The notes below the pieces were generated by a model, which did no database searches, had not been told where the DNA came from, and saw only the letters and a list, made by a program, of their open reading frames with translations. Shown here one piece after another: positions 1 to 64,000 of a stretch of 64,000 nt of DNA. How positions within the stretch are numbered: the stretch's first letter is position 1; each line of letters starts with the position of its first letter. Source of the DNA: Bacteroidales bacterium (GTDB lineage: Bacteria > Bacteroidota > Bacteroidia > Bacteroidales > 4484-276). The stretch covers positions 1-64,000 of the forward strand of contig JACZJL010000098.1 in the NCBI GenBank assembly GCA_014860585.1. The letters are read 5' to 3'. The position numbers were made by a program, and so were the translations under genes.

Positions 1-444
1 GAATTTAAGAAAATGGTTAACCTGTTTAGCGGCATCCAGGGCTTGATCTGGATTGTTGGCATTGGAACCCTCCTCGCCGGAATTGTCGGGGTGAGCAATA
101 TCATGATGATCATAGTAAAGGAACGAACCCAGGAAATCGGCATTCAGCGGGCAATTGGAGCAACGCCATTAGCCATCATCGCACAGATTATCACCGAATC
201 GGTTTTTCTTACAGCCATTGCAGGCTATATCGGGCTGGTTTTCGGGGTGGCTATTATTGAAGGGGTAAACTTCTGGCTGTCTCAATCCGGGGCATCAACG
301 GGTATGTTCAGCAATCCTTCGGTAGATTTTGGCGTGGCCGTAAAAGCGCTGATCGTATTGATTATTAGTGGCGCTATGGCCGGTATGATCCCAGCCAGAC
401 GGGCGGTGAGCATCAAACCCATTGATGCATTGAGGGATGAATAA
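1..444 (+). CDS. MacB-like ABC transporter permease, C-terminal part
   Basis: This is the last 147 codons of an inner-membrane ABC permease; the reading frame is open at base 1, so the start lies outside the window. It shows three hydrophobic segments (roughly residues 9-33, 57-82 and 110-133 of the fragment) with the FtsX-type arrangement. The cytoplasmic loop motif 'VKERTQEIGIQRAIGA' lies between segments one and two, and the protein ends in 'IKPIDALRDE', the typical tail of MacB/LolC/FtsX permeases. The next gene, 36 bp on, is a membrane-fusion protein. Together they suggest a tripartite efflux system in which the ATPase and permease pass substrate through a periplasmic adaptor to an outer-membrane channel. 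The substrate cannot be told. Family assignment is firm; specific MacB identity is inferred from the neighbour. Confidence 0.9.
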   Translation, partial: EFKKMVNLFSGIQGLIWIVGIGTLLAGIVGVSNIMMIIVKERTQEIGIQRAIGATPLAIIAQIITESVFLTAIAGYIGLVFGVAIIEGVNFWLSQSGASTGMFSNPSVDFGVAVKALIVLIISGAMAGMIPARRAVSIKPIDALRDE

Positions 445-480
445 TTGAATATGAATATTAACACAAATTAAATAAAGAAC

Positions 481-1572
481 ATGAAAACCTTTTTCAAAAT
501 CCTTTTAGGTGTGGTTGTCCTCGGCGTTTTCGGCTACACATTTTTCTTCCTGTATCAGAAGTCACAGGCCAAACCAATAGTTTATGAAACGATTACACCA
601 TTCAAGGAAACGATCATCAAAAAAACCGTAGCAACCGGGTCAGTGATTCCCCGAAAAGAAATCGCCATAAAACCACAGGTTTCAGGCATCATTGAAGAAT
701 TATACGTAGAGCCGGGAAAATATGTAAACAAAGGCGATTTGATTGCAAAAGTCAGGATCATTCCCAATATGATCAACCTGAGTAACGCGGAGTCACGGGT
801 AAAACAGTCTAAAATATCTCTTCGGGCAGCGCAGATCGAGTACGACCGCATGAAAGATCTTTTTGATAAAAAAGTAATTCCTGCAGCTGAATTTGAACCG
901 GTGGAAACAGCTCTTAACCAGGCAAGCCAGGAGGTAGAAGCCGCCGAAGACAACCTTGCACTGATCAAAGAGGGGCAGACAAAAAATATGGGCGCCACCA
1001 CCAACACCCTTATTCGCTCGACCATTGACGGAATGATCCTCGATGTGCCTGTGGAGGTAGGAAACTCAGTAATTGAGTCCAACACGTTTAACGAAGGCAC
1101 TACCATTGCAAATGTAGCCGACATGGGCGACATGATCTTCGAAGGAAAAGTGGACGAAACCGAAGTGGGAAAAATAAAGGAAGGGATGGAGCTGATCCTT
1201 ACGGTTGGCGCTATAGAGGAGGAAAAATTCATTGCCATTCTCGAACACATCTCTCCAAAAGGATTTGAAGAAAACGGCGCCATTCAGTTCAAGATCAAGG
1301 CTGCCGTTTCTCTTCGGAAAGATATCTTTGTAAGGGCCGGCTATTCTGCCAATGCCGACATCGTCCTGGCCCGCGCCGATTCGGTGATGGTGATCTCCGA
1401 AAGTCTCCTCAAATTTGAAAAAGACTCGGCCTATGTTGAAGTGGAAACTGAACCCCAGGTTTTCGAACAACGATTTGTCAAAACAGGCCTTTCCGACGGC
1501 ATCAATATCGAGATTAAAGAAGGCCTCGCAATGGAAGACAAAATCAAAAGCAAGGAAGCCGAGCAGAAATAA
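481..1572 (+). CDS. Periplasmic adaptor (membrane fusion) subunit of efflux system
   Basis: A 363-residue HlyD/RND-MFP family adaptor. An N-terminal membrane anchor (about residues 5-26) is followed by a lipoyl-like half-motif ('VSGIIEELYVEPGKYVNKGD', about 67-86), a long helical hairpin (about 100-170) and the second lipoyl half ('IRSTIDGMILDVPVEVGNSV'), then beta-barrel and membrane-proximal domains. It would bridge the inner-membrane permease encoded just upstream to a TolC-like outer-membrane channel. No channel gene follows here; if present it lies upstream of the window. The order permease-adaptor, with 36 bp between them on one strand, indicates one transcript. Start chosen at the ATG giving the anchor at the extreme N terminus. 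Confidence 0.92.
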   Translation: MKTFFKILLGVVVLGVFGYTFFFLYQKSQAKPIVYETITPFKETIIKKTVATGSVIPRKEIAIKPQVSGIIEELYVEPGKYVNKGDLIAKVRIIPNMINLSNAESRVKQSKISLRAAQIEYDRMKDLFDKKVIPAAEFEPVETALNQASQEVEAAEDNLALIKEGQTKNMGATTNTLIRSTIDGMILDVPVEVGNSVIESNTFNEGTTIANVADMGDMIFEGKVDETEVGKIKEGMELILTVGAIEEEKFIAILEHISPKGFEENGAIQFKIKAAVSLRKDIFVRAGYSANADIVLARADSVMVISESLLKFEKDSAYVEVETEPQVFEQRFVKTGLSDGINIEIKEGLAMEDKIKSKEAEQK

Positions 1573-1580
1573 TTCAGCAT

Positions 1581-1667
1581 AAAACCCTGTCAGGAGTTAC
1601 GCAAACTGACAGGTTTAAAGTATTTCTTGTAAAGCATAACCTGACAGCATCTCTAAGACCTGTCAGT
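1581..1667. repeat. Two CTGTCAG-based inverted repeats after efflux operon
   Basis: Two imperfect hairpins sit between the adaptor gene and the convergent lipoprotein gene. The first pairs AAACCCTGTCA with TGACAGGTTT (about 1582-1615); the second pairs CTGACAG with CTGTCAG (about 1641-1667). They could end transcription from either side or be short palindromic repeats: the same CCTGTCAGG/ACAGGTTT theme recurs at 13433-13465. There is no clear T-run. Confidence 0.5.
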
Positions 1668-1684
1668 GTAATCGAACACCAAAC

Positions 1685-2992
1685 CTACTTATTATACATC
1701 AGGTGCAAATTAACCAGTTCCCCTCCAATATTAAATTCGCTTACCAGTGCTCCATTCAGATCGTAAACCAACACTTTTCCGGCTGCAATCATCCAGATGG
1801 TCCGACTGATATCTTCGTAGCGAATGATTCTGACATCCGGCACGGAGATAAAAGAAGTGAATGATTTCTGGTAATCGTACATATAAACTCCGCTATCAAA
1901 CGCCAAGAGAATCCTTCCCGGTGAAATTGCTTCGGCAGCAATGATCGGTTTCGCAGGCATATCGAAAGGCTGATAGGGGAAGTTTAGCATTCCGTTTGCC
2001 GGATCAAACCGCCGGACATAGGCATTCCCTCTTTGGTTGTTGCCAAGAATCAAAATATTTCCCGGCTCCGGATCAGTAAAAATGACCGGAATAATGTCAG
2101 AATGAGTGGCATTCACCAGCCCGCCTGCATCAAGATAAAAAACCTCAATCCAGTGCACGAGGTAACTGCTTTTCTGAAGTGCGGCTGTTACCAGGTATTT
2201 ATCAGTAGAAAAAAGGAGATAAGAATAAGTATCCGGGGTAATTTGCGTACTTACCCCTTTCTGGCCGGTCATTGACCACCTGCCTGTGTACCCGTCCCAC
2301 AATCCGGCAAAAACCTGGTTTCCCATTGCTTTCAAACAGGTAAAATAAGGTTGAACCGGGTTGGGTATTATTGGCGATGCCCAATTGATGGTCATGGTTT
2401 CGGTATCAAAAGCGGTCAGGTCTCCCCAATGTATGCCGGCAATAAAAAATTGCTTTGACGAAGAAGAAACATCCGATCCGGCATAATCACCGTCAAAAAC
2501 CGTTGTCAACTGGTCACCCATTGCCGGATTGAACCGGTGAATCCTTTGAACGGTCTGTGCTTCATGCTGCACAACAAAAATATGTGTCAGCTGCCGTTCG
2601 ATTTCGTGAACATAAACTGTCCGGTAAGCCCTGGTATAAATCTCCCCTTCCCGCGCTTCGGCCATCAGTCGATAATTCCCGGTGCTTAGCGTTTCATTGC
2701 TGATCACATAATAGAGAGTGGTTTCAACGCCGGTTTTAAAGTTTTCAAGCACCAATGAAGGAACGACAGGAGTTGATGATTCGTCCTGCAGATTAATTTT
2801 CAGGGCAATTTCGGATTGATTCCAATTCACCCGGATTGTGATGGGAATGGTGTCGAAAACGTCATAGGAAGCATTGCTGGCCGGCCCGATAAATTGAACC
2901 TCAGGGAAAATCTCCTCCGCTTCTTTTTTGCATGAAAAAAGAAACGACAGGGAAAAAAACAGGAAGATGAAAAAGCGAAACCGGCAATGCAT
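1685..2992 (-). CDS. Exported lipoprotein, beta-propeller-like, unknown function
   Basis: A 435-residue protein I do not recognise. A hydrophobic leader ends in a lipobox 'LSFLFSC' with the lipidated cysteine at residue 21, so it is probably anchored to the envelope. The N-terminal third (about 30-130) looks like an Ig/fibronectin-type beta domain ('TIPITIRVNWNQSEIALKIN'). The remainder is rich in short beta repeats with aromatic and glycine turns ('FFIAGIHWGDLTAFDTETMT', 'QVFAGLWDGYTGRWS'), which suggests a WD40/NHL/PQQ-like propeller. It is divergent from the exonuclease gene with 48 bp between starts and convergent with the efflux operon. A scaffold or ligand-binding role is a guess. Confidence 0.7.
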   Translation of the reverse strand: MHCRFRFFIFLFFSLSFLFSCKKEAEEIFPEVQFIGPASNASYDVFDTIPITIRVNWNQSEIALKINLQDESSTPVVPSLVLENFKTGVETTLYYVISNETLSTGNYRLMAEAREGEIYTRAYRTVYVHEIERQLTHIFVVQHEAQTVQRIHRFNPAMGDQLTTVFDGDYAGSDVSSSSKQFFIAGIHWGDLTAFDTETMTINWASPIIPNPVQPYFTCLKAMGNQVFAGLWDGYTGRWSMTGQKGVSTQITPDTYSYLLFSTDKYLVTAALQKSSYLVHWIEVFYLDAGGLVNATHSDIIPVIFTDPEPGNILILGNNQRGNAYVRRFDPANGMLNFPYQPFDMPAKPIIAAEAISPGRILLAFDSGVYMYDYQKSFTSFISVPDVRIIRYEDISRTIWMIAAGKVLVYDLNGALVSEFNIGGELVNLHLMYNK

Positions 2993-3040
2993 AATAGATA
3001 AAACTGTATTTTTACCTCAAAATTAAAAACATTACCCAAT

Positions 3041-3751
3041 ATGCTGAAAAACCTCAACCTCGACAACGTCCTTTTCCTTGATATTGAGACTGTTCCGCAA
3101 TATGTTGATTACAACGCATTACCCGGTCATTTCAAAAAACTGTGGGACGAAAAGGCAGGCCGGCTCAGACAGGGAGAAACCCAGGAAACGCCGGAAGACC
3201 TTTACCGTCGTGCCGGGATTTACGCTGAATTCGGCAAGATCATCTGCATTTCAACAGGCTTTATCACCGGATCACAGTTCAGGATAAAATCTTTTTACGG
3301 GGATGATGAGCGGGAGTTGCTGGCCGGATTTTCAGGATTGCTCAACCGTCACTACAATACACTGCAACACCTTCTGTGCGGCCATAATGGCAAAGAGTTC
3401 GATTTCCCCTACATCGCCCGCCGGATGCTGGTCAACAAGCTCCCGTTGCCCGAAATCCTTAACCTGGCCGGGAAAAAACCATGGGAGGTGCAGCACCTCG
3501 ACACCATGGACTTATGGCGTTTTGGCGATTATAAAAGTTATACCTCGCTCAACCTCCTCACTGCCATTTTCGGCATCCCCAGCCCTAAAGACGACATTGA
3601 CGGCAGCCAGGTGTACGACATTTACTGGAAAGAAAAAGACCTCGAACGGATCGTTACCTATTGCCAGAAGGATACCCTTGCCGTTGCCCAGGTGCTACTC
3701 AGCTACCTCGGCAAACCACTGATCAGGGAAACGGAGGTGTTTGTGGTGTGA
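3041..3751 (+). CDS. Predicted 3'-5' exonuclease, PolB-like DEDD family
   Basis: A 236-residue RNase H-fold exonuclease of the 'predicted PolB exonuclease-like 2' family. The Exo I motif is 'FLDIETVP' with Asp14 and Glu16. The Exo II region is 'CGHNGKEFDFPYIARRML' (Asp of FDFP). Exo III is 'TYCQKDTLAVAQVLL' near the C terminus. These acidic residues would bind two metal ions for hydrolysis of single strands. The protein has no polymerase domain, which is normal for this stand-alone family. The short divergent spacer upstream contains a TATTTTTA box resembling a Bacteroidota -7 element. Its in vivo substrate is not known; a DNA repair role is inferred from the family. Confidence 0.88.
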   Translation: MLKNLNLDNVLFLDIETVPQYVDYNALPGHFKKLWDEKAGRLRQGETQETPEDLYRRAGIYAEFGKIICISTGFITGSQFRIKSFYGDDERELLAGFSGLLNRHYNTLQHLLCGHNGKEFDFPYIARRMLVNKLPLPEILNLAGKKPWEVQHLDTMDLWRFGDYKSYTSLNLLTAIFGIPSPKDDIDGSQVYDIYWKEKDLERIVTYCQKDTLAVAQVLLSYLGKPLIRETEVFVV

Positions 3752-3860
3752 TTAATAGTGATTGAATAAAGTTTTAACCACTTTTTTTATTAATCGGTGT
3801 AAAATTGGGTAAAGGCACAAAATCCCACATTTGTTAAGCTATTTTTTGGCAAATATTATC

Positions 3861-3890
3861 TTGGATAATATAAATCGTGTATTAAATTTG
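3861..3890 (+). promoter_or_regulatory. Bacteroidota-type promoter (TTG-N19-TAAATTTG)
   Basis: TTG at 3861-3863 and TAAATTTG at 3883-3890 are separated by 19 bp, matching the -33/-7 consensus of Bacteroidota. It lies 33 bp before the ATG of the first DUF3857 gene. Confidence 0.7.
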
Positions 3891-3922
3891 CCATCCGAAT
3901 TGCCTACACATTAATTTTTAAA

Positions 3923-5830
3923 ATGTCAAAATACCGCAAACTCTCTGCTATCCTGGTTTTTTTGAGCATTGGCAAAATGTTGCATGCAACAGATTTTGAC
4001 ATTTCCAATATTCCTGCTGAATTCCTGAAAGACGCCAATTCAGTTGTCCGCTACAAAAATGTTTCGATAGTCATCAGCAGCAAATACGAGATGACGGAGA
4101 CCTATGCATGGGCGATTACAGTCTTGAATGCCGCCGGAAATGATCATGTTAACCCGCGGTCATCCTTTAGCTCGGGTGAGAAAATCATTTCAATTTCGGC
4201 AGTCGTTTATGATGCAAACGGGAAAGAAATCAGGCAGTTTAAACCGAAAGATGCCAAAGATGTAAGCGCGGTAAGTTCAATGTCCATTTTTGTGGACGAT
4301 CGCATCATGTTTTTCGATTATACACCGGCTTCTTACCCCTATACTTTCGAATTTAAGGTTGTCCGGAAAGGCTCAAATACCGCATTTATTCCTGCCTGGA
4401 CGCCAATTGAAAACGAGTTTCAGAGTATTATCAACAGTAACTATGAATTGAGTTACCCTCCAGAATGGAAGCTTCGGACATCCGAGTATAATTTCACCCC
4501 ATTTGATATTCAAAAAGAGGAAACACCAGGGCGTTATTCTTTATCGGCCAAACATTTAAAAGCCATTCAGTCAGAGTATCGCAGTCCGTCTTTTGAAGTC
4601 TTTTTGCCTGTGGCAAGGGTATCGCTCAATCATTTCAAACTTGAAGGAATTGTCGGACATGCCGAGGGTTGGGAAGATTTTGCCAGTTGGTACCGCAACA
4701 ATCTGCTTGTTGAAACTGATTTTATTCCGGCATCTGTAAAAAATGAAGTGCTGAATCTGATTGAAGGGGTCACTGATTCCGTTGAGATAGCCAGAATAAT
4801 TTATGAATATGTTCAGGCAAAAACCCGCTATGTGAGTGTCTCGATAGGGATTGGAGGATGGAAACCAATGTCAGTTGAAAGTGTTGCCAGAACGGGTTAT
4901 GGCGATTGCAAAGCGTTATCCTACTTCACTGCCATGCTGCTTAGAATGGCGGGCCTGCCGGCTTATTATACCATTGTTTATGCAGGAACCAAACCGCAAA
5001 ACATTGATACGACGCAGGTAACTATTCAGGGCAATCATGTTATTGTTTGCGTACCTCTGATCGACACCACCATCTGGTTGGAAACCACAAGCCACTCTGT
5101 TCCTTTCGGTTATCTTGGAACAAACACCGACAACCGGTATGTGATTTGTTTATCAGATGAAGGCGCTTATATTCTTAAAACCCCCGATTATCCTGACTCA
5201 CTCAACTTGCAGGAAACCTCGGCAACAATTGATTTGAAGTCCGACGGATCTTTTTCAGCAGAAATCTTCATGAAGTCCGAAGGCACGCAGTACGAACTGA
5301 AGGATTGGCTGACCGAAGTAAAATCGGAAGAAAGGGATAAACACTATCAGCAATACTGGAACTATTTTCAAGGACTTAAACTGAATGAAGTTAAGATTGG
5401 GGCCGATAAAAAAAAGATTCATTTTAAGGAAGAGATAAAACTGGAGGTTCTTGCCTACGGATCATTGACAGGCAGCAGGATGTTGGTAACAACCAATTTC
5501 TTTAACCGGAATCAGAGTGTTCCGCCCCGCTATAATGATCGGAAGTATCCACTTGAAATCCAGAGAGGGTATCTTGACAAAGACAACTATGTGATTAAAA
5601 TCCCGGAAGGGTTCGTTTTAGAAGTGATTCCCGAAACAATCTTCATTGACAATCAATTTGGATATTACAGTCTGTCAGTTGAAGCTTATGATAAGGAAAC
5701 CATTGGAGTTAAGAGGGAGTTGCTGGTAAGAAGAGGCTTATTTCCTCCCGATCTTTACCAGGAATACTATGAGTTTCGGAAGATTATTCAACGCCATGAT
5801 CAGTCAAAATTCGTATTAATAAAAAAATAG
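3923..5830 (+). CDS. DUF3857 / transglutaminase-like exported protein (active-site Cys present)
   Basis: A 635-residue protein with a signal peptide ('LVFLSIGKMLHA', cleavage near residue 22). DUF3857 covers about residues 40-240, a transglutaminase-like core about 275-410, and a C-terminal beta-rich DUF2569/DUF3858-like region follows. The core keeps the nucleophile in 'TGYGDCKALSYF' and the histidine in 'QGNHVIVCVPL'; the third residue would be in 'WLETTSHS', where the usual Asp is replaced by Glu. It probably acts in the periplasm or on the surface, on peptides or proteins, but no substrate is known for these Bacteroidota families. It is followed after 3 bp by a paralogue that lacks the cysteine, so the two are very likely cotranscribed and may work as a pair. 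Confidence 0.88.
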   Translation: MSKYRKLSAILVFLSIGKMLHATDFDISNIPAEFLKDANSVVRYKNVSIVISSKYEMTETYAWAITVLNAAGNDHVNPRSSFSSGEKIISISAVVYDANGKEIRQFKPKDAKDVSAVSSMSIFVDDRIMFFDYTPASYPYTFEFKVVRKGSNTAFIPAWTPIENEFQSIINSNYELSYPPEWKLRTSEYNFTPFDIQKEETPGRYSLSAKHLKAIQSEYRSPSFEVFLPVARVSLNHFKLEGIVGHAEGWEDFASWYRNNLLVETDFIPASVKNEVLNLIEGVTDSVEIARIIYEYVQAKTRYVSVSIGIGGWKPMSVESVARTGYGDCKALSYFTAMLLRMAGLPAYYTIVYAGTKPQNIDTTQVTIQGNHVIVCVPLIDTTIWLETTSHSVPFGYLGTNTDNRYVICLSDEGAYILKTPDYPDSLNLQETSATIDLKSDGSFSAEIFMKSEGTQYELKDWLTEVKSEERDKHYQQYWNYFQGLKLNEVKIGADKKKIHFKEEIKLEVLAYGSLTGSRMLVTTNFFNRNQSVPPRYNDRKYPLEIQRGYLDKDNYVIKIPEGFVLEVIPETIFIDNQFGYYSLSVEAYDKETIGVKRELLVRRGLFPPDLYQEYYEFRKIIQRHDQSKFVLIKK

Positions 5831-5833
5831 GTC

Positions 5834-7843
5834 ATGAAAAAGGTTGTCATTATTGCAGCGCTTGTTTTTCTCACAGGCCAATTCATTTCTGCACAAGATG
5901 TTAAGTTTAGAAAAGTAAGTAAGGAAGAACTTGAGGCTACAACTCATTCGCGCGACGCTGAAGCCGCCGCCGCCATTCTTTATCAAAGTTGCAGGGGATA
6001 TTATGTTTACAGCGACAATGAGGGATGGTTCAATCTCTACACTTACGTTCATCAGCGGATTAAGATTTATAAAAAGGAAGGAATGTCGTGGGCCGACTTC
6101 TCCATCCCGTATCACACCAAGGGTAATTTTAGCAAATTTAAAGCCTACACCTACAACTATTCAGATGGGAAAATCGTAGAAGAAAAATTGGACAGCAAAG
6201 CTGTGTTCACCGAAGAATTATCGAAGTCGCTAAAAAGGAGAAAGTTTGCCATGCCTGCAGTTTTGCCGGGTTCGGTGATTGATATTGAATACGAGTTGGT
6301 TGAGCCGTCCACCATTGCCCTGAGGCCTTTTTACTTTCAGTATGATGTCCCGGTTGATTTCTGTCAGTATGAGGTTCAAATCCCTGAATATTTCAGGTTT
6401 AATAAAACCATGAAAGGAAAACCGCTGACCATGAACGTGAAAAGTGATGAAATGTATGGGACAATCAGCTCAGCAGGAAGTACTAGTTTTTCGATAACCG
6501 GGAAGTCCTCTTCAACAGCACCAACAACTACTAGATACAGGATCAAAACTGATACGTACGAAGCTGTAAATATTCCGGCGCTCAAAGATGAACCATTCGT
6601 TCCTTCAATGAATAACTACCGGGCAGCAGTTTTTTACGAATTGTCCTATATCCAGATTGACGGAGGCGAAGTATTTAATTATTCGAGTTCCTGGAATGAA
6701 ATAGCTGACAAGTTGATGACCGGTGAGAACTTCGGAACCCAGATCAATATGAGGCTTAATGATCTGAATGGTGTTGTAGAACAGTTTGCAGCACTCCCGC
6801 CCGAAGAATGTATGCATGGAATTTATCTGTATGTGCGTAATAACTACTCCTGGAATGGCAATTATGGCGAACAAACCGAATTTGGCCTGCGAAAGTTACT
6901 TTCGGAGAAAAGCGGAAACATTGGTGACATCAACCTTTTGCTTATCAATTTGCTCAAAAAAGCAAAATTGGATGTTTCTCCCGTAGTGCTTAGTTCGCGG
7001 GAAAATGGCTTTCTCAACATTCAACATCCCACCTATGCCCAGCTCGATTATGTAATTGCTGCTGTTAATCTGAACGATCAGCGCATTTTCTTAGATGCAA
7101 CAAATGATAATCTCCTTCCCGGTTTTCTGCCCGCAAGAGCGTTAAATCTTGACGGAATTTTGATCAATGATGACCGAACTGCAACAAGGATCGAAATTAC
7201 CAATCCCAACGCAGGAAGCACCGTCATGTTTTTACTCGCTGAAATGAATGATGATCTTTCTATAAAAAGTCAGGCAAGAATTACTTACCAGAATTATGAC
7301 GCTGTCGTATTCAGATCAAAATACAAAGATAATGAAAGGGAGGGGGGATATCAAAATAAACTCCATGATCAGTACCCGGATTTGAAAATTGTATCACACA
7401 GCCTTGAGGGTATTGACCAGCCTACAAACAAAGTAACCGAATTTGTAGAAATGACCCTGGATGGACATGCTGAGCAGATGGGAGAATTGGTATTCCTGAA
7501 CCCCATGATGATCTGGCAAAAAACCGAAAATCCGTTTAAACTTGAAGAGCGTGAATTTCCGGTTTTTTACAACAGTACCACGAACGATAAATATACTATT
7601 TCGATTAAACTGCCCGCCGGTTATGTTGTGGAAACCCTGCCGGAACAAGTTCGCCTGCTGTTGCCCGACAACCTCGGCAGTTTTCAATATTCGATCACAG
7701 ACAATGCCGGAACGCTGGTGCTTCAATATCATTACGAAATTGCTGAAGACATCATATCACCGGCACACTACCCTTCGTTAAGATATTTCACCATCATGAT
7801 GATTGAAAAACAAGCTGAAAAAGTTGTGCTTAAAAAAGTCTAA
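5834..7843 (+). CDS. DUF3857 protein with degenerate transglutaminase core
   Basis: A 669-residue paralogue of the preceding protein, with a signal peptide ('ALVFLTGQFISAQD', cleavage near residue 20) and the same order: DUF3857 (about 45-240), transglutaminase-fold region (about 320-440), C-terminal beta domain. Where active members have G-D-C, this protein reads 'SGNIGDINLLLINLL', so the catalytic Cys position is Ile. The later 'IFLDATNDNLLPG' resembles the Asp-containing strand. It is therefore probably a binding or structural member rather than a cysteine-dependent enzyme, as is common for the second gene of such pairs. The start lies 3 bp after the previous stop. Confidence 0.87.
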   Translation: MKKVVIIAALVFLTGQFISAQDVKFRKVSKEELEATTHSRDAEAAAAILYQSCRGYYVYSDNEGWFNLYTYVHQRIKIYKKEGMSWADFSIPYHTKGNFSKFKAYTYNYSDGKIVEEKLDSKAVFTEELSKSLKRRKFAMPAVLPGSVIDIEYELVEPSTIALRPFYFQYDVPVDFCQYEVQIPEYFRFNKTMKGKPLTMNVKSDEMYGTISSAGSTSFSITGKSSSTAPTTTRYRIKTDTYEAVNIPALKDEPFVPSMNNYRAAVFYELSYIQIDGGEVFNYSSSWNEIADKLMTGENFGTQINMRLNDLNGVVEQFAALPPEECMHGIYLYVRNNYSWNGNYGEQTEFGLRKLLSEKSGNIGDINLLLINLLKKAKLDVSPVVLSSRENGFLNIQHPTYAQLDYVIAAVNLNDQRIFLDATNDNLLPGFLPARALNLDGILINDDRTATRIEITNPNAGSTVMFLLAEMNDDLSIKSQARITYQNYDAVVFRSKYKDNEREGGYQNKLHDQYPDLKIVSHSLEGIDQPTNKVTEFVEMTLDGHAEQMGELVFLNPMMIWQKTENPFKLEEREFPVFYNSTTNDKYTISIKLPAGYVVETLPEQVRLLLPDNLGSFQYSITDNAGTLVLQYHYEIAEDIISPAHYPSLRYFTIMMIEKQAEKVVLKKV

Positions 7844-8066
7844 CTTAAAAAGACCGGGCTAAATCATGATCATTCCTCAAACCGTTTAAGTGGATGACCT
7901 GCCTGGAACGAGTTTTTAAACAGGCACTAAAATAGCCCGGAAAAGCTTTTTTAGATTTCAGGCGCAATTTGCTGCAAACCCCGTCCAACCGATAAAAGAA
8001 AGCAATGACGAAAAAAATGGCCGCCCCGTTGCCAGGGCAGCCACTTTCCCTATGAAGTAACAAAAA
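7844..8066. other. Intergenic stretch, nothing recognised
   Basis: About 220 bp between the DUF3857 pair and the decayed T9SS tail on the opposite strand. Short open frames exist but show no protein features. No strong hairpin with T-run was found. Confidence 0.5.
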
Positions 8067-8138
8067 CTATTGTATCGCTACTTTCTTCACCACGGTCTGG
8101 CCACCGGAGGTGTTAACAACGACAGCAAAAAATAGAGT
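8067..8138 (-). pseudogene. Remnant of a T9SS type A sorting tail
   Basis: The minus frame ending at the stop 8067-8069 reads 'FFAVVVNTSGGQTVVKKVAI' plus Q. This is how T9SS type A tails end: a strand with Y/F-A-V-V, a Gly-Gly turn, then VVKK and a hydrophobic strand at the extreme C terminus. Nothing upstream in the frame resembles the rest of a sorting domain or a passenger, and it runs straight into the tail of the 8194-9831 gene. I read it as the surviving end of a deleted or frameshifted T9SS cargo gene. It could instead be a chance open frame; only about 23 codons support it. Confidence 0.5.
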
Positions 8139-8193
8139 TTGGTTTTTGTAAAAATTCTGAATCCGTATCAAACACTGATTGTAAAAAGAAACA

Positions 8194-9831
8194 TCATTTG
8201 TTATTGGTGATAAAAAACGAAATCCCGGTTTGAAGCTGATGAAAATTGTGTGTAATATTTCCGATCTGATGATTAAACCGCCACCGCACAAACACAGTTC
8301 CTTTTAGAGAAGATGGTTTCCAAAAACCAAGTATTTCCTGTGAACCAATAATCCTTTTATAGTTTGAATCCGCTAATCCATCTTTTGAATAGGTCACTAA
8401 TTCTGGGTCATTAAATGCAGGCATGAAATACTGATATTGTGTGGAAAGTGTAAGCCCAAACCTTTCATCAGGGAAGAACTGGATACGGATTATGGGATAA
8501 GCAGTAAAATAGTTAACTCCAAAATCATTTATCAGACCAGTATTTGTTACCATACCTTCGTCATTTAAAGATGAAATGGAATCCCTGACAAGCGTGCGTC
8601 CGAATTTAAAACCGAAATCTACTTGAAAATGTATCTTAGATTCCGGACTATCAATAAAAAGAAAATTTAAATCCAAACCTAATGATAGCCTCTGATAGTT
8701 TAGCATGTCCAAGGGCGATGTTTTTAACGAATTTACCAGAACAGAGCCTGCCAAAGAGTCTGAGGTGATTTTGGAAACTTTTTCTGGAAATAAGTATCGA
8801 TTGTTTTCCTCAATTTTTGAAATCAGAAATGTTGGTTTAATATATTGAAATGCACCAATTCCTCCCCCGAACATCTGCCTTCTACTAGTACGGAGGACGA
8901 TTTTCTTAGCAAATTCAACCTGAACTAATCCATTCGGATTGTCGTTCTCAAAACCCATAAAATCGCTGAAAACAATGAATTCAAAAAGCTTGCTGTTTTC
9001 TTCTTTTTTTAGCTCAATCTCTTTCCCGCCAAAAGTTCTGTAAACTTCATTTTTAGGACTGTAATCTTTGTTGCTTTGCCTGATGAAATAATCGTAATCC
9101 AGCAATTCTCCAAGATTTATAAAATAGCTGGAATCATTTTGGATGGCATCGAATAATACAATATCATCAAACTTTTTAAAATTCCCACGGGTAGAAAATC
9201 CGATACCATATTTATTTTCAAAGCGGAATGCATCAGGAATATCTTTTTCATTTGCTTTCCCTTTTACCTTAATGGTTTCAATAAAACCATCCAATACCTC
9301 CATTTCAACATCCTCAATGGTTATCTCACCCTTGTCACAATCACAGTTTTCTCCATTTTTGCAAGTATCGCAATCTTGAGAACATTTTTTGCCAATTTTA
9401 ATCCTCTGTCTCAGTGTCACTGAGTCTGAAATTTTCAATTTCCCGATGACCGGAGCATCATCTTCAGCCTCCAATAAACTTTCAAGACTAATCCTGAAGA
9501 ATTGCTCTTTAGCGAACTGCTCTATCATATCCTTATAGGTTTGAGAAATATTCTCAAAATCAGGGTAAAGAGATTGCATTTTGTAGGTAAAAATTTCAAT
9601 GAATGAACTTAATTTTAGCTCGGTTAGGGTGAATTCAGCAATGTTTGAGGCATTATCCAATTGCTGTATGGTAATTTTAATGTCACCATTATCCAACTTT
9701 TCAGAGCTCGAAGTATACATCAGGGTATCATTCAACTTAAAGTTTTCCCTGTACTCCTGAGCATATCCCCGGCTAAGAGAAACTGTTAGTAAAACAAAGA
9801 GCACCAATTTTAAAATGTAATTCTTTTTCAT
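8194..9831 (-). CDS. Exported protein with Cys cluster and probable C-terminal beta-barrel
   Basis: A 545-residue protein that I cannot name. It has a signal peptide ('LFVLLTVSLSRGYAQ', cleavage near residue 25). Residues about 30-340 are mixed alpha/beta with a compact cysteine cluster: Cys150, 154, 157, 163 and 165 ('KKCSQDCDTCKNGENCDCD'). Residues about 340-545 have alternating amphipathic strands ending in aromatic residues ('FQVDFGFKFGRTLV', 'RIQFFPDERFGLTLSTQYQY', 'GTVFVRWRFNHQIG'), which suggests an outer-membrane barrel. It is the last of five co-oriented genes for exported proteins, 70 bp after the previous one. The cysteines could bind metal or form disulfides; nothing here decides that. 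Confidence 0.7.
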   Translation of the reverse strand: MKKNYILKLVLFVLLTVSLSRGYAQEYRENFKLNDTLMYTSSSEKLDNGDIKITIQQLDNASNIAEFTLTELKLSSFIEIFTYKMQSLYPDFENISQTYKDMIEQFAKEQFFRISLESLLEAEDDAPVIGKLKISDSVTLRQRIKIGKKCSQDCDTCKNGENCDCDKGEITIEDVEMEVLDGFIETIKVKGKANEKDIPDAFRFENKYGIGFSTRGNFKKFDDIVLFDAIQNDSSYFINLGELLDYDYFIRQSNKDYSPKNEVYRTFGGKEIELKKEENSKLFEFIVFSDFMGFENDNPNGLVQVEFAKKIVLRTSRRQMFGGGIGAFQYIKPTFLISKIEENNRYLFPEKVSKITSDSLAGSVLVNSLKTSPLDMLNYQRLSLGLDLNFLFIDSPESKIHFQVDFGFKFGRTLVRDSISSLNDEGMVTNTGLINDFGVNYFTAYPIIRIQFFPDERFGLTLSTQYQYFMPAFNDPELVTYSKDGLADSNYKRIIGSQEILGFWKPSSLKGTVFVRWRFNHQIGNITHNFHQLQTGISFFITNNK

Positions 9832-9901
9832 GTGAATCAGTTGATTATCTGTTATTTTAATAAATTTTTATCGAAATTTTTTGTTTCAAAATGTCCAAAT
9901 C

Positions 9902-10672
9902 CTAAAACGACCTTACCGGCCGGACGTGATAATAATTATTCTTCCCGCCAGGAGCTACCGATCCGTTTTCAAACCCCGTTACAAATGCAGCACTGCCAGA
10001 ATATTCAGTAGAACTACAATAATAGGCATATTGTCCTGATAGTAAAAAACCTCCAATTAACAGTCTGTTTTGATATAGTTCATTTAATTCATCCCTGCTG
10101 GGTAAATACCAATCATCATATCCTCCAATAACAAGGTTTGCACAGATGTCAGCAGCGGTAGCCACTGCGCTGCAACCCGCTTCAATATCTGCAGTGTTTT
10201 GCATTCCGGTACCCAATGCAGTTCCATCAGCCCCTGTGATTGTGGTGCCGACACAACCCCATGTCGCATAACGATCAAATGGCGCCACAATTAATCCATG
10301 CATTACATTGGCATCGTAGCCGGGATCACCCGGTTGCAGGATGTAGGCTATGATACCGCCCTGGTAATAATCACCAACGGATAATACCGGCGATTCTGTG
10401 CTTACAGAATTGCTTGTCCAGGAAGTTCCATTGTAAATATTCGATTCATTTGTAGTAAGGTTGAAAATCACCAGCCCCGCTGCCGGCGATGGGATCAAAT
10501 CCCGCTCTGCCTGGGTCATGCGTGGGAGTAAAAACCCCTTCTCCGTACTTTTCACCTCCAACATGGCTGAAGGATCGGCGCTGCTGCCATCGGTTGAAAC
10601 GGCTACCTGGGCTTTGATGCTGAGAGCCGCAACCAGCAGTATTGCTGTAATTAGTAGTGTTGCTTTTTTCAT
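9902..10672 (-). CDS. Exported protein with DUF1566/Lcl-like C-terminal domain
   Basis: A 256-residue secreted protein. A signal peptide (cleavage near 'ALSIKAQ', residue 21) precedes a segment typical of Bacteroidota surface proteins: '[20 protein letters not shown]' then 'LLPRMTQAERD' and an 'IYNGTSW' ending. The C-terminal half carries 'YDDWYLPSRDELNELYQNR' and the ending 'YYHVRPVRSF', the signature of the DUF1566 (Lcl) / FISUMP-type C-lectin-like fold. The N-terminal segment is shared with the next upstream gene, which has a different C-terminal half, so the two are paralogues by shared leader only. Ligand unknown; a surface-binding role is inferred from the fold. Confidence 0.8.
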   Translation of the reverse strand: MKKATLLITAILLVAALSIKAQVAVSTDGSSADPSAMLEVKSTEKGFLLPRMTQAERDLIPSPAAGLVIFNLTTNESNIYNGTSWTSNSVSTESPVLSVGDYYQGGIIAYILQPGDPGYDANVMHGLIVAPFDRYATWGCVGTTITGADGTALGTGMQNTADIEAGCSAVATAADICANLVIGGYDDWYLPSRDELNELYQNRLLIGGFLLSGQYAYYCSSTEYSGSAAFVTGFENGSVAPGGKNNYYHVRPVRSF

Positions 10673-10704
10673 TGTATGAATGCTTTATCTGCTTTTTTAT
10701 TGAA

Positions 10705-11490
10705 TTACTGATTGATCGTCCTTTTAGCCCATAACTCAACATGAGTGCCGGCTGAAAGGACTCCGGCGGTTGGAGCAATAACCAAAGAGGTTATATTGTC
10801 AGTAGTATTTTTCCAAACAGAACGATAGAGAACAGATTGAATAGGGTCTGGTTGGTTTAGGTTTATATAAAAAATACTTTCAATGGTCAATAGTCGGGGT
10901 CTTGAACTATTTGTTTGCAGAACACCATCACAATATGTCCAATATAAGGATCCACCATAACCTATGCTAAAACCATTCGAGTTCCCAGTATTTGCGGCTA
11001 CATTTCCAAATTGATTTAACAGATATGTCTGAAAGTAATTGTTTGTTTGATCGTTATTTGGGCGAAGGTTTATGGTGGCATTAACCGAAGGTTTAAACTG
11101 CCCAATAATCCTGTATTCCCCATCAGCATTCCCATTCAGCCCGGAGAAGGTAATGTTCGCAGCATCTGTAGCAAGGGTAACTTCATCAATCATCACCCAG
11201 GTGGTATAGCTGGTTTTTTCAGCTACGGCTTTCCAGGAAGTTCCGTTGAAATAATAGAAGCCTTCGGTTCCGTCGGTCTGATAAATCATCAGCCCTTCGG
11301 CGGGAGTGACAATGTCATCCCGCTCCGCTTCGGTCATGCGGGGGATAAGTAAACCTTTGTCGGTACTTTTAATATCGAGCATTGCCGAAGGATCGGCGCT
11401 GCTGCCATCGGTGGTTACTGCCACCTGGGCATTCAGGTTAAAACCTAAAGCGATGAGTAAAACTATTAAGACTAATTTGTATGTTTTCAT
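10705..11490 (-). CDS. Exported protein sharing leader module with downstream gene
   Basis: A 261-residue secreted protein with a signal peptide (cleavage near 'GFNLNAQ', residue 22) and the same leader module as the 9902-10672 product ('[20 protein letters not shown]', '[13 protein letters not shown]', 'YYFNGTSW'). From about residue 85 it is a different, beta-rich domain ('[20 protein letters not shown]') that I do not recognise. It reads like a tail-fibre or surface-appendage fragment domain. It sits 32 bp upstream of its paralogue and 33 bp downstream of the small anchor protein, so all are likely in one transcript. Confidence 0.75.
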
Positions 11491-11523
11491 TTTGATATGT
11501 TTAAATAGTTAATTATTAATAGG

Positions 11524-11760
11524 TTAGTATTTATTGTCGGGGTTTTTCATTTTAAATACTTTTTTGCCGCCATAAGCTGCACCCATAGCAAGTAAAACAA
11601 AAAGGCCGCTCCCAACCGGCGCCCCTCCGCCAACGGGAGTATTGCCGCTATTTGGGTTGCCGCCATTGCCGTTGGGAGGAGGTGGCGGATCCTGTGCAGC
11701 TATTGATAATGAAAGAATTAATGCAATGCCTGTCAGCATGCTAATCATTGTTTTTTTCAT
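11524..11760 (-). CDS. Small exported protein with Pro/Gly linker and C-terminal anchor
   Basis: A 78-residue protein: signal peptide (about 1-22, 'ALILSLSIAAQ'), a low-complexity Pro/Gly/Asn stretch ('PPPPPNGNGGNPNSG'), then 'PVGGGAPVGSGLFVLLAMGA' and a short basic end 'YGGKKVFKMKNPDNKY'. The signal-linker-GG-hydrophobic-basic order resembles the short PID-CTERM-type putative sorting tails found in Bacteroidota, though the eponymous P-I-D is P-V-G here. No matching sortase or protease gene lies in the window. The gene lies 13 bp from the T9SS gene upstream, in the same direction. Too short for a function call, but the architecture and operon position support a real gene. Confidence 0.72.
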   Translation of the reverse strand: MKKTMISMLTGIALILSLSIAAQDPPPPPNGNGGNPNSGNTPVGGGAPVGSGLFVLLAMGAAYGGKKVFKMKNPDNKY

Positions 11761-11773
11761 TTTTAAAGAAGAT

Positions 11774-13216
11774 TTATTGGTTAAAAACTTTAATGGTAGT
11801 CGTATAGCGGTTTGTACTCAGGTTTACGAGATAGATGGACTGGCTTCCTTTGAAAGGAATGCTGTTGAATGCGTCCCTGGTGTTGACCTTTAATAGGAGC
11901 TGCCCTGTAATACTGTAAACCGAAATGATTGCTTCCTGTGTACTGATTCCGAAGTCATCGGAGAAGTTCACATAAAGCATGTTGCCAGTCAGAAAACAGG
12001 GAGCACTCAATTGATCGGGCGAATTGATATTGGTAACCTCCCTGAAATGGATTTTAAATTCTTTCTCCGCATACGGAACATAGGCAAAGCCATAATCCGG
12101 ATTAAGCCGCAAATCCTGGAAATAATTCATCGAAACATCTTCCAGGAAAACCGGTACCGATGGATCAATGGTAGAGAGGCTTGAGGCTGTCAAAGTATAG
12201 TTTCCGGATAATCCGGCTTTGAAGAGCACAGCCACGGTTTCGTTTCCCTGAACAGAAGGAAGCGTATTGATCGCCATTTTTTCATTGCCAACCATCGAAT
12301 AGATAACCGGTACATCGGGGCTGTTGGTAGTAAGTTTATTTACATCAAACAGCCTGTCAACGGCGGCAGTGGCTGAAGGATTGAACCGAATGGCAGTTTG
12401 CGTGGTAATGTTGTTTCCGGTAGCTTTCAGCAGCAGCGTGGGATCGGCGCCTTTTTGCTTATAGAACGCCTGGCTGCTGTGTGCCCTGCTGGCGTTGCTG
12501 AGGACTAACGTTCCCGAACCGCCGGTAGATCTTACAAAAAAGCCCTGGCCGGATGGGATGTACTGTGAGGTGGTATTGGCCTCACCCCCACCGCTGATAT
12601 AATATTTGTATTCTCCAAATTCACCTGTTGTCGGGTCAAACAGCCAAAATGCACCACTGAGTTCAGCAGGAATGGCAACTTCATCCCAGTCTATGGCGGA
12701 TGGATATGGATTCCCCATCAGGTTGAAACCCTGACCGCCCTGTGTAAAACTTCGGCTGTGGTTGCCGGTATTGGTAATTCCGGTAAAAACCTCTGTGGAC
12801 GGAATCTCATCAATCGTCCACAAGGCATAACCCTGCATGATGTTCAACGGAGCAGCGATGGAGACAACATCGCTGAATTGATTTGTACTTTCGGTGAAGT
12901 ACTGCAGGTAATCGCCAACAAACATGGAGGCCGTTGCCGATGCCACCGGCGAAGAGATCAAATGCCACTTACCATGTGTCAGGTAACGTTCAACTTCGGC
13001 ATGGCCGCCACCACTGAAGGTTACCGCACCCAAATCAATCAGCGACACATCGCCCGTTGCACCGGACTTAAGAACCAGATTTCCGCTGGTGATGTCCAAC
13101 GTGGTGCCATTTTCAACTTTTATACTCGATCCGGTGTGCACAAGCAGTGCCTGCGACTTTGCCTGGTACCCCGTGAATAAAAAAGTCAAAAGAAACAATG
13201 TAAAAGGTAGTTTCAT
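11774..13216 (-). CDS. T9SS-secreted surface protein, type A sorting tail
   Basis: A 480-residue protein with a signal peptide (cleavage near 'GYQAKSQ', residue 22) and a C-terminal T9SS type A domain (about 400-480: 'IISVYSITGQLLLKVNTRDA' ... 'IYLVNLSTNRYTTTIKVFNQ'). The passenger contains 'GKWHLISSPVA', 'GYALW' and 'GFNLMGNPYPSAIDWD', phrases common to Bacteroidota T9SS cargo of unknown function. After outer-membrane passage the tail would be removed and the protein anchored or released. It is the first gene of the five-gene cluster, with a clear promoter 144 bp upstream. Confidence 0.85.
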   Translation of the reverse strand: MKLPFTLFLLTFLFTGYQAKSQALLVHTGSSIKVENGTTLDITSGNLVLKSGATGDVSLIDLGAVTFSGGGHAEVERYLTHGKWHLISSPVASATASMFVGDYLQYFTESTNQFSDVVSIAAPLNIMQGYALWTIDEIPSTEVFTGITNTGNHSRSFTQGGQGFNLMGNPYPSAIDWDEVAIPAELSGAFWLFDPTTGEFGEYKYYISGGGEANTTSQYIPSGQGFFVRSTGGSGTLVLSNASRAHSSQAFYKQKGADPTLLLKATGNNITTQTAIRFNPSATAAVDRLFDVNKLTTNSPDVPVIYSMVGNEKMAINTLPSVQGNETVAVLFKAGLSGNYTLTASSLSTIDPSVPVFLEDVSMNYFQDLRLNPDYGFAYVPYAEKEFKIHFREVTNINSPDQLSAPCFLTGNMLYVNFSDDFGISTQEAIISVYSITGQLLLKVNTRDAFNSIPFKGSQSIYLVNLSTNRYTTTIKVFNQ

Positions 13217-13359
13217 GATTACTGTGTTAATTGATTAAATGAACTGGTAGGCAAATAACACTGATTATTGATTAAATGAACTTTCGCTCCAAACTCCTTA
13301 TAGTTGGGGCTTTTATGAAAGATCTCTGCTACCAGGAAACCAGCAATAACTTGCCGCGA

Positions 13360-13391
13360 CAAAAGTAGTTTGACGGGATAGGGCAAGTCAA
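13360..13391 (-). promoter_or_regulatory. Promoter of the five-gene exported-protein cluster
   Basis: On the minus strand TTG (13391-13389) and TACTTTTG (13367-13360) are 21 bp apart, a full Bacteroidota -33/-7 pair. A 20-bp palindrome, AATACCCC-AAAT-GGGGTATT (13390-13409), abuts the -33 element and is placed as an operator would be. Confidence 0.68.
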
Positions 13392-13432
13392 TACCCCAAA
13401 TGGGGTATTTTTGGACTGAAATCCGTGTTATT

Positions 13433-13465
13433 AAACCTGTCAGGTTTTGAAAACCTTACAGGTTT
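13433..13465. repeat. ACAGGTTT inverted repeat
   Basis: AAACCTGT (13433-13440) and ACAGGTTT (13458-13465) form an inverted repeat enclosing a second one, AGGTTTT/AAAACCT. It is related to the CTGTCAG hairpins at 1581-1667. Confidence 0.55.
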
Positions 13466-13501
13466 GAGTTCTGTAGGTTATTATCTGGCTTTGATCGTTT
13501 C

Positions 13502-13679
13502 TTCAATAGTCGACCTTCCCGAAGATCGGGACAGGCTCTACGGAGTTCTGAGGGTTATTGTGAGGGTCCGGTTTGCTACAATAGTCGAACTCCTACGGAG
13601 TTCAATGGTTTAATTCTGGCATCGATCTTCTACAATAGTCGAACTTCCCGAAAATCGGGACAGGCTCTACGGAGTTCTT
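13502..13679. repeat. Three short direct repeats with AATAGTCGA and TACGGAGTTC
   Basis: Copies at about 13502-13549, 13575-13603 and 13627-13678 begin with (T)CAATAGTCGA and end in CTACGGAGTTC. Copies one and three also carry an internal TTCCCGAanATCGGGA hairpin and GACAGGCT; copy two lacks that middle. Noncoding, probably a degenerate intergenic repeat. Confidence 0.6.
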
Positions 13680-13783
13680 TTCGCAGACCTGCATTGATTG
13701 AACTGGGCTTGGATTAATCCGGGCAACCCTGTAAGGGTTGGGCTATGGTAGAAATGAACAACCCACCCGTTGAATCCATGATT

Positions 13784-14365
13784 TCAGGATTGATTGAGCA
13801 GATAGACGAGGTGGGAGAACGAGCGGAGGTTGTTGCGCTGGAGCATGTTTTTGCGGTGTGTGCGGACGGTCTCAGCGCTGATAAATAGCTGGTGGGCAAT
13901 CTGCTTTGAGCTGAAGCCCTGCGCAACCAAACGTGCGATCTCTATTTCGCGCTGGGTGAGGTTCAGGTTGATGTTCTCGTATTCTTGCTTTTTATATACC
14001 GCAAGGGTAGCCATTTGCATATTAACAAGCAGTTGCTTTTCGGTAAACGGCTTCACGAGATAGTTCACCGGTTTGATGCCCATGGCTTCATGCACCGATT
14101 TGGCATCCGAACGTTGTGTGATGAAGATGATCTCAAAATCATAGTTTTGTTTTAACTTCAAAACGACGTCAACTCCGTATTCTCCACCTTTCAGGTTCAT
14201 ATCACAAAGCACAAGGGCGGGGAGGGGGCTCTTCTGGAAAAAGGCCTTTGCTTCTGCATAATTTGCAGCTATTCCCGCTACCTGGTAAGCTTCCTCGGTG
14301 AGGATTGCCGAAATGGATTCTGCGATCACCAATTCATCTTCAATTATGAGCACAGGACAAATCAT
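13784..14365 (-). CDS. LuxR-family response regulator
   Basis: A 193-residue two-component regulator. The receiver domain (about 1-120) has acidic pocket residues Glu9-Asp10, phospho-acceptor Asp55 ('VLCDMNLKGGEYG'), the Thr/Ser of 'FITQRSD' and Lys in 'YLVKPFTEKQ'. A LuxR/GerE helix-turn-helix follows (about 130-190: 'LTQREIEIARLVAQGFSSKQ' and 'SAETVRTHRKNML'). The histidine kinase gene directly upstream on the same strand is the obvious partner. The 249 bp between them holds one of the 164-bp palindromic elements, so the pair may not be simply cotranscribed. Targets are unknown. Confidence 0.93.
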   Translation of the reverse strand: MICPVLIIEDELVIAESISAILTEEAYQVAGIAANYAEAKAFFQKSPLPALVLCDMNLKGGEYGVDVVLKLKQNYDFEIIFITQRSDAKSVHEAMGIKPVNYLVKPFTEKQLLVNMQMATLAVYKKQEYENINLNLTQREIEIARLVAQGFSSKQIAHQLFISAETVRTHRKNMLQRNNLRSFSHLVYLLNQS

Positions 14366-14402
14366 GGCTAAAAATTTTCATAAAAATATAATTTTCTTAT
14401 GA

Positions 14403-14566
14403 AGTACCAGCAAGAAAACTCTCCAAATGTGATTTTCAACGATTAATTACCCCACCCTCCCGAAGTCTCGGGATAAATTCCGGGAGTAAATCGTTGAAAA
14501 TCAATGCTCTCTTTAGGGTTGGGGCACTCATTGATTTTCAACTTCAGGGGTTTTCTTGCTGGTACT
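14403..14566. repeat. 164-bp palindromic element, copy A
   Basis: Perfect 17-bp terminal inverted repeats (14403-14419 AGTACCAGCAAGAAAAC and 14550-14566 its reverse complement) enclose three copies of the core GATTTTCAAC in alternating orientation (14431, 14492 region reversed, 14532 region). The middle copy can pair with the left copy (14 bp) or with the right copy (14 bp, perfect), not both. Located between the histidine kinase stop and the response regulator start. A second copy of exactly the same length is at 17064-17227. No coding capacity. Confidence 0.85.
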
Positions 14567-14614
14567 ATATAACAGTCTAAAAATTATTGCATTGCACTTT
14601 TGACCGGTCATGAA

Positions 14615-16768
14615 TCAATTCATGGTAAAATCAATGGTAAAAACCGTTCCGTTGTGGTACGACCTGCTCATGTTGCCGTCCAGCTGCCGGACAAGGGTGT
14701 TGATGAGGGTCATCCCGAATGAAGTGTTTTCTGCAATGCCAGTTTTGTTTTCTTTAGGAAGGCCGTTGTCCGATACTACCAATTCGACCCGTTTTCTGTC
14801 TTTTTTGTGCAGATCAACCAGGATAGTCAGTCCGGATGGTTCATCAACGGTTGCATGTTTAAATGCATTGGTAACCAGTTCATTTACAATGAGGCCGATA
14901 GGTACGGCGTAATCAACATCCATGTATGTATTGTCGAGGTTTACCTTTGTCGTGATTTTGTTTGTGGGAAGGCCAAAACTGCCGGCAATCAGTGCGGCAA
15001 GATTTTCGATATATTCCCTGATTTCAACCTGGGTTACGCTGTCGGATTGATAGAGTCTCTGATGGAGCAGGGAGATGGAGTCAAGTCGTGTGCGGCCTTC
15101 ATCAATGGCCTGTTTAGTCTTGCTATCCTCGGTTTGGATGGAATGAAGGGTCAACAAACCTGATACGATCTGCAGGTTGTTCTTCACGCGGTGATGGATT
15201 TCCTTGTTCAATGCTTCGATCTTACTATTCTTTTGCATTAACTTATCGGCATACTTTTTCTTTTTCAGGAAGACTATGACCAGTATTACAGCTAAACTGA
15301 CCATGAGAATTGAAATGATGAATAAAAGAAAAGCCCGGCTTTTTTGCCGAATTGCAGCCAGCCGATGAATCTCATTGTCTTTTTTTTCCAGTACCAGTTC
15401 AGCTTCCTTTTTCAGCATGTCATAATCTGCTTGTAATTGTTGAACTTTGAGCAGTTTACTTTCGGTGATGATACTGTCCTTCAAAGAGACATAATCTTCC
15501 AGGGTTGAGTAAGCCTGCTGCAGCTTCCCGCGCTCTCTGAATACTATTGAGATTGTTTTCAGGATATCAGCCTCACGCTTTCCATTCTCATCCTCAATCA
15601 GGATCAGTGCTTCCTGAAGGTATTGTTCAGCTTTCTCCAAATTCCCCCGGTCTATTTCCAGTCTTCCAAGCAGATGCAAAGTGGAGGCTATATCAAAGGG
15701 CGCCTTGATTTCACGCCGCAGTGTTAATGCTTTTGTTAGATATTCATCAGATTTTTTGTACTCATTCTGGTTAAGCAATGTATTGCCATAATTATGGCAA
15801 GCCAGTGCCAACCCGGCTTTATCGCTGGTTTGTTCAAAATTGGCAATGGATTGTCCGAAAAAATAGTCCAGCGAATCGTTTCTGTTCATCTTTTCCAAAG
15901 CTACCGCAAGGTTTGAGTAGGATAGTCCCAGCGAAACCTTGTTTTCCAATTTTGAAGCTACTTTAATACTTTCCCTGTAATAGTCGGAGGCTTTGTCGGG
16001 CTGGTCCAGCAGATTATAAATGTTGCCCATGTTGTTGTAGGATTGGAGCAATCCTTTTTGATCCTTCAGCTTTTCTTTAATGGCAATGCTTTTCAGGTGG
16101 TAATCGAGTGCTTCGTCGTACCTGGTGAGTTCGGAAAGGTTGTTGGCTTTATTCATGTAAATGTAAGCCAGCAGCAACTCTATATTATATTTTGATGCGA
16201 TCATAGCAGCGCTGTCAAGACATTCGATGGCCCGGTTGAAATTACTGGACCGGAAATACATGATTCCCATCCTGTTGTAGATGTCGGCAAGTTCTTTTTC
16301 ATTCCCACTTTTGGACATCAAACGAACGGCTTCCTTGTAAGCTTCACCGGCCTCCTCCAATTTTCCCATTTGCGCCAGGTTACGTCCGATATTGTTGAGT
16401 GCATAAGCCTGCCCTACCGGATAATCATGCTGCCTGGCCAGTTCCAGCGCCTTCTGACTGGTTTCGAGCGCCTGCGGGAACTTGTTTTGCCTGGCGTAAA
16501 CATTGCTGATTTGCACCATGGCGTCCACCTGGCCCTGGAAGTTGTTTGATTTTTTAAACAAAATAAGCGCCTCGGAAGCATCAGCCATGTTTCTTTCCAC
16601 CTCTGAAGCTGGGTAGCTTTTACTTCTCATAAACAGCAGTTTTGCTTTCTCGTTGTCGTCAGCAGAAGTTGAGATTAACCGGGATAAACTGTCGATTTTT
16701 GAGTCCTGCGTATAGCCCTTGAAATACATAGTGATGATAACCAGAACAAGTAATAATTTGACTTTCAT
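14615..16768 (-). CDS. TPR sensor histidine kinase (HisKA_2 type)
   Basis: A 717-residue sensor. A signal/anchor segment (about 1-20) is followed by about nine tetratricopeptide repeats (about 55-440), one transmembrane segment (about 478-500, then KKKK), a HisKA_2 dimerisation domain with phospho-acceptor His near 525 in 'EIHHRVKNNLQIVSGLL', and an HATPase domain with the N box 'LIVNELVTNAFKHA' and G box 'VVSDNGLPKEN'. The periplasmic TPR array would sense a protein or peptide signal. Its partner is the LuxR-type regulator downstream. Both flanks of the gene carry a copy of the 164-bp palindromic element. Confidence 0.92.
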   Translation of the reverse strand: MKVKLLLVLVIITMYFKGYTQDSKIDSLSRLISTSADDNEKAKLLFMRSKSYPASEVERNMADASEALILFKKSNNFQGQVDAMVQISNVYARQNKFPQALETSQKALELARQHDYPVGQAYALNNIGRNLAQMGKLEEAGEAYKEAVRLMSKSGNEKELADIYNRMGIMYFRSSNFNRAIECLDSAAMIASKYNIELLLAYIYMNKANNLSELTRYDEALDYHLKSIAIKEKLKDQKGLLQSYNNMGNIYNLLDQPDKASDYYRESIKVASKLENKVSLGLSYSNLAVALEKMNRNDSLDYFFGQSIANFEQTSDKAGLALACHNYGNTLLNQNEYKKSDEYLTKALTLRREIKAPFDIASTLHLLGRLEIDRGNLEKAEQYLQEALILIEDENGKREADILKTISIVFRERGKLQQAYSTLEDYVSLKDSIITESKLLKVQQLQADYDMLKKEAELVLEKKDNEIHRLAAIRQKSRAFLLFIISILMVSLAVILVIVFLKKKKYADKLMQKNSKIEALNKEIHHRVKNNLQIVSGLLTLHSIQTEDSKTKQAIDEGRTRLDSISLLHQRLYQSDSVTQVEIREYIENLAALIAGSFGLPTNKITTKVNLDNTYMDVDYAVPIGLIVNELVTNAFKHATVDEPSGLTILVDLHKKDRKRVELVVSDNGLPKENKTGIAENTSFGMTLINTLVRQLDGNMSRSYHNGTVFTIDFTMN

Positions 16769-16809
16769 AATTCATTTTTTTTGAGAAACGATGAATAAGA
16801 ACGGCAATA

Positions 16810-16834
16810 AACAATCTTGATTTTGAGATTGTTT
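16810..16834. repeat. Inverted repeat upstream of histidine kinase
   Basis: AACAATCT (16810-16817) and AGATTGTT (16827-16834) lie about 45 bp upstream of the kinase start. Possible regulator site or leader hairpin; no further support. Confidence 0.35.
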
Positions 16835-16898
16835 GACCAGAAAGAAAATTTAACAATAAATTATTATTGGATTTGAAGTCGGTTTTTCCTGGATTATT

Positions 16899-17033
16899 TT
16901 GCAGACCGCATTTCAGCTTGTTTTTGAAGAACTTTCAGGAAAATGGATAGAAAATCAAGGCAACAAAATTCAAATCACCCGTCACCACGATAAAGTGAAT
17001 TACATTTTCAGGAAAACGCTGAAAGTAATTTAA
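16899..17033 (+). CDS. Possible small ORF or gene remnant
   Basis: A 44-residue frame with a TTG start and TAA stop, containing 'ELSGKWIENQGNKIQITRHH' and ending 'FRKTLKVI'. The composition is protein-like (amphipathic strands) and the frame is open upstream to 16857, but there is no ATG and I do not recognise a family. It may be the end of a decayed gene. Low confidence. Confidence 0.22.
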   Translation: MQTAFQLVFEELSGKWIENQGNKIQITRHHDKVNYIFRKTLKVI

Positions 17034-17063
17034 TGTGCTATCAGATTAAGATTCCGATAACTA

Positions 17064-17227
17064 GTGACTACCAGAAAACAACCTGGATATGATTTTCAAC
17101 GATTTATTTACCCCACCCTAAAGGGAGTAAATCGTTGAAAATCATTGCTCCCGGAGTTTATCCCAAAAAATTCGGGAGGGTTGGGGCGAACAATGATATT
17201 CAACATTATGTGTTTTCCGGCTGTCAC
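17064..17227. repeat. 164-bp palindromic element, copy B
   Basis: Imperfect 17-bp terminal inverted repeats (17064-17080 and 17211-17227, 15 of 17 paired) enclose three copies of the GATTTTCAAC core at 17091, 17132-17144 (reversed) and about 17194-17204 (one mismatch). Compared with copy A the two internal spacers are exchanged and inverted, while the three core motifs keep their orientation. The middle-right pairing is kept by a compensatory A/T to T/A change. Lies between the E1 dehydrogenase stop and the kinase start. Confidence 0.82.
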
Positions 17228-17384
17228 AAGGTAGTTTTTGGATTAAAACTATCTTCAGGGAAAATCAACCCGTTCAACCACCGGCATGCTGCAGCCTGAG
17301 ATAAATTTAAAAAACTTTTTTATTTCACCTCGCCTGTTCCTTTGTCAAAGTCGGGCTGGCAATACACCGGTTTCCCATCAGTTC

Positions 17385-19814
17385 TTAGAAGATCTTTGGG
17401 TACTTTAATGGGTTTGCGTCGTGCATCAGGTTGTAGATGGTGTCGAACACGTCTTCGGCGTTGGGGTTGGAGAAGTAGTCGCCATCGGTGCTGTAGGCCG
17501 GGCGATGCTCCTGGGCGGTGACGGTTTTTGGTTCGGCATCGAGATAGAAAAATCCCTTTTGCTCTTCGAGTACTTTCTGCATCATAAAGGCTGTGGCGCC
17601 ACCGGGTACATCTTCATCGAAGAAAACGATTTTGTTGGTTTTTTTCAATGATTCGACGATGGTATGATAAATATCAAAAGGGAGGAGTGACTGAGCATCA
17701 ATGAGTTCTACATCAATTCCGAATTCCTGCAGTTGTGCAACGGCATCTTCGGCAATGCGCACACAGGCGCCGTAGGTTACCAGCGTAAGGTCAGTACCGG
17801 TTTTTAAAATTTCAGGTACGCCCACCGGGATCCTGAATTTACCAAGGTTTGAGGGAACTTTCTCACGCAACCGGTATCCGTTCAATGGTTCGATGATCAG
17901 TGCCGGATCGTCTGAAGCAAGGATGGTATTGTAAAATCCTGCGGCCTGGGTAAGGTTGCGGGGCACTAAAACATGGACACCGCGGATGGAGTTGATAACC
18001 ATACTCAGTGGTGAGCCGGAATGCCAGATCCCTTCGAGCCGGTGGCCGCGGGTGCTGACGATCAGCGGGGCTTTCTGACCCCCTTTGGTGCGATAAGTCA
18101 ATGTGGCCAGGTCGTCGCTCATCACCTGAATGGCATACAGGAGGTAGTCGAAGTATTGTACTTCAGCAATTGGGCGCAAACCACGCATGGCCAGTCCCAG
18201 CCCCTGCCCGACAATAGTGGCTTCACGAATACCTGTGTCGAAGATCCGCATCTCGCCATACTTTTCCTGCAACCCTTCATAGGTCTGGTTTACCCCGCCA
18301 ATTTTTCCTACATCTTCACCAAAAGCAATGACACGGGGATCGTTTTGAAAAATGAAATCGAAATTGTCCCTCAGAATTTCTCTTCCGGGAATAGATCGGG
18401 CATTGTCAACATAAATGGGGGGAACAGCATCAACTTTCAGGGCTGAGTGCTGATCAGCGGCGATGAGATGGGAACTGAAACGCTCCCTGTTTTCGCGCAA
18501 TGACGCATCAAACCAATTTGTGATATTGGTCTTGAGCGAATTTTCAGGATTGCTGCAGGAGTTGCAGATCAGCCGCAATGTTCGTTTTGCATGCGCCATG
18601 GTGTCCTTGCGGATGGGCTCTGCAATCTTTGCCAAATCTTCCTTTAGGGCACTGATCCGCTTTGTCTTTGAACAATTACATGTACTGATGTCTGCCATTT
18701 TAAGGAAATCTTCCCGCATCGACTTCATCGGCGCCATATAGTTTTCCCATGCTTCTTTGCGGGCATTTTTGACGTTGGTTATGGCTTCCTTTTCAACTTT
18801 CACCAGTTCATTTTCCGTTGCCATTTTTTCACTGATGATCCATTCCCGCATTTTCTTTATGCCGTCAAACTCCTTTTCCCACTCAAGCCGCTCTTTGGAT
18901 TTGTATCTCTCGTGCGAGCCTGAGGTAGAATGTCCCTGCGGCTGGGTAACTTCAGTGATATGAAACAGCACGGGAATATGTTTTTCCCGGCAAATGGCGA
19001 TGCCTTTTTCATACATCCTGCACAATTCGGGATAGTCCCAGCCTCTGGCCGTCAGGATGGTAAAACCGGATTGCTTCCCATTTGACTCAAATCCTTTTAA
19101 CGCTTCCGAAATGCTCCCTTTTATTGTTTGAAACTCTCTTGGCACCGAGATTCCGTAACCATCATCCCAAATGGAAATGGCCATCGGAACCTGCAAAACT
19201 CCGGCAGCATTCATCGTTTCCCAAAAGACCCCTTCGGAAGTGCTCGAATCGCCTATTGTACCGAATGCTACTTCATTACCATTGACCGAAAATTTGCTGA
19301 ATGGTTTCAAATCAGGATTGTTACGGTAAAATTTTGATCCGTAAGCCAGACCAAGCAACCGGGGCATCTGTCCTGCAGTGGGTGAGACGTCGGCAGAGGA
19401 GTTTTTCATTTTGGTCTGATCCAGCCACTCTCCGTCATCACCAATGAAACGGGTTGCAAAATGATTGTTCATCAGGCGGCCAACCGTTCCCGGATTAAAC
19501 TGCTGATCGGTATCACCATAGAGCTGAGCAAAAAACTCCTGGAGGGTGAGAATTCCGGTGGCAAGCATAAAAGTTTGATCGCGATAATAACCCGACCGCC
19601 AGTCGCCGTTCCGGAACACCTTTGCCATTGCCAGTTGCGGAATCTCCTTGCCATCTCCAAAAATTCCGAATTTTGCCTTGCCCGTCAGCACTTCACGCCT
19701 TCCTGAAAGGCTCGCTTCACGGCTCTCACAGGCAATCTGGTAATCCTTCAACACTTCTTCTTTGCTCAAAGTCAACTTTCTAGCTGCAGCGAATTTTTTT
19801 CCAGTTTTTGTCAT
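17385..19814 (-). CDS. Fused E1 alpha/beta 2-oxoacid dehydrogenase (thiamine-PP dependent)
   Basis: A single 809-residue chain carrying both E1 subunits, as is usual in Bacteroidota. The alpha part (about 20-400) has 'GYYRDQTFMLATG', the TPP/Mg motif beginning GDSSTSEG (188-195) and 'WDDGYGIS'. The beta part (about 480-809) has 'VIAFGEDVGKIGGVN', 'IRGVHVLVPRN' and the C-terminal 'ALIIEP' and 'FDEDVPGGA' segments. It would decarboxylate branched-chain 2-oxoacids or pyruvate and pass the acyl group to E2 lipoamide; E2 and E3 are not nearby. A longer frame reaches 19865, but a TACTTTTG promoter box lies inside that extension (19847-19854), so I start at the ATG at 19814. The exact substrate (2-oxoisovalerate against pyruvate) is undecided. 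Confidence 0.9.
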   Translation of the reverse strand: MTKTGKKFAAARKLTLSKEEVLKDYQIACESREASLSGRREVLTGKAKFGIFGDGKEIPQLAMAKVFRNGDWRSGYYRDQTFMLATGILTLQEFFAQLYGDTDQQFNPGTVGRLMNNHFATRFIGDDGEWLDQTKMKNSSADVSPTAGQMPRLLGLAYGSKFYRNNPDLKPFSKFSVNGNEVAFGTIGDSSTSEGVFWETMNAAGVLQVPMAISIWDDGYGISVPREFQTIKGSISEALKGFESNGKQSGFTILTARGWDYPELCRMYEKGIAICREKHIPVLFHITEVTQPQGHSTSGSHERYKSKERLEWEKEFDGIKKMREWIISEKMATENELVKVEKEAITNVKNARKEAWENYMAPMKSMREDFLKMADISTCNCSKTKRISALKEDLAKIAEPIRKDTMAHAKRTLRLICNSCSNPENSLKTNITNWFDASLRENRERFSSHLIAADQHSALKVDAVPPIYVDNARSIPGREILRDNFDFIFQNDPRVIAFGEDVGKIGGVNQTYEGLQEKYGEMRIFDTGIREATIVGQGLGLAMRGLRPIAEVQYFDYLLYAIQVMSDDLATLTYRTKGGQKAPLIVSTRGHRLEGIWHSGSPLSMVINSIRGVHVLVPRNLTQAAGFYNTILASDDPALIIEPLNGYRLREKVPSNLGKFRIPVGVPEILKTGTDLTLVTYGACVRIAEDAVAQLQEFGIDVELIDAQSLLPFDIYHTIVESLKKTNKIVFFDEDVPGGATAFMMQKVLEEQKGFFYLDAEPKTVTAQEHRPAYSTDGDYFSNPNAEDVFDTIYNLMHDANPLKYPKIF

Positions 19815-19846
19815 ACTCAATAACTTAAAAGGTGTTTTCCAAGCTA

Positions 19847-19854
19847 CAAAAGTA
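19847..19854 (-). promoter_or_regulatory. -7 element (TACTTTTG) of the E1 gene
   Basis: TACTTTTG followed by TAGC on the minus strand, 33 bp before the chosen ATG. It fixes the start at 19814 rather than 19865. Confidence 0.6.
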
Positions 19855-19873
19855 ACAAATTGCAAAAATCCAT

Positions 19874-19881
19874 TAGCTTTG
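19874..19881 (+). promoter_or_regulatory. -7 element (TAGCTTTG) of the sigma-factor operon
   Basis: TAGCTTTG lies 22 bp before the sigma factor ATG and 19 bp from the divergent E1 box, so the two transcripts start almost back to back. Confidence 0.5.
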
Positions 19882-19903
19882 GGTTTGGAATAAAACGTAA
19901 TAA

Positions 19904-20497
19904 ATGATTGTCAAATCTGGCAAAACCGGTAAATCAGTGTTGGACTATTCAGGAGTAGAAGATTTAGAATTGGTCGGCAGGGCAAAAGGAGGTGAAGACA
20001 ACGCTTTTGCGGAGCTGGTCCGTCGTTACCAGCACACGGTTGCCAAAACGGTAATCGGGATGCTTGGCGGCGGCGATGATGCAGAGGATGTTGGTCAGCA
20101 GGTGTTCATCAGGTTTTACAGAGCGCTCGACGATTTTCGCGGTGATGCGGCCTTGGCTACATACCTGACCAGGATTGCCATTAACCTTTCGCTGAATGAG
20201 TTGAAAAGAAGAAAAAGGATGTCGATGCTGTTCCTGCGACCGTCGGATGCATTTCCCGAACCGTACCTGGGTAAGAATGACAGTACGGAGACAGATTTGG
20301 AAACTGAAGAGGTTGTAAACAAAGCACTGCAGCAGCTTGAGCCAAAATTCAGAAGTGTGGTCGTGCTGAGAATGATGCAGGGTTATTCTACAAAAGAAAC
20401 TTCCCGAATGCTGAAATTACCAATGGGGACTGTGCTTTCGCGACTATCGCGAGCACAGGATAAACTGAAAGAATTACTGAAGGACTTAATCAATTAA
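19904..20497 (+). CDS. ECF-type RNA polymerase sigma factor
   Basis: A 197-residue sigma-70 family ECF factor. Region 2 (about 25-100) has 'AFAELVRRYQ', 'DAEDVGQQVFIRFYRALDDF' and 'TYLTRIAINLSLNELKRRKR'. Region 4 (about 135-190) has 'LEPKFRSVVVLRMMQGYSTK' and the helix-turn-helix 'LPMGTVLSRLSRAQDKLKEL'. It directs RNA polymerase to a stress or envelope regulon. The anti-sigma-like gene follows after 3 bp and two Spy-like exported proteins come after that, which points to envelope stress. The start is divergent from the E1 gene by 89 bp. Confidence 0.94.
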   Translation: MIVKSGKTGKSVLDYSGVEDLELVGRAKGGEDNAFAELVRRYQHTVAKTVIGMLGGGDDAEDVGQQVFIRFYRALDDFRGDAALATYLTRIAINLSLNELKRRKRMSMLFLRPSDAFPEPYLGKNDSTETDLETEEVVNKALQQLEPKFRSVVVLRMMQGYSTKETSRMLKLPMGTVLSRLSRAQDKLKELLKDLIN

Positions 20498-20500
20498 ATT

Positions 20501-20902
20501 ATGGATAAGCAATTGAGGGAACTACTAAAAGCCACTTTCGACCGGGAACTGACACCGGACGAGGATATTGGATTGAGCAATGCGATGCAGTCATCGCTTG
20601 AATTGCAGGAGGAGAAAAAACACTTCGAAAAAGTCAGGGTGGTGATGAAAAAATATCATCCAGCTTTTAAACAGACATTTGTGGCCGGTGTAATGGCCAG
20701 AATAGCCGGAGAGAAAGAGTCACAGAATGCGCAGGGTTTTGTGGTTGCCTTCTATCGAATTGCCCTGCCGTTGCTCGCTGCAGCTTCGGTTTTACTGCTC
20801 TTTTCGCTGTTCAACAACGGAGGGATTACCTTTGATTCCATCCTTGGTGTCGAAAATCTTGAACCACAGTATTTATCAGAGTTTTTATTGTTCAATTACT
20901 AA
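20501..20902 (+). CDS. Probable membrane anti-sigma factor
   Basis: A 133-residue protein with an N-terminal cytosolic helical domain ('LLKATFDRELTPDEDIGLSN', about 5-75), one transmembrane segment (about 87-108, 'ALPLLAAASVLLLFSLF') and a short C-terminal tail outside. Size, single-span topology and position 3 bp after an ECF sigma gene fit an anti-sigma factor that holds the sigma at the membrane. No ZAS zinc motif (H-x3-C-x2-C) is present, so this would be a non-zinc type. Function is inferred from context, not from a recognised domain. Confidence 0.7.
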   Translation: MDKQLRELLKATFDRELTPDEDIGLSNAMQSSLELQEEKKHFEKVRVVMKKYHPAFKQTFVAGVMARIAGEKESQNAQGFVVAFYRIALPLLAAASVLLLFSLFNNGGITFDSILGVENLEPQYLSEFLLFNY

Positions 20903-20913
20903 AACAAAATGAG

Positions 20914-21357
20914 ATGAAAACTAAACCTGTTCTGATTATCATTGCCACATTGATTATAGGTTTCGTGACCGGTTTTCTGACTAATGGCCAGATTACCAAA
21001 ACGAAGATTGATAAGTTTGTCAAATCCGGAACGCACGAAGGCTTTAAGGGCATGTACTACAGGGTGCTTCAGCCCGATGAAGAACAATTAAAAGTCATCG
21101 ATCCGATTTTGGATAAATATGGGGAATTGATCCACGAAAATGTAACAACAATGCAAAAATCCATGAAGGAATTACATCAACAAATGGTAAACGAGATTAC
21201 ACCCTACCTGGACCAGGAACAAAAGGAACGACTGGAAGAATCAATCAAACGATTTGAAAGAGACGAGCGATTGCACAGAGGAAGAAAAGGGCCTCCACCT
21301 GTGAGAGAGCCCGGTCATCGGGGACCGCGCGATCGCCAGATGGATCGTTCGGAATAA
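20914..21357 (+). CDS. Membrane-anchored Spy/CpxP-like periplasmic protein
   Basis: A 147-residue protein with an N-terminal membrane anchor (about 4-24). A helical region (about 35-125) follows, with the LTxxQ-like line-up 'LQPDEEQLKVIDPILDKYGE' and the amphipathic helix 'ITPYLDQEQKERLEESIKRF', the pattern of Spy/CpxP and metal-sensing DUF proteins. The end is Arg/Pro/Gly-rich. Spy-type proteins hold unfolded periplasmic proteins or feed back on stress signalling. The gene is 11 bp after the anti-sigma-like gene. No His/Cys metal site is evident. Confidence 0.68.
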   Translation: MKTKPVLIIIATLIIGFVTGFLTNGQITKTKIDKFVKSGTHEGFKGMYYRVLQPDEEQLKVIDPILDKYGELIHENVTTMQKSMKELHQQMVNEITPYLDQEQKERLEESIKRFERDERLHRGRKGPPPVREPGHRGPRDRQMDRSE

Positions 21358-21405
21358 ACATTGAATTTAAATTGTCAATATCATCGAACTAAAATTTATA
21401 ATACC

Positions 21406-22305
21406 ATGAAAAAGAAATTGTTTGTTTTTGCCTTATCATCATTGTTTGCTGCAGTAGCAATCCAGTCGCAGCCTTACGGAGCTGGTCAAGGTTGTCGCAA
21501 TGCGAATCCTGAAATGAGAAAAGATGTCCATGAAAAAATCCTTCCCTTAATAACAAAACAGCGGTTGGAACTCGACAAAACGATAAATGAAGCGGATAAA
21601 GCTGAAATTGGAAGACTTCGCGCCGGGTTGAGTAATTTACGCACCCAGCATTTGGCTAAAATCACCGAAATTAAGGCCACTGATGAAGTTCCGTCACTTG
21701 AGCAGCGCCAGGAAATGCGTGCACTGCGCAACCAGATGGCAACCCTGATGAATGATGCAGAAATAATAGCCGACAGGTACGACGCTACTATCACCCTGTT
21801 ACTGGAAGAAATTCGTCCCGAGATTGAAAAAATCCACCAGGAAAACTGTCCGGTAGGAAAAGGAAGCGGCGCAGGTTGTCCAAACGCACCTCAGGGAAAA
21901 AAGCATCAGTACCGGGGCAAAAAAGGACCGGGAATGCCACCGGGTGAAGGTTATCACTTCCAGAGAATGCTAACACCCGAAGGTTTTCTCCTTTTCGATC
22001 CTGCTGAACCATTCCCACTGGATGAAAAGACTGAATTGCCGGGCGAAAAAATGGAAGTCAGCGTCTTCCCTAATCCTGCCTCACAATCAACCCAGATTTC
22101 ATTTGAACTTGATCAACCGGCACGGGTTATCATCTATCTTCTTGATAGTGATGGAAATGAAATGCTAAAAGTAACAGAAACAAAAGCAGATGCAGGATTA
22201 TTTTCAACGCCTTTTGTTGTTGATGAACTTAAAGATGGTTTATATTTTATCCAAATAAAGGTCGGAAATGATACTTCGGTCAAAAGACTGATTGTAAAGC
22301 ATTGA
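21406..22305 (+). CDS. Spy-like helical exported protein with T9SS type A tail
   Basis: A 299-residue protein. A signal peptide ('FALSSLFAAVAIQSQ') leads into a helical domain (about 25-150) resembling Spy/LTXXQ proteins: paired charged helices 'KILPLITKQRLELDKTINEA' and 'TLLLEEIRPEIEKIHQENC', with Cys near both ends. A Gly/Lys-rich linker (about 150-215) and a T9SS type A domain (about 220-299, 'MEVSVFPNPASQSTQIS' ... 'DGLYFIQIKVGNDTSVKRLI') follow. A frame opens earlier at TTG 21361, but the signal peptide fixes the start at ATG 21406. Fourth gene of the sigma operon, 48 bp after the third. A surface-exported Spy-like domain is unusual. Confidence 0.8.
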   Translation: MKKKLFVFALSSLFAAVAIQSQPYGAGQGCRNANPEMRKDVHEKILPLITKQRLELDKTINEADKAEIGRLRAGLSNLRTQHLAKITEIKATDEVPSLEQRQEMRALRNQMATLMNDAEIIADRYDATITLLLEEIRPEIEKIHQENCPVGKGSGAGCPNAPQGKKHQYRGKKGPGMPPGEGYHFQRMLTPEGFLLFDPAEPFPLDEKTELPGEKMEVSVFPNPASQSTQISFELDQPARVIIYLLDSDGNEMLKVTETKADAGLFSTPFVVDELKDGLYFIQIKVGNDTSVKRLIVKH

Positions 22306-22341
22306 TTGCTCGTTAGACTTACTGACTATTCATAACTGCTG

Positions 22342-22373
22342 AACCCTGCGTGCTGATCCACGTGGGGTTTTAT
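22342..22373 (+). terminator. Putative terminator of sigma operon
   Basis: GAACCCTGCGTG and CACGTGGGGTTT can pair around a six-base loop, followed by TTATT. The stem has two imperfect pairs, so it is moderate as a terminator. Confidence 0.45.
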
Positions 22374-22515
22374 TCTGTCAGACCAGTCAAAATCGGAAAT
22401 CCGGCTGTGTAGAGCGAATGGGGAAAAACTTGCATTTGTTCAAAACTTCAGGAAGTATTCTAAAATTTGAACATAAACATTTTTCATGGTCAACTGGTTA
22501 TTTTCAATAAAAAGT

Positions 22516-24552
22516 ATGAGCGACTCCAACAAGAAAACAGCCCCAAACAAACTGATTTACGAATCCAGCCCTTACCTGCTCCAGCATGCGTATAATCCGG
22601 TAGATTGGCATGCATGGAATGCCGAAACCCTGCAAAAAGCAATGAACGAAAACAAGATGCTGCTCATCAGTATCGGCTATTCTGCCTGCCACTGGTGCCA
22701 TGTGATGGAACGGGAGTCGTTTGAAAATACTGAGATTGCTTCTGTGATGAATGCCCATTTCGTGTGTGTAAAAGTTGACCGGGAAGAGCGCCCCGATGTG
22801 GATGGTGTTTATATGAATGCTGTACAATTGATTCACGGTAACGGAGGCTGGCCGCTGAATGCTTTTGCGCTGCCTGACGGAAGACCATTCTATGGTGGAA
22901 CTTATTTCCGTCCCGAGCAATGGATGGAGTTGCTGAACAGAATTGTTGAACTTTTCCGTAAAAGTAAGCCAGACCTTGAAAAGCAGGCAGTTCAACTCAC
23001 AAAAGGTATCAGCCAGGATGTGCTGATTAAACCTTTAAAAGAAAAAGTTTCATTCAACCGGACACTCCTTGAGGAGGCTTATAAAAAATGGAACTACAGT
23101 TTCGACCTGACCAATGGCGGGTATCGTGGCGCACCGAAGTTCCCTTTGCCCAACAACTTTAGTTTTCTCCTGCGCTATTACGTGCTGACCGGGAACGACG
23201 ACCTGTTGGATTTTCTTAACCTGACGCTCAGTAAAATGGCTTCTGGCGGTATTTACGACCATCTCGGCGGTGGATTTGCGCGCTACTCTGTAGATGCATC
23301 CTGGAAAGTGCCCCACTTCGAAAAAATGCTTTACGACAATGCACAATTGATCTCCCTCTATTCAAAAGCATATCTTTTTACAAAAAACAGAATGTACCTC
23401 AAAATTGCAGAAGAAACTGCCCACTTTGTGATGCGTGAACTCACCTCTCCCGAGGGTTTATTCTTTTCGGCGCTGGATGCAGATTCGGAAGGTGTGGAGG
23501 GTAAATTTTATGTCTGGACAGCAAAACAGTTCAGCGAAATTTTAGGCAAGAATGCGGAATTAATGGGTGATTTCTTTGGAATAAACGGTGAAGGTTTTTG
23601 GGAAGAAGATAAAAATATCCTTGTTAAACCCCTCGAAGAATTGGATTTTTCACAAAGCAAAAACATCGGGAGTGCGACATTTCATGATTTGTTGAAAACC
23701 TCAAAGGAAAAACTCTTAACTGCCCGTAACCAGCGTGTTCGCCCGGGTTTGGATGATAAATGCCTGACTTCCTGGAACGGGCTGATGATCAAAGCACTGG
23801 CAGATTTGTATATCGCCACCGAAAACCAGAATTATATCCATGCTGCGTTAAAAGCCGGGGATTTTATTGCTGAACGATTAATCCAGCCGGATGGAAGCAT
23901 ATTACACACTTTCAAAAACGGAAAAACCGGTGTTCAGGGCTTTTTGGAGGATTACAGTTTTACTATCGAGGCGATGATCAGTCTTTTTCAGGTTAGTGGT
24001 ATTGAAAAATATATCACCCTGGCCGACAACCTTGCCAAATACGCTGTGATTAGATTTTATGATAAATCAGAAGGTTTGTTCTGGTTTACTGATGAAAAAA
24101 GTCATGACCTGGTAGCACGTAAAAAGGAGGTGATTGACAATGTAATTCCATCCTCAAATTCAAGTATGGCCATTGCCCTTTTTAAACTGGGTAAAATTAT
24201 GGAAAACCAGGATTACATTGAGATTGTCAGAAAAAATGCCGGCATGATGAGTGAAAACATCAAAAATTACCCCACCTCATTTTCTAATTGGGGAACGTTG
24301 TGGTTGTATCTTTCCGAATCATTTTTTGAGGTAGTAGTATGTGGTGAAAACGCCTTATCGTTTTCAGTACAAATGCAACAAAGTAAATATCCCGCGAAAA
24401 TTGTCGTCAGCAGTAAAAATGAGAGTAGTTTACCTGTTTTTAAAAATCGCTTCCAGGAAGGCAAAACCTTTATTTACGTGTGTTCCGGCAATGTTTGCCA
24501 GCAGCCAGTTGAAACTGTCGCTGAAGCATTGAAACAGATGAATGGCGATTAA
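22516..24552 (+). CDS. Thioredoxin-domain protein, DUF255/YyaL family
   Basis: A 678-residue protein of the YyaL/SPATA20 family. The N-terminal domain has '[20 protein letters not shown]' and the thioredoxin-like '[14 protein letters not shown]' (CxxC), then '[20 protein letters not shown]'. The rest is an (alpha/alpha)6 glycosidase-like barrel ('[11 protein letters not shown]', '[14 protein letters not shown]', '[16 protein letters not shown]'). Family length is usually 670-700. The biochemical reaction is not established. An ATG at 22486 gives ten more residues; I prefer 22516 because homologous proteins begin close to the LIYE/SPYLL motif. Convergent with the ClC gene, stops overlapping by 4 bp. 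Confidence 0.9.
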
Positions 24553-26324
24553 TCATAAGAAAAATCCTTTAGTACCTTACGATATACGGAAAATACGCGG
24601 GCTCTCGAGATGAAACCAACATATTTACCATTATTCAGCACTGCAACATTATATTTATCCGTATTTTGGAATTTTCTTGCAATTTGCTCCATAGATTCAT
24701 CAATGTTTATAGTCACCTCAGGGCGGAAGAGCAGGTTGCTGACCAATGTATTATCATACAATTCAGGCCTGAAAATAATTTCACGAATGTGATCCATAAA
24801 AACGATCCCCATAAAATTTTCATCATCATCTACAACCGGGAAAATATTTCGTGACGACTTGGTAATCAGTTTAACGAGATCGCCAAGTGTAGCATCAGGT
24901 CTGATTTTTAAAAAATTGGTTTCGATAAGTTTGTCTGCCTTCATCATCGAGAGTACCGCTTTATCCTTGTTGTGTGTGATCAGTTCACCACTTAAAGCAA
25001 GTTTCTTACTGTAAATGGAGTGTGGTTCAAAATATTTTGTTGTTAAATAAGCAATGGTAGCGGTGATGATTAAAGGAGGGAACAATTCGTAACCACCTGT
25101 GATTTCGGCAATAAGAAAAATGGCAGTCAGCGGGGCGTGCATCACACCGGCCATTACGCCGGCCATCCCAACAAGCGAAAAGTTACTCTCGGAAACTGAA
25201 AAATCTGAAATCGTGTTGATCAGTCTCCCTGTAAAAAATCCGATGACCCCACCCATAAAAAGTGACGGGGCAAAAATCCCACCCACCCCGCCTGCACCAG
25301 TTGTGGAAGCGGTTGCAATTGCTTTAAAAAAAATAATCATCAGGAGTAAAAGGAGGAATATCCATTTATTTTGGGCAAAATCGCCAAATAGACTTTGATT
25401 GATAATATTTTCGCCATTCCCGTTTAAAATATCCATCAATCCACCATAACCCTCCCCATAAAGTGATGGGAAAATGAAAATCAGCGCTCCAAGAATGCTA
25501 CCTCCAATCACAATGCGTGAAAAGGGATTTTTAATCAGCTCAAATTTACCTTCAATCTTCATCAAAGTTCGCGAAAAGTAAAAAGATGCAAGACCTGACG
25601 TAATACCAAGGAAAACATAAAAAGGGACATCATTGATGATAAAAGGAGCCTCGATAGTGTAGAAAAACACCACACTGCTCCCCATTAGAAACCAGGTCAC
25701 CAAAGCGCCGGTTACTGCAGCTATCAGCAGAGGGATTAGAGTCGTTACAGTGAGTTCGATCATCAGAATTTCGATGGTGAAAACAACCCCTGCTATCGGG
25801 GCTTTAAAGATACCTGCGATGGCCCCGGCGCTGCCGCATCCAATCAGCAGAATAACTGTTTTGTAATTGAGCCGGAACAAACGTGCAAGGTTTGACCCGA
25901 TGGCAGAACCTGTTAGTACAATTGGCGCCTCCAGCCCGACTGAACCTCCAAAACCTACCGTTAATGAACTACCAATTACCGAACTAAAGGTGTTGTGTGG
26001 TTTAAGCATCCCGCTTTTCCTGGATATCGTATAGAGGATTTTGCTTACTCCATGACCAAGATCATCCTTAATAAAATATCGCACGAAAATTACAGTCAGA
26101 AATATCCCGACCATCGGTAATCCTAAGTATAGTAAATACTCCTGTTTAAAACTAAATCCACTTGAAGCAATTCTATAAGTGAAGTGGGCCAGATTTTTTA
26201 GTAATACCGCCGCAATACCACTTAAAATACCGATAACTATGCTTAATACCAATACAAACTGCTGATCCGGAACGTTTTTTACTCTCCAGATCAAGAATTT
26301 TCCGAATAGAACCTGCACTTTCAT
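24549..26324 (-). CDS. ClC-family chloride channel/antiporter with CBS pair
   Basis: A 591-residue membrane protein. The ClC core (about 20-425) has the conserved '[20 protein letters not shown]' (GxEGP-like loop with the gating Glu), '[19 protein letters not shown]' and '[20 protein letters not shown]'. Two CBS domains (about 450-510 and 530-590) end the chain; '[20 protein letters not shown]' shows one of them. It moves Cl- or other anions across the inner membrane, with nucleotide control through the CBS pair inferred. The canonical GSGIP is diverged here, so transport mode cannot be told. A TACTTTCG box at 26333-26340 lies just before the start. Confidence 0.93.
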
Positions 26325-26332
26325 AGTGCTTG

Positions 26333-26340
26333 CGAAAGTA
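26333..26340 (-). promoter_or_regulatory. -7-like element (TACTTTCG) of ClC gene
   Basis: TACTTTCG on the minus strand, 8 bp before the ATG; it would give a very short leader. Confidence 0.35.
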
Positions 26341-26671
26341 GATAAAAATTCAGACTTATCACCGAAATTGCTGATTATAGCCTCTCCTATAGAGGTAAAA
26401 TAGTGAATGAAAATAGTTTGTTTAAAAAATTAGTTATTAACAAAAAAATGTATTTTTGTCAACTTCGATGCAATTGTAAGGATTTGACAATAGTATGATG
26501 GTTAAAGAGTGAATTAATGCCATTTTTAATTATTTGTTTTTTGGGGGATTTATTCGCAACAATTCGATGATTTAATCTTATTGATGACAGCAATGCTTTA
26601 CTTTTCAAATTATTTGATCCAATTAATTATTCAAAGAACACTTAAACAATATTATACTAAAGATTTTAGCC
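26341..26671. other. AT-rich divergent intergenic region
   Basis: About 330 bp between the ClC gene and the giant T9SS gene. It contains a TATTTTTG box (26451-26458) that could start a leader of about 210 nt for the giant gene, but no matching -33 at proper spacing. No ORF or RNA gene recognised. Confidence 0.4.
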
Positions 26672-29600
26672 ATGAAAAAGAAAAGTTACCGAGATGAATT
26701 TATCAGTTGGAGAATTCAATCGATTCTTATTGCTCTTTTTTTAGTTATTTTTTTACCAGTTTTCACCAGCGCCCAGGATGCTGAAATCAGTATAACCGGG
26801 GTTGAAACTTCAGATATTGACTTGCAGGAGGACCCTGAAGGGATGTGGGAAATCATCCGAAACGAATTGAATGCAGAGCAAAGAGACGGACAGGGTTTTC
26901 CCCCGATTTGGGATGTACCTGTAAACACCGGAACCATACACGGTTATATCATTAACCTGGCAGCCAATCCGCGAATTAATGAAATTCCACTGCAGTATGG
27001 CGACTATATCGGAGGGTTTTATCTTCGCAATGGAGAAAGAATTTGTGGTGGCGCAAGGATGTGGACCGGAACGGAAAATGTAATTTGTACCCTTTTTGGT
27101 GATGACAATACCACTACAATAAAGGATGGATTCTCAGGAGGTGAATTGATTGAGTTCAGATTTTTCCTGCAGGAGACACAAAAAGAGTATGTGGTTTCAA
27201 TCATGTCCTATTATGTTGCAACAGGTTATGTAACCAATGGAAGGTGGTACCCTACTTCACTATCGATGGTGATGAATATGAAGGCTGTTAAAGCCATGGA
27301 TTTTTATATCAGCACCTCTGAAAATCCGATCTGCATCAATAACCAGGTTACCCTAAGCGCCAACGAATTCATCGGCACCGGGGGGCCTTACACTTTTTTA
27401 TGGTCTTCCAATCCTCCGGGATTTGATCACACTGTTCAGAATCCACCACCTGTTTCACTTGATGTGACAACCAGTTTTCTGCTTACCGTAACTGATCCCG
27501 TAAATACTTCCGTGCATCAAATCTCTGTAATGGTAAATGATTATCCCACAGCTTCGGCAGGTAACGATGGTGAGATTTGTGCTAATGAAACCTTTGAGGT
27601 TACCGGTGTATCGACAAATGCACTCAATGTCCAATGGAGTACCAGTGGTGACGGTACTTTTGCAAATCCTTCACAGGCCAGTACTGTTTATACACCCGGA
27701 GAGCTTGATAAAAACAGCGGGTCTGTGGTGCTAACCTTTGAAGCAGAGCCATACAGCCCCTGCTCGGTTGATGAATCCGATGATTTAACACTTTCCATTT
27801 ACCCTTTACCCTCAGTCATTGCGGGAGAAGATATGAGTGCATGCGGAAATGAAACTGTGATCTTAAATGCAACCTCCACCAATTATGGACTTATACAATG
27901 GACAACAAGTGGTTCGGGTACCTTTAGTAACCCAACTTCATTGACTACACAATATATTCCTTCAGCCAATGACATTACCAATGGTGTAACACTTACGATC
28001 TGTGTTAATGCAATCAGCCCCTGTGTTTATCTGGTTTGTGACCAACTTAATATTTCTTATTTACCCGGCCCGACTGTTGCTTCATCAAGTATTATCCGCA
28101 GGTGTGAAGGACAAACTTTTAATCTGAACGGAAGTGCATCCAACAATTCCGGAGTGCTTTGGACAACACAGGGTGACGGTACATTTGCCAATCCAAATGT
28201 GATTCAGACCGTTTACACTCCAGGGCCACAGGACGTAGCAAATAGCGGTACGGTTGTTACATTAAATTCTCTGCCTATTCCGCCATGTGATATCCCGGCG
28301 ACGAAAAATGTTAATCTTTTCATCCAACAGCTTCCAAAGGTTATCACCTTTGGGCCGAACACGGATTTTGCCTGTAAAGACAGCTATTTGCAACTGAATG
28401 CTGTTGCTCAGGAATACACTTCAGTTGCATGGACAAGGATTGGAGATGGTACGTTCAGTGCGTCCAATATCCTCAATCCAAAATATTTCCCGGGACCAAA
28501 TGATATTGCAAATGGGAGTTTTACGCTGATTCTCACTTTAGGCCCAAAGCAATATTGTTCGGTAGGAACTACTGAAAATAAGACCGTTCAGATCATAGAC
28601 AACCCGACTGTCGGGATATCCACAGTTTCAAATCAGCTTGTTTGTGCAGAGCCACCATTCCAGGTACAGGGCCAGGCAAATTCGTACCAGAGTGTTTTAT
28701 GGAGTACAGCGGGAGACGGCAGTTTTGGAAATCAGAATGCACTAAGTACATCTTATACTCCAGGACCAACAGATATTTCGTCAGGTTCAAACATTCAACT
28801 GACCCTGGTTGCAGCCCCCATTGCACCTTGTCAGGTATCTGCTGAAGATTTTATATACGTAAGTTTCAGGCAACCACCAACTGCCAATGCAGGAAATAAT
28901 GCCACGATTTGTGAAAATCAGACTTATCAGTTAAGCGGCTCGGCTGTTTCCTACAGTTCAGTGCTATGGCAATCCAACGGCACTGGTAGCTTTAGCAACA
29001 CTGCTATATTGCAACCGGTTTACACTCCGTCAAACCAGGATGCAATGAATGGAGGTGTGATTCTCACTTTAACCAGCAATCCAATTTCTCCCTGTGCTGT
29101 TTCAGCCTCAGACCAAATGGTTTTAACCATTCAACGACTTTCATCAGCCAATGCAGGAACTGATGCCACTATTTGTGAAAACCAAACCCATACTTTGAAT
29201 GGATCAGCATTAAGGTACACCTCACTGCTCTGGACGACCTCAGGCACCGGAACGTTCAGTAACACTGGGGTACTTAATCCTGTTTACACACTCAGTGCTG
29301 CAGATAAACTTGCAGGATCGCTGACGCTAACATTGACTTCCCAGCCTTTGTCACCCTGCTCGGTATCGGCTTCAGACCAGATGACCTTAAACATTAAGCA
29401 ACTATCGACAGCCAATGCCGGCGCCGATGCTACCATTTGTGAAGATGCAACTTATTCATTAAACGGTTCGGCACAGAGATATTCAACATTGCTTTGGACT
29501 ACTTCGGGAACAGGCTCTTTCAGTAACAATGGAATCCTCAACCCGGTTTACACTGCCAGCACCGGTGATAAGCTTTCTGGCTCAGTACAATTAACCCTGA

Positions 29601-32600
29601 CCTCTCAGCCCGTTTCTCCCTGTGTAGTTACTGCTACAGATCAGATGACCCTTACCATTCAGCGGCTTTCGACAGCCAATGCCGGATCAGATGCCACCAT
29701 TTGTGAAAATCAAACCCACACATTAAATGGGTCAGCGCAGCGGTATTCATCAGTGCTTTGGACTACTTCGGGAACCGGGACATTTAGTAACAGCGGAATC
29801 CTCAACCCTGTGTACACGCCAAGTGCCGCTGATAAACTTGCAGGATCGCTCACTTTAACGTTAACCACTCAACCGCTAACGCCTTGTGCTGTTGCAGCTA
29901 CAGATCAGAAGGCGCTGACTATTCAACGACTTTCCACTGCCAATGCAGGGCTTGACGCCACGATTTGTGAAGATGCCACATATTTATTAGATGGCCAGGC
30001 TGAAAGGTATTCAGCGGTGCTTTGGACAAGCTCCGGTACGGGAGCGTTCAGCAACAGCGCCATCCTTAATCCGGTTTACACACCAAGTGCCGCAGATAAA
30101 CTTGCGGGATCGCTGACGTTAACACTGACATCACAGCCTTTATCACCCTGCTCGGTCTCGGCTTCAGACCAGATGGTACTAAGCATCCAACAGCTTTCGA
30201 CTGCTAACGCGGGAACAGATGCCACTATTTGTGAAAATGCAACTTATACATTGGATGGACAGGCTGTAAGGTATTCGGCAGTGCAATGGACAAGCTCTGG
30301 TACAGGAACCTTCAGTAATATCGGAATCCTCAACCCGGTTTACACACCAAGTGCTGCTGATAAACTTGCAGGATCACTGACGTTAACCTTGACGTCACAA
30401 CCTTTGTCACCCTGCTCGGTTTCGGCCTCAGATCAGATGACCTTAAACATACAGCGGCTTTCAACAGCCAATGCCGGGCTAGATGCCGCCATTTGCGAAA
30501 ATCAGACCTATTCACTCAGCGGTCAGGCCGAAAGGTATTCGGCAGTGCTGTGGACAAGTTCTGGGACAGGAACCTTCAGCAACAGCGGAATCCTCAACCC
30601 GGTTTACACACCTAGTGCTGCAGATAAACTTTCAGGATCACTTACATTAACCTTGACTTCACAGCCGTTGTCGCCCTGTTCGGTTTCGGCTTCAGACCAG
30701 ATGACCTTAAGCATTCAGCGGCTTTCAACAGCCAATGCCGGGTTAGATGACGTCATTTGCGAAAATCAAACCTATTCACTAAGCGGCCAGGCCGAAAGGT
30801 ATTCGGCTGTTCAGTGGACAAGTTCTGGCACAGGAACCTTCAGTAACAGCGGAATCCTCAATCCGGTTTACACTCCCAGCACCGGCGATAAATTGTCTGG
30901 CTCAGTACAATTAACACTGACCTCTCAGCCCGTTTCTCCATGTGCAGTTTCTGCATCAGATCAGATGACCCTGACCATTCAGCGGCTTTCAACAGCCAAT
31001 GCCGGGTTAGATGCCACCATTTGCGAAAATCAAACCCATGCTTTGAATGGTGCTGCGCAGAGATATTCAACATTGGTTTGGACTACTTCGGGAACCGGCT
31101 CATTTAGTAACAGCGGAATCCTCAACCCGGTGTACACGCCAAGTGTCGAAGATAAACTTGCAGGATCGCTTACTTTAACCTTAATCACTCAACCAATTTC
31201 ACCATGTGCTGTTGCAGCTTCAGATCATAAGGTGTTGACTATTCAACGGCTTTCCACTGCTAATGCAGGGCTTGACGCCACAATCTGTGAAGATGCCACC
31301 TATTTATTAGATGGCCAGGCTGAAAGGTATTCAGCAGTGCTTTGGACAAGTTCTGGCACAGGAACGTTCAGCAACAGCTCAATCCTCAACCCGATTTACA
31401 CGCCAAGTGCTGCTGATAAACTTGCAGGATTGCTGACGTTAACTTTGACGTCCCAGCCTTTGTCACCCTGCTCAGTTTCAGCCTCAGATCAGATGACATT
31501 AAACATTCAGCAGCTTGCTACAGCCAATGCAGGGATAGATGCCACCATTTGCGAAAATCAAACCCATACATTAAACGGTTCGGCACAGAGATATTCAACA
31601 TTGCTTTGGACTACTTCGGGAACCGGCTCTTTCAGTAACAGCGGTATCCTCAGCCCGATTTACACTCCCAGCACTGGTGATAAACTTGCAGGCGCAATAA
31701 CATTAACTATGACAGCCCAGCCTGTTTCTCCATGTACTGTTTCTACATCAGACCAGGTGACTTTAACCATTCAGCGGCTTTCAACAGCCAACGCCGGGTT
31801 GGATGCCACCATTTGTGAAAATCAAACCTTCACACTGAACGCTGCAGCACAGAGATATTCAACATTGCTGTGGACTACCTCGGGAACCGGCTCTTTCAGT
31901 AACAGTGGAATCCTCAACCCGGTTTATACTCCCAGCACTGGTGATAAACTTGCAGGTGCAATAACATTAACACTGACAGCCCAGCCTGTTTCTCCATGTG
32001 TTGTTTCTGCATCAGATCAGATGACCTTAACCATACAGCGGCTTTCGACAGCAAATGCCGGATTAGATGCCACCATTTGTGAAAATCAAACCCATACATT
32101 AAACGGTGCGGCGCAGAGATATTCAACATTGCTTTGGACTACTTCGGGAACCGGCACATTTAGTAACAGTGGAATCCTAAATCCAGTTTACACACCAAGT
32201 GCCGCTGATAAACTTGCAGGATCGCTCACTTTAACGTTAACCACTCAGCCACTTTCGCCTTGTGCTGTTTCGGCTACAGATCAAAAAGTATTGAATATTC
32301 AACGGCTTTCTTCTGCAAATGCAGGACAAGATGCGCTATTTTGCGGAGATGAGCCCTATCAACTTGCAGGGCAAGCGATACACTATTCATCAGTACTTTG
32401 GGAAACCTCCGGATCCGGGACTTTCAGCAGTAATGCCATTCTCAACCCAACCTACACTCCAAGCCAGGCCGATCAAATGGCGGGTTTTATAAACCTAACC
32501 CTAACAGCAGTGCCTGTGTCACCATGCGCGATATCTGCTTCCGACCAAATGACGCTGATTATTGACATTCTTGAAGTTCAAAACGACCTGGTGATAAATC

Positions 32601-34012
32601 AGGAAGTTTATGTCGGAAATGCACTCGAACTATCGTTTGAAGTATTAAGCTACAGTGCAGGAAATTATTCATGGTTCTTCAATGGCACACTGATCGAAAA
32701 TGCAACAGGATCTACCTTTGAAATCTTACAGATCACTCCTGCAGATGCAGGTTATTACCAAAGCGTGTTCACCAATAACTGCGGAACGGTTTCAAGTAAT
32801 GAAGCCCTGGTTGAAGTATTGCAAACTTCAACGCACCAGGTAATCCTTCCGGAAGGATGGTGCGGTATTTCATCTTATGTTACCCCCGTAAACCCGGCAA
32901 TGGAAGATATATTCAGTGACATCTTAGAAAACCTGATACTCATTTCGGATAATTACGGGATTTACTGGCCAGGTCAGAATATAAACACGCTGGGCGACTG
33001 GTCAGTTACAAAAGGTTATAAAATCAAAATGGAAACCATCAACCTGCTAAACATTGAGGGAAATATCCGCTATCCGATAGCCACTTTAAGTGCTCCTTTC
33101 GGCTGGTCATACCTGCCTGTAAACTCGCCATGCGCAGTTGATGTAGCTGAGCAATTCAGCGCGAACCCATCTGTTTGTATGATCAAGGATATCGCCGGAA
33201 CTGGAATTTATTGGCCGGAATATGGTGTAAATACTTTACAAGAACTTTTACCTGGCAAAGCATACGAGATCTATAACAATTCGGACATCCCATTTACAGT
33301 CAGGTACCCGATGTGTGAGTCTCTGCCCTTAGAACCAGGGTTCAAGGTGGGTCAATCAGAGATCATCCATCCATGGAACAAAGTTCACAAAACACCATCC
33401 AGTCATATTTTCGGGTTTACCAATTCAGCGATTTCCGTTTTCGAACCGGGTGATTTGATCGGCATTTTTACACAGGATAATATCTGTGCAGGTGTAACTC
33501 AGTTTGACAATCATTCAGAGATGAATGTTTTAACTGCTTTTATAACTGATCATTCTGAAAGTCAGATCACCGGATTTGTTGAAGGTGAACTTGTTTCGTT
33601 TAAATTGTTCAGACCATCCACAAACCAGGAATTCTCCCTCGATGTAAATTATGCAGCCCAATCTTTAAACAACGGGGTTTTTGTATCAAATGGAATTTCG
33701 TTAATCAACAAAATTGAATTGACGACTACAAGTATTGACAATGATATTCCTGGTGGTGAAGATTTTTCAATGGAAATATTCCCCAATCCCACTACAGGAC
33801 TTGTAAACGTAAGTTTCTCGTCTGAAAAACAAATGATTGGAGAAGTGACTATTTTAAATGCAACAGGGCAGGTGATTTTGAAAGGTGAAATTGATCACAA
33901 CGATGACCTGACAGTGAAGAGTTACGACCTGACCGGTCATCCGGCAGGTGTTTATTACATTCGAATTGTTGCTGACAAAGTCTTGAAAAACGAAAAGATC
34001 ATATTGAGATAA
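26672..34012 (+). CDS. Giant T9SS-secreted tandem-repeat surface protein (2446 aa)
   Basis: Layout: signal peptide (cleavage near Ala34); a beta module (about 85-215, 'YGDYIGGFYLRNGERICGG'); 19 tandem domains of about 88 residues (about 294-1969), the first five diverged and the last fourteen (738-1969) near-identical and exactly 88 residues each; an Ig-like domain (about 1985-2065); a second pair of beta modules (about 2080-2340); and a T9SS type A tail (about 2360-2446, 'MEIFPNPTTGLVNVSF'). A typical repeat reads 'ANAGLDATICENQTHTLNGS' ... 'YSTLLWTTSGTGTFSN' ... 'LNPVYTPS' ... 'SPCAVSASDQMTLTIQRLS'. Each has two cysteines about 60 residues apart, consistent with an Ig-like disulfide-linked fold. 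Probably a long rod at the cell surface acting in adhesion or gliding; this is inferred. The gene has its own terminator. Confidence 0.88.
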   Translation: MKKKSYRDEFISWRIQSILIALFLVIFLPVFTSAQDAEISITGVETSDIDLQEDPEGMWEIIRNELNAEQRDGQGFPPIWDVPVNTGTIHGYIINLAANPRINEIPLQYGDYIGGFYLRNGERICGGARMWTGTENVICTLFGDDNTTTIKDGFSGGELIEFRFFLQETQKEYVVSIMSYYVATGYVTNGRWYPTSLSMVMNMKAVKAMDFYISTSENPICINNQVTLSANEFIGTGGPYTFLWSSNPPGFDHTVQNPPPVSLDVTTSFLLTVTDPVNTSVHQISVMVNDYPTASAGNDGEICANETFEVTGVSTNALNVQWSTSGDGTFANPSQASTVYTPGELDKNSGSVVLTFEAEPYSPCSVDESDDLTLSIYPLPSVIAGEDMSACGNETVILNATSTNYGLIQWTTSGSGTFSNPTSLTTQYIPSANDITNGVTLTICVNAISPCVYLVCDQLNISYLPGPTVASSSIIRRCEGQTFNLNGSASNNSGVLWTTQGDGTFANPNVIQTVYTPGPQDVANSGTVVTLNSLPIPPCDIPATKNVNLFIQQLPKVITFGPNTDFACKDSYLQLNAVAQEYTSVAWTRIGDGTFSASNILNPKYFPGPNDIANGSFTLILTLGPKQYCSVGTTENKTVQIIDNPTVGISTVSNQLVCAEPPFQVQGQANSYQSVLWSTAGDGSFGNQNALSTSYTPGPTDISSGSNIQLTLVAAPIAPCQVSAEDFIYVSFRQPPTANAGNNATICENQTYQLSGSAVSYSSVLWQSNGTGSFSNTAILQPVYTPSNQDAMNGGVILTLTSNPISPCAVSASDQMVLTIQRLSSANAGTDATICENQTHTLNGSALRYTSLLWTTSGTGTFSNTGVLNPVYTLSAADKLAGSLTLTLTSQPLSPCSVSASDQMTLNIKQLSTANAGADATICEDATYSLNGSAQRYSTLLWTTSGTGSFSNNGILNPVYTASTGDKLSGSVQLTLTSQPVSPCVVTATDQMTLTIQRLSTANAGSDATICENQTHTLNGSAQRYSSVLWTTSGTGTFSNSGILNPVYTPSAADKLAGSLTLTLTTQPLTPCAVAATDQKALTIQRLSTANAGLDATICEDATYLLDGQAERYSAVLWTSSGTGAFSNSAILNPVYTPSAADKLAGSLTLTLTSQPLSPCSVSASDQMVLSIQQLSTANAGTDATICENATYTLDGQAVRYSAVQWTSSGTGTFSNIGILNPVYTPSAADKLAGSLTLTLTSQPLSPCSVSASDQMTLNIQRLSTANAGLDAAICENQTYSLSGQAERYSAVLWTSSGTGTFSNSGILNPVYTPSAADKLSGSLTLTLTSQPLSPCSVSASDQMTLSIQRLSTANAGLDDVICENQTYSLSGQAERYSAVQWTSSGTGTFSNSGILNPVYTPSTGDKLSGSVQLTLTSQPVSPCAVSASDQMTLTIQRLSTANAGLDATICENQTHALNGAAQRYSTLVWTTSGTGSFSNSGILNPVYTPSVEDKLAGSLTLTLITQPISPCAVAASDHKVLTIQRLSTANAGLDATICEDATYLLDGQAERYSAVLWTSSGTGTFSNSSILNPIYTPSAADKLAGLLTLTLTSQPLSPCSVSASDQMTLNIQQLATANAGIDATICENQTHTLNGSAQRYSTLLWTTSGTGSFSNSGILSPIYTPSTGDKLAGAITLTMTAQPVSPCTVSTSDQVTLTIQRLSTANAGLDATICENQTFTLNAAAQRYSTLLWTTSGTGSFSNSGILNPVYTPSTGDKLAGAITLTLTAQPVSPCVVSASDQMTLTIQRLSTANAGLDATICENQTHTLNGAAQRYSTLLWTTSGTGTFSNSGILNPVYTPSAADKLAGSLTLTLTTQPLSPCAVSATDQKVLNIQRLSSANAGQDALFCGDEPYQLAGQAIHYSSVLWETSGSGTFSSNAILNPTYTPSQADQMAGFINLTLTAVPVSPCAISASDQMTLIIDILEVQNDLVINQEVYVGNALELSFEVLSYSAGNYSWFFNGTLIENATGSTFEILQITPADAGYYQSVFTNNCGTVSSNEALVEVLQTSTHQVILPEGWCGISSYVTPVNPAMEDIFSDILENLILISDNYGIYWPGQNINTLGDWSVTKGYKIKMETINLLNIEGNIRYPIATLSAPFGWSYLPVNSPCAVDVAEQFSANPSVCMIKDIAGTGIYWPEYGVNTLQELLPGKAYEIYNNSDIPFTVRYPMCESLPLEPGFKVGQSEIIHPWNKVHKTPSSHIFGFTNSAISVFEPGDLIGIFTQDNICAGVTQFDNHSEMNVLTAFITDHSESQITGFVEGELVSFKLFRPSTNQEFSLDVNYAAQSLNNGVFVSNGISLINKIELTTTSIDNDIPGGEDFSMEIFPNPTTGLVNVSFSSEKQMIGEVTILNATGQVILKGEIDHNDDLTVKSYDLTGHPAGVYYIRIVADKVLKNEKIILR
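28883..32578 (+). repeat. Fourteen 264-bp tandem repeats inside the giant gene
   Basis: Fourteen units start every 264 bp from 28883 (GCCAATGC or close variant), without any length change. Within this, the block of units at about 29411-30202 closely matches that 1320 bp (five units) later, for example lines at 29941 and 31261, so a multi-unit duplication is recorded. The repeat is coding and should not be taken for CRISPR or a satellite. Confidence 0.9.
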
Positions 34013-34038
34013 TAATTTGTTTTCATAATTGTAAGCTT

Positions 34039-34067
34039 AAAGTGCTCCTCTTGCTGGAGCACTTTTT
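34039..34067 (+). terminator. Rho-independent terminator of the giant gene
   Basis: AAAGTGCTCC and GGAGCACTTT form a perfect 10-bp stem with a seven-base loop and trailing T-run, 27 bp after the giant gene stop. Confidence 0.85.
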
Positions 34068-34074
34068 GTTATGA

Positions 34075-34148
34075 CGAGGCTGTCTCAAAAGTCTGGATTT
34101 AACCCGAACCGTTGAAAATCCAAATGAAAGACTTTTGAGACAGCCTCG
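34075..34148. repeat. 74-bp hairpin element, copy 1
   Basis: Perfect 20-bp terminal inverted repeats, CGAGGCTGTCTCAAAAGTCT (34075-34094) and its complement (34129-34148), enclose 34 bp containing GTTGAAAATC. A same-length copy in the opposite orientation is at 46361-46434. It looks like a miniature inverted-repeat element; no target-site duplication was visible. Confidence 0.8.
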
Positions 34149-34232
34149 CTCAGAGTGCGTTCATTTCAGTTTGAAAAAATATTTCCGGCTTCAGGTTGTT
34201 ATTAATAATTGAATCCTAAAAATGCAGCTTTC

Positions 34233-35777
34233 ATGAAACTCCGGTTCATTTTAATTTTCATGGTTTTCCTGCCCTTTATCCCTATTAACGGCCAGGATTC
34301 TAAAGGTCCCCTGCGTATTGAACTGGAGGCACGTGCAGAAGTTTTTCAATTAATCCCATGTGGCATCGAGGGCGTGCTGGTCTTTTACGAAACCATTAAC
34401 CAGACCGACACTCAAAACAAAGCATGGTTTTTCGTTTTTTATAACAACCTCCTCCAACCGGTTTGGTCAATCGAAATCCCGGTAATGATGGATGGTATTT
34501 TTCAGAACTATTATGCTGACGACAATCAGATGTACCTTGCTTTTCAGAAAACTGCCAAAGCGCGTTCGTATGAATACAATTTCCAGGTGATTTCGCTAAA
34601 TATTATTGATTCAGAAAACATCAGTTATCATATGTTTGTGCCTGATCGGGCTGAACTTGTACGGTTTATTGTTGACGATGGAAAACTGGTTGCGGGCTTC
34701 AACTATTTCAAGGAAGAGGCGCTGATTATTATTAAAAGTCTTGCATCTGGTGAAGAATCAGTGGTTAAATTTACCGAACAGCCAACCTTTATTAAGGACC
34801 TTCAGGTTCAATCAAACCCCGACCAGGTTTTGGCGGTATTGAATGTCTATATTTCACGGCGCGAAAATGCCACTTATTTAAATAGCTATGATTTTTCAGG
34901 TCAGTTTTTGAAGTCAACGACGTTGGCGCCAGGCAAATCTTCTGAAAAACTGATCAATGCCCAAATTCATTTGGTGGCAAATGATGAACTTTTTGTTTTG
35001 GGAAGCTATAATAACTTGAACGGGAAAACACTGAGGTCCGAAGGGTCAGAACAGAATGAGCAGTCTGAAGGTTTTTACATCGCATACATGTCCGGTGGTC
35101 AGCAAAAATACCTGAGAACTCACAGGCTGCTGGATTTTAAAAACATCACCCAAATTCTGAACAACCAGCAGTTGGTTGCAGCCGAAAGTTTACTTAAGAA
35201 ACAAAGCAAGCAGGGAAAAGAACAAAGCCTGAATTACGACTTCCTTATCCACGACCTCATGGTGAACGGCGATGAGTTTATCATGCTGGCCGACGCTTAT
35301 TATCCCGAGTATCGTCAGATTTCGACCATGAGTTATGATTTTTATGGCCGTCCTATGCCTTACTATTACACGGTTTTTGATGGTTTCAGGTATTTTAATG
35401 GATTTGTGGTTAGTTTCAATAAGGATGGAGGTTTGAATTGGAGCAATGGAATAAAAATCTGGGATGTTCAGACCATGCAACTTTCCAGGAGAACCGCATT
35501 TTATACTGATGGCACCGATATGGTGCTATTTTACAATCATGATGGGAAAATCGTATCCAAAGTGATCGAAGGCTATGAAGACATTGGCGCTGTAGAAAAT
35601 ACAAAAATTGCCACCTTATCTTCCGGCGACGTACAGCTCGAAAGCAGCCAGGGGTCTGTAAGTCATTGGTATGGCGACTATTTCCTCGCCTACGGTTATC
35701 AAATCCTGCGAAGCACCGACAGTGGGAGCGGTAGTCGCCGCAAGGTCTTTTACCTGAACAAGATCATTTTCAATTAA
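34233..35777 (+). CDS. Exported protein of unknown function
   Basis: A 514-residue protein with a signal peptide ('MVFLPFIPINGQ', cleavage near residue 20). I do not recognise a domain. It is rich in short beta strands with regular 'YADDNQMYLAF', 'NVYISRRENATYLN' and 'YYTVFDGFRYFNGFVV' segments spaced about 45-60 residues apart, suggesting a beta-propeller. An earlier TTG at 34209 would add eight residues; the ATG at 34233 places the signal peptide properly. It is convergent with the kinase gene, stops overlapping by 4 bp, so it is unlikely to be part of that operon. Confidence 0.7.
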   Translation: MKLRFILIFMVFLPFIPINGQDSKGPLRIELEARAEVFQLIPCGIEGVLVFYETINQTDTQNKAWFFVFYNNLLQPVWSIEIPVMMDGIFQNYYADDNQMYLAFQKTAKARSYEYNFQVISLNIIDSENISYHMFVPDRAELVRFIVDDGKLVAGFNYFKEEALIIIKSLASGEESVVKFTEQPTFIKDLQVQSNPDQVLAVLNVYISRRENATYLNSYDFSGQFLKSTTLAPGKSSEKLINAQIHLVANDELFVLGSYNNLNGKTLRSEGSEQNEQSEGFYIAYMSGGQQKYLRTHRLLDFKNITQILNNQQLVAAESLLKKQSKQGKEQSLNYDFLIHDLMVNGDEFIMLADAYYPEYRQISTMSYDFYGRPMPYYYTVFDGFRYFNGFVVSFNKDGGLNWSNGIKIWDVQTMQLSRRTAFYTDGTDMVLFYNHDGKIVSKVIEGYEDIGAVENTKIATLSSGDVQLESSQGSVSHWYGDYFLAYGYQILRSTDSGSGSRRKVFYLNKIIFN

Positions 35778-36880
35778 TCTGTTGAATATTTCCTGATCGT
35801 CGTCTCCATTTTAGCAAAATCTCTTTCCATACAATCAAGCAACTTCAGTTGATTTCTGGCCCGATCAAGGTTGTGCTGTGAGTGCCTGATTTTAAAATAA
35901 ACATCACCGGCAAGGTAATCTGTCATAAACCTGACAGCCATTATATAGGTAAGAAGTTTGCAGGAGAAGGCCAGATGTTTTAATTCTGTAACATTGAGCA
36001 TAGTATGGGTTTCGCGAAGATAACCATGAGCAAAATGGTGGAATAGCAGAATATCAAAATCCACTTTTGTCAAATCAGCCTCGTCTTCTGCAGCGGTATT
36101 GCAAAGTGTTCGCACGGCATCCCCAAAGTCATATAACACACTCCCGTTCATCACCGTATCAAGATCTATGATACTGATGGCCTGGCCATTTTCGTTAAAA
36201 AGTAGATTATTAAATTTGGTATCATTATGGGTGATCCTTACAGGGATTTTCCCCGCTTTTTCGAGCAGGAAAATCCGGTACATCTCTTCTTCCCGCATTA
36301 AAATCATATTCAGTTCCTTTTCAACCATGCTTGCACGATCAGCCGGGTTTTGCGCCAACACCTTTTTCAGATTTTCAAGCCGCATTTTTACATTGTGAAA
36401 ATCAGGAATGGTTATGTGTAATGCACCACCAGGCAAATCGGCAAGTATGGCCTGGAACTTCCCAATTGCTCTTCCCCCTTCAAGGGCCTGGTTTGCAGTT
36501 AACTCTTTTGGTGCATAATGGGGCAGATAATTATAGCAGCGCCAGTAATTACCGGATTCATCCCGATGGTAATTTTGGTGTGCAATGGTTGGGATCAAAC
36601 GGGGCGCCTGAAGAGCATATTTACCAGGATCGCAATTATATTTCAGGTTTATGTGTTCGGTGACCCTGAGAATATTTTTCATCAGACCTGGTACATCTGT
36701 AAAAATCTTATGATTTACCCGCTGAAGGATATAATCCTCTTCATCATCCGCTTCTGTTTCAACCAGGAAAGTGTCGTTGATGTGCCCCTCGCCAGTCGGG
36801 ATCAAAGAGATTGGATGGCCTGTAATGGCAAACTGGCGGATAATCGAATGGATATCAAAGTTAAAGTTCGACTGCGGCAT
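35774..36880 (-). CDS. Sugar 1-kinase of APH fold (NahK-like)
   Basis: A 368-residue aminoglycoside-phosphotransferase-fold kinase. It has the nucleotide loop 'PTGEGHINDTFLVET' (about 28-42), catalytic 'RITHNDTKFNNLLF' (Asp of HND, about 212-220) and the metal-binding 'SIIDLDTVMNGSVLYDFGDA'. This signature, and the company of a nucleotidyltransferase 6 bp upstream and a sodium:solute symporter, fit an N-acetylhexosamine 1-kinase: sugar + ATP to sugar-1-phosphate. It could be another kinase of the phosphotransferase enzyme family; the substrate sugar is not shown by the sequence. Last gene of a three-gene minus-strand operon. Confidence 0.82.
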   Translation of the reverse strand: MPQSNFNFDIHSIIRQFAITGHPISLIPTGEGHINDTFLVETEADDEEDYILQRVNHKIFTDVPGLMKNILRVTEHINLKYNCDPGKYALQAPRLIPTIAHQNYHRDESGNYWRCYNYLPHYAPKELTANQALEGGRAIGKFQAILADLPGGALHITIPDFHNVKMRLENLKKVLAQNPADRASMVEKELNMILMREEEMYRIFLLEKAGKIPVRITHNDTKFNNLLFNENGQAISIIDLDTVMNGSVLYDFGDAVRTLCNTAAEDEADLTKVDFDILLFHHFAHGYLRETHTMLNVTELKHLAFSCKLLTYIMAVRFMTDYLAGDVYFKIRHSQHNLDRARNQLKLLDCMERDFAKMETTIRKYSTD

Positions 36881-36886
36881 GATCGT

Positions 36887-37792
36887 CTATTTCCACAAAT
36901 TTTCAGGATAAACCCCGGAAGCTACAAGACGCGTGATCATCTCCTTTGCCGACTCTTTGTCTTCGCGGTAAGTAACGCCAAACCATTGGGCATCTGACTT
37001 CAGGATTTGAATTGAGCCAAGTTTTTGCTCCATCATTTCCACCAACGGTCTTGCAATGTAGTACTCAGCTTTTGGGTCATCTTTAGCCTTATTAATGAAA
37101 CGGGTAAACCCCTCCCTGAAAATTTTAAAAATTCCCGGATAAAAACCCCAGGCATTCATCGAAACGAAGGTTTGCCCATCGAGGACTGTCCATCCTTTTT
37201 CAGGAGCATCGTATCCAATTTCTTGTGATCTCCTTTCAATATTAGTTATCTCGGAAATGCTCTTCAACAACAGATCACGGGAATAGTTGCAAACGCCGCG
37301 TGAGACAGTACCAAACTCGGAGAGCGTCAACCGAAGCTGGTACCCAACCATTGCATGTCGTGTGTGGTCAGCATTCACAGCAAAATGTGATGCAACAGCT
37401 TTGTATGCTTCCAGGCTGTAAAAATCGTCGGCATTGATGGCCATGAAAGGCTCGTTGATTGCTTCATCAGCCACAAGTACGGCATGAGCAGTTCCCCAGG
37501 GCTTTTTACGATCGGGGGGTGCAGCTATTCCGTCCGGCAAATTTTCCAATTCCTGGTAAACATACCGGAGGTCAATTTTGCCATCCAGTTTGTTTCCGAA
37601 AAACTCCCTGAAATCAGCTTCGAGCTCTTTTCGGATGACTAAAACCACTTTTCCGAATCCTGATCTGATGGCGTCATAAATCGAATAATCAATGATTGCT
37701 TCACCCGATGGACCGATTTTGTCAATTTGTTTCAGCCCACCGTAGCGACTACCCATGCCAGCCGCGAGGATTAACAAGGTTGGTTTACTCAT
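36887..37792 (-). CDS. Sugar-phosphate nucleotidyltransferase
   Basis: A 301-residue nucleotidyltransferase. The N terminus has 'LLILAAGMGSRYGGLKQIDK' (nucleotide/PPi loop, about 6-25) and 'GPSGEAIIDYSIYDA', the metal-binding region is 'MAINADDFYSLEAY', and the rest is the expected alpha/beta fold. It would convert sugar-1-phosphate plus UTP (or another NTP) to the NDP-sugar. Directly upstream of the kinase, it supports a salvage route import - phosphorylation - activation. Which nucleotide is used cannot be told. Confidence 0.85.
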   Translation of the reverse strand: MSKPTLLILAAGMGSRYGGLKQIDKIGPSGEAIIDYSIYDAIRSGFGKVVLVIRKELEADFREFFGNKLDGKIDLRYVYQELENLPDGIAAPPDRKKPWGTAHAVLVADEAINEPFMAINADDFYSLEAYKAVASHFAVNADHTRHAMVGYQLRLTLSEFGTVSRGVCNYSRDLLLKSISEITNIERRSQEIGYDAPEKGWTVLDGQTFVSMNAWGFYPGIFKIFREGFTRFINKAKDDPKAEYYIARPLVEMMEQKLGSIQILKSDAQWFGVTYREDKESAKEMITRLVASGVYPENLWK

Positions 37793-37894
37793 TTTTTATT
37801 TTTTTATTTAAAAGTCCTGCATTTTAATCAATTGGATCAATTCGCAAGTGAGATTTATTGCCAAATTCTATTTGACAATTATTGATGCAAACAC

Positions 37895-39748
37895 CTACTC
37901 AAAACTCAGCCTGTTCCATGTTTTGGTCAACAAATAAGCAGCAATAACGGCAAGTGCTGTCAGGAGGACTGCAGGGGTTATTTCTCCATAAATCCAATAA
38001 CCTGTGGCAAATAAAGCACTGTAAACCGTTACACAACCCAGGAACATGCACAGTATTCCTACCGGTACATCCCAGGATTTGTTCTTGTCAACAACGATGG
38101 GAACACCTGCTAACTCAGCATCACGAATCACTTTTTTCCAACCGGGACCCCCAGGTTTAATTTTTTTGTAAAATGACCGGAGTGTATCATCATTAACCGG
38201 TTTAGTGAGAAAAGTGACAATAATCCAGGTGGCGGATGTCAGAATTACAACACCAACCAGTTTGATAATATTCCAGTAGGTTGCAGTGGTTATCAGCCCG
38301 AAAACCTTTATCATACCAGCAGGTTCCGCAAGTGTTGTCATGTAGAAATTCTCGATAATGATGAATGCCAGCGAAAAAACGGTGGCAGCAATCATGGCCG
38401 AAATTTCGGAGTAAGCATTGATCCTCCACCAGAACCACCGGAGAATATAAATCAGCCCTGTTCCTGCTCCAATCATCAGCAGATACTGAAATGCCTGTAG
38501 TGCATTCTGGAGTACTAACGCAAGCAAAACCCCGAAGACCATCAGCAATACGGTACTAATCCTGCCAAACAGCACCTTTTGTTTCTCAGTTGCATCCGGG
38601 TTGTAAAAGCGGTGATAAAAGTCGTTGACCAGGTAAGATGAGCCCCAGTTCAGGTGCGATGCAACTGTTGACATGAATGCTGCAATCAGCGAAGCAACCA
38701 CCAGTCCAAGCAAACCAGGGGGCAGGTATGTCCGCAACATGGCCGGATAGGCAAAATCCTCACGGATGTACTGCTCAGCCACACCGGGAAAAGCAGTCAC
38801 CATGGACTGAATATCTGGAAAAACGATCATTGATGCCAGCGCCACCACAATCCACGGCCAGGGACGTATGGCGTAATGAAAAAAGTTGAACAGCAAGGTT
38901 GCCCCTATGGCATGGCGCTCCTCCTTTGCCGAAAGCATCCTTTGCGCCACATAACCGCCACCTCCCGGCTCCGCACCCGGATACCAAACTGCCCACCATT
39001 GCACTGCTATTGGGATGATAAAAATGTAGAGGAATAAGTCGGTTTGCTCAATTTTGGGAAATAAGTCCAATTTATCGGTTACACGCTCGTGGGCAAACAA
39101 TCCCGAAAGGCCTTCAACACCTTCAGGTAATCCTTTAACAACAAATACGGCAGCTATCAGTGCACCGAACATTGCAAAGCCAAATTGAAAAAGGTCTGTC
39201 CATAAGATGGACTTCAGTCCACCCAGTCCGCTGTAAAACACCACAATCACCGCTGCAATGATTAGTGCCGGCGCCGGCTGAATGCCCATCATTACCCCGG
39301 CGAGTTTGATAAAAGCTAGTGATACGCTGGCAATAACCATCACGTTAAAGAAAAAACCCAGGTAAACAGCCCTGAAGCCTCTCAAAAAGGCAGCCATCCG
39401 TCCACTGTAGCGAATTTCATAAAACTCAAGATCGGTAAGCACCTTCGAACGATTCCATAATTTGGCATAGACGAAAACCGTAAGCATCCCAGTTAACAAA
39501 AATGCCCACCAAACCCAGTTACCTGCTACCCCGTTTTGCCTTACAATGTCAGTGACCAGGTTCGGTGTATCTGCCGAAAAGGTTGTGGCAACCATGCTCA
39601 CACCCAATAGCCACCAGGGCATATTACGACCCGAAAGGAAAAACTCATTGTAACCCTTCCCTGCAGATCGTGAACTAAAAACAGCGATGCCAATTAGTAT
39701 TACAAAGAAAAGAAAGATGATTATCCAGTCAATCTGTGCAAGTACCAT
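37895..39748 (-). CDS. Sodium:solute symporter (SSS family)
   Basis: A 617-residue polytopic transporter with about 14 membrane segments. It opens with 'IIIFLFFVILIGIAVFSSRS' and the SSS marker 'NEFFLSGRNMPWWLLGVSMV'; 'GGLKSILWTDLFQFG' and 'FMSTVASHLNWGSSYLVNDF' are further family motifs. It would take up a sugar or similar solute with Na+. It is 102 bp upstream of the nucleotidyltransferase and the same direction, so the likely cargo is the substrate of the kinase. A TATTTTCG box (39766-39773) precedes the ATG. Confidence 0.9.
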   Translation of the reverse strand: MVLAQIDWIIIFLFFVILIGIAVFSSRSAGKGYNEFFLSGRNMPWWLLGVSMVATTFSADTPNLVTDIVRQNGVAGNWVWWAFLLTGMLTVFVYAKLWNRSKVLTDLEFYEIRYSGRMAAFLRGFRAVYLGFFFNVMVIASVSLAFIKLAGVMMGIQPAPALIIAAVIVVFYSGLGGLKSILWTDLFQFGFAMFGALIAAVFVVKGLPEGVEGLSGLFAHERVTDKLDLFPKIEQTDLFLYIFIIPIAVQWWAVWYPGAEPGGGGYVAQRMLSAKEERHAIGATLLFNFFHYAIRPWPWIVVALASMIVFPDIQSMVTAFPGVAEQYIREDFAYPAMLRTYLPPGLLGLVVASLIAAFMSTVASHLNWGSSYLVNDFYHRFYNPDATEKQKVLFGRISTVLLMVFGVLLALVLQNALQAFQYLLMIGAGTGLIYILRWFWWRINAYSEISAMIAATVFSLAFIIIENFYMTTLAEPAGMIKVFGLITTATYWNIIKLVGVVILTSATWIIVTFLTKPVNDDTLRSFYKKIKPGGPGWKKVIRDAELAGVPIVVDKNKSWDVPVGILCMFLGCVTVYSALFATGYWIYGEITPAVLLTALAVIAAYLLTKTWNRLSFE

Positions 39749-39765
39749 GTTTTAAATTTTTCCGG

Positions 39766-39773
39766 CGAAAATA
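39766..39773 (-). promoter_or_regulatory. -7-like element (TATTTTCG) of symporter operon
   Basis: TATTTTCG followed by CCGG on the minus strand, 18 bp before the symporter ATG. Confidence 0.4.
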
Positions 39774-39850
39774 ATGATGTTTTGCTGATCAGCCGATTTA
39801 AGTATGTGTTTTTTCAGGAATTTCTATTTTTACAGCAAAAAGCTAACATT

Positions 39851-40756
39851 GTGATTACACCTTCAAATCTCACCAAAGGCGATCTCATCGGGCTTGTTTC
39901 TCCTGCCAGCGCCATCGAAGCCCCTGTGCTTAACAATGCTGCTGCATTAATTAAAAGAATGGGCTACCGTGTGATTACTGGTAAACATGTCCTGGATAAA
40001 TACCATCAGTTTGCTGGTACTGATGAAAACCGGGCAGCCGATTTCCAGCAAATGCTTGATCAAACTGAAGTCAGGATGATCCTGTGTACACGCGGTGGCT
40101 ATGGTACGATGCGGATCATTGATAAGCTGGATTTCACGCGGTTCATGGAGCATCCAAAATGGATTGTTGGTTTCAGCGATATTACCGCTATACAAAACCA
40201 TCTGTACACAGTTCACGGTGTTGAAAGTATACATGGAATTATGCCTTTGAATTATCCGGAGTGTGGAAATATTTGCACTGCCATCGATAAACTTTTTCAG
40301 GTCGTAAGTGGTAAAAACCCCAACTATGCTGTTCCTGCTCATCCATTGAACCGTCCTGGAAAATCTCAGGGAGTGTTGGTTGGAGGTAATTTAGCCATCA
40401 TTACAAGCCAGATTGGAAGTGTTTCTGAAATTGATACAGATGGACGGATTCTTTTCCTGGAAGAAGTGGATGAAAAACTTTACCGCTTCGACCGGATGAT
40501 GTTAACCCTGAAAAGAGCAGGTAAACTGAGCAATCTTGCAGGACTTGTAGTGGGTGGATTGACTGAAATGACCGACAGTGCCAAAGGCTATGGGAACAAT
40601 GCAGAAGAAATCGTGGCTGATGCAGTGAAAGAATTTGATTTTCCGGTCTGTTTTGCCTTTCCGGCAGGCCATATTAAAGAAAACTACCCGTTGATTATAG
40701 GGCGTGAAGTAGCGCTCGATGTCAGGGAACAATCCGTCAGGCTTGACTTCAAATAA
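39851..40756 (+). CDS. LD-carboxypeptidase, peptidase family S66
   Basis: A 301-residue S66 peptidase (LdcA type) that removes D-Ala from the tetrapeptide of recycled murein in the cytoplasm. The nucleophile Ser is in 'IVGFSDITAIQNHL'; the Glu and His of the triad are in 'FLEEVDEKLYRFDRM' and 'FPAGHIKENYPL'. 'LCTRGGYGTMRIID' is a family motif. A frame opens at 39782, but a TATTTTTA box at 39825-39832 lies inside that extension and other members start 'ITPxxLxxGDxIG', so I place the start at the GTG 39851. No signal peptide is seen from that start. Confidence 0.87.
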   Translation: MITPSNLTKGDLIGLVSPASAIEAPVLNNAAALIKRMGYRVITGKHVLDKYHQFAGTDENRAADFQQMLDQTEVRMILCTRGGYGTMRIIDKLDFTRFMEHPKWIVGFSDITAIQNHLYTVHGVESIHGIMPLNYPECGNICTAIDKLFQVVSGKNPNYAVPAHPLNRPGKSQGVLVGGNLAIITSQIGSVSEIDTDGRILFLEEVDEKLYRFDRMMLTLKRAGKLSNLAGLVVGGLTEMTDSAKGYGNNAEEIVADAVKEFDFPVCFAFPAGHIKENYPLIIGREVALDVREQSVRLDFK

Positions 40757-40763
40757 CAATAAT

Positions 40764-41126
40764 ATGGCTGAACACAACGACACCGGAAACAAGGGCGAAG
40801 AACTGGCCGAGAAATACCTGCGAAGCATGGGTTACGAAATCCTTGAACGAAACTGGCATTTCGGGAAAAACGAAATTGATATTATTGCCAAAGACGGCAA
40901 ATTCCTGGTGATTGCTGAAGTCAAAACCCGTCGCTCTAACTATTTCGGCGAGCCTGAAGAGTTCGTGACACGAGCCAAGCAACGCTCACTGATCACCGCC
41001 GCCAATGGCTATATCCTTAAAAAAAACATCGATCTCGAAACCCGGTTCGACATCCTCAGTGTAATTTTCACCGGTAATTCCTACACGGTTAAACAAATTA
41101 AGGATGCTTTTTACCCCATCCTTTGA
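40764..41126 (+). CDS. YraN family protein (UPF0102), endonuclease-like fold
   Basis: A 120-residue protein with the YraN pattern 'GNKGEELAEKYLRSMGYEIL', 'NEIDIIAKDGKFLVIAEVKT' and 'TRFDILSVIF'. The D-x(n)-E-x-K triad is that of restriction-endonuclease-like nucleases; the physiological role is unknown. It starts 7 bp after the S66 stop, at ATG 40764 rather than at the earlier in-frame codon 40719 inside the S66 gene. Confidence 0.92.
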   Translation: MAEHNDTGNKGEELAEKYLRSMGYEILERNWHFGKNEIDIIAKDGKFLVIAEVKTRRSNYFGEPEEFVTRAKQRSLITAANGYILKKNIDLETRFDILSVIFTGNSYTVKQIKDAFYPIL

Positions 41127-41160
41127 TGGGCATCCTTCCTGATAAATTGTTAATCGGGTA

Positions 41161-42081
41161 TTAATGCCCCTCATTCAGCGGCTTAAACCCCTGACCCAAT
41201 ATCTCATTGGCATCTATCACAGTTACAAAAGCATGTGGATCAACTTCCCGGATGTAATCTTTCAGTATCTGGTATTCACGACGGCTTACATTGGTGTAAA
41301 TCATGTTTTTCTCGGTTTCCTGGTACATGCCTTTTCCAACGAAAATTGTCCCGCCTCGGTTCAGGTCGTTGATAATTTTATTACGTATTTCCTGGTGATG
41401 GTCAGAGATAATAAACATAGTTTTTTCATAGGAGATTCCACGGAGCGTAATATCGATCACTTTTCCGGTGATAAAGATGACGATCCAGGAATAAAGCGGG
41501 ATTTTCCAGTCGCCAAAAGCAGCAAGTCCAACAAGCACAATGGCCGAATCAACAATAATCATTAACTGCCCCAGGGGCAAACCAGTATATTTATTAATAA
41601 TCATGGCCACAATATCCGACCCGCCGGATGTAGCTCTCGACCGGAAAATTAACCCCAGCCCAAAACCAATCATTACTCCGCCAAAAATACTCGCCAACAA
41701 TATTTGATCACCCAGCTTCAGCGGGTCATCCTGGCCAATAAAATAGGTCAACATGTCCATAAATGAAGCCGTCAGGACAAATCCAACTACTGTTTTGATG
41801 CCAAACCTTGGCCCCAGAATTTTAATTCCAAGTATTGTCAGCGGGATATCCATGGTCAATCCCAGCAATCCGATGGGTATTCCAAGCGGCCAGAATTCAA
41901 AAACACCTTCAGTGAGGTAGTGAATTACAATTGCAATCCCGTAAACACCGCCGGGAACAATCTTGTAAGGATTAATAAACAGAACGAAACCCGAAGCCAT
42001 GATAAACGTTCCAATCAAGATCAGGCTGTAAACCTTAAACCACTCTTTTGTGAATAGTTTTTCTTTTGTAACAAAAGTCAT
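41161..42081 (-). CDS. YitT family membrane protein (DUF161/DUF2179)
   Basis: A 306-residue inner-membrane protein with five or six membrane segments in the first 200 residues ('GTFIMASGFVLFINPYKIVP' first) and a cytoplasmic DUF2179 domain at the C terminus ('FIISDHHQEIRNKII', 'IFVGKGMYQETEKNMIYTNV'). 'RSRATSGGSDIVAMIINKYT' is the family's signature loop. The role of YitT proteins is unsettled. A longer frame reaches 42237, but a strong TACTTTTG box (42107-42114) lies inside it, so I start at ATG 42081. Confidence 0.92.
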   Translation of the reverse strand: MTFVTKEKLFTKEWFKVYSLILIGTFIMASGFVLFINPYKIVPGGVYGIAIVIHYLTEGVFEFWPLGIPIGLLGLTMDIPLTILGIKILGPRFGIKTVVGFVLTASFMDMLTYFIGQDDPLKLGDQILLASIFGGVMIGFGLGLIFRSRATSGGSDIVAMIINKYTGLPLGQLMIIVDSAIVLVGLAAFGDWKIPLYSWIVIFITGKVIDITLRGISYEKTMFIISDHHQEIRNKIINDLNRGGTIFVGKGMYQETEKNMIYTNVSRREYQILKDYIREVDPHAFVTVIDANEILGQGFKPLNEGH

Positions 42082-42106
42082 TGTAATCTGATTTGAAAAA
42101 TGGCGG

Positions 42107-42114
42107 CAAAAGTA
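42107..42114 (-). promoter_or_regulatory. -7 element (TACTTTTG) of yitT-like gene
   Basis: TACTTTTG followed by CCGCCA on the minus strand, 25 bp before ATG 42081. A strong match to the Bacteroidota -7 consensus with its C-rich tail. Confidence 0.7.
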
Positions 42115-42266
42115 CTGCTTAAGACTTAAGTATCCGGACAGGTGAGCAACAGGTAAGATAATGTAATAAGAGAATAATTCAGGTAAAATTAACCAAGTCA
42201 GGATAAACCAAACGTCCTGATGGTTGTTAATATTCAAACTGCAAGACTATTCAAACTATAATAACT

Positions 42267-43181
42267 ATGAAGTTTATCCTGATCATTCCATTTATTTTCA
42301 CAACTCTTTATTTAAACGGACAAGAAACAATGAAATACAAGCAACTGACTCCCGAAGAACAACGCGTGATCTTAAACAAAGGGACTGAAAGACCATTCAC
42401 CGGTAAATACGACAAGTTCAGCGAAAAAGGCACTTACACCTGCAAACAGTGCGGAAATGCATTGTACAAATCTGAGGCAAAATTCGATTCAGGTTGTGGC
42501 TGGCCAAGTTTTGATGATGAAATAAAAGGGGCTGTGAAACGCGTTCCTGACGCTGACGGAATACGCACCGAAATCGTATGTACAAATTGTAACGCCCATC
42601 TTGGCCATGTTTTTAAAGGCGAACGTTTTACACCTAAGAATACCCGCCATTGTGTCAATTCCATTTCGATGGAATTTATTCCTGATATCCAGGAAACAAA
42701 AACAGCAAGAGCGATCTTTGCTTCAGGGTGTTTTTGGGGCGTTGAATATTATTTTAATAAGGCCAATGGTGTGATCGAAACAACCGTGGGATACACAGGT
42801 GGTAAAGTAAAAAACCCAACCTATGAGCAGGTTTGTACAGGTAAAACAGGCCATGCCGAAGCCGTTGAAGTGATCTTTGATCCGGCGCTGACAGATTACG
42901 AAACCCTTGCCAGACTCTTCTTCGAAACCCATGATTTTACCCAGATCGGCGGACAGGGACCAGACATTGGGGATCAGTACAGGTCGGTGATCTATTACCT
43001 TGACGAGCAGCAAAAGGAAATTGCCGAAAAACTAATTAAAATTCTGGAGGGTAAAAATTACAAAGTGGCAACCAAACTTGAGCAGGCATCCATATTCTAC
43101 CGTGCTGAGGATTATCACCAGGACTATTATTTAAAAACCGGAGGGAACCCTTACTGCCACATAAAAAGACAGGTTTTTTAA
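42267..43181 (+). CDS. msrAB: Fused methionine sulfoxide reductase MsrB-MsrA, exported
   Basis: A 304-residue bifunctional enzyme, MsrB first and MsrA second. A signal peptide ('MKFILIIPFIFTTLYLNGQ') sends it to the periplasm. MsrB (about 22-140) has zinc cysteines Cys59, Cys62, Cys105 and Cys108 and the catalytic Cys129 in 'RHCVNSISMEF'. MsrA (about 148-300) has the nucleophile Cys155 in 'ASGCFWGVEYYF' and 'GHAEAVEVIFDP'. It would reduce both R- and S-methionine sulfoxide in exported proteins. The MsrB-MsrA order is the reverse of the MsrA-MsrB fusion seen in several other bacteria. Single gene; divergent from yitT. Confidence 0.95.
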   Translation: MKFILIIPFIFTTLYLNGQETMKYKQLTPEEQRVILNKGTERPFTGKYDKFSEKGTYTCKQCGNALYKSEAKFDSGCGWPSFDDEIKGAVKRVPDADGIRTEIVCTNCNAHLGHVFKGERFTPKNTRHCVNSISMEFIPDIQETKTARAIFASGCFWGVEYYFNKANGVIETTVGYTGGKVKNPTYEQVCTGKTGHAEAVEVIFDPALTDYETLARLFFETHDFTQIGGQGPDIGDQYRSVIYYLDEQQKEIAEKLIKILEGKNYKVATKLEQASIFYRAEDYHQDYYLKTGGNPYCHIKRQVF

Positions 43182-43209
43182 CAACCTTCCTTTAAAAGCG
43201 GCTGAACAA

Positions 43210-43773
43210 TTAACGGTTATTGTATTGGTTCATGGTTAATTGTGTCCCGGCAAGCACAAAACTCTTCATCATTTCGATGGCAAGTGGGATTTTCTCAATC
43301 ATGATCTTTTCCTCAGCCTTTGTCCATTTTCCCAATACATAATCAACCTGAAAGCCTTTGGCAAAGTCTTTGCCAATGCCAACTCTAAGCCTCGCAAAAT
43401 CGCTATGTCCGAGTGTTTCGATAATGTGATTTAATCCGTTGTGTGTCCCTCCGCTTCCTTTAGGACGCAGCCTAAGCACACCGGTCTCAAGGTCGATATC
43501 ATCTAAAACCACCAGCAAATTTTCAACCGGGACATTTTCTTTCTCAAGCCAGTATTTCACTGCTTTGCCGCTTAGGTTCATGTAAGTGGTTGGTTTGATC
43601 ATTACGAGCTGGCGACCTTTTATTCGCGCCTCAGAATGGTAGGCATGACGCTGAATGGAAAAAGTGCTTTTCATCTCCTGTGCCAACGCATCAAGTACCA
43701 GGAAACCTATGTTATGACGGGTGTTGGCATAATCATCACCGATATTGCCAAGTCCGGCAATCAGATATTTCAT
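43210..43773 (-). CDS. pth: Peptidyl-tRNA hydrolase
   Basis: A 187-residue Pth that frees tRNA from prematurely released peptidyl-tRNA. The signature 'GLGNIGDDYANTRHNIGF' carries Asn10 and catalytic His20; 'KPTTYMNLSGKAVKYW' and 'VLDDIDLETG' are the other conserved motifs (Asn in TYMN, Asp in DDID). Length matches the family. It is the last gene of a prs-rplY-pth operon, a widely conserved order, 83 bp after rplY. Confidence 0.97.
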   Translation of the reverse strand: MKYLIAGLGNIGDDYANTRHNIGFLVLDALAQEMKSTFSIQRHAYHSEARIKGRQLVMIKPTTYMNLSGKAVKYWLEKENVPVENLLVVLDDIDLETGVLRLRPKGSGGTHNGLNHIIETLGHSDFARLRVGIGKDFAKGFQVDYVLGKWTKAEEKIMIEKIPLAIEMMKSFVLAGTQLTMNQYNNR

Positions 43774-43856
43774 GCTTTAGTTAATTTGAAAAAGGCACAA
43801 AGCGTTTTAATGTGCCTCATGCCTTTTACTGAAGTTCAAAATGTGATTATCCGTTT

Positions 43857-44465
43857 TTATTCGCTTGCAGCTTCAGCAGCGCCACCCTCTTCATGGGCTT
43901 CCTCCTCCTCGTCACCAACAACTGCCCTAGCACTCTTAACAGATACGATAATTGAAGTTGGCGGGTCTAAAAACTCAATATTATCCAACTTCATTTCCAT
44001 CACTTTTCTTGACTCATTTATATTGAGTTTTGTGATGTCAACCACAATTTCATCCGGCAGATACTTAGGAAGGGCTTTAATTAACAGCTTCCTGTATTTA
44101 CGGATTAGTTTGCCCCCTTTGAGAACCCCTTTTGAAGTTCCTGTAATTCTGATCGGCACGGCAATAGCAACAGGTTTATCGTCGAATATCTGCATAAAAT
44201 CCACATGAAGGATATGGTCCGACACCGGATGGTACTGAACATCTTTCAAAATAGCGTTGTACTTCTTGCTGCCGATGTTCAATTCGATAATAAAGCTATT
44301 AGGGGTGAAGATAATGTCCTTGAAGCTCCTTTCGGGCATTGCAAAATGGAATTGTTCTTCACCACCATACAACACACAGGGAACATTGCCCTCCCTGCGA
44401 TGTTTCTTAGCATCTTTTTTCCCTACGTTCTCTCTCAGAGAACCGCTCATTGATACTGTTTTCAT
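43857..44465 (-). CDS. rplY: 50S ribosomal protein L25, Ctc type
   Basis: A 202-residue L25/TL5/Ctc protein that binds 5S rRNA. An N-terminal L25 beta-barrel (about 1-95, 'RREGNVPCVLYGGEEQFHFA') is followed by the TL5 C-terminal domain (about 100-185, 'DEIVVDITKLNINESRKVME'). The end is acidic and Ala/Glu-rich ('DEEEEAHEEGGAAEAASE'), normal for this long form. In operon between prs and pth. Confidence 0.96.
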   Translation of the reverse strand: MKTVSMSGSLRENVGKKDAKKHRREGNVPCVLYGGEEQFHFAMPERSFKDIIFTPNSFIIELNIGSKKYNAILKDVQYHPVSDHILHVDFMQIFDDKPVAIAVPIRITGTSKGVLKGGKLIRKYRKLLIKALPKYLPDEIVVDITKLNINESRKVMEMKLDNIEFLDPPTSIIVSVKSARAVVGDEEEEAHEEGGAAEAASE

Positions 44466-44501
44466 GAATTAAAAATTAAATGATAAATAAAAAATATGTG
44501 T

Positions 44502-45443
44502 TTAAAGCATTGTCAAAAAATCAAAATGTGTGCTGATCGATTTGTTTTTATGCACACGCTTGATCACGTCGGCGAAAATACCGGCAGTGGATAAAACAGA
44601 GATTTTCCCTTTTGGTTCTCTTGGCAGGGTGTCGGTGACCAATACTTCTGTGAGCGCCGACTTCTCGATCCGCTCAAAAGCATCACCGGAGAAGACCGGA
44701 TGCGTGCAGGCAGCCCTGACGCTTGAAGCGCCCATATCCATCATCAGATCGGCAGCTTTTGTAATTGTACCTGCAGTATCAATAATATCATCTACCAGCA
44801 CTATGTCCCTGTCTTTTACATCACCAATAATCCTGATTGAGTCCACCTCGTTTGCTACTTTCCTGTGTTTGAAGCAGATCACGAGGTCGGTGTCGAGGAA
44901 TTTGGCATAGGCTGCTGCTCTTTTGGTCCCGCCGGTATCAGGCGAGGCCATGGTAAGGTTAGGCAGGTTCATGTTTTTGAGATGTGGGACGAAAATTGAG
45001 GAGGCATACATGTGATCTACCGGGATATCCACAAAACCCTGAATCTGGTCAGAGTGAAGATCCATCGTAATAATGCGGTCAATACCTGCTGCCACCAACA
45101 GATTTGTCATCAGTTTAGCCCCAATACTCACCCGCGGTTTATCTTTACGATCCTGACGGGCAAAGCCAAAATAAGGTATCAACGCCACAACCCGCTTGGC
45201 TGAAGCCCGCTTGGCAGCATCGATCAATAATAAAAGTTCAAAAATGTTATCTGCCGGAGGATTGGTGGATTGAATCAAAAAAACGTCATTACCCCTTATT
45301 GTCTCCTCAAAACAAGGTTGGTACTCACCATCCATAAAATGACTAACGGTCACCTTACCTAATTCTTTTCCAAAGCTTTTTGCAATTTTTTCAGCCAGGT
45401 ATTGCGAACTGCCGCCGGAGAAAATATTGACATTTGATGCCAT
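44502..45443 (-). CDS. prs: Ribose-phosphate pyrophosphokinase
   Basis: A 313-residue PRPP synthetase: ribose-5-phosphate + ATP to PRPP + AMP, feeding purine, pyrimidine, His, Trp and NAD pathways. Conserved motifs: 'SHFMDGEYQPCFEETIRGND', 'PYFGFARQDRKDKPR', 'IITMDLHSDQIQGFV' and the PRPP loop 'DIVLVDDIIDTAGTI'. A longer frame reaches 45563, but a TACTTTCG box (45476-45483) falls within it and family members start 'MxSxVxIFxGxSS', so the ATG at 45443 is used. First gene of prs-rplY-pth. Confidence 0.96.
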   Translation of the reverse strand: MASNVNIFSGGSSQYLAEKIAKSFGKELGKVTVSHFMDGEYQPCFEETIRGNDVFLIQSTNPPADNIFELLLLIDAAKRASAKRVVALIPYFGFARQDRKDKPRVSIGAKLMTNLLVAAGIDRIITMDLHSDQIQGFVDIPVDHMYASSIFVPHLKNMNLPNLTMASPDTGGTKRAAAYAKFLDTDLVICFKHRKVANEVDSIRIIGDVKDRDIVLVDDIIDTAGTITKAADLMMDMGASSVRAACTHPVFSGDAFERIEKSALTEVLVTDTLPREPKGKISVLSTAGIFADVIKRVHKNKSISTHFDFLTML

Positions 45444-45475
45444 GAGGTGGACTTTTTTTGATTTGTTTTGGGCTG

Positions 45476-45483
45476 CGAAAGTA
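45476..45483 (-). promoter_or_regulatory. -7-like element (TACTTTCG) of prs operon
   Basis: TACTTTCG followed by CAGCCC on the minus strand, 32 bp before the prs ATG. Supports the start at 45443. Confidence 0.55.
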
Positions 45484-45546
45484 CAACAATTAATTTTTAC
45501 GGGTGAAATTTTACAAAGGAATATACTTTTACATTTAAGAAAATGA

Positions 45547-45554
45547 TACTTTTG
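45547..45554 (+). promoter_or_regulatory. -7 element (TACTTTTG) of tRNA-Leu
   Basis: TACTTTTG followed by CCGCCGC, about 83 bp before the tRNA. No TTG at -33 was found. Confidence 0.5.
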
Positions 45555-45636
45555 CCGCCGCAAAGCCCAAACATTTAATGTTTTGAAACTATTAAACAGT
45601 TCATTCTCCGGCTTTCTGACTTCAAAAGGTAACCCG

Positions 45637-45718
45637 CCCGAGTGGCGGAATTGGTAGACGCGTTGGTCTCAAAAACCAATGAGCTTTGCTCGTGCCGGTT
45701 CGATTCCGGCCTCGGGTA
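45637..45718 (+). tRNA. tRNA-Leu (anticodon CAA)
   Basis: A class II tRNA of 82 nt. Acceptor stem GCCCGAG pairs with CTCGGGT, D-arm GTGGCGGAATTGGTAGAC, anticodon stem TTGGT/ACCAA with loop CTCAAAA giving CAA (reads TTG), long variable arm TGAGC-TTT-GCTCG, and T-arm GCCGG-TTCGATT-CCGGC. CCA is not encoded. Confidence 0.97.
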
Positions 45719-45722
45719 CCTT

Positions 45723-45759
45723 AAAAGCCCTGTGATCGAAAGGTTTCAGGGTTTTTTTA
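45723..45759 (+). terminator. Terminator of tRNA-Leu
   Basis: AAAAGCCCTG and CAGGGTTTTTT pair with a 15-base loop, then T-run; 5 bp after the tRNA. Confidence 0.75.
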
Positions 45760-45788
45760 TTTCCCCGAAAATTTTCATGCTTTTCTAC

Positions 45789-46241
45789 CTACCTGCTGCC
45801 CAAGAGTTGATTTCTCTCATCAAGCAGCTTATCGATCGCATCATCTGTCAGGTCCGGCCTTTTCAGCATTTCGTCTATCAGCCTGACTCTTTCGTCCGGA
45901 TCGGCTTTTGGATCTTCCTTAGGTGCCTGGTACTCACGAATTGCAGGTTGGAGATTCGTTGTTGTGTCAATGCTATACTCCTCGCCCAGGTCGCTTTTCA
46001 TGATATCCAAAAACTGCCGTACCATTTGTTGAAAAGGCAACCCCAGTTGACCCATCATTTCGAGGGGAATATTGTTTTTGAACATTTCATAGTTGTTGAT
46101 TATGAAATCAATATTCTGTTTTAATATTGGGTCGAGATGCTCAAACCGGGGATCGTTGGTGTTGGCTTTGATTTTTTTTAATAGCCGGATAAGTTCGTCG
46201 AGATCACGCTGAAATGACTCGTTAGCCTGGTTCATACTCAT
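45789..46241 (-). CDS. Conserved-looking cytosolic protein, unknown function
   Basis: A 150-residue protein I do not recognise. It is mostly helical: 'FQRDLDELIRLLKKIKANTN', 'LDPILKQNIDFIINNYEMFK' and the end 'VRLIDEMLKRPDLTDDAIDK' form amphipathic helices joined by a short acidic/Pro linker ('APKEDPKADPDE'). No signal peptide or membrane segment. A longer frame to 46274 contains the TATTTTTG promoter box (46262-46269), so I place the start at ATG 46241; a second ATG follows two codons later. Convergent with tRNA-Leu. Confidence 0.72.
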   Translation of the reverse strand: MSMNQANESFQRDLDELIRLLKKIKANTNDPRFEHLDPILKQNIDFIINNYEMFKNNIPLEMMGQLGLPFQQMVRQFLDIMKSDLGEEYSIDTTTNLQPAIREYQAPKEDPKADPDERVRLIDEMLKRPDLTDDAIDKLLDERNQLLGSR

Positions 46242-46261
46242 GGTCTTTTTGGATTTGCCTG

Positions 46262-46269
46262 CAAAAATA
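46262..46269 (-). promoter_or_regulatory. -7 element (TATTTTTG) of the small protein gene
   Basis: TATTTTTG followed by CAGGC on the minus strand, 20 bp before ATG 46241. Confidence 0.6.
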
Positions 46270-46360
46270 AGCAAGAAAATTAACCTGAAAACGGATTACT
46301 GGTGACAGGGTAATTCTTTTAAACCGTGTCAAAATGAATGAATTCAATGATTCAAAAAAA

Positions 46361-46434
46361 CGAGGCTGTATTAAAAGTCTTCCTGTTAGATTTTCAACCT
46401 TCTGAATTAAAAATAGACTTTTGAGACAGCCTCG
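46361..46434. repeat. 74-bp hairpin element, copy 2
   Basis: Terminal inverted repeats at 46361-46380 and 46415-46434 (18 of 20 paired) match those of the 34075-34148 element, with the same 74-bp length and a reverse-oriented GATTTTCAAC core. It lies between the small protein gene and the M20 dipeptidase stop. Confidence 0.8.
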
Positions 46435-46459
46435 TCTTGTCAAAGAATAATGAATCCCG

Positions 46460-47833
46460 CTATTCTTCCATCATTTCGGTATAATATTTATAAAAGTAAG
46501 GAATGGTTTCGATCCCTTTGTAGAAGTTGAACAACGGATAGTTCTCGTTGGGTGAGTGGATGGCATCAGACTCAAGGCCAAAGCCCATGAGGATGGATTT
46601 TATTCCAAGAATTTTTTCAAATGTCGAAATGATTGGGATACTTCCACCGCTGCGTACCGGAACCGGTCTTTTACCAAAGGTGGTGGTATAAGCTTTATCT
46701 GCAGCCAGATAGGCTTTCATGTCGGTTGGTGAAACGTAGGGATATCCGCCATGCAGCTCGGTTACTTTAACCTTTACTGACTTTGGAGCAATACTTTCGA
46801 AATACCTTGTGAACAGCCCGGCGATCTTTTTGTGATCCTGATGAGGAACCAGTCGCATCGAAATTTTTGCATATGCTTTCGATGGGATGACGGTTTTGGC
46901 TCCTTCGCCGGTGTAACCACCCCAGATGCCATTCACATCAACAGATGGCCTGATGCCAGTGCGCTCGCTGGTGGCAAAACCGGTTTCGCCTTCTATCTCA
47001 GCAATGTCGATCGCTTTTTTGTATTCGTTGAGGTTAAATGGCGCTTTGGCCATCATTTCTCTTTCTTCCATCGAAACTTCGAGCACATCATCATAAAAGC
47101 CGGGGACGGTGATCCTGAAATTTTCATCCTGCAATTGTGCAATCATTCTTGCCAGCACATTGATCGGGTTGGCTACAGCACCTCCATACAGGCCGGAATG
47201 CAGATCGCGGTTGGGGCCGGTCACTTCCACTTCCATGTAAGCCAAACCACGCAACCCTGTGGTAATTGAAGGGATATCCTGCGCAATCATTCCGGTATCG
47301 GAAACCAGGATGATGTCGGCTTTAAGCATCTCTTTATGCAGTTCACAAAATTTCCCGAGGTTGGGCGAACCGATTTCTTCTTCCCCTTCTATCATGAATT
47401 TCACGTTACAGGGTAAAGTATTGGTTTTTACCATCAACTCAAATGCCTTGGCATGCATAAAAGCCTGTCCTTTGTCGTCATCGGCGCCACGGGCAAAGAT
47501 TTTTCCATCCCTGACTTCCGGTTTAAATGGATCGGTTTTCCACAGCTCTATCGGATCAACGGGCATCACATCATAGTGGCCATAGACCAGCACTGTGGGT
47601 TTGGAAGGATCTATCATTTTTTCGCCGTAAACCACCGGGTTGCCATCACTGGGCATTACTTCGGCCCGATCGGCGCCGGCAGCCAGTATGGATATTCTCC
47701 ATTGCTCGGCAGCCCTGATCATGTCATTCTTGTGCTCCTGAATTGAGCTGATTGATGGGATTCTGATTAATTCAAACAATTCTTCGAGAAAGCGATCCTT
47801 GTGCTCGTCAATATACTTCTTTACGTGTTCCAT
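46460..47833 (-). CDS. M20 family dipeptidase
   Basis: A 457-residue metallopeptidase. Zinc-site motifs: 'LVYGHYDVMPVDP' (His and catalytic Asp), 'FARGADDDKGQAFMH' (bridging Asp), 'FMIEGEEEIGSPNL' (general-base Glu and ligand) and a late 'DAIHSPNENY' His. The insert between (about 200-330, 'RDLHSGLYGGAVANPINVL') is the M20 dimerisation domain. It would hydrolyse dipeptides or short peptides in the cytoplasm. No signal peptide. Length and motif order fit the M20 dipeptidase group; exact specificity not shown. Confidence 0.93.
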   Translation of the reverse strand: MEHVKKYIDEHKDRFLEELFELIRIPSISSIQEHKNDMIRAAEQWRISILAAGADRAEVMPSDGNPVVYGEKMIDPSKPTVLVYGHYDVMPVDPIELWKTDPFKPEVRDGKIFARGADDDKGQAFMHAKAFELMVKTNTLPCNVKFMIEGEEEIGSPNLGKFCELHKEMLKADIILVSDTGMIAQDIPSITTGLRGLAYMEVEVTGPNRDLHSGLYGGAVANPINVLARMIAQLQDENFRITVPGFYDDVLEVSMEEREMMAKAPFNLNEYKKAIDIAEIEGETGFATSERTGIRPSVDVNGIWGGYTGEGAKTVIPSKAYAKISMRLVPHQDHKKIAGLFTRYFESIAPKSVKVKVTELHGGYPYVSPTDMKAYLAADKAYTTTFGKRPVPVRSGGSIPIISTFEKILGIKSILMGFGLESDAIHSPNENYPLFNFYKGIETIPYFYKYYTEMMEE

Positions 47834-47909
47834 TTGTAATGTTGATTAAGTTAGTGATTATTTAAAATGAGATTTTTTCCTGATGAGGGGTCTTTGGGTG
47901 AATAAATCA

Positions 47910-47917
47910 TAATTTTG
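47910..47917 (+). promoter_or_regulatory. -7 element (TAATTTTG) of gap
   Basis: TAATTTTG followed by CGATGC, 43 bp before the gap ATG. The nearest TTTG upstream is only 13 bp away, so the -33 is unclear. Confidence 0.45.
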
Positions 47918-47960
47918 CGATGCTCAAAAACGGCGTAAAATTACACATTTAGATTTAAAA

Positions 47961-48977
47961 ATGAAGAAAATCAGGGTAGCAATTAACGGATTTGGCCGCA
48001 TCGGAAGGGTATTCTGCCGCCAGATGATCACCAATCAACAGCTTGAACTGGTCGCTGTAAATGACCTTACCGACCCTCAAACGCTTTGTCACTTGCTCAA
48101 ATACGACTCGGTACACCGGGCGTTTCAGGGAACGGTTGAGTTTGACAAGGACCTTCTGATTATTAATGGTAAAAAAGTGGTTGTGTATAATATTACCAAC
48201 CCTGAAATGATACCCTGGAAGTCGCTTGATGTGGATGTTGTAGTCGAGTCCACCGGAAATTTTACCTCCAAAGAAGGCGCAGAGAAACATTTGCACGCCG
48301 GGGCAAAAAAAGTAGTCATCTCGGCGCCGGCAAAAAATGAAAGCGATAGCATTCAATATGTTGTACTTGGCGTTAACGATCATCAAATCGACTGGAGCGT
48401 TCCGATCATCAGTAATTCATCGTGTACAACCAACAACGTTGCCCCCCTGATTAAAATACTTGACGAGAATTGGGGGATTGAAAAGGGTTTTATCACTACG
48501 GTTCATTCCTATACAAAAGATCAGCATCTGCTCGATGCGCCGCACAAAGACCTTCGCAGAGCCAGGGCAGCAGCCTATTCAATCGTACCAACGACTACCG
48601 GTGCTGCAAAAGCGTCAACCAAAATATTCCCCCATTTGAAAAACAATCTCGGTGGCGCCGGAATCCGGGTTCCGGTTCCAAACGGCTCACTTACTGATCT
48701 CACCTGCACTTTACACAAACCTACCAGCATTCAAGAAATCAATCAGAAATTTAAAGAAGCGGCAGAAGGGAAATTGAAAGGCATCCTACAGTACACCGAA
48801 GACCCGATTGTTAGTATGGATGTGATTGGGAATACCCATTCGGCTGTATTTGATTCGCTGTTAACGGCGGTTTTAGGTGATAAAAACAAGCTGGTGAAGG
48901 TAGTGGCCTGGTACGATAACGAAATGGGGTATTCCACAAGGCTGGTTGAACTGATTGAGCGATTTGCCCCAAAATAG
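47961..48977 (+). CDS. gap: Glyceraldehyde-3-phosphate dehydrogenase, type I
   Basis: A 338-residue GAPDH: G3P + NAD(P)+ + Pi to 1,3-bisphosphoglycerate. It has the Rossmann motif 'VAINGFGRIGRVFCRQ', catalytic Cys in 'ISNSSCTTNNVAPL', the His in 'TTVHSYTKDQHLLDAPHKD' and the C-terminal 'WYDNEMGYSTRLVEL'. Full length. The residue after the second beta strand ('NDLTD') is the Asp typical of NAD preference. Stands alone, divergent from the M20 gene. Confidence 0.97.
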   Translation: MKKIRVAINGFGRIGRVFCRQMITNQQLELVAVNDLTDPQTLCHLLKYDSVHRAFQGTVEFDKDLLIINGKKVVVYNITNPEMIPWKSLDVDVVVESTGNFTSKEGAEKHLHAGAKKVVISAPAKNESDSIQYVVLGVNDHQIDWSVPIISNSSCTTNNVAPLIKILDENWGIEKGFITTVHSYTKDQHLLDAPHKDLRRARAAAYSIVPTTTGAAKASTKIFPHLKNNLGGAGIRVPVPNGSLTDLTCTLHKPTSIQEINQKFKEAAEGKLKGILQYTEDPIVSMDVIGNTHSAVFDSLLTAVLGDKNKLVKVVAWYDNEMGYSTRLVELIERFAPK

Positions 48978-48988
48978 TCTGATGTAGT

Positions 48989-49402
48989 TTAATCTCGTGG
49001 TGGGGTTTTTCGCAGGTTTTTCTTTTCCGACTGCAACTTTTTATCCTGAAGTCTTTTTTTTCTGAACGATTCCGGAAGGCGGGTAACTCGTCGCTTGCGG
49101 GGCACTTTTAGGGCACGCTCAAGTATTTCATAAAATTTCTCGATGGCGGTTTTTTTATTTTTTAATTGCGAACGCCATTCCTGGCATGAAACCACTATGA
49201 TACCCTCCTCCGAAATCTTCTTTTTCAGACGCGATGTTATCCTTGCTTTTTCTTCATCAGTCAGGAGCAGGGAAGCAGCAATATTAAAACGCAGGTCAAT
49301 CCGTGTACTGACCTTATTCACATGCTGACCGCCCGGTCCGCTGCTGCGCGAGGCTACAAAGCTGCACTCATTCTCCAGGTATCTTTCTCTAAGTGTACAA
49401 AT
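48989..49402 (-). CDS. arfB: Alternative ribosome-rescue hydrolase ArfB (YaeJ), non-canonical start
   Basis: A 137-residue ICT1/YaeJ-type peptidyl-tRNA hydrolase that releases stalled ribosomes. The catalytic 'SRSSGPGGQHVNKVST' (GGQ) is followed by the release-factor fold and a basic tail rich in Lys/Arg ('FRKKRLQDKKLQSEKKNLRK'), which enters the mRNA channel. The first ATG/GTG in frame is the GTG at 49321, but it lies after GGQ, so it cannot be the start. The frame upstream reads 'LRERYLENECSFVASRSSG', family-like, and holds no ATG, GTG or TTG; candidate initiators are ATT (49402, used here) or CTG (49378). The start overlaps the stop of the acyl-CoA ligase gene by 14 bp, so translation is probably coupled. 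Confidence 0.88.
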   Translation of the reverse strand: MCTLRERYLENECSFVASRSSGPGGQHVNKVSTRIDLRFNIAASLLLTDEEKARITSRLKKKISEEGIIVVSCQEWRSQLKNKKTAIEKFYEILERALKVPRKRRVTRLPESFRKKRLQDKKLQSEKKNLRKTPPRD

Positions 49403-51056
49403 AGCGCTTAATATTTCTTTTAGGTGTCTTGATAAATTCTACATCTACAATCTCCACATCGGCAATTTGCTCGTATTTAGGCAACTCTTTATTAAATTGC
49501 CTGATCGTGTTTTTCAACTTCAGTTCAATATCCCCAAAACTCATATTGCCACTTTCCATGGCTTCACGATCGGGATAAATCATCGCAATGAGCCTGTTGT
49601 TCTGAACTTTAACCACGCATTCCTGAACAAGAGGCAGGTTGGAGATTTTAGCTTCCAACTCCTCGGGATAGATATTTTGCCCCGAAGGACCAAGAATCAT
49701 ATTTTTACTCCGTCCTTTGATAAATAGATAACCATCTTTGTCAAGATAGCCCAGATCACCGGTTTTCAGCCAACCATCCCTAGTAAATGCCTCTTTGGTT
49801 GCCACCTCATTTTTGTAATAACCACTCATGATGTTGTCGCCTTTTACAAGAATTTCACCTGTTTCATCCCCGGAATTTTCCTTTTTTATCCTTATTTGCA
49901 TCCTGTCAACAACTCTTCCTGCCGACCGGTGTTTTGATTCTTTCCAACCGGAATAGGTGATTAGCGGGCCGCATTCAGTCATCCCGTAACCAATGGTAAA
50001 GCGAAACCCGATTTTTCTGAAAAACTCCTCCACATCTTCGCTCAAAGGAGCGCCGCCGATAACCAGTTCATAAAATCTTCCGCCAAAAGACTCAGTAAGT
50101 TTTTTCTCCACCTTCTTTTGAATTAAGCCTGAAAGAACCGGTGCATGCAGCAAAATTTTCATCATGGGTTTATCAATGGCCGGCAGGATGCGTTTTTTAT
50201 AAATTTTCTCGATGACAAGCGGCACAGATAAAATCAAATGTGGTTTAACCTCCTGAAATGCTTTGGTGACAATCTGGGGAGAAGGAATTCGGGTTAAAAA
50301 AGTGATGTGGCAACCAAGTGTCACTGGAAACAGGAATTCAAACAAAAGCCCGTAAGCATGTGCCAATGGAAGAAAGGAAACAATTTTTTCGCCTGCTTTC
50401 AATGGCATATTTTCCTGTGCAAATTTGATGTTGGAATAAATGCTCCGTCGTGGAAGCATTACCCCCTTTGTAAAACCTGATGTTCCGCTGGTGTAAGAAA
50501 TAACACAGATATCATCAGCATTAAAATCACCGAAATGAATTCCATCCTGCGTAATATGCTTCGCGTCAAATTGATGACTAACTTTTTCAACCATATCTTT
50601 CAGGCGCTTCGAGGGATCTGACATAACCGAGTAATCCGATAATTTCAAAATTCCTGTAAGGTGCTCAAAGTGTTCGATATCAATTTTTTCATAGCTTGAT
50701 TCGGAAACAAACAGCAATTTAGCATCCGAATGATTGATGATATGATGAATGTTATCAGTCGAAAAATCTGGCAGGATGGGAACGGCTATTGCTCCATAGG
50801 TAAGAATTCCGAGGAAAGTTATTCCCCACATGGATGAGTTACTGCCAAGCAGGGCAATTTTATCCCCTTTTGCAATCTTTGCAGCAGCAAAAAGCTGGTG
50901 CAGATAGAGAATTTTTTCGCCTGATTCGCGATATGTCAACGTATTTCCATTATAATCGGTAAAAGCTTCCAAATGCCAGTTTTGGCGGATTGTATCTGCG
51001 AAAAGATGGTTGAGATGGTGGGAAAGTGGGTTTTGTTTTTTAGGTTTTTTGAGCAT
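49389..51056 (-). CDS. Long-chain acyl-CoA synthetase (AMP-binding)
   Basis: A 555-residue adenylate-forming ligase that activates a fatty acid with ATP and CoA. Motifs: 'VISYTSGTSGFTKGVMLP' (P-loop, about 185-202), 'TIGYGMTECGPLITYSG' (about 352-368), 'LKTGDLGYLDKDGYLFIKGR' (about 430-449) and 'KNMILGPSGQNIYPEELEAK'. The C-terminal catalytic Lys is expected in 'EFIKTPKRNIKR'. Acyl chain specificity is not evident. It is probably cotranscribed with arfB, whose start overlaps its stop. Confidence 0.93.
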   Translation of the reverse strand: MLKKPKKQNPLSHHLNHLFADTIRQNWHLEAFTDYNGNTLTYRESGEKILYLHQLFAAAKIAKGDKIALLGSNSSMWGITFLGILTYGAIAVPILPDFSTDNIHHIINHSDAKLLFVSESSYEKIDIEHFEHLTGILKLSDYSVMSDPSKRLKDMVEKVSHQFDAKHITQDGIHFGDFNADDICVISYTSGTSGFTKGVMLPRRSIYSNIKFAQENMPLKAGEKIVSFLPLAHAYGLLFEFLFPVTLGCHITFLTRIPSPQIVTKAFQEVKPHLILSVPLVIEKIYKKRILPAIDKPMMKILLHAPVLSGLIQKKVEKKLTESFGGRFYELVIGGAPLSEDVEEFFRKIGFRFTIGYGMTECGPLITYSGWKESKHRSAGRVVDRMQIRIKKENSGDETGEILVKGDNIMSGYYKNEVATKEAFTRDGWLKTGDLGYLDKDGYLFIKGRSKNMILGPSGQNIYPEELEAKISNLPLVQECVVKVQNNRLIAMIYPDREAMESGNMSFGDIELKLKNTIRQFNKELPKYEQIADVEIVDVEFIKTPKRNIKRYLYT

Positions 51057-51094
51057 TTCATTTCAGATTTTTAGTAAAAAGATAAGTTTATTCT

Positions 51095-51123
51095 TTGCAA
51101 GATTACGATTTTTTTTAGTTTTG
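51095..51123 (+). promoter_or_regulatory. Bacteroidota-type promoter (TTG-N18-TAGTTTTG)
   Basis: TTG 51095-51097 and TAGTTTTG 51116-51123 with an 18-bp spacer, 37 bp before the ATG of the eight-cysteine protein. Confidence 0.68.
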
Positions 51124-51160
51124 AAGCACCATTTAACCTGCATTAATAATTGCATAACCA

Positions 51161-52453
51161 ATGAACAGATATGTTGAGCAGTTGATCGAAGACATCAGGA
51201 AAGCAGCGGCAAATGCACCTCAACCGGACGATGATGAAACAGAAATCTCAGATGAGGAGGCCCTTGCCCGTCATTTTGATGATGTAGAACAATACCTGCA
51301 CGGTGAGCGGGAAAAATTATCAGAGATTATTGGAATTCCACTCAATTTGTTGCCTTCTCCCGGAAAACTAACTAAAACCCAGATCAGCAAATTAACAGTG
51401 GAGCTGGTCAGGCTCCTTAATGTCTGGAATTTTTATCCGGATTTTCCCAATAATCTGCCTGATCATATGAAATACGCCGCATTGCTCGGAATTTGGGAGA
51501 GTGAGCAGGTTTATATGAATTCAGGAGAAACCCACCTTGAGTTTTGTGATTATGATCCGTCAGACTGCCCTTTTCCAGGATATTGCAAATCATGTGATGA
51601 CTTCAATACCGATCCTGAAGAATCGGAAGATGATACTACGGATGAAATAGAAGATGGCTGGCTTTTTCCTGATTCGAATTTCGTGGTGAATAAGCCTGGC
51701 AAAGACGACCAGGATAGTGATGAAAAATTTATAACCGGTATATTTAACTATTGTGATCGCTGGTGTGAACGATGTGATTTTACTACACGCTGCAGAAGTT
51801 TTGCCATGGAATTAGAGCTGCAAAAAGAGTTTGAGGAGGAAGCACTCGAAGATGAAAATCTTGCCAACGATTTGCTTGAAGATTTCAACGAAAACCAGGA
51901 TGACAATATCTCTGACGAAAATCCTTATACCTTACCCGATGATTTGTTCAAATTTGATGAACTTGATGAGTCCGATCCAGATAGTCGCAAAGACTTCTTT
52001 TCAGTCTATCAAAAAACAGAACGACACCCTCTTTCAGTACTATCGGACGAATACTCGCAAGATGCCGGTGCTTGGTTGTATAAACATCACACTGAGTTTG
52101 AGAAAAATCTAATCCGCTGGCTTGCCAGCGGACATGCCGATAAAATTTCAGAGGCTTTTAACGTGTTGATGTGGTATCATCTGTTTATCCATATCAAACT
52201 CAAAAGAGCAATCAATGGCTACTATGAACTGGAAAATTTTGACGACGTGGAGTATGATATGAACGGCACAGCCAAAGTCGCCCTGATTTCGGTGGATCGT
52301 TCGCTTGACGCCTGGCGCACCCTTAAACTTTACTTCAAGACCGGTGCGACTACCATTGATGAATTTCGGGGTCAACTGGAAAATATCAGGTTGATGACCG
52401 AAGAGATGTTTCCTGAAGCAAGACATTTTATCAGGCCAGGGCTTGATGAATAA
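51161..52453 (+). CDS. Acidic protein with two four-cysteine clusters, unknown function
   Basis: A 430-residue cytosolic protein I do not recognise. The first 60 residues and 145-300 are very acidic. Two cysteine clusters stand out: Cys129, 136, 142, 145 ('CDYDPSDCPFPGYCKSC') and Cys198, 202, 205, 211 ('CDRWCERCDFTTRC'). The second holds CX3CX2C, the spacing also used by iron-sulfur and radical-SAM proteins, but no SAM-domain features follow. The C-terminal third (about 300-430) is helical and begins 'DAGAWLYKHHTEFEKNLIRW'. Two zinc or iron-sulfur sites are possible. It has its own promoter and is convergent with kynureninase by 11 bp. Confidence 0.75.
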   Translation: MNRYVEQLIEDIRKAAANAPQPDDDETEISDEEALARHFDDVEQYLHGEREKLSEIIGIPLNLLPSPGKLTKTQISKLTVELVRLLNVWNFYPDFPNNLPDHMKYAALLGIWESEQVYMNSGETHLEFCDYDPSDCPFPGYCKSCDDFNTDPEESEDDTTDEIEDGWLFPDSNFVVNKPGKDDQDSDEKFITGIFNYCDRWCERCDFTTRCRSFAMELELQKEFEEEALEDENLANDLLEDFNENQDDNISDENPYTLPDDLFKFDELDESDPDSRKDFFSVYQKTERHPLSVLSDEYSQDAGAWLYKHHTEFEKNLIRWLASGHADKISEAFNVLMWYHLFIHIKLKRAINGYYELENFDDVEYDMNGTAKVALISVDRSLDAWRTLKLYFKTGATTIDEFRGQLENIRLMTEEMFPEARHFIRPGLDE

Positions 52454-52464
52454 CTTGTAGATAA

Positions 52465-53754
52465 TCAGGTTACAGCCAATATCTTTTTTGAATAGTTTTC
52501 AAACCATTTTTTTGATGTGATTTCCTCAAGCCGGCGGATTGCCTGATAAATCTCTTCATAAGTTGTGTAAATCGGAGTGATTCCAAACCGGATGTTATCG
52601 GGTGATCTGAAATCGGGAATAATTGCATGACTCCCGTCAGTTGGGTTGATCATAGCCTGGCAAATGCGGTAAGCCTCAGGGTGCTGCAACGAAACGTGAG
52701 AACCTCGTTCGAAATGATTTAACGGCGATCCAAATTGAAATCCTAATGGGATAAGAAAGTTTTTTGCCAGAAAAATCAGATAATCAGTTTGCTTGATGCT
52801 CTTTTCCCTTAATTTTTCCAATCCGGCAGCAAGAATGATATCCAGCCCCGGCTCAATAGCAGCCAGTGAGAGGATAGGAGGAGTTCCAACCATGAATTTT
52901 GCAATGCCTGCTGCGGGCTTGTAATGGTGATCAAACGCAAATGGCCGTTCATCACCAAACCAACCCCAGACAGGCGATATGAGTTGGTTATGCAACTTCC
53001 GGCTTACATAAAGAAACGCCGGTGAGCCAGGGCCACCGTTTAAATATTTATAGGTGCATCCCACAGCCATATCGGCGCCTGATGCCGACAAATGCAAAGG
53101 AACAGCTCCGGCAGCATGACTCAAATCCCAAATGATGAGCGCGCCATGGGAATGAGCCAGTTCATTCACTTTCTGCATGTCATACATAAACGCGCTTTTG
53201 AAAGCTACGTGCGACAAAACCACCAGCGCAGTGTTTTCGTCGATGACCGATGAAAGCGCTTCCAAGCTAACCCCAACCCCATTGTCCGATGGCGCAAGGA
53301 CCAACTCATATTCAGCCCCGAACTGGTGTATAATACTCTGAAGCACATACAAATCGGTCGGGAAATTCAATTCATCACTTACGATTTTAGTTCGGCCTTT
53401 TTGGCCTTTGATAGCAGCCCATGCCAGTTTGTACAAATTCATGGAGGTGGAGTCGCAGGCCATTACTTCGTCAGCATCAGCCCCAATGATCTTTGCAATT
53501 TTCCCGCTTATCACCTTCGGAAGATCATACCACCCCTCATTCCAACTACGAATCAACCTTTTACCCCATTGATTATCGACAGCCCCGGTAAGTAACTGCC
53601 GGGTAACAAGTGGCAATCTGCCCAGAGAGTTTCCATCCAGGTAAATCAATTCGCTATCCTGAATAAAAAACTGGTTACGAAACATCTTAAGTTCATCCAA
53701 CCGGTCCAGTTGTAAAGCAAATTCAGCATTTGCTTCAAAGGTAAAATCGTTCAT
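52465..53754 (-). CDS. kynU: Kynureninase
   Basis: A 429-residue PLP enzyme that cleaves kynurenine or 3-hydroxykynurenine to (hydroxy)anthranilate and alanine. It has 'IYLDGNSLGRLP', 'ACDSTSMNLYKLAWAA', 'IIWDLSHAAGAVPL' (Asp pairing with the PLP nitrogen), and the Schiff-base Lys in 'VGCTYKYLNGGPGSPAF'. Full length. No other kynurenine-pathway gene lies nearby. The upstream SGNH gene stop overlaps its start by 4 bp, so the two are translated from one transcript. Confidence 0.95.
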   Translation of the reverse strand: MNDFTFEANAEFALQLDRLDELKMFRNQFFIQDSELIYLDGNSLGRLPLVTRQLLTGAVDNQWGKRLIRSWNEGWYDLPKVISGKIAKIIGADADEVMACDSTSMNLYKLAWAAIKGQKGRTKIVSDELNFPTDLYVLQSIIHQFGAEYELVLAPSDNGVGVSLEALSSVIDENTALVVLSHVAFKSAFMYDMQKVNELAHSHGALIIWDLSHAAGAVPLHLSASGADMAVGCTYKYLNGGPGSPAFLYVSRKLHNQLISPVWGWFGDERPFAFDHHYKPAAGIAKFMVGTPPILSLAAIEPGLDIILAAGLEKLREKSIKQTDYLIFLAKNFLIPLGFQFGSPLNHFERGSHVSLQHPEAYRICQAMINPTDGSHAIIPDFRSPDNIRFGITPIYTTYEEIYQAIRRLEEITSKKWFENYSKKILAVT

Positions 53755-54455
53755 TCAGTTGATTTTTTTAAATTGACTATTGACTCCAAAATCGGGTGCA
53801 TTTTACTCACCCATTCCCGGTACATTTTACCCGATGGGTGCAGGCTGTCGCCGGCCAGAAGCGTTTTGTCACTGGAAGCCTTTCTTGAAATTGAGGTTAT
53901 TTCGATATAATGTGCCTCAGTTCTTCCGGATTCATCAAAATTTATCGCATTGAAAATATTGATCTCTTCACTGATTTTCTGCGGGTTCAGATTGGCAGCA
54001 AACGGTGTTACTCCATAATCAGGGATTGACAGGACAATTACTCTCTTAGCGTTATGGCCGGCAAAGACAACTGCTTGTTGCAGCAGTTCCCTGAACTCAA
54101 GACGGTATTGTGTTTTATCCAAACCGCGGTATTGATTGTTTACGCCTATTAATAAAGTGACTAAATCAAAAGTCCCTTCGGGAATAGAATCGGCAATCGC
54201 ATTGATCAGCTGCGAGGTAGTCCAGCCTGTTTTGGCTAAAATATTGGTTTCGATCTGAAATTGACTACCGGCTTCCAAAGTTAAAGCGAGCTGCGCAGGA
54301 AAAGTCTCTTCCATACCAACTCCTTCTCCGATGGTGTAAGAATCTCCAAGTGCAAGGAAGCGGAATGCTAAAGGTGCCTCACTTACTTCTCCTTTGTTCT
54401 GACAGGAATACATAAGAAACAGGATTAGTGCAGGCAAAAAGATCAGGTTTTTCAT
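53751..54455 (-). CDS. SGNH/GDSL-family esterase lipoprotein
   Basis: A 234-residue SGNH hydrolase. A lipobox 'LFLMYSC' with Cys18 anchors it to the envelope. Catalytic Ser is in 'FLALGDSYTIGEG', the oxyanion Gly/Asn in 'LLIGVNNQYRG', and Asp/His in 'DSLHPSGKMYREW'. It would cut an acetyl or acyl ester on an unknown substrate. A TTG at 54491 would add twelve residues; the ATG at 54455 gives a proper lipoprotein leader. Overlaps kynU by 4 bp. Confidence 0.88.
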   Translation of the reverse strand: MKNLIFLPALILFLMYSCQNKGEVSEAPLAFRFLALGDSYTIGEGVGMEETFPAQLALTLEAGSQFQIETNILAKTGWTTSQLINAIADSIPEGTFDLVTLLIGVNNQYRGLDKTQYRLEFRELLQQAVVFAGHNAKRVIVLSIPDYGVTPFAANLNPQKISEEINIFNAINFDESGRTEAHYIEITSISRKASSDKTLLAGDSLHPSGKMYREWVSKMHPILESIVNLKKSTE

Positions 54456-54537
54456 GATAAAATGGTTTGTTTTATTAGTACCAAAATTCAATATCTCTCA
54501 TAAAGAATAGAAAAAGTGAGGCAATGGTTTGGATCAG

Positions 54538-55947
54538 TTATTCCATCCGTACAATTTTAGGGTAAAATAGCGCCAAAACATTCACCAGGTCTTTTTGCGC
54601 CTCCATCACCTGATGGATATCTTTGTAGGATGCCGGTGATTCATCCAGTGCACCACCGATAAGTTCCACATCGTGCTGCTTCAGCACCATCTTCAGTTTT
54701 TCAGTCGTAAAAAGTGATTTTGCTCTCCTGCGTGAGTATAACCTTCCGGCGCCATGCGATGCAGAGTTGAGCGAGTCTTCGTTTCCTTTCCCTGAAACGA
54801 TAAAAGCCGGGGACACCATATTCCCGGGAATGACACCGACATCGCCTATGTTGGCCGGGGTAGCCCCTTTCCGATGGATGATCAGCGACTTGCCGTCGGA
54901 TAGTTTTTCTTTCAAGGCAAAATTATGATGGTTTTCAACGACTTTTATCGGATGGCTGCCCAACGCTTTTGACAGCTTTTGATGGATAATCCGGTGATTG
55001 GCGGCGGAGTAATCGCCGGCCAGCGTCATCGCCTGCCAGTACTCCTGCCCTTCCTCTGATTCCAGATCGAGCCAGGCCAGCAAAGCTCCTTCTCCGGTAA
55101 TACCCAGTTTTTGACGCGCTAAAGTGGTGTAATGTTTGGCAATAGCCGAACCGAAATTGCGCGAACCTGAGTGGGACATGATGGCAAAGTACTCTCCCGT
55201 TGGTAACCCAAGTTCACTGGTTGGCTCATTCACCACCACATAGCCCACATCCACAAAGTGATTGCCGTGACCTGAAGTACCCAGCTGACTGTAAAAAGTC
55301 TTTTGTAAATCTTTCAGAAACTTTATCTCCCTAAACTCCTTCCTTTCCATCAACTCATGACTTCCTATATCGTTGAACTCAGCAAGGCCAAAGCGGGTAT
55401 GTTCTATCAGGATTTTTTTCAGGTTTTCGCGATGGGTTTCAAGCAGCTGTGGCGACTCAGGGTAAACTGACAAACACATTCTGCAACCGATATCCATTCC
55501 CACGCCATAAGGCATCACAGCATTGTAGGCAGCCACCACGCCGCCAATGGGCAGGCCATAGCCAAGATGCGCGTCAGCCATCAAAGCCCCTTTCACAGTT
55601 ACAGGCAGTTTCATGGCTACGTACATTTGCTGGAGGGTTTCCGGATCAATCTGGTCTTCGCCATAAATCTTAAATTCGGTGGCAATGGTTTTACGTTTAA
55701 GCGATTTTGATGTGGATTTTTCAGATTTCGCTTCTGATCGCCGCAAAAGTGTAACCAATTCTCCAAAATGCTCGTGATCAGCAAACTTTGCCGGATCGAG
55801 CATCAACTCCTCCAACAGTCCGAGCACTTTCTGTTTATCTTCACGCCGGTAATACTTTTCGATCAACTGACCGGCCAGTTTCACAGCTTTCTCATCCGTT
55901 AACCCGATCTTTTTCAGCTCTCTCGCCCTGATCTTCAGTTTTTTCAT
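54538..55947 (-). CDS. rtcB: RtcB-family RNA ligase
   Basis: A 469-residue RtcB protein that joins 2',3'-cyclic-phosphate or 3'-phosphate RNA ends to 5'-OH ends, using Mn2+ and GTP. It has 'MADAHLGYGLPIGGVVA' and 'VGMDIGCRMCLS' (metal Cys), 'GTSGHGNHFVDVGY', 'SHSGSRNFGSAIAKH' and 'IIHRKGATPANIGDVGVIPG' with the guanylated His. The N-terminal 90 residues are a helical extension ('GLTDEKAVKLAGQLIEKYYR') that standard RtcB lacks; this fits the longer bacterial RtcB2-like branch. A TATTTTTG box (55965-55972) precedes the start. Confidence 0.93.
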   Translation of the reverse strand: MKKLKIRARELKKIGLTDEKAVKLAGQLIEKYYRREDKQKVLGLLEELMLDPAKFADHEHFGELVTLLRRSEAKSEKSTSKSLKRKTIATEFKIYGEDQIDPETLQQMYVAMKLPVTVKGALMADAHLGYGLPIGGVVAAYNAVMPYGVGMDIGCRMCLSVYPESPQLLETHRENLKKILIEHTRFGLAEFNDIGSHELMERKEFREIKFLKDLQKTFYSQLGTSGHGNHFVDVGYVVVNEPTSELGLPTGEYFAIMSHSGSRNFGSAIAKHYTTLARQKLGITGEGALLAWLDLESEEGQEYWQAMTLAGDYSAANHRIIHQKLSKALGSHPIKVVENHHNFALKEKLSDGKSLIIHRKGATPANIGDVGVIPGNMVSPAFIVSGKGNEDSLNSASHGAGRLYSRRRAKSLFTTEKLKMVLKQHDVELIGGALDESPASYKDIHQVMEAQKDLVNVLALFYPKIVRME

Positions 55948-55964
55948 TGTATTAGTTTGCGGGT

Positions 55965-55972
55965 CAAAAATA
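55965..55972 (-). promoter_or_regulatory. -7 element (TATTTTTG) of rtcB
   Basis: TATTTTTG followed by ACCCGC on the minus strand, 17 bp before the rtcB ATG. Confidence 0.55.
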
Positions 55973-56070
55973 GTGTTTAAGATATTATGAAGACGAAATA
56001 AATAAGGAGGAGTTCTATTGATGCAGCCATTTTTAAAAAACCGGAAAATTGCCGGGATTGCTTTTCCATG

Positions 56071-56355
56071 GCAGGCTTGGGCCTGTCAAGATAGCCCGGA
56101 CAAGGCTCTGCCTCGTCCGAACCCATGTTCAGCTTAGGCTCCAGCCTAAGCTGCATCTTTTTCTGCAGGCTCCTGCCTGCATTTCTGATTGTCAGGGTTT
56201 GAACTCAAAATGAATTGGCTGATTCTTTTTGCTTCCCACCGGAAAAGCGAAACCTTATCCATTTTCCAATCCTTAATAGAAAGGGTACCCGAATGAAAAT
56301 CAATAAGCTTATTGAATAGCCCTGACAGTCCCGCACGTGCAGGACTGTCAGGGCT
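56071..56355. repeat. Cluster of five different palindromes
   Basis: Five inverted repeats follow one another in 285 bp: CAGGC-TTGG-GCCTG (56072-56085); CGGACaAGGC/GCCTcGTCCG (56097-56119); CAGCTTAGGCT/AGCCTAAGCTG, perfect 11 bp (56130-56153); TGCAGGC/GCCTGCA (56164-56181); and AGCCCTGACAGTCC with its perfect 14-bp complement (56318-56355). They differ in sequence yet several share AGGCT/GCCT. The 473-bp rtcB to tRNA-Phe gap holds no gene. Confidence 0.75.
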
Positions 56356-56410
56356 CGATGATAGATTGTTCGCGAAAAGTTTTATCCAGAAATCCATCCG
56401 GAATTCAACG

Positions 56411-56445
56411 AAAAAGCCCGCAAGCAATAAACTTACAGGCTTTTT

Positions 56446-56446
<1 letters not shown>
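56411..56446 (-). terminator. Terminator of tRNA-Phe
   Basis: On the minus strand AAAAAAGCCTGTAAG pairs with CTTGCGGGCTTTTT; it directly follows the tRNA 3' end. Confidence 0.75.
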
Positions 56447-56521
<75 letters not shown>

Positions 56522-56538
56522 TCATGATTTTCGAGCAG

Positions 56539-56567
56539 CAAAAATAACCTCTTTTTGAATATCCCAA
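56539..56567 (-). promoter_or_regulatory. Promoter of tRNA-Phe (TTG-N18-TATTTTTG)
   Basis: TTG (56567-56565) and TATTTTTG (56546-56539) on the minus strand, 18-bp spacer, with the -7 box ending 18 bp before the tRNA 5' end: a well-placed Bacteroidota promoter. Confidence 0.75.
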
Positions 56568-56586
56568 GAATTTTTTTTCATCTTTG

Positions 56587-56618
56587 TTGAAATTTAAACA
56601 AAGTATAAATTAAATTTG
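56587..56618 (+). promoter_or_regulatory. Promoter of coaX operon (TTG-N21-TAAATTTG)
   Basis: TTG 56587-56589 and TAAATTTG 56611-56618 with a 21-bp spacer and the C-rich tail CCAGC; the coaX ATG is 31 bp further. Confidence 0.7.
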
Positions 56619-56649
56619 CCAGCAGAATGAATCAGATGATCCTTTAAAC

Positions 56650-57426
56650 ATGACGAATTCCGGTACCCAGCTTGATTTACTTTCAGCATCACGGCTAATA
56701 ATTGACTTTGGTAATACTTTTACCAAGACGGCTGTTTTTCGGGAAAACAAACTTTTAGAATTACTCACCGGTCCAATCATCTCTGTAGGGGAACTTGAAT
56801 CATTGAAAACCAAATACAACCCGCAACATGCCATCATTGCCAGCGTCATTGACATTCCTGAAGGTGTAATCAATTATTTGCACAAAACATTTCATCTCAT
56901 TCAACTCGACCAACACACACCAATACCTATCAGCAACCGATACAAAACACCTGACACACTTGGCAGTGACCGCCTTGCCATGGTTGTAGCTGCAAACAGC
57001 CTTTTTCCCGGGAAAAACTGCCTTGTAATCGGCGCCGGAACCTGCATCACCTATGATTTTATTGATCACTCGGCAACCTATTACGGAGGCGCCATTTCAC
57101 CCGGAATTTCACTGCGTTTTAAGGCGTTGCATAATTTCACCGGCAAGCTGCCGTTTGTTAGTTTCAACGAAAATGCAGAGAATGCAGAAATTACCGGAAC
57201 TACCACTGAACAATCAATCCTATCAGGTGTGCTCATCGGGTCAACAACCGAAATTGACGGCACAATTGACAAATACAGAGCACTTTACCAAGGATTACAG
57301 GTGATGCTGACTGGCGGAGATATGAATTATTTTAAGAAAACGTTAAAAAATCGCATCTTTGCAGCCTCAAATTTGGTACTTACCGGATTAAATGTAATAT
57401 TAGATTTTAATGTCAAAAAACAATAG
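56650..57426 (+). CDS. coaX: Type III pantothenate kinase
   Basis: A 258-residue CoaX that phosphorylates pantothenate, the first step of CoA synthesis. It belongs to the ASKHA fold: 'LIIDFGNTFTKTAVF' (phosphate 1), 'PDTLGSDRLAMVVAANSLFP', 'CLVIGAGTCITYDFID' (phosphate 2, Asp) and 'YYGGAISPGISLRFKALH'. This feedback-resistant type is the usual one in Bacteroidota. First gene of a co-directional run to the right edge. It overlaps the next gene by 17 bp, suggesting coupled translation. Confidence 0.95.
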   Translation: MTNSGTQLDLLSASRLIIDFGNTFTKTAVFRENKLLELLTGPIISVGELESLKTKYNPQHAIIASVIDIPEGVINYLHKTFHLIQLDQHTPIPISNRYKTPDTLGSDRLAMVVAANSLFPGKNCLVIGAGTCITYDFIDHSATYYGGAISPGISLRFKALHNFTGKLPFVSFNENAENAEITGTTTEQSILSGVLIGSTTEIDGTIDKYRALYQGLQVMLTGGDMNYFKKTLKNRIFAASNLVLTGLNVILDFNVKKQ

Positions 57427-58702
57427 GTTAGCTTTAGTTGGCAGTTTGTTATGCGTGATGCTCAGTCTGATAAACTCCGTTGGATTTTCTCAGGCCTCTG
57501 TCAACTCTCCTTACTCCAGGTTTGGAATGGGAGATTTGGCCACCCGAAAAGCCACCTACAACTTTTCGATGGGAGGTGTGGCCAATGCCATCTACAGCCC
57601 ACAATATGTTAACCCTTTTAATCCGGCCGCCAATGCCGGTATTGATACACTTTCATTTATTTTTTCCGGTGGCCTGATCAGTAAATTTGGTACATTATCC
57701 ACCGAAAACGGATCCAGCCCGTCTAATTTTGCCTCCCTTGGCTATCTTCTTTTTGGATTTCCTGTAACAAGGTACATCAAATCTTCCATCGGGCTGACTC
57801 CTTACAGCAATGTTGGATACAAGGTTATTGCATCTGAAATAGTTCCTGAAGTTGGTAAAACTGACTACTATTTTGAAGGTTCCGGCGGATCAAACGAATT
57901 TTTTCTTAGCACTTCGATTGAGCCGATAAAAAACTTATCTGTTGGGGTAAAGGCGAGTTACTTATTTGGAAAATCTCAACGGTCACAAGTTGTCTTTTTC
58001 CCCGACTCCGTTGGTTACATCAATACCCGTATTGATAACCAGGTTGACCTGGGTGATTTTTATTTTGATTTTGGAGCGCAGTTTCATAAACCCCTAAGCA
58101 ATGGAATGACGTTAGGGTTTGGTGGTATCTATGCCCCCTCCCAGAAAATTAAATCGATCCGTAATTATATTTCAAGGGCTTACTTTCCAACAGCCATAGG
58201 TGTGGAGTCCTACCGGGATACCATCGAAATGCAGCTTGACACCAAAGGATCGGTGACCATACCAGATAAATATGGGGTTGGGTTGATGTTAAAAAACAAA
58301 GACAAATGGTTGGTTGCCGCAGACTTTAACTGGCAGTATTGGAGCAAATTTGAAGCCTTTGGAGTCAAAGATTCTCTTACCAACACCTTTCAGTTTTCGA
58401 TGGGCGGTGAATACCTGCCAAGCGACAGATCAATTGATACATACTGGAAAAAGATAAAATACAGGGCAGGTTTTAATTTTAACCAAACCTATCTGAATCT
58501 GCAAAACACACAGATTAATGAGTTTGGTATCAGTTTTGGAATGGGATTGCCAATTCCTCGTTCTTTCTCAACACTGAATCTTGGGTTTGAACTGGGCAGG
58601 CGGGGAACAACAACTTCCAACCTGATCCAGGAGAACTATATTAAAATCAATGTTGGTGTGTCTATCTGGGAAAGATGGTTCGTTAAAAAAAGATATTATT
58701 AA
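57410..58702 (+). CDS. Outer-membrane beta-barrel protein
   Basis: A 430-residue protein with a signal peptide ('CVMLSLINSVGFSQA', cleavage near residue 30) and 'NSPYSRFGMGDLATRKATYN' at the mature N terminus, a phrase common in Bacteroidota barrel proteins. Strands alternate through the chain ('SIGLTPYSNVGYKV', 'VGVKASYLFGKSQ', 'WLVAADFNWQYWSKF', 'AGFNFNQTYLNLQN', 'TLNLGFELGRRG'). FadL/PorV-like barrels look like this, but no fatty-acid motif is evident. Start overlaps coaX; the gene seems part of an envelope-assembly operon. Confidence 0.82.
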   Translation: MSKNNRLALVGSLLCVMLSLINSVGFSQASVNSPYSRFGMGDLATRKATYNFSMGGVANAIYSPQYVNPFNPAANAGIDTLSFIFSGGLISKFGTLSTENGSSPSNFASLGYLLFGFPVTRYIKSSIGLTPYSNVGYKVIASEIVPEVGKTDYYFEGSGGSNEFFLSTSIEPIKNLSVGVKASYLFGKSQRSQVVFFPDSVGYINTRIDNQVDLGDFYFDFGAQFHKPLSNGMTLGFGGIYAPSQKIKSIRNYISRAYFPTAIGVESYRDTIEMQLDTKGSVTIPDKYGVGLMLKNKDKWLVAADFNWQYWSKFEAFGVKDSLTNTFQFSMGGEYLPSDRSIDTYWKKIKYRAGFNFNQTYLNLQNTQINEFGISFGMGLPIPRSFSTLNLGFELGRRGTTTSNLIQENYIKINVGVSIWERWFVKKRYY

Positions 58703-58754
58703 TCATCTCATTGTAAAATCAGAACAAGAATAACAACTAAACTATCATATCAAA

Positions 58755-60155
58755 ATGAAAACAAAAATCAAATTATCGGCAATCGGATTCTTTTTATTCT
58801 TTTTCATCGGCAATCAAATTGTCGCTGAAAATAATGTAAAAAGTAAAACAGAAACTTTCAACGCCAGTAATTTACTGCAACAGGAGCCTGGTAAATATGG
58901 CGATGATAGTGCTACTTGTATTATTAACCTGTCGCTGTATCGCGAGTTTTACAAACAATGGAGAGCGAGCAACTATGCCAGCAAAGCAGTTTATGATGCT
59001 ATTGGTCCATGGCGCTGGGTATTTTTCAATTGCCCTATGGCATCGCAAAATACCTATCTTGACGGCTCCAATATGATTGAGTATTTTATGAAGAAAGAAA
59101 AATCGGAAGAGTTGAAGAATAAATATGTTGACACTTTGCTCATGATTTACGATCAGCGAATTAACTATTTCGGCCGCGAAGGTTATGTACTTGGACGCAA
59201 AGGCTCTGACCTGATCAAATACCGTCCGGATGATTATCAGGCAGCCTACGAAATCTTTAAAAGATCTGTTGAATTGCAGGGAAATGAATCCGAATCATTT
59301 GTACTAGCCTATTATTTTCGTTCAATTACCAGTATGATAGATGCAGGTAAGCTCGAAAAAGGGACAATTGTTGAAGCTTATGATCATTTGAGTCAGATCG
59401 TTGATCACAACATTAAAGCCAGCAAAAACGATCCTGAGGCTCTTGCATCTTGGGAAAATGTAAAAGGAAACATAGAAGTGTCATTCGAACCCTATGCTAC
59501 CTGCGAGGACCTCATTGAGATTTATGGTGCAAAATATAATGAAAACCCAAATGATGCTGAATTGCTGAAAAAAATCACCTCAATGCTCGACAGTAAAAAC
59601 TGTACCGATTCGCAACTATTTTTCGATGCCTCAGTGAAATTGAACGAAATTGAGCCATCTCCCAATTCCAGCTTGATGATCGGCAAGATGCTCATCAAAA
59701 AGGACATGCTCACTGATTGTATTCCTTACCTTGAAGATGCCCTCAAAATTGACAATGACGACACGAAAGCCGACATTTTCCTGATGATGTCAAATGTTTA
59801 TCGCCAGTTGAAAAACTATCCTGTAGCCCGCAAGTATGCTCTTCAGGTTTTAGACCTGAAACCCAACAACGGTCATGCTTATCTTACAATTGGCGATATG
59901 TATGCATCAAGTGCTCCTGATTGTGGCGATAACGATTTGACAAGAAAAGTGGCCTACTGGGCAGCGGTTGATAAATACATCCGTGCCAGACAGGTTGACC
60001 CTGAAATTGCTGACATAGCTCAAAGCCGTATTTCCACCTACTCCCAGCAATTCCCAAACTCTGAAACGGTATTCTTTTACGATCTCAAAGAAGGCGATGA
60101 ATACACGGTTGAATGCTGGATAAATGAAAAAACAAAGGTCAGGGCATTGAAATAA
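58755..60155 (+). CDS. Exported TPR protein
   Basis: A 466-residue protein with a signal peptide (about 1-24, 'FFLFFFIGNQIVAEN'). TPR motifs are clearest at about 285-410 ('IPYLEDALKIDNDDTKADIF', 'ARKYALQVLDLKPNNGHAYL', 'AAVDKYIRARQVDPEIADIA'). The N-terminal part (about 45-280) has a helical repeat with 'FYKQWRASNYASKAVYDAIG'. It would act as a periplasmic scaffold, perhaps for the barrel protein before it or for LptC after it; this is inferred from position. 52 bp after the previous gene. Confidence 0.82.
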   Translation: MKTKIKLSAIGFFLFFFIGNQIVAENNVKSKTETFNASNLLQQEPGKYGDDSATCIINLSLYREFYKQWRASNYASKAVYDAIGPWRWVFFNCPMASQNTYLDGSNMIEYFMKKEKSEELKNKYVDTLLMIYDQRINYFGREGYVLGRKGSDLIKYRPDDYQAAYEIFKRSVELQGNESESFVLAYYFRSITSMIDAGKLEKGTIVEAYDHLSQIVDHNIKASKNDPEALASWENVKGNIEVSFEPYATCEDLIEIYGAKYNENPNDAELLKKITSMLDSKNCTDSQLFFDASVKLNEIEPSPNSSLMIGKMLIKKDMLTDCIPYLEDALKIDNDDTKADIFLMMSNVYRQLKNYPVARKYALQVLDLKPNNGHAYLTIGDMYASSAPDCGDNDLTRKVAYWAAVDKYIRARQVDPEIADIAQSRISTYSQQFPNSETVFFYDLKEGDEYTVECWINEKTKVRALK

Positions 60156-60179
60156 TGTGCCAAAAGGACCTCGAAGCGT

Positions 60180-60770
60180 TTGTTAAATGTGAACCATCAA
60201 CTCTCCAATATCAGAATAACATTTCAAAAGATCATTGCTGCAGCATTTGTTGCAGCAATGATCTTTTCATGTAAAAACGACATGAAAACGATCTCTTCAT
60301 TTACAATCGAGGAGAATCCTCCTGCTGAAACAGCAAAGATGGTTGAAGTGCTTTACAGCGATTCAGGAAAGGTACTCATCAGGCTCGAAGCCAAAAAGTT
60401 AAACCGATTTTCTACAGACGACCCATACATTGAATTCCCTGAAGGGTTAAACCTTTATTTTTTTGACTCACTGATGAACGTAAAAACAACCCTGAGCGCT
60501 AATTATGGCATTAGTTATGAAAAAACAAAGATTATGGAGGTTAAAAACGACGTGGTGATAAACGATTTTGAAAAGAAAGAAATGCTGAATACTGAGCATT
60601 TGATCTGGGATCAGCGACAACAGAAAATCTACTCCAATGTATTTGTCAAAAGAACAAGCCCTGACGGTGTGCTTTATGGTGACGGCTTTGATGCTGACGA
60701 AAGCCTGAAATCATACACTCTGAGGAATCCAAGAGGAATTTTTACCATTAAAGAAAATGAACCTGAATAA
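60180..60770 (+). CDS. lptC: LPS-export periplasmic protein LptC
   Basis: A 196-residue LptC-family protein. A hydrophobic leader ends in 'MIFSC' with Cys31, so it may be lipidated rather than membrane-spanning. The rest is the beta-jellyroll: 'IRLEAKKLNRFSTDDPYIEF', 'TTLSANYGISYEKTKIMEVK', 'NDVVINDFEKKEMLNTEHLI' and 'PDGVLYGDGFDADESLKSYT'. It would carry LPS from LptBFG to LptA. The frame begins with TTG (60180) and has no ATG before the leader; GTG at 60189 is the alternative. Its stop overlaps the next ATG by 1 bp. Confidence 0.9.
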   Translation: MLNVNHQLSNIRITFQKIIAAAFVAAMIFSCKNDMKTISSFTIEENPPAETAKMVEVLYSDSGKVLIRLEAKKLNRFSTDDPYIEFPEGLNLYFFDSLMNVKTTLSANYGISYEKTKIMEVKNDVVINDFEKKEMLNTEHLIWDQRQQKIYSNVFVKRTSPDGVLYGDGFDADESLKSYTLRNPRGIFTIKENEPE

Positions 60771-62047
60771 TGAATGATTATGCCTTTATTATTGGAGCTC
60801 TGCTGCTTTCAGCTTTTTTTTCAGGTATGGAGATTGCATTCATTACTGCCAACCGTTTAAAAATTGAGGTGGACAAGAGCAATGGAATCCTGCCTGCTAG
60901 CATACTTTCAACTTTTATCCGTATTCCTTCAAAGTTTATCGGAGCCATGCTGCTGGGCAACAATATCGCTTTGGTAGTGTATGGCATTTTCATGGCAAGA
61001 ATACTCGAAGCGCCACTGATCAACTTTTTACCCCTATTTTTAAAATCCGAATTTTCAATCCTGCTTTTTCAAACTATCATAGCAACCCTCATTGTTCTTT
61101 TTATTGCTGAATTTATCCCAAAAGTACTTTTCAGGATTAACTCCAACCAGATACTCTATGTTTTTGCCATTCCAGTTGCAATTTTCTATTACCTCTTCTA
61201 CCCTGTAATTCATCTCTTTATCGGATTTTCTGAATTGGTTCTCAAGAGTTTCATCAAAATCAAGTTTTCACGGGAACACCTGGTCTTTAGTGTTATTGAT
61301 CTGGACCACTACCTTAAGGAATTCTCAAAGGATTACGACAGTACCCAGGAAGTGAAGCAGGAAATCCAGATGTTTCAGAATGCGATTGATTTCCGCAGTG
61401 TTAAACTGAGGGAATGCATGGTTCCCCGTACCGAAATAATAGCGCTTGAGGAAAATGACAGCGTTAGCAGGCTGCGCGATTCATTCATCACCTCAGGGCA
61501 TTCCAAAATCCCGATTTACCGGGATTCGATTGATAATATTATTGGTTACACGCACTCGGCTGATATGTTTAAAAATCCTCATTCCATAAAATCAATCATG
61601 CGGAGTATTATTGTTGTGCCCGAGGCTATGCTGGCCAATACGGTGCTTTCAACTTTTATTCAGGAAAATAAAAGCATTGCGGTAGTAGTGGATGAATTTG
61701 GGGGTACGTCAGGGCTGGTCACCATGGAGGATGTTATCGAAGAAATCTTCGGCGAAATAGACGATGAATTTGATGTAGAAGAACTCACCGAAAACCGGAT
61801 CAGTCAAAATGAATATATTTTCTCGGCAAGGCTCGAAATTGATTACCTGAATGAACAGTATTCATTAAATCTTCCCGAATCAGAAGAATATGAAACCTTA
61901 GCCGGACTAATTATTTACTACCATCAAAGTATCCCTGAACTTAACGATATTATCCACATTAACAATCTGGAATTCAATATACTCGAAGCAAAGGAAAACC
62001 GGATTGAAACCATAAAACTCATCGTTAAGAGTGATAGTGAAAACTAA
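60770..62047 (+). CDS. CNNM/HlyC-CorC family membrane protein
   Basis: A 425-residue hemolysin/CorC family protein. The DUF21/CNNM domain (about 1-185) has four hydrophobic segments, first 'IGALLLSAFFSGMEIAFITA'. Two CBS domains (about 205-330, 'VKLRECMVPRTEIIALEEND' and 'VDEFGGTSGLVTMEDVIEEI') and a C-terminal CorC_HlyC domain (about 345-425) follow. Family members are linked to Mg2+/Co2+ export. In Bacteroidota the gene often sits next to lptC and a PpiD-like foldase, as here. The start ATG overlaps the lptC stop. Confidence 0.9.
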   Translation: MNDYAFIIGALLLSAFFSGMEIAFITANRLKIEVDKSNGILPASILSTFIRIPSKFIGAMLLGNNIALVVYGIFMARILEAPLINFLPLFLKSEFSILLFQTIIATLIVLFIAEFIPKVLFRINSNQILYVFAIPVAIFYYLFYPVIHLFIGFSELVLKSFIKIKFSREHLVFSVIDLDHYLKEFSKDYDSTQEVKQEIQMFQNAIDFRSVKLRECMVPRTEIIALEENDSVSRLRDSFITSGHSKIPIYRDSIDNIIGYTHSADMFKNPHSIKSIMRSIIVVPEAMLANTVLSTFIQENKSIAVVVDEFGGTSGLVTMEDVIEEIFGEIDDEFDVEELTENRISQNEYIFSARLEIDYLNEQYSLNLPESEEYETLAGLIIYYHQSIPELNDIIHINNLEFNILEAKENRIETIKLIVKSDSEN

Positions 62048-62096
62048 CTAATTCCGGAATTAAGGAAAAAAAATTTCCCCGTTTCATTATCTATTG

Positions 62097-62104
62097 TATT
62101 TTTG
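62097..62104 (+). promoter_or_regulatory. -7 element (TATTTTTG) before PpiD-like gene
   Basis: TATTTTTG followed by CACCC, 25 bp before the ATG. The foldase gene may therefore have its own promoter besides read-through from upstream. Confidence 0.6.
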
Positions 62105-62128
62105 CACCCTTCAAAAAAAATTGATCAA

Positions 62129-64000
62129 ATGGCAGTAATAGGACAAATCAGAAAACATTCAGGACTACTTGTAGTCATTATTGGCGTAGCGCTGGCGGCT
62201 TTTGTTCTGGGAGATTTTATCAAACCCTCTCAAAACAGGCCAACAAGTGTTATTGGTGAAATTGACGGAACTGAGATACCAGCTCAGTCTTTTAACGACA
62301 GAGTTGCCGAACAACTCCAGAACAGGCGGGACCAGCAACAATCCGAGCGCATAACGCCTCAGGATGAATTTCAAATCAGACAGCAGGTTTGGAATCAATT
62401 GATCGAAGAGGTCATCATGGGTAATGAATTTGAAATCGTGGGATTGGCCGTAACCAAAGAAGAGTTATCAAACGAAATACTTGGCGAACAACCGAACCGA
62501 TTAGTGCAACAATCATTCAGAGATCCTAATTCAGGAACATTTAATCCTGAAGTGGTTCGTAATTTCCTGCAAAATCTCGATCAGCAGAACCCTGATATGA
62601 AAAGGAGATACCTCAGCCTTGAGCGAATGGTTAAAGACGATATCATCAAAACAAAATACAGAAATCTATTATCAAAAAACTATCATATCCCTGAAGCTTT
62701 TGCAAAACTTGATCACCAGACCAAGAATAAAAGTGCTGATGTCAGATTTGTTGCACCTAAATATGCCGCAGTAGCTGATTCACTCATCACAATCACGGAT
62801 AGTGATTTGCGAAGTTACTATGAAGAGTTTCAGTATAATTACAAGCAGGAAGAGACCAGGACACTGGATTATGTAATTTTTGAAGTTCAACCTTCTGCAG
62901 AGGATCGTCAAGCTGTAAAAAATGAAATTGACCAGATTTATACCCAGTTTCAAAACACAGAAGACATTGCTGCATTTGTTAACTCTGTTTCAGATGTAAG
63001 GTATGACAGTACCTACCGTAAAGAAGCCGAATTACCGGTAACCATTGCAAGAGAACTAATGGAATCGCCAATCGGTACAATACTCCCGCCATTTTCAGAA
63101 GGAGAGACACACTATGTTGCAAAAATTGTTGACAGGCAATTGCGTCCCGACTCAATAAAAATGAGCCAGTTGTTAATTTCATTCAATACAGCCAGCGCCA
63201 ATTTCAAACTGAATGAACGTACTGAGGACCAAGCAAAAGCACTGGCTGACAGCATCTTAAATGCACTGAAGAAAACACCGGTAAAATTTGAAGAACTCGC
63301 TGTCAAGTATTCTGACTACCCTTCGGCAAAAGAAGATAAAGGTGATTTGGGATGGATTACCGATGGCGATCCGAGTTTTGCTAATTTCTTTAAAGAGGGC
63401 GTTGTTTTAAAAGTAAATGAAGCAGGAAAAATGGAAACCGGATTAGGAATCCATATCCTTCTTGTCGCTGAAAAAACTAATCCCGTTGATAAAGTTAAAG
63501 TTGGTTTGGTCACACGTACGATTGAACCCAGCAGCGAGACGTTCCGTGAAATCTACAGGCAAGCCAGCAAATTTGCCAGTGAAAACCGTACCCTCGCCCA
63601 GTTCGATACAGCCGTTGTTAATCAAGGCTTAAATAAACGGACTACTGAACGAATTAACAAAATGACCAATCGCATACCAGGGATCGAATTAAGTAGCAGA
63701 CGACTCGTTCAGTGGGCTTTCTGGGAAAACACAAAAGTGGGCGATGTTTCAAGTATATTTGAAGACGAAAAACTGTTTGTTATTGCTGCTCTCCGCGAAA
63801 CGAGACCTGAAGGTTCTACACCATTTGACCAGGTTAAAGAACAAATAAGACCTTTAGTGCTAAATCGGCTGAAAGGTGAATACCTGACTAAAAAGATCAA
63901 CGATATGACTATCAGTGATCTTGGTGATTTGGCAAGACAAATGAATGAAAGAGTTGATACTGCAAGGAATCTTGCGTTTTCAGCAAGAAATATTCCTGGT
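62129..64000 (+). CDS. ppiD: PpiD/SurA-type peptidylprolyl isomerase, N-terminal part
   Basis: 624 codons, open at the right edge. A single N-terminal membrane anchor (about 12-31) is followed by a SurA_N-like helical chaperone domain (about 40-210, 'VWNQLIEEVIMGNEFEIVGL' and 'DQQNPDMKRRYLSLERMVKD'), a parvulin domain (about 335-450, 'IKMSQLLISFNTAS', 'DKGDLGWITDGDPSFANFFK', 'VNEAGKMETGLGIHILLVAE') and more helical domain after it. Prolyl isomerase/chaperone for exported and outer-membrane proteins. The anchored layout matches PpiD rather than free SurA. The full gene would be about 700 residues; the end is outside. Confidence 0.9.
   Translation, partial: MAVIGQIRKHSGLLVVIIGVALAAFVLGDFIKPSQNRPTSVIGEIDGTEIPAQSFNDRVAEQLQNRRDQQQSERITPQDEFQIRQQVWNQLIEEVIMGNEFEIVGLAVTKEELSNEILGEQPNRLVQQSFRDPNSGTFNPEVVRNFLQNLDQQNPDMKRRYLSLERMVKDDIIKTKYRNLLSKNYHIPEAFAKLDHQTKNKSADVRFVAPKYAAVADSLITITDSDLRSYYEEFQYNYKQEETRTLDYVIFEVQPSAEDRQAVKNEIDQIYTQFQNTEDIAAFVNSVSDVRYDSTYRKEAELPVTIARELMESPIGTILPPFSEGETHYVAKIVDRQLRPDSIKMSQLLISFNTASANFKLNERTEDQAKALADSILNALKKTPVKFEELAVKYSDYPSAKEDKGDLGWITDGDPSFANFFKEGVVLKVNEAGKMETGLGIHILLVAEKTNPVDKVKVGLVTRTIEPSSETFREIYRQASKFASENRTLAQFDTAVVNQGLNKRTTERINKMTNRIPGIELSSRRLVQWAFWENTKVGDVSSIFEDEKLFVIAALRETRPEGSTPFDQVKEQIRPLVLNRLKGEYLTKKINDMTISDLGDLARQMNERVDTARNLAFSARNIPG

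Follow-up and report, generated by a model that had tools for sequence, protein, structure and literature searches.

Two palindromic elements flanking a histidine kinase gene are very likely copies of a Bacteroidota MITE family, most probably served in trans by an ISNCY-type transposase

The available part of the source on MITECca01 of Cardinium describes an IS982-derived Bacteroidota MITE of ~240 bp, which is gene-less, high-copy and mostly intergenic (PMC9769881). BrickBuilt and related MITEs of Porphyromonas gingivalis are intergenic as well and carry ends like those of ISPg of the IS5 family (PMC4596501). Elements A and B, located on either side of a histidine kinase gene in the 64,000-nucleotide stretch analyzed here (the window), are very likely two copies of a Bacteroidota MITE family whose transposase is most likely an ISNCY enzyme acting in trans. 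Like MITECca01, the family is gene-less, intergenic and high-copy, with insertion-sequence ends and a Bacteroidota host; it differs in that MITECca01 has IS982 as its parent, and neither a double hairpin nor covarying ends are reported in the accessible part of that source (PMC9769881). With BrickBuilt it shares the Bacteroidota host, the intergenic position, insertion-sequence-type ends and an internal structure, but BrickBuilt has GAGACCTTTGCA ends, 4-bp duplications and internal 23-nt tandem repeats, not hairpin modules (PMC4596501). REP/BIME sequences and REPINs with their RAYTs are likewise small intergenic palindromes in alternating orientation; unlike these, as far as the accessible portions of the sources go, the present family duplicates its target and has a candidate partner of DDE type (PMC2817692, PMC3733652). 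The same ends, GT....(G)..AGAAAAC, and the same 6-bp duplication of TANNTA are found in one ~1.84-kb clade of the ISNCY family (NF033593, transpos_ISNCY_1), compared with which A and B are gene-less and have only the ends in common. A literature search returned no link between MITEs and ISNCY in Bacteroidota, which, at partial coverage with few subscription papers, is weak evidence.

Two bystander genes make up the immediate context. A TPR sensor histidine kinase (TPR-HisKA_2-HATPase) is encoded between A and B at 14615-16768 on the minus strand, and its response regulator (receiver + LuxR) at 13784-14365, also on the minus strand, with its start 38 bp from A; the upstream neighbour gene encodes a dehydrogenase E1 / transketolase-type protein. 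This agrees with the sequence-only reading, which had placed A and B on either side of the kinase and A in the gap between kinase and regulator. With its ends set by the family copies, element A is a 162-bp copy on the plus strand at 14404-14565, and element B is a 164-bp copy on the plus strand at 17064-17227. The length of 164 bp previously given for both is correct for B; the earlier ends of A were one base too wide, because comparison with all copies assigns the outermost A/T to the target-site remnant, and the equal length was therefore partly a coincidence of boundaries. The left terminal inverted repeat of A (GTACCAGCAAGAAAAC, 14404-14419, plus strand) is paired at 16/16 positions with the right one (14550-14565, minus strand). 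The 17/17 pairing claimed for the ends of A was reproduced; for B, the outer 16 bp pair at 13/16. Target-site remnants border both elements: TATGAA (14398-14403) and TATATA (14566-14571) flank A and match at 4/6 positions, and TAACTA (17058-17063) and AAGGTA (17228-17233) flank B, decayed to a 3/6 match. Both elements contain the three GATTTTCAAC-type cores in +/-/+ orientation that had been noted before. In A, GATTTTCAAC lies at 14431-14440 and 14533-14542 (both plus) with an inverted copy at 14493-14502 (minus); in B, GATTTTCAAC at 17091-17100 (plus) is followed by an inverted copy at 17134-17143 (minus) and by GATATTCAAC at 17195-17204 (plus).

BLAST searches with A found tens of copies in its own genome. 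The elements lie far above a chance alignment, a possibility raised earlier: dozens more genome copies match A, the best other one at E = 8e-45, and both A and B fold much more strongly than shuffled sequence (z-values below). We counted at least 71 two-ended copies in the 4.7-Mb genome, and 71 of these together with five from two relatives (G002 and G010) form the set of 76 two-ended elements analyzed here. The core pattern gave 103 matches in comparison to 1 in a reversed-pattern control, and the end pattern 159 in comparison to 12. Elements fall into size classes from 60 to 226 bp and hold no transposase gene. Intergenic placement was seen for 70 of the 76 copies, in tandem, divergent and convergent gene arrangements and next to unrelated genes. 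The search of the genome and its relatives proposed in the sequence-only reading thus returned many intergenic copies with fixed ends, not a locus-specific pair, and its suggestion of a non-autonomous mobile family is supported by these copies, by target duplications and by a candidate transposase whose gene is bounded by ends of this kind. Of note, at seven loci (L085, L025, L007, L063, L049, L047 and L054) a neighbouring reading frame runs into the element by a single base, and its stop codon TAG would combine the TA of the target copy with the first G of the element. At L083 (~790-835), a chimeric short element joins the left end of the family to a right end of the GAGGCTG family.

The ends common to the copies read GTnnnnGC[A/C]AGAAAAC. 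Directly outside them, the 6-bp flanks are perfect direct repeats in 28/76 copies (4.9 when left and right flanks were shuffled between copies in 5000 shuffles, maximum 14), and 53/76 copies match at five or more of the six positions (shuffled 26, maximum 38). The target sites share the consensus TANNTA, most of them reading TAATTA. The two middle bases of the flanks match directly in 54 copies versus in inverted sense in 23, which marks the repeats as a duplication rather than a continuation of the palindrome. A target duplication of fixed 6 bp thus holds at the level of the family, with the flanks of A and B decayed. Elements of this kind would be short non-autonomous transposons that insert at TANNTA, mostly between genes, and duplicate 6 bp.

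Of the 393 genomes sampled from the order, 53 contained the combined end-plus-target pattern, the richest of them with 122 matches, and the reversed control of the pattern gave only a few single matches across all 393. A scan of GTDB recovered the pattern in many Bacteroidota records; a few of the matches, e.g., one Arenicellales record, may be due to chance, since several are expected by estimate at that size. Element interiors vary widely across lineages. Between family ends at L233, one of the GTDB loci, lies a 485-aa transposase, assigned to ISNCY by NCBIfam NF033593 (402 bits, cut-off 325) and to DDE_Tnp_1 by Pfam. Family-type ends stand 1849 bp apart at L253, with TATATA on both flanks, and 1844 bp apart at L254, with TATTTA on both flanks, which are perfect duplications in both cases. 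The same kind of ends was found at L252, at the broken copy L263 and at fragments in G077. Those ISNCY transposases with such ends that could be placed in a tree form a single clade supported at 100/100. L251, L265 and the L246/L261 fragment belong to it as well and lack two recognized ends, and other ISNCY loci (e.g., L255-L257) showed no end pair of this kind. Shared ends and target suggest that the copies are most likely cross-mobilized by ISNCY-type elements, with the transposase supplied in trans by ~1.84-kb insertion sequences such as those with like ends and target in other Bacteroidota. Compared by eye with L233, L253 and L254, the MITEs agree only in the terminal ~16-20 bp, and no derivation of the MITE interior from a parent insertion sequence was seen. 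No ISNCY transposase was detected in the draft assembly of the own genome at E<=1e-10. Draft assemblies often drop repeats, and the ISNCY source of the copies may be lost or unassembled. Five candidates for long elements with two matching ends (L093, L114, L195, L214 and L191) were rejected, each being either a pair of distinct short elements or ordinary genes with chance ends on both sides, and the single ends in G100, considered as transposase neighbours, adjoin ordinary genes only.

These data bear on a very improbable alternative, that A and B are palindromes of the REP/REPIN type, mobilized in single-stranded form by a RAYT-like tyrosine (Y1) transposase. Small size, strong palindromes, many copies, intergenic position and alternately inverted cores would all fit, but the non-palindromic flanks are directly repeated and the ends agree with those of an insertion sequence of the DDE family. 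Y1 transposition is not known to repeat its flanks directly, and REPs moved by tyrosine transposases are not expected to leave target duplications. The earlier description of the elements as REP-like therefore holds for their appearance but, as target duplications are present, not for their mechanism.

The four n bases of the ends vary among copies, yet are identical at both ends of the same copy in 32/76 elements (shuffled 4.1, maximum 12), and 72/76 carry the same base at the A/C position of both ends. When 19 copies of the 142-144-bp class were aligned, 44 cells of the ends and first hairpin were changed on both sides in comparison to 13.8 after shuffling, with few one-sided changes, and the second hairpin contained 14 in comparison to 4.0, with zero one-sided changes; these counts are inflated by kinship among the copies. 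Such covariation, together with strong folding of the single strand (z = -7.2 for A and -5.3 for B against dinucleotide shuffles) and the location of A in the gap between kinase and regulator, would fit a functional RNA or regulatory element, i.e., a terminator, attenuator or protein-binding site, retained at the kinase operon for expression. However, mismatches in the end pairs were G.T in 50 and A.C in 46 cases, and the near equality reveals no strand-specific wobble as expected of RNA. Rfam covariance models gave no match to A or B at E<=1, copies adjoin unrelated genes in every gene arrangement, and by our own count 18 of the 37 copies that lie in a tandem context are co-directional with the genes, i.e., no strand preference exists. 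We give a retained RNA or regulatory element slightly less credit than REP-type transposition; the earlier proposal that a regulatory element was captured on either side of the kinase is not supported, for want of an orientation preference relative to flanking genes and because A and B are no closer to each other than to other copies. For the MITE family, the rarity of one-sided intermediates points to arms that are corrected against each other and kept matched at the DNA level, probably via template switching or conversion between the arms. In other genomes (L103, L125, L127, L129 and L115-L122), the same ends bound longer hairpins, and variable bases of one end recur there in an internal inverted copy (GTnnnnGATAAGAAAAC type).

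The interior is built from exchangeable hairpin tips. Slot 1 holds a short, long1 or long2 tip and slot 2 a short or long1 tip, in the slot 1/slot 2 combinations short/short (19 copies), short/long1 (13), long2/long1 (11), long2/short (7) and long1/short (3). A is long1/short and B is short/long1, with the module inverted in the other slot. The exchange of spacers between A and B that had been noted before is therefore real, and it is a case of family-wide shuffling of hairpin-tip modules, not exclusive to these two. BOX elements of Streptococcus pneumoniae are a modular repeat with exchangeable internal blocks too; their host is unrelated, and the modules of the present family are the tips of hairpins, enclosed by paired cores. 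Differing interiors within identical ends, and an arm-6 bp-arm layout like that of recombinase sites, could also suggest a substrate of a site-specific (tyrosine) recombinase with the 6 bp as crossover region and not as target duplication. We consider this as improbable as the RNA or regulatory reading, given that the flanking 6-mers differ among copies but tend to agree within a copy, and that in several genomes such ends enclose a protein gene whose product is a DDE transposase.

Twelve copies are of a 60-bp solo form with one core, as many as belong to the 143-bp class (12). Solo L085 is identical to the 186-bp copy L059 over all 50 arm bases, and G008 and G002 contain solo-like copies too. 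The hairpin-tip pattern had no match in G008, which hints that the solo form may be older than the filled form. In the own genome, the tip pattern gave 49 matches, in all examined cases only inside such elements. The filled MITE would be seen as a 60-bp solo element carrying a double hairpin, which is built of three GATTTTCAAC cores in alternating orientation and has exchangeable tips. The same double hairpin, with an inverted pair of CTCCCTTTAGGGTTGGGG as tips, is found in three terminal-repeat families of this genome. The second family has GAGGCTGTCTCAAAAG ends, a 72-bp solo form and filled forms of 150-174 bp with GATTTTCAAC stems. Two 72-bp solos of this family lie within the window at 34076-34147 and 46362-46433, with GAGGCTGTCTCAAAAGTC ends and one GATTTTCAAC core; the ends of this family gave 51 matches in the own genome. 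In its filled forms at L284, L296, L302 and L337-L342, the three-core double hairpin replaces the single core, and no clear target duplication was seen at these loci. The third family, found in the own genome and in G004, has ends TTCTACTTTAACA...TGTTAAAGTAGAA and GATTTTTC stems; L333 (~970-1070), L334 (~980-1050), L035 and L039 show the same tips on GATTTTTC stems. In all three families the stems match the core of the host element, GATTTTCAAC in two and GATTTTTC in the third, and in the first two the solo form has one core and the filled form three. It is conceivable, although we regard it as rather doubtful, that the double hairpin represents a cassette of second order, mobile or copy-templated, which enters the middle of unrelated MITEs; the core would then be duplicated on arrival and copied inverted into the stem. 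Movement of the cassette by itself, recombinational copying at the shared core, or loss by deletion between cores may each account for the pattern.

Least probable of all is that A and B act as a pair, i.e., as a composite transposon or as repeats excising or inverting the kinase gene as proposed earlier: they do flank one gene at a distance of 2.5 kb, but they have the same orientation with only patchy similarity, are not close kin (similarity below the family mean, mutual ranks 38 and 41 of 52), have unmatched outer flanks (TATGAA versus AAGGTA), and chance alone predicts 3.4 neighbour pairs <=2.66 kb apart for ~80 copies in 4.7 Mb. As members of the MITE family, A and B are probably independent old insertions with nothing special about the kinase; their age is suggested by the decayed target duplications (TATGAA/TATATA and TAACTA/AAGGTA). 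A close orthologue of the kinase that could present the empty site was sought in the sampled genus and family, and none was found.

New in comparison to the described systems are the 60-bp solo form, the covarying arms and the double hairpin common to two further terminal-repeat families. The family accounts for a type of intergenic palindrome, present in many Bacteroidota genomes, that may be taken wrongly for a regulatory sequence or an RNA element, and ties such palindromes to a named, testable transposase group. Pairs of solo and cassette-bearing forms, along with the covarying arms and their few one-sided intermediates, provide a natural data set on DNA-level palindrome correction in bacteria, which also bears on the transfer of hairpin cassettes between MITE families.
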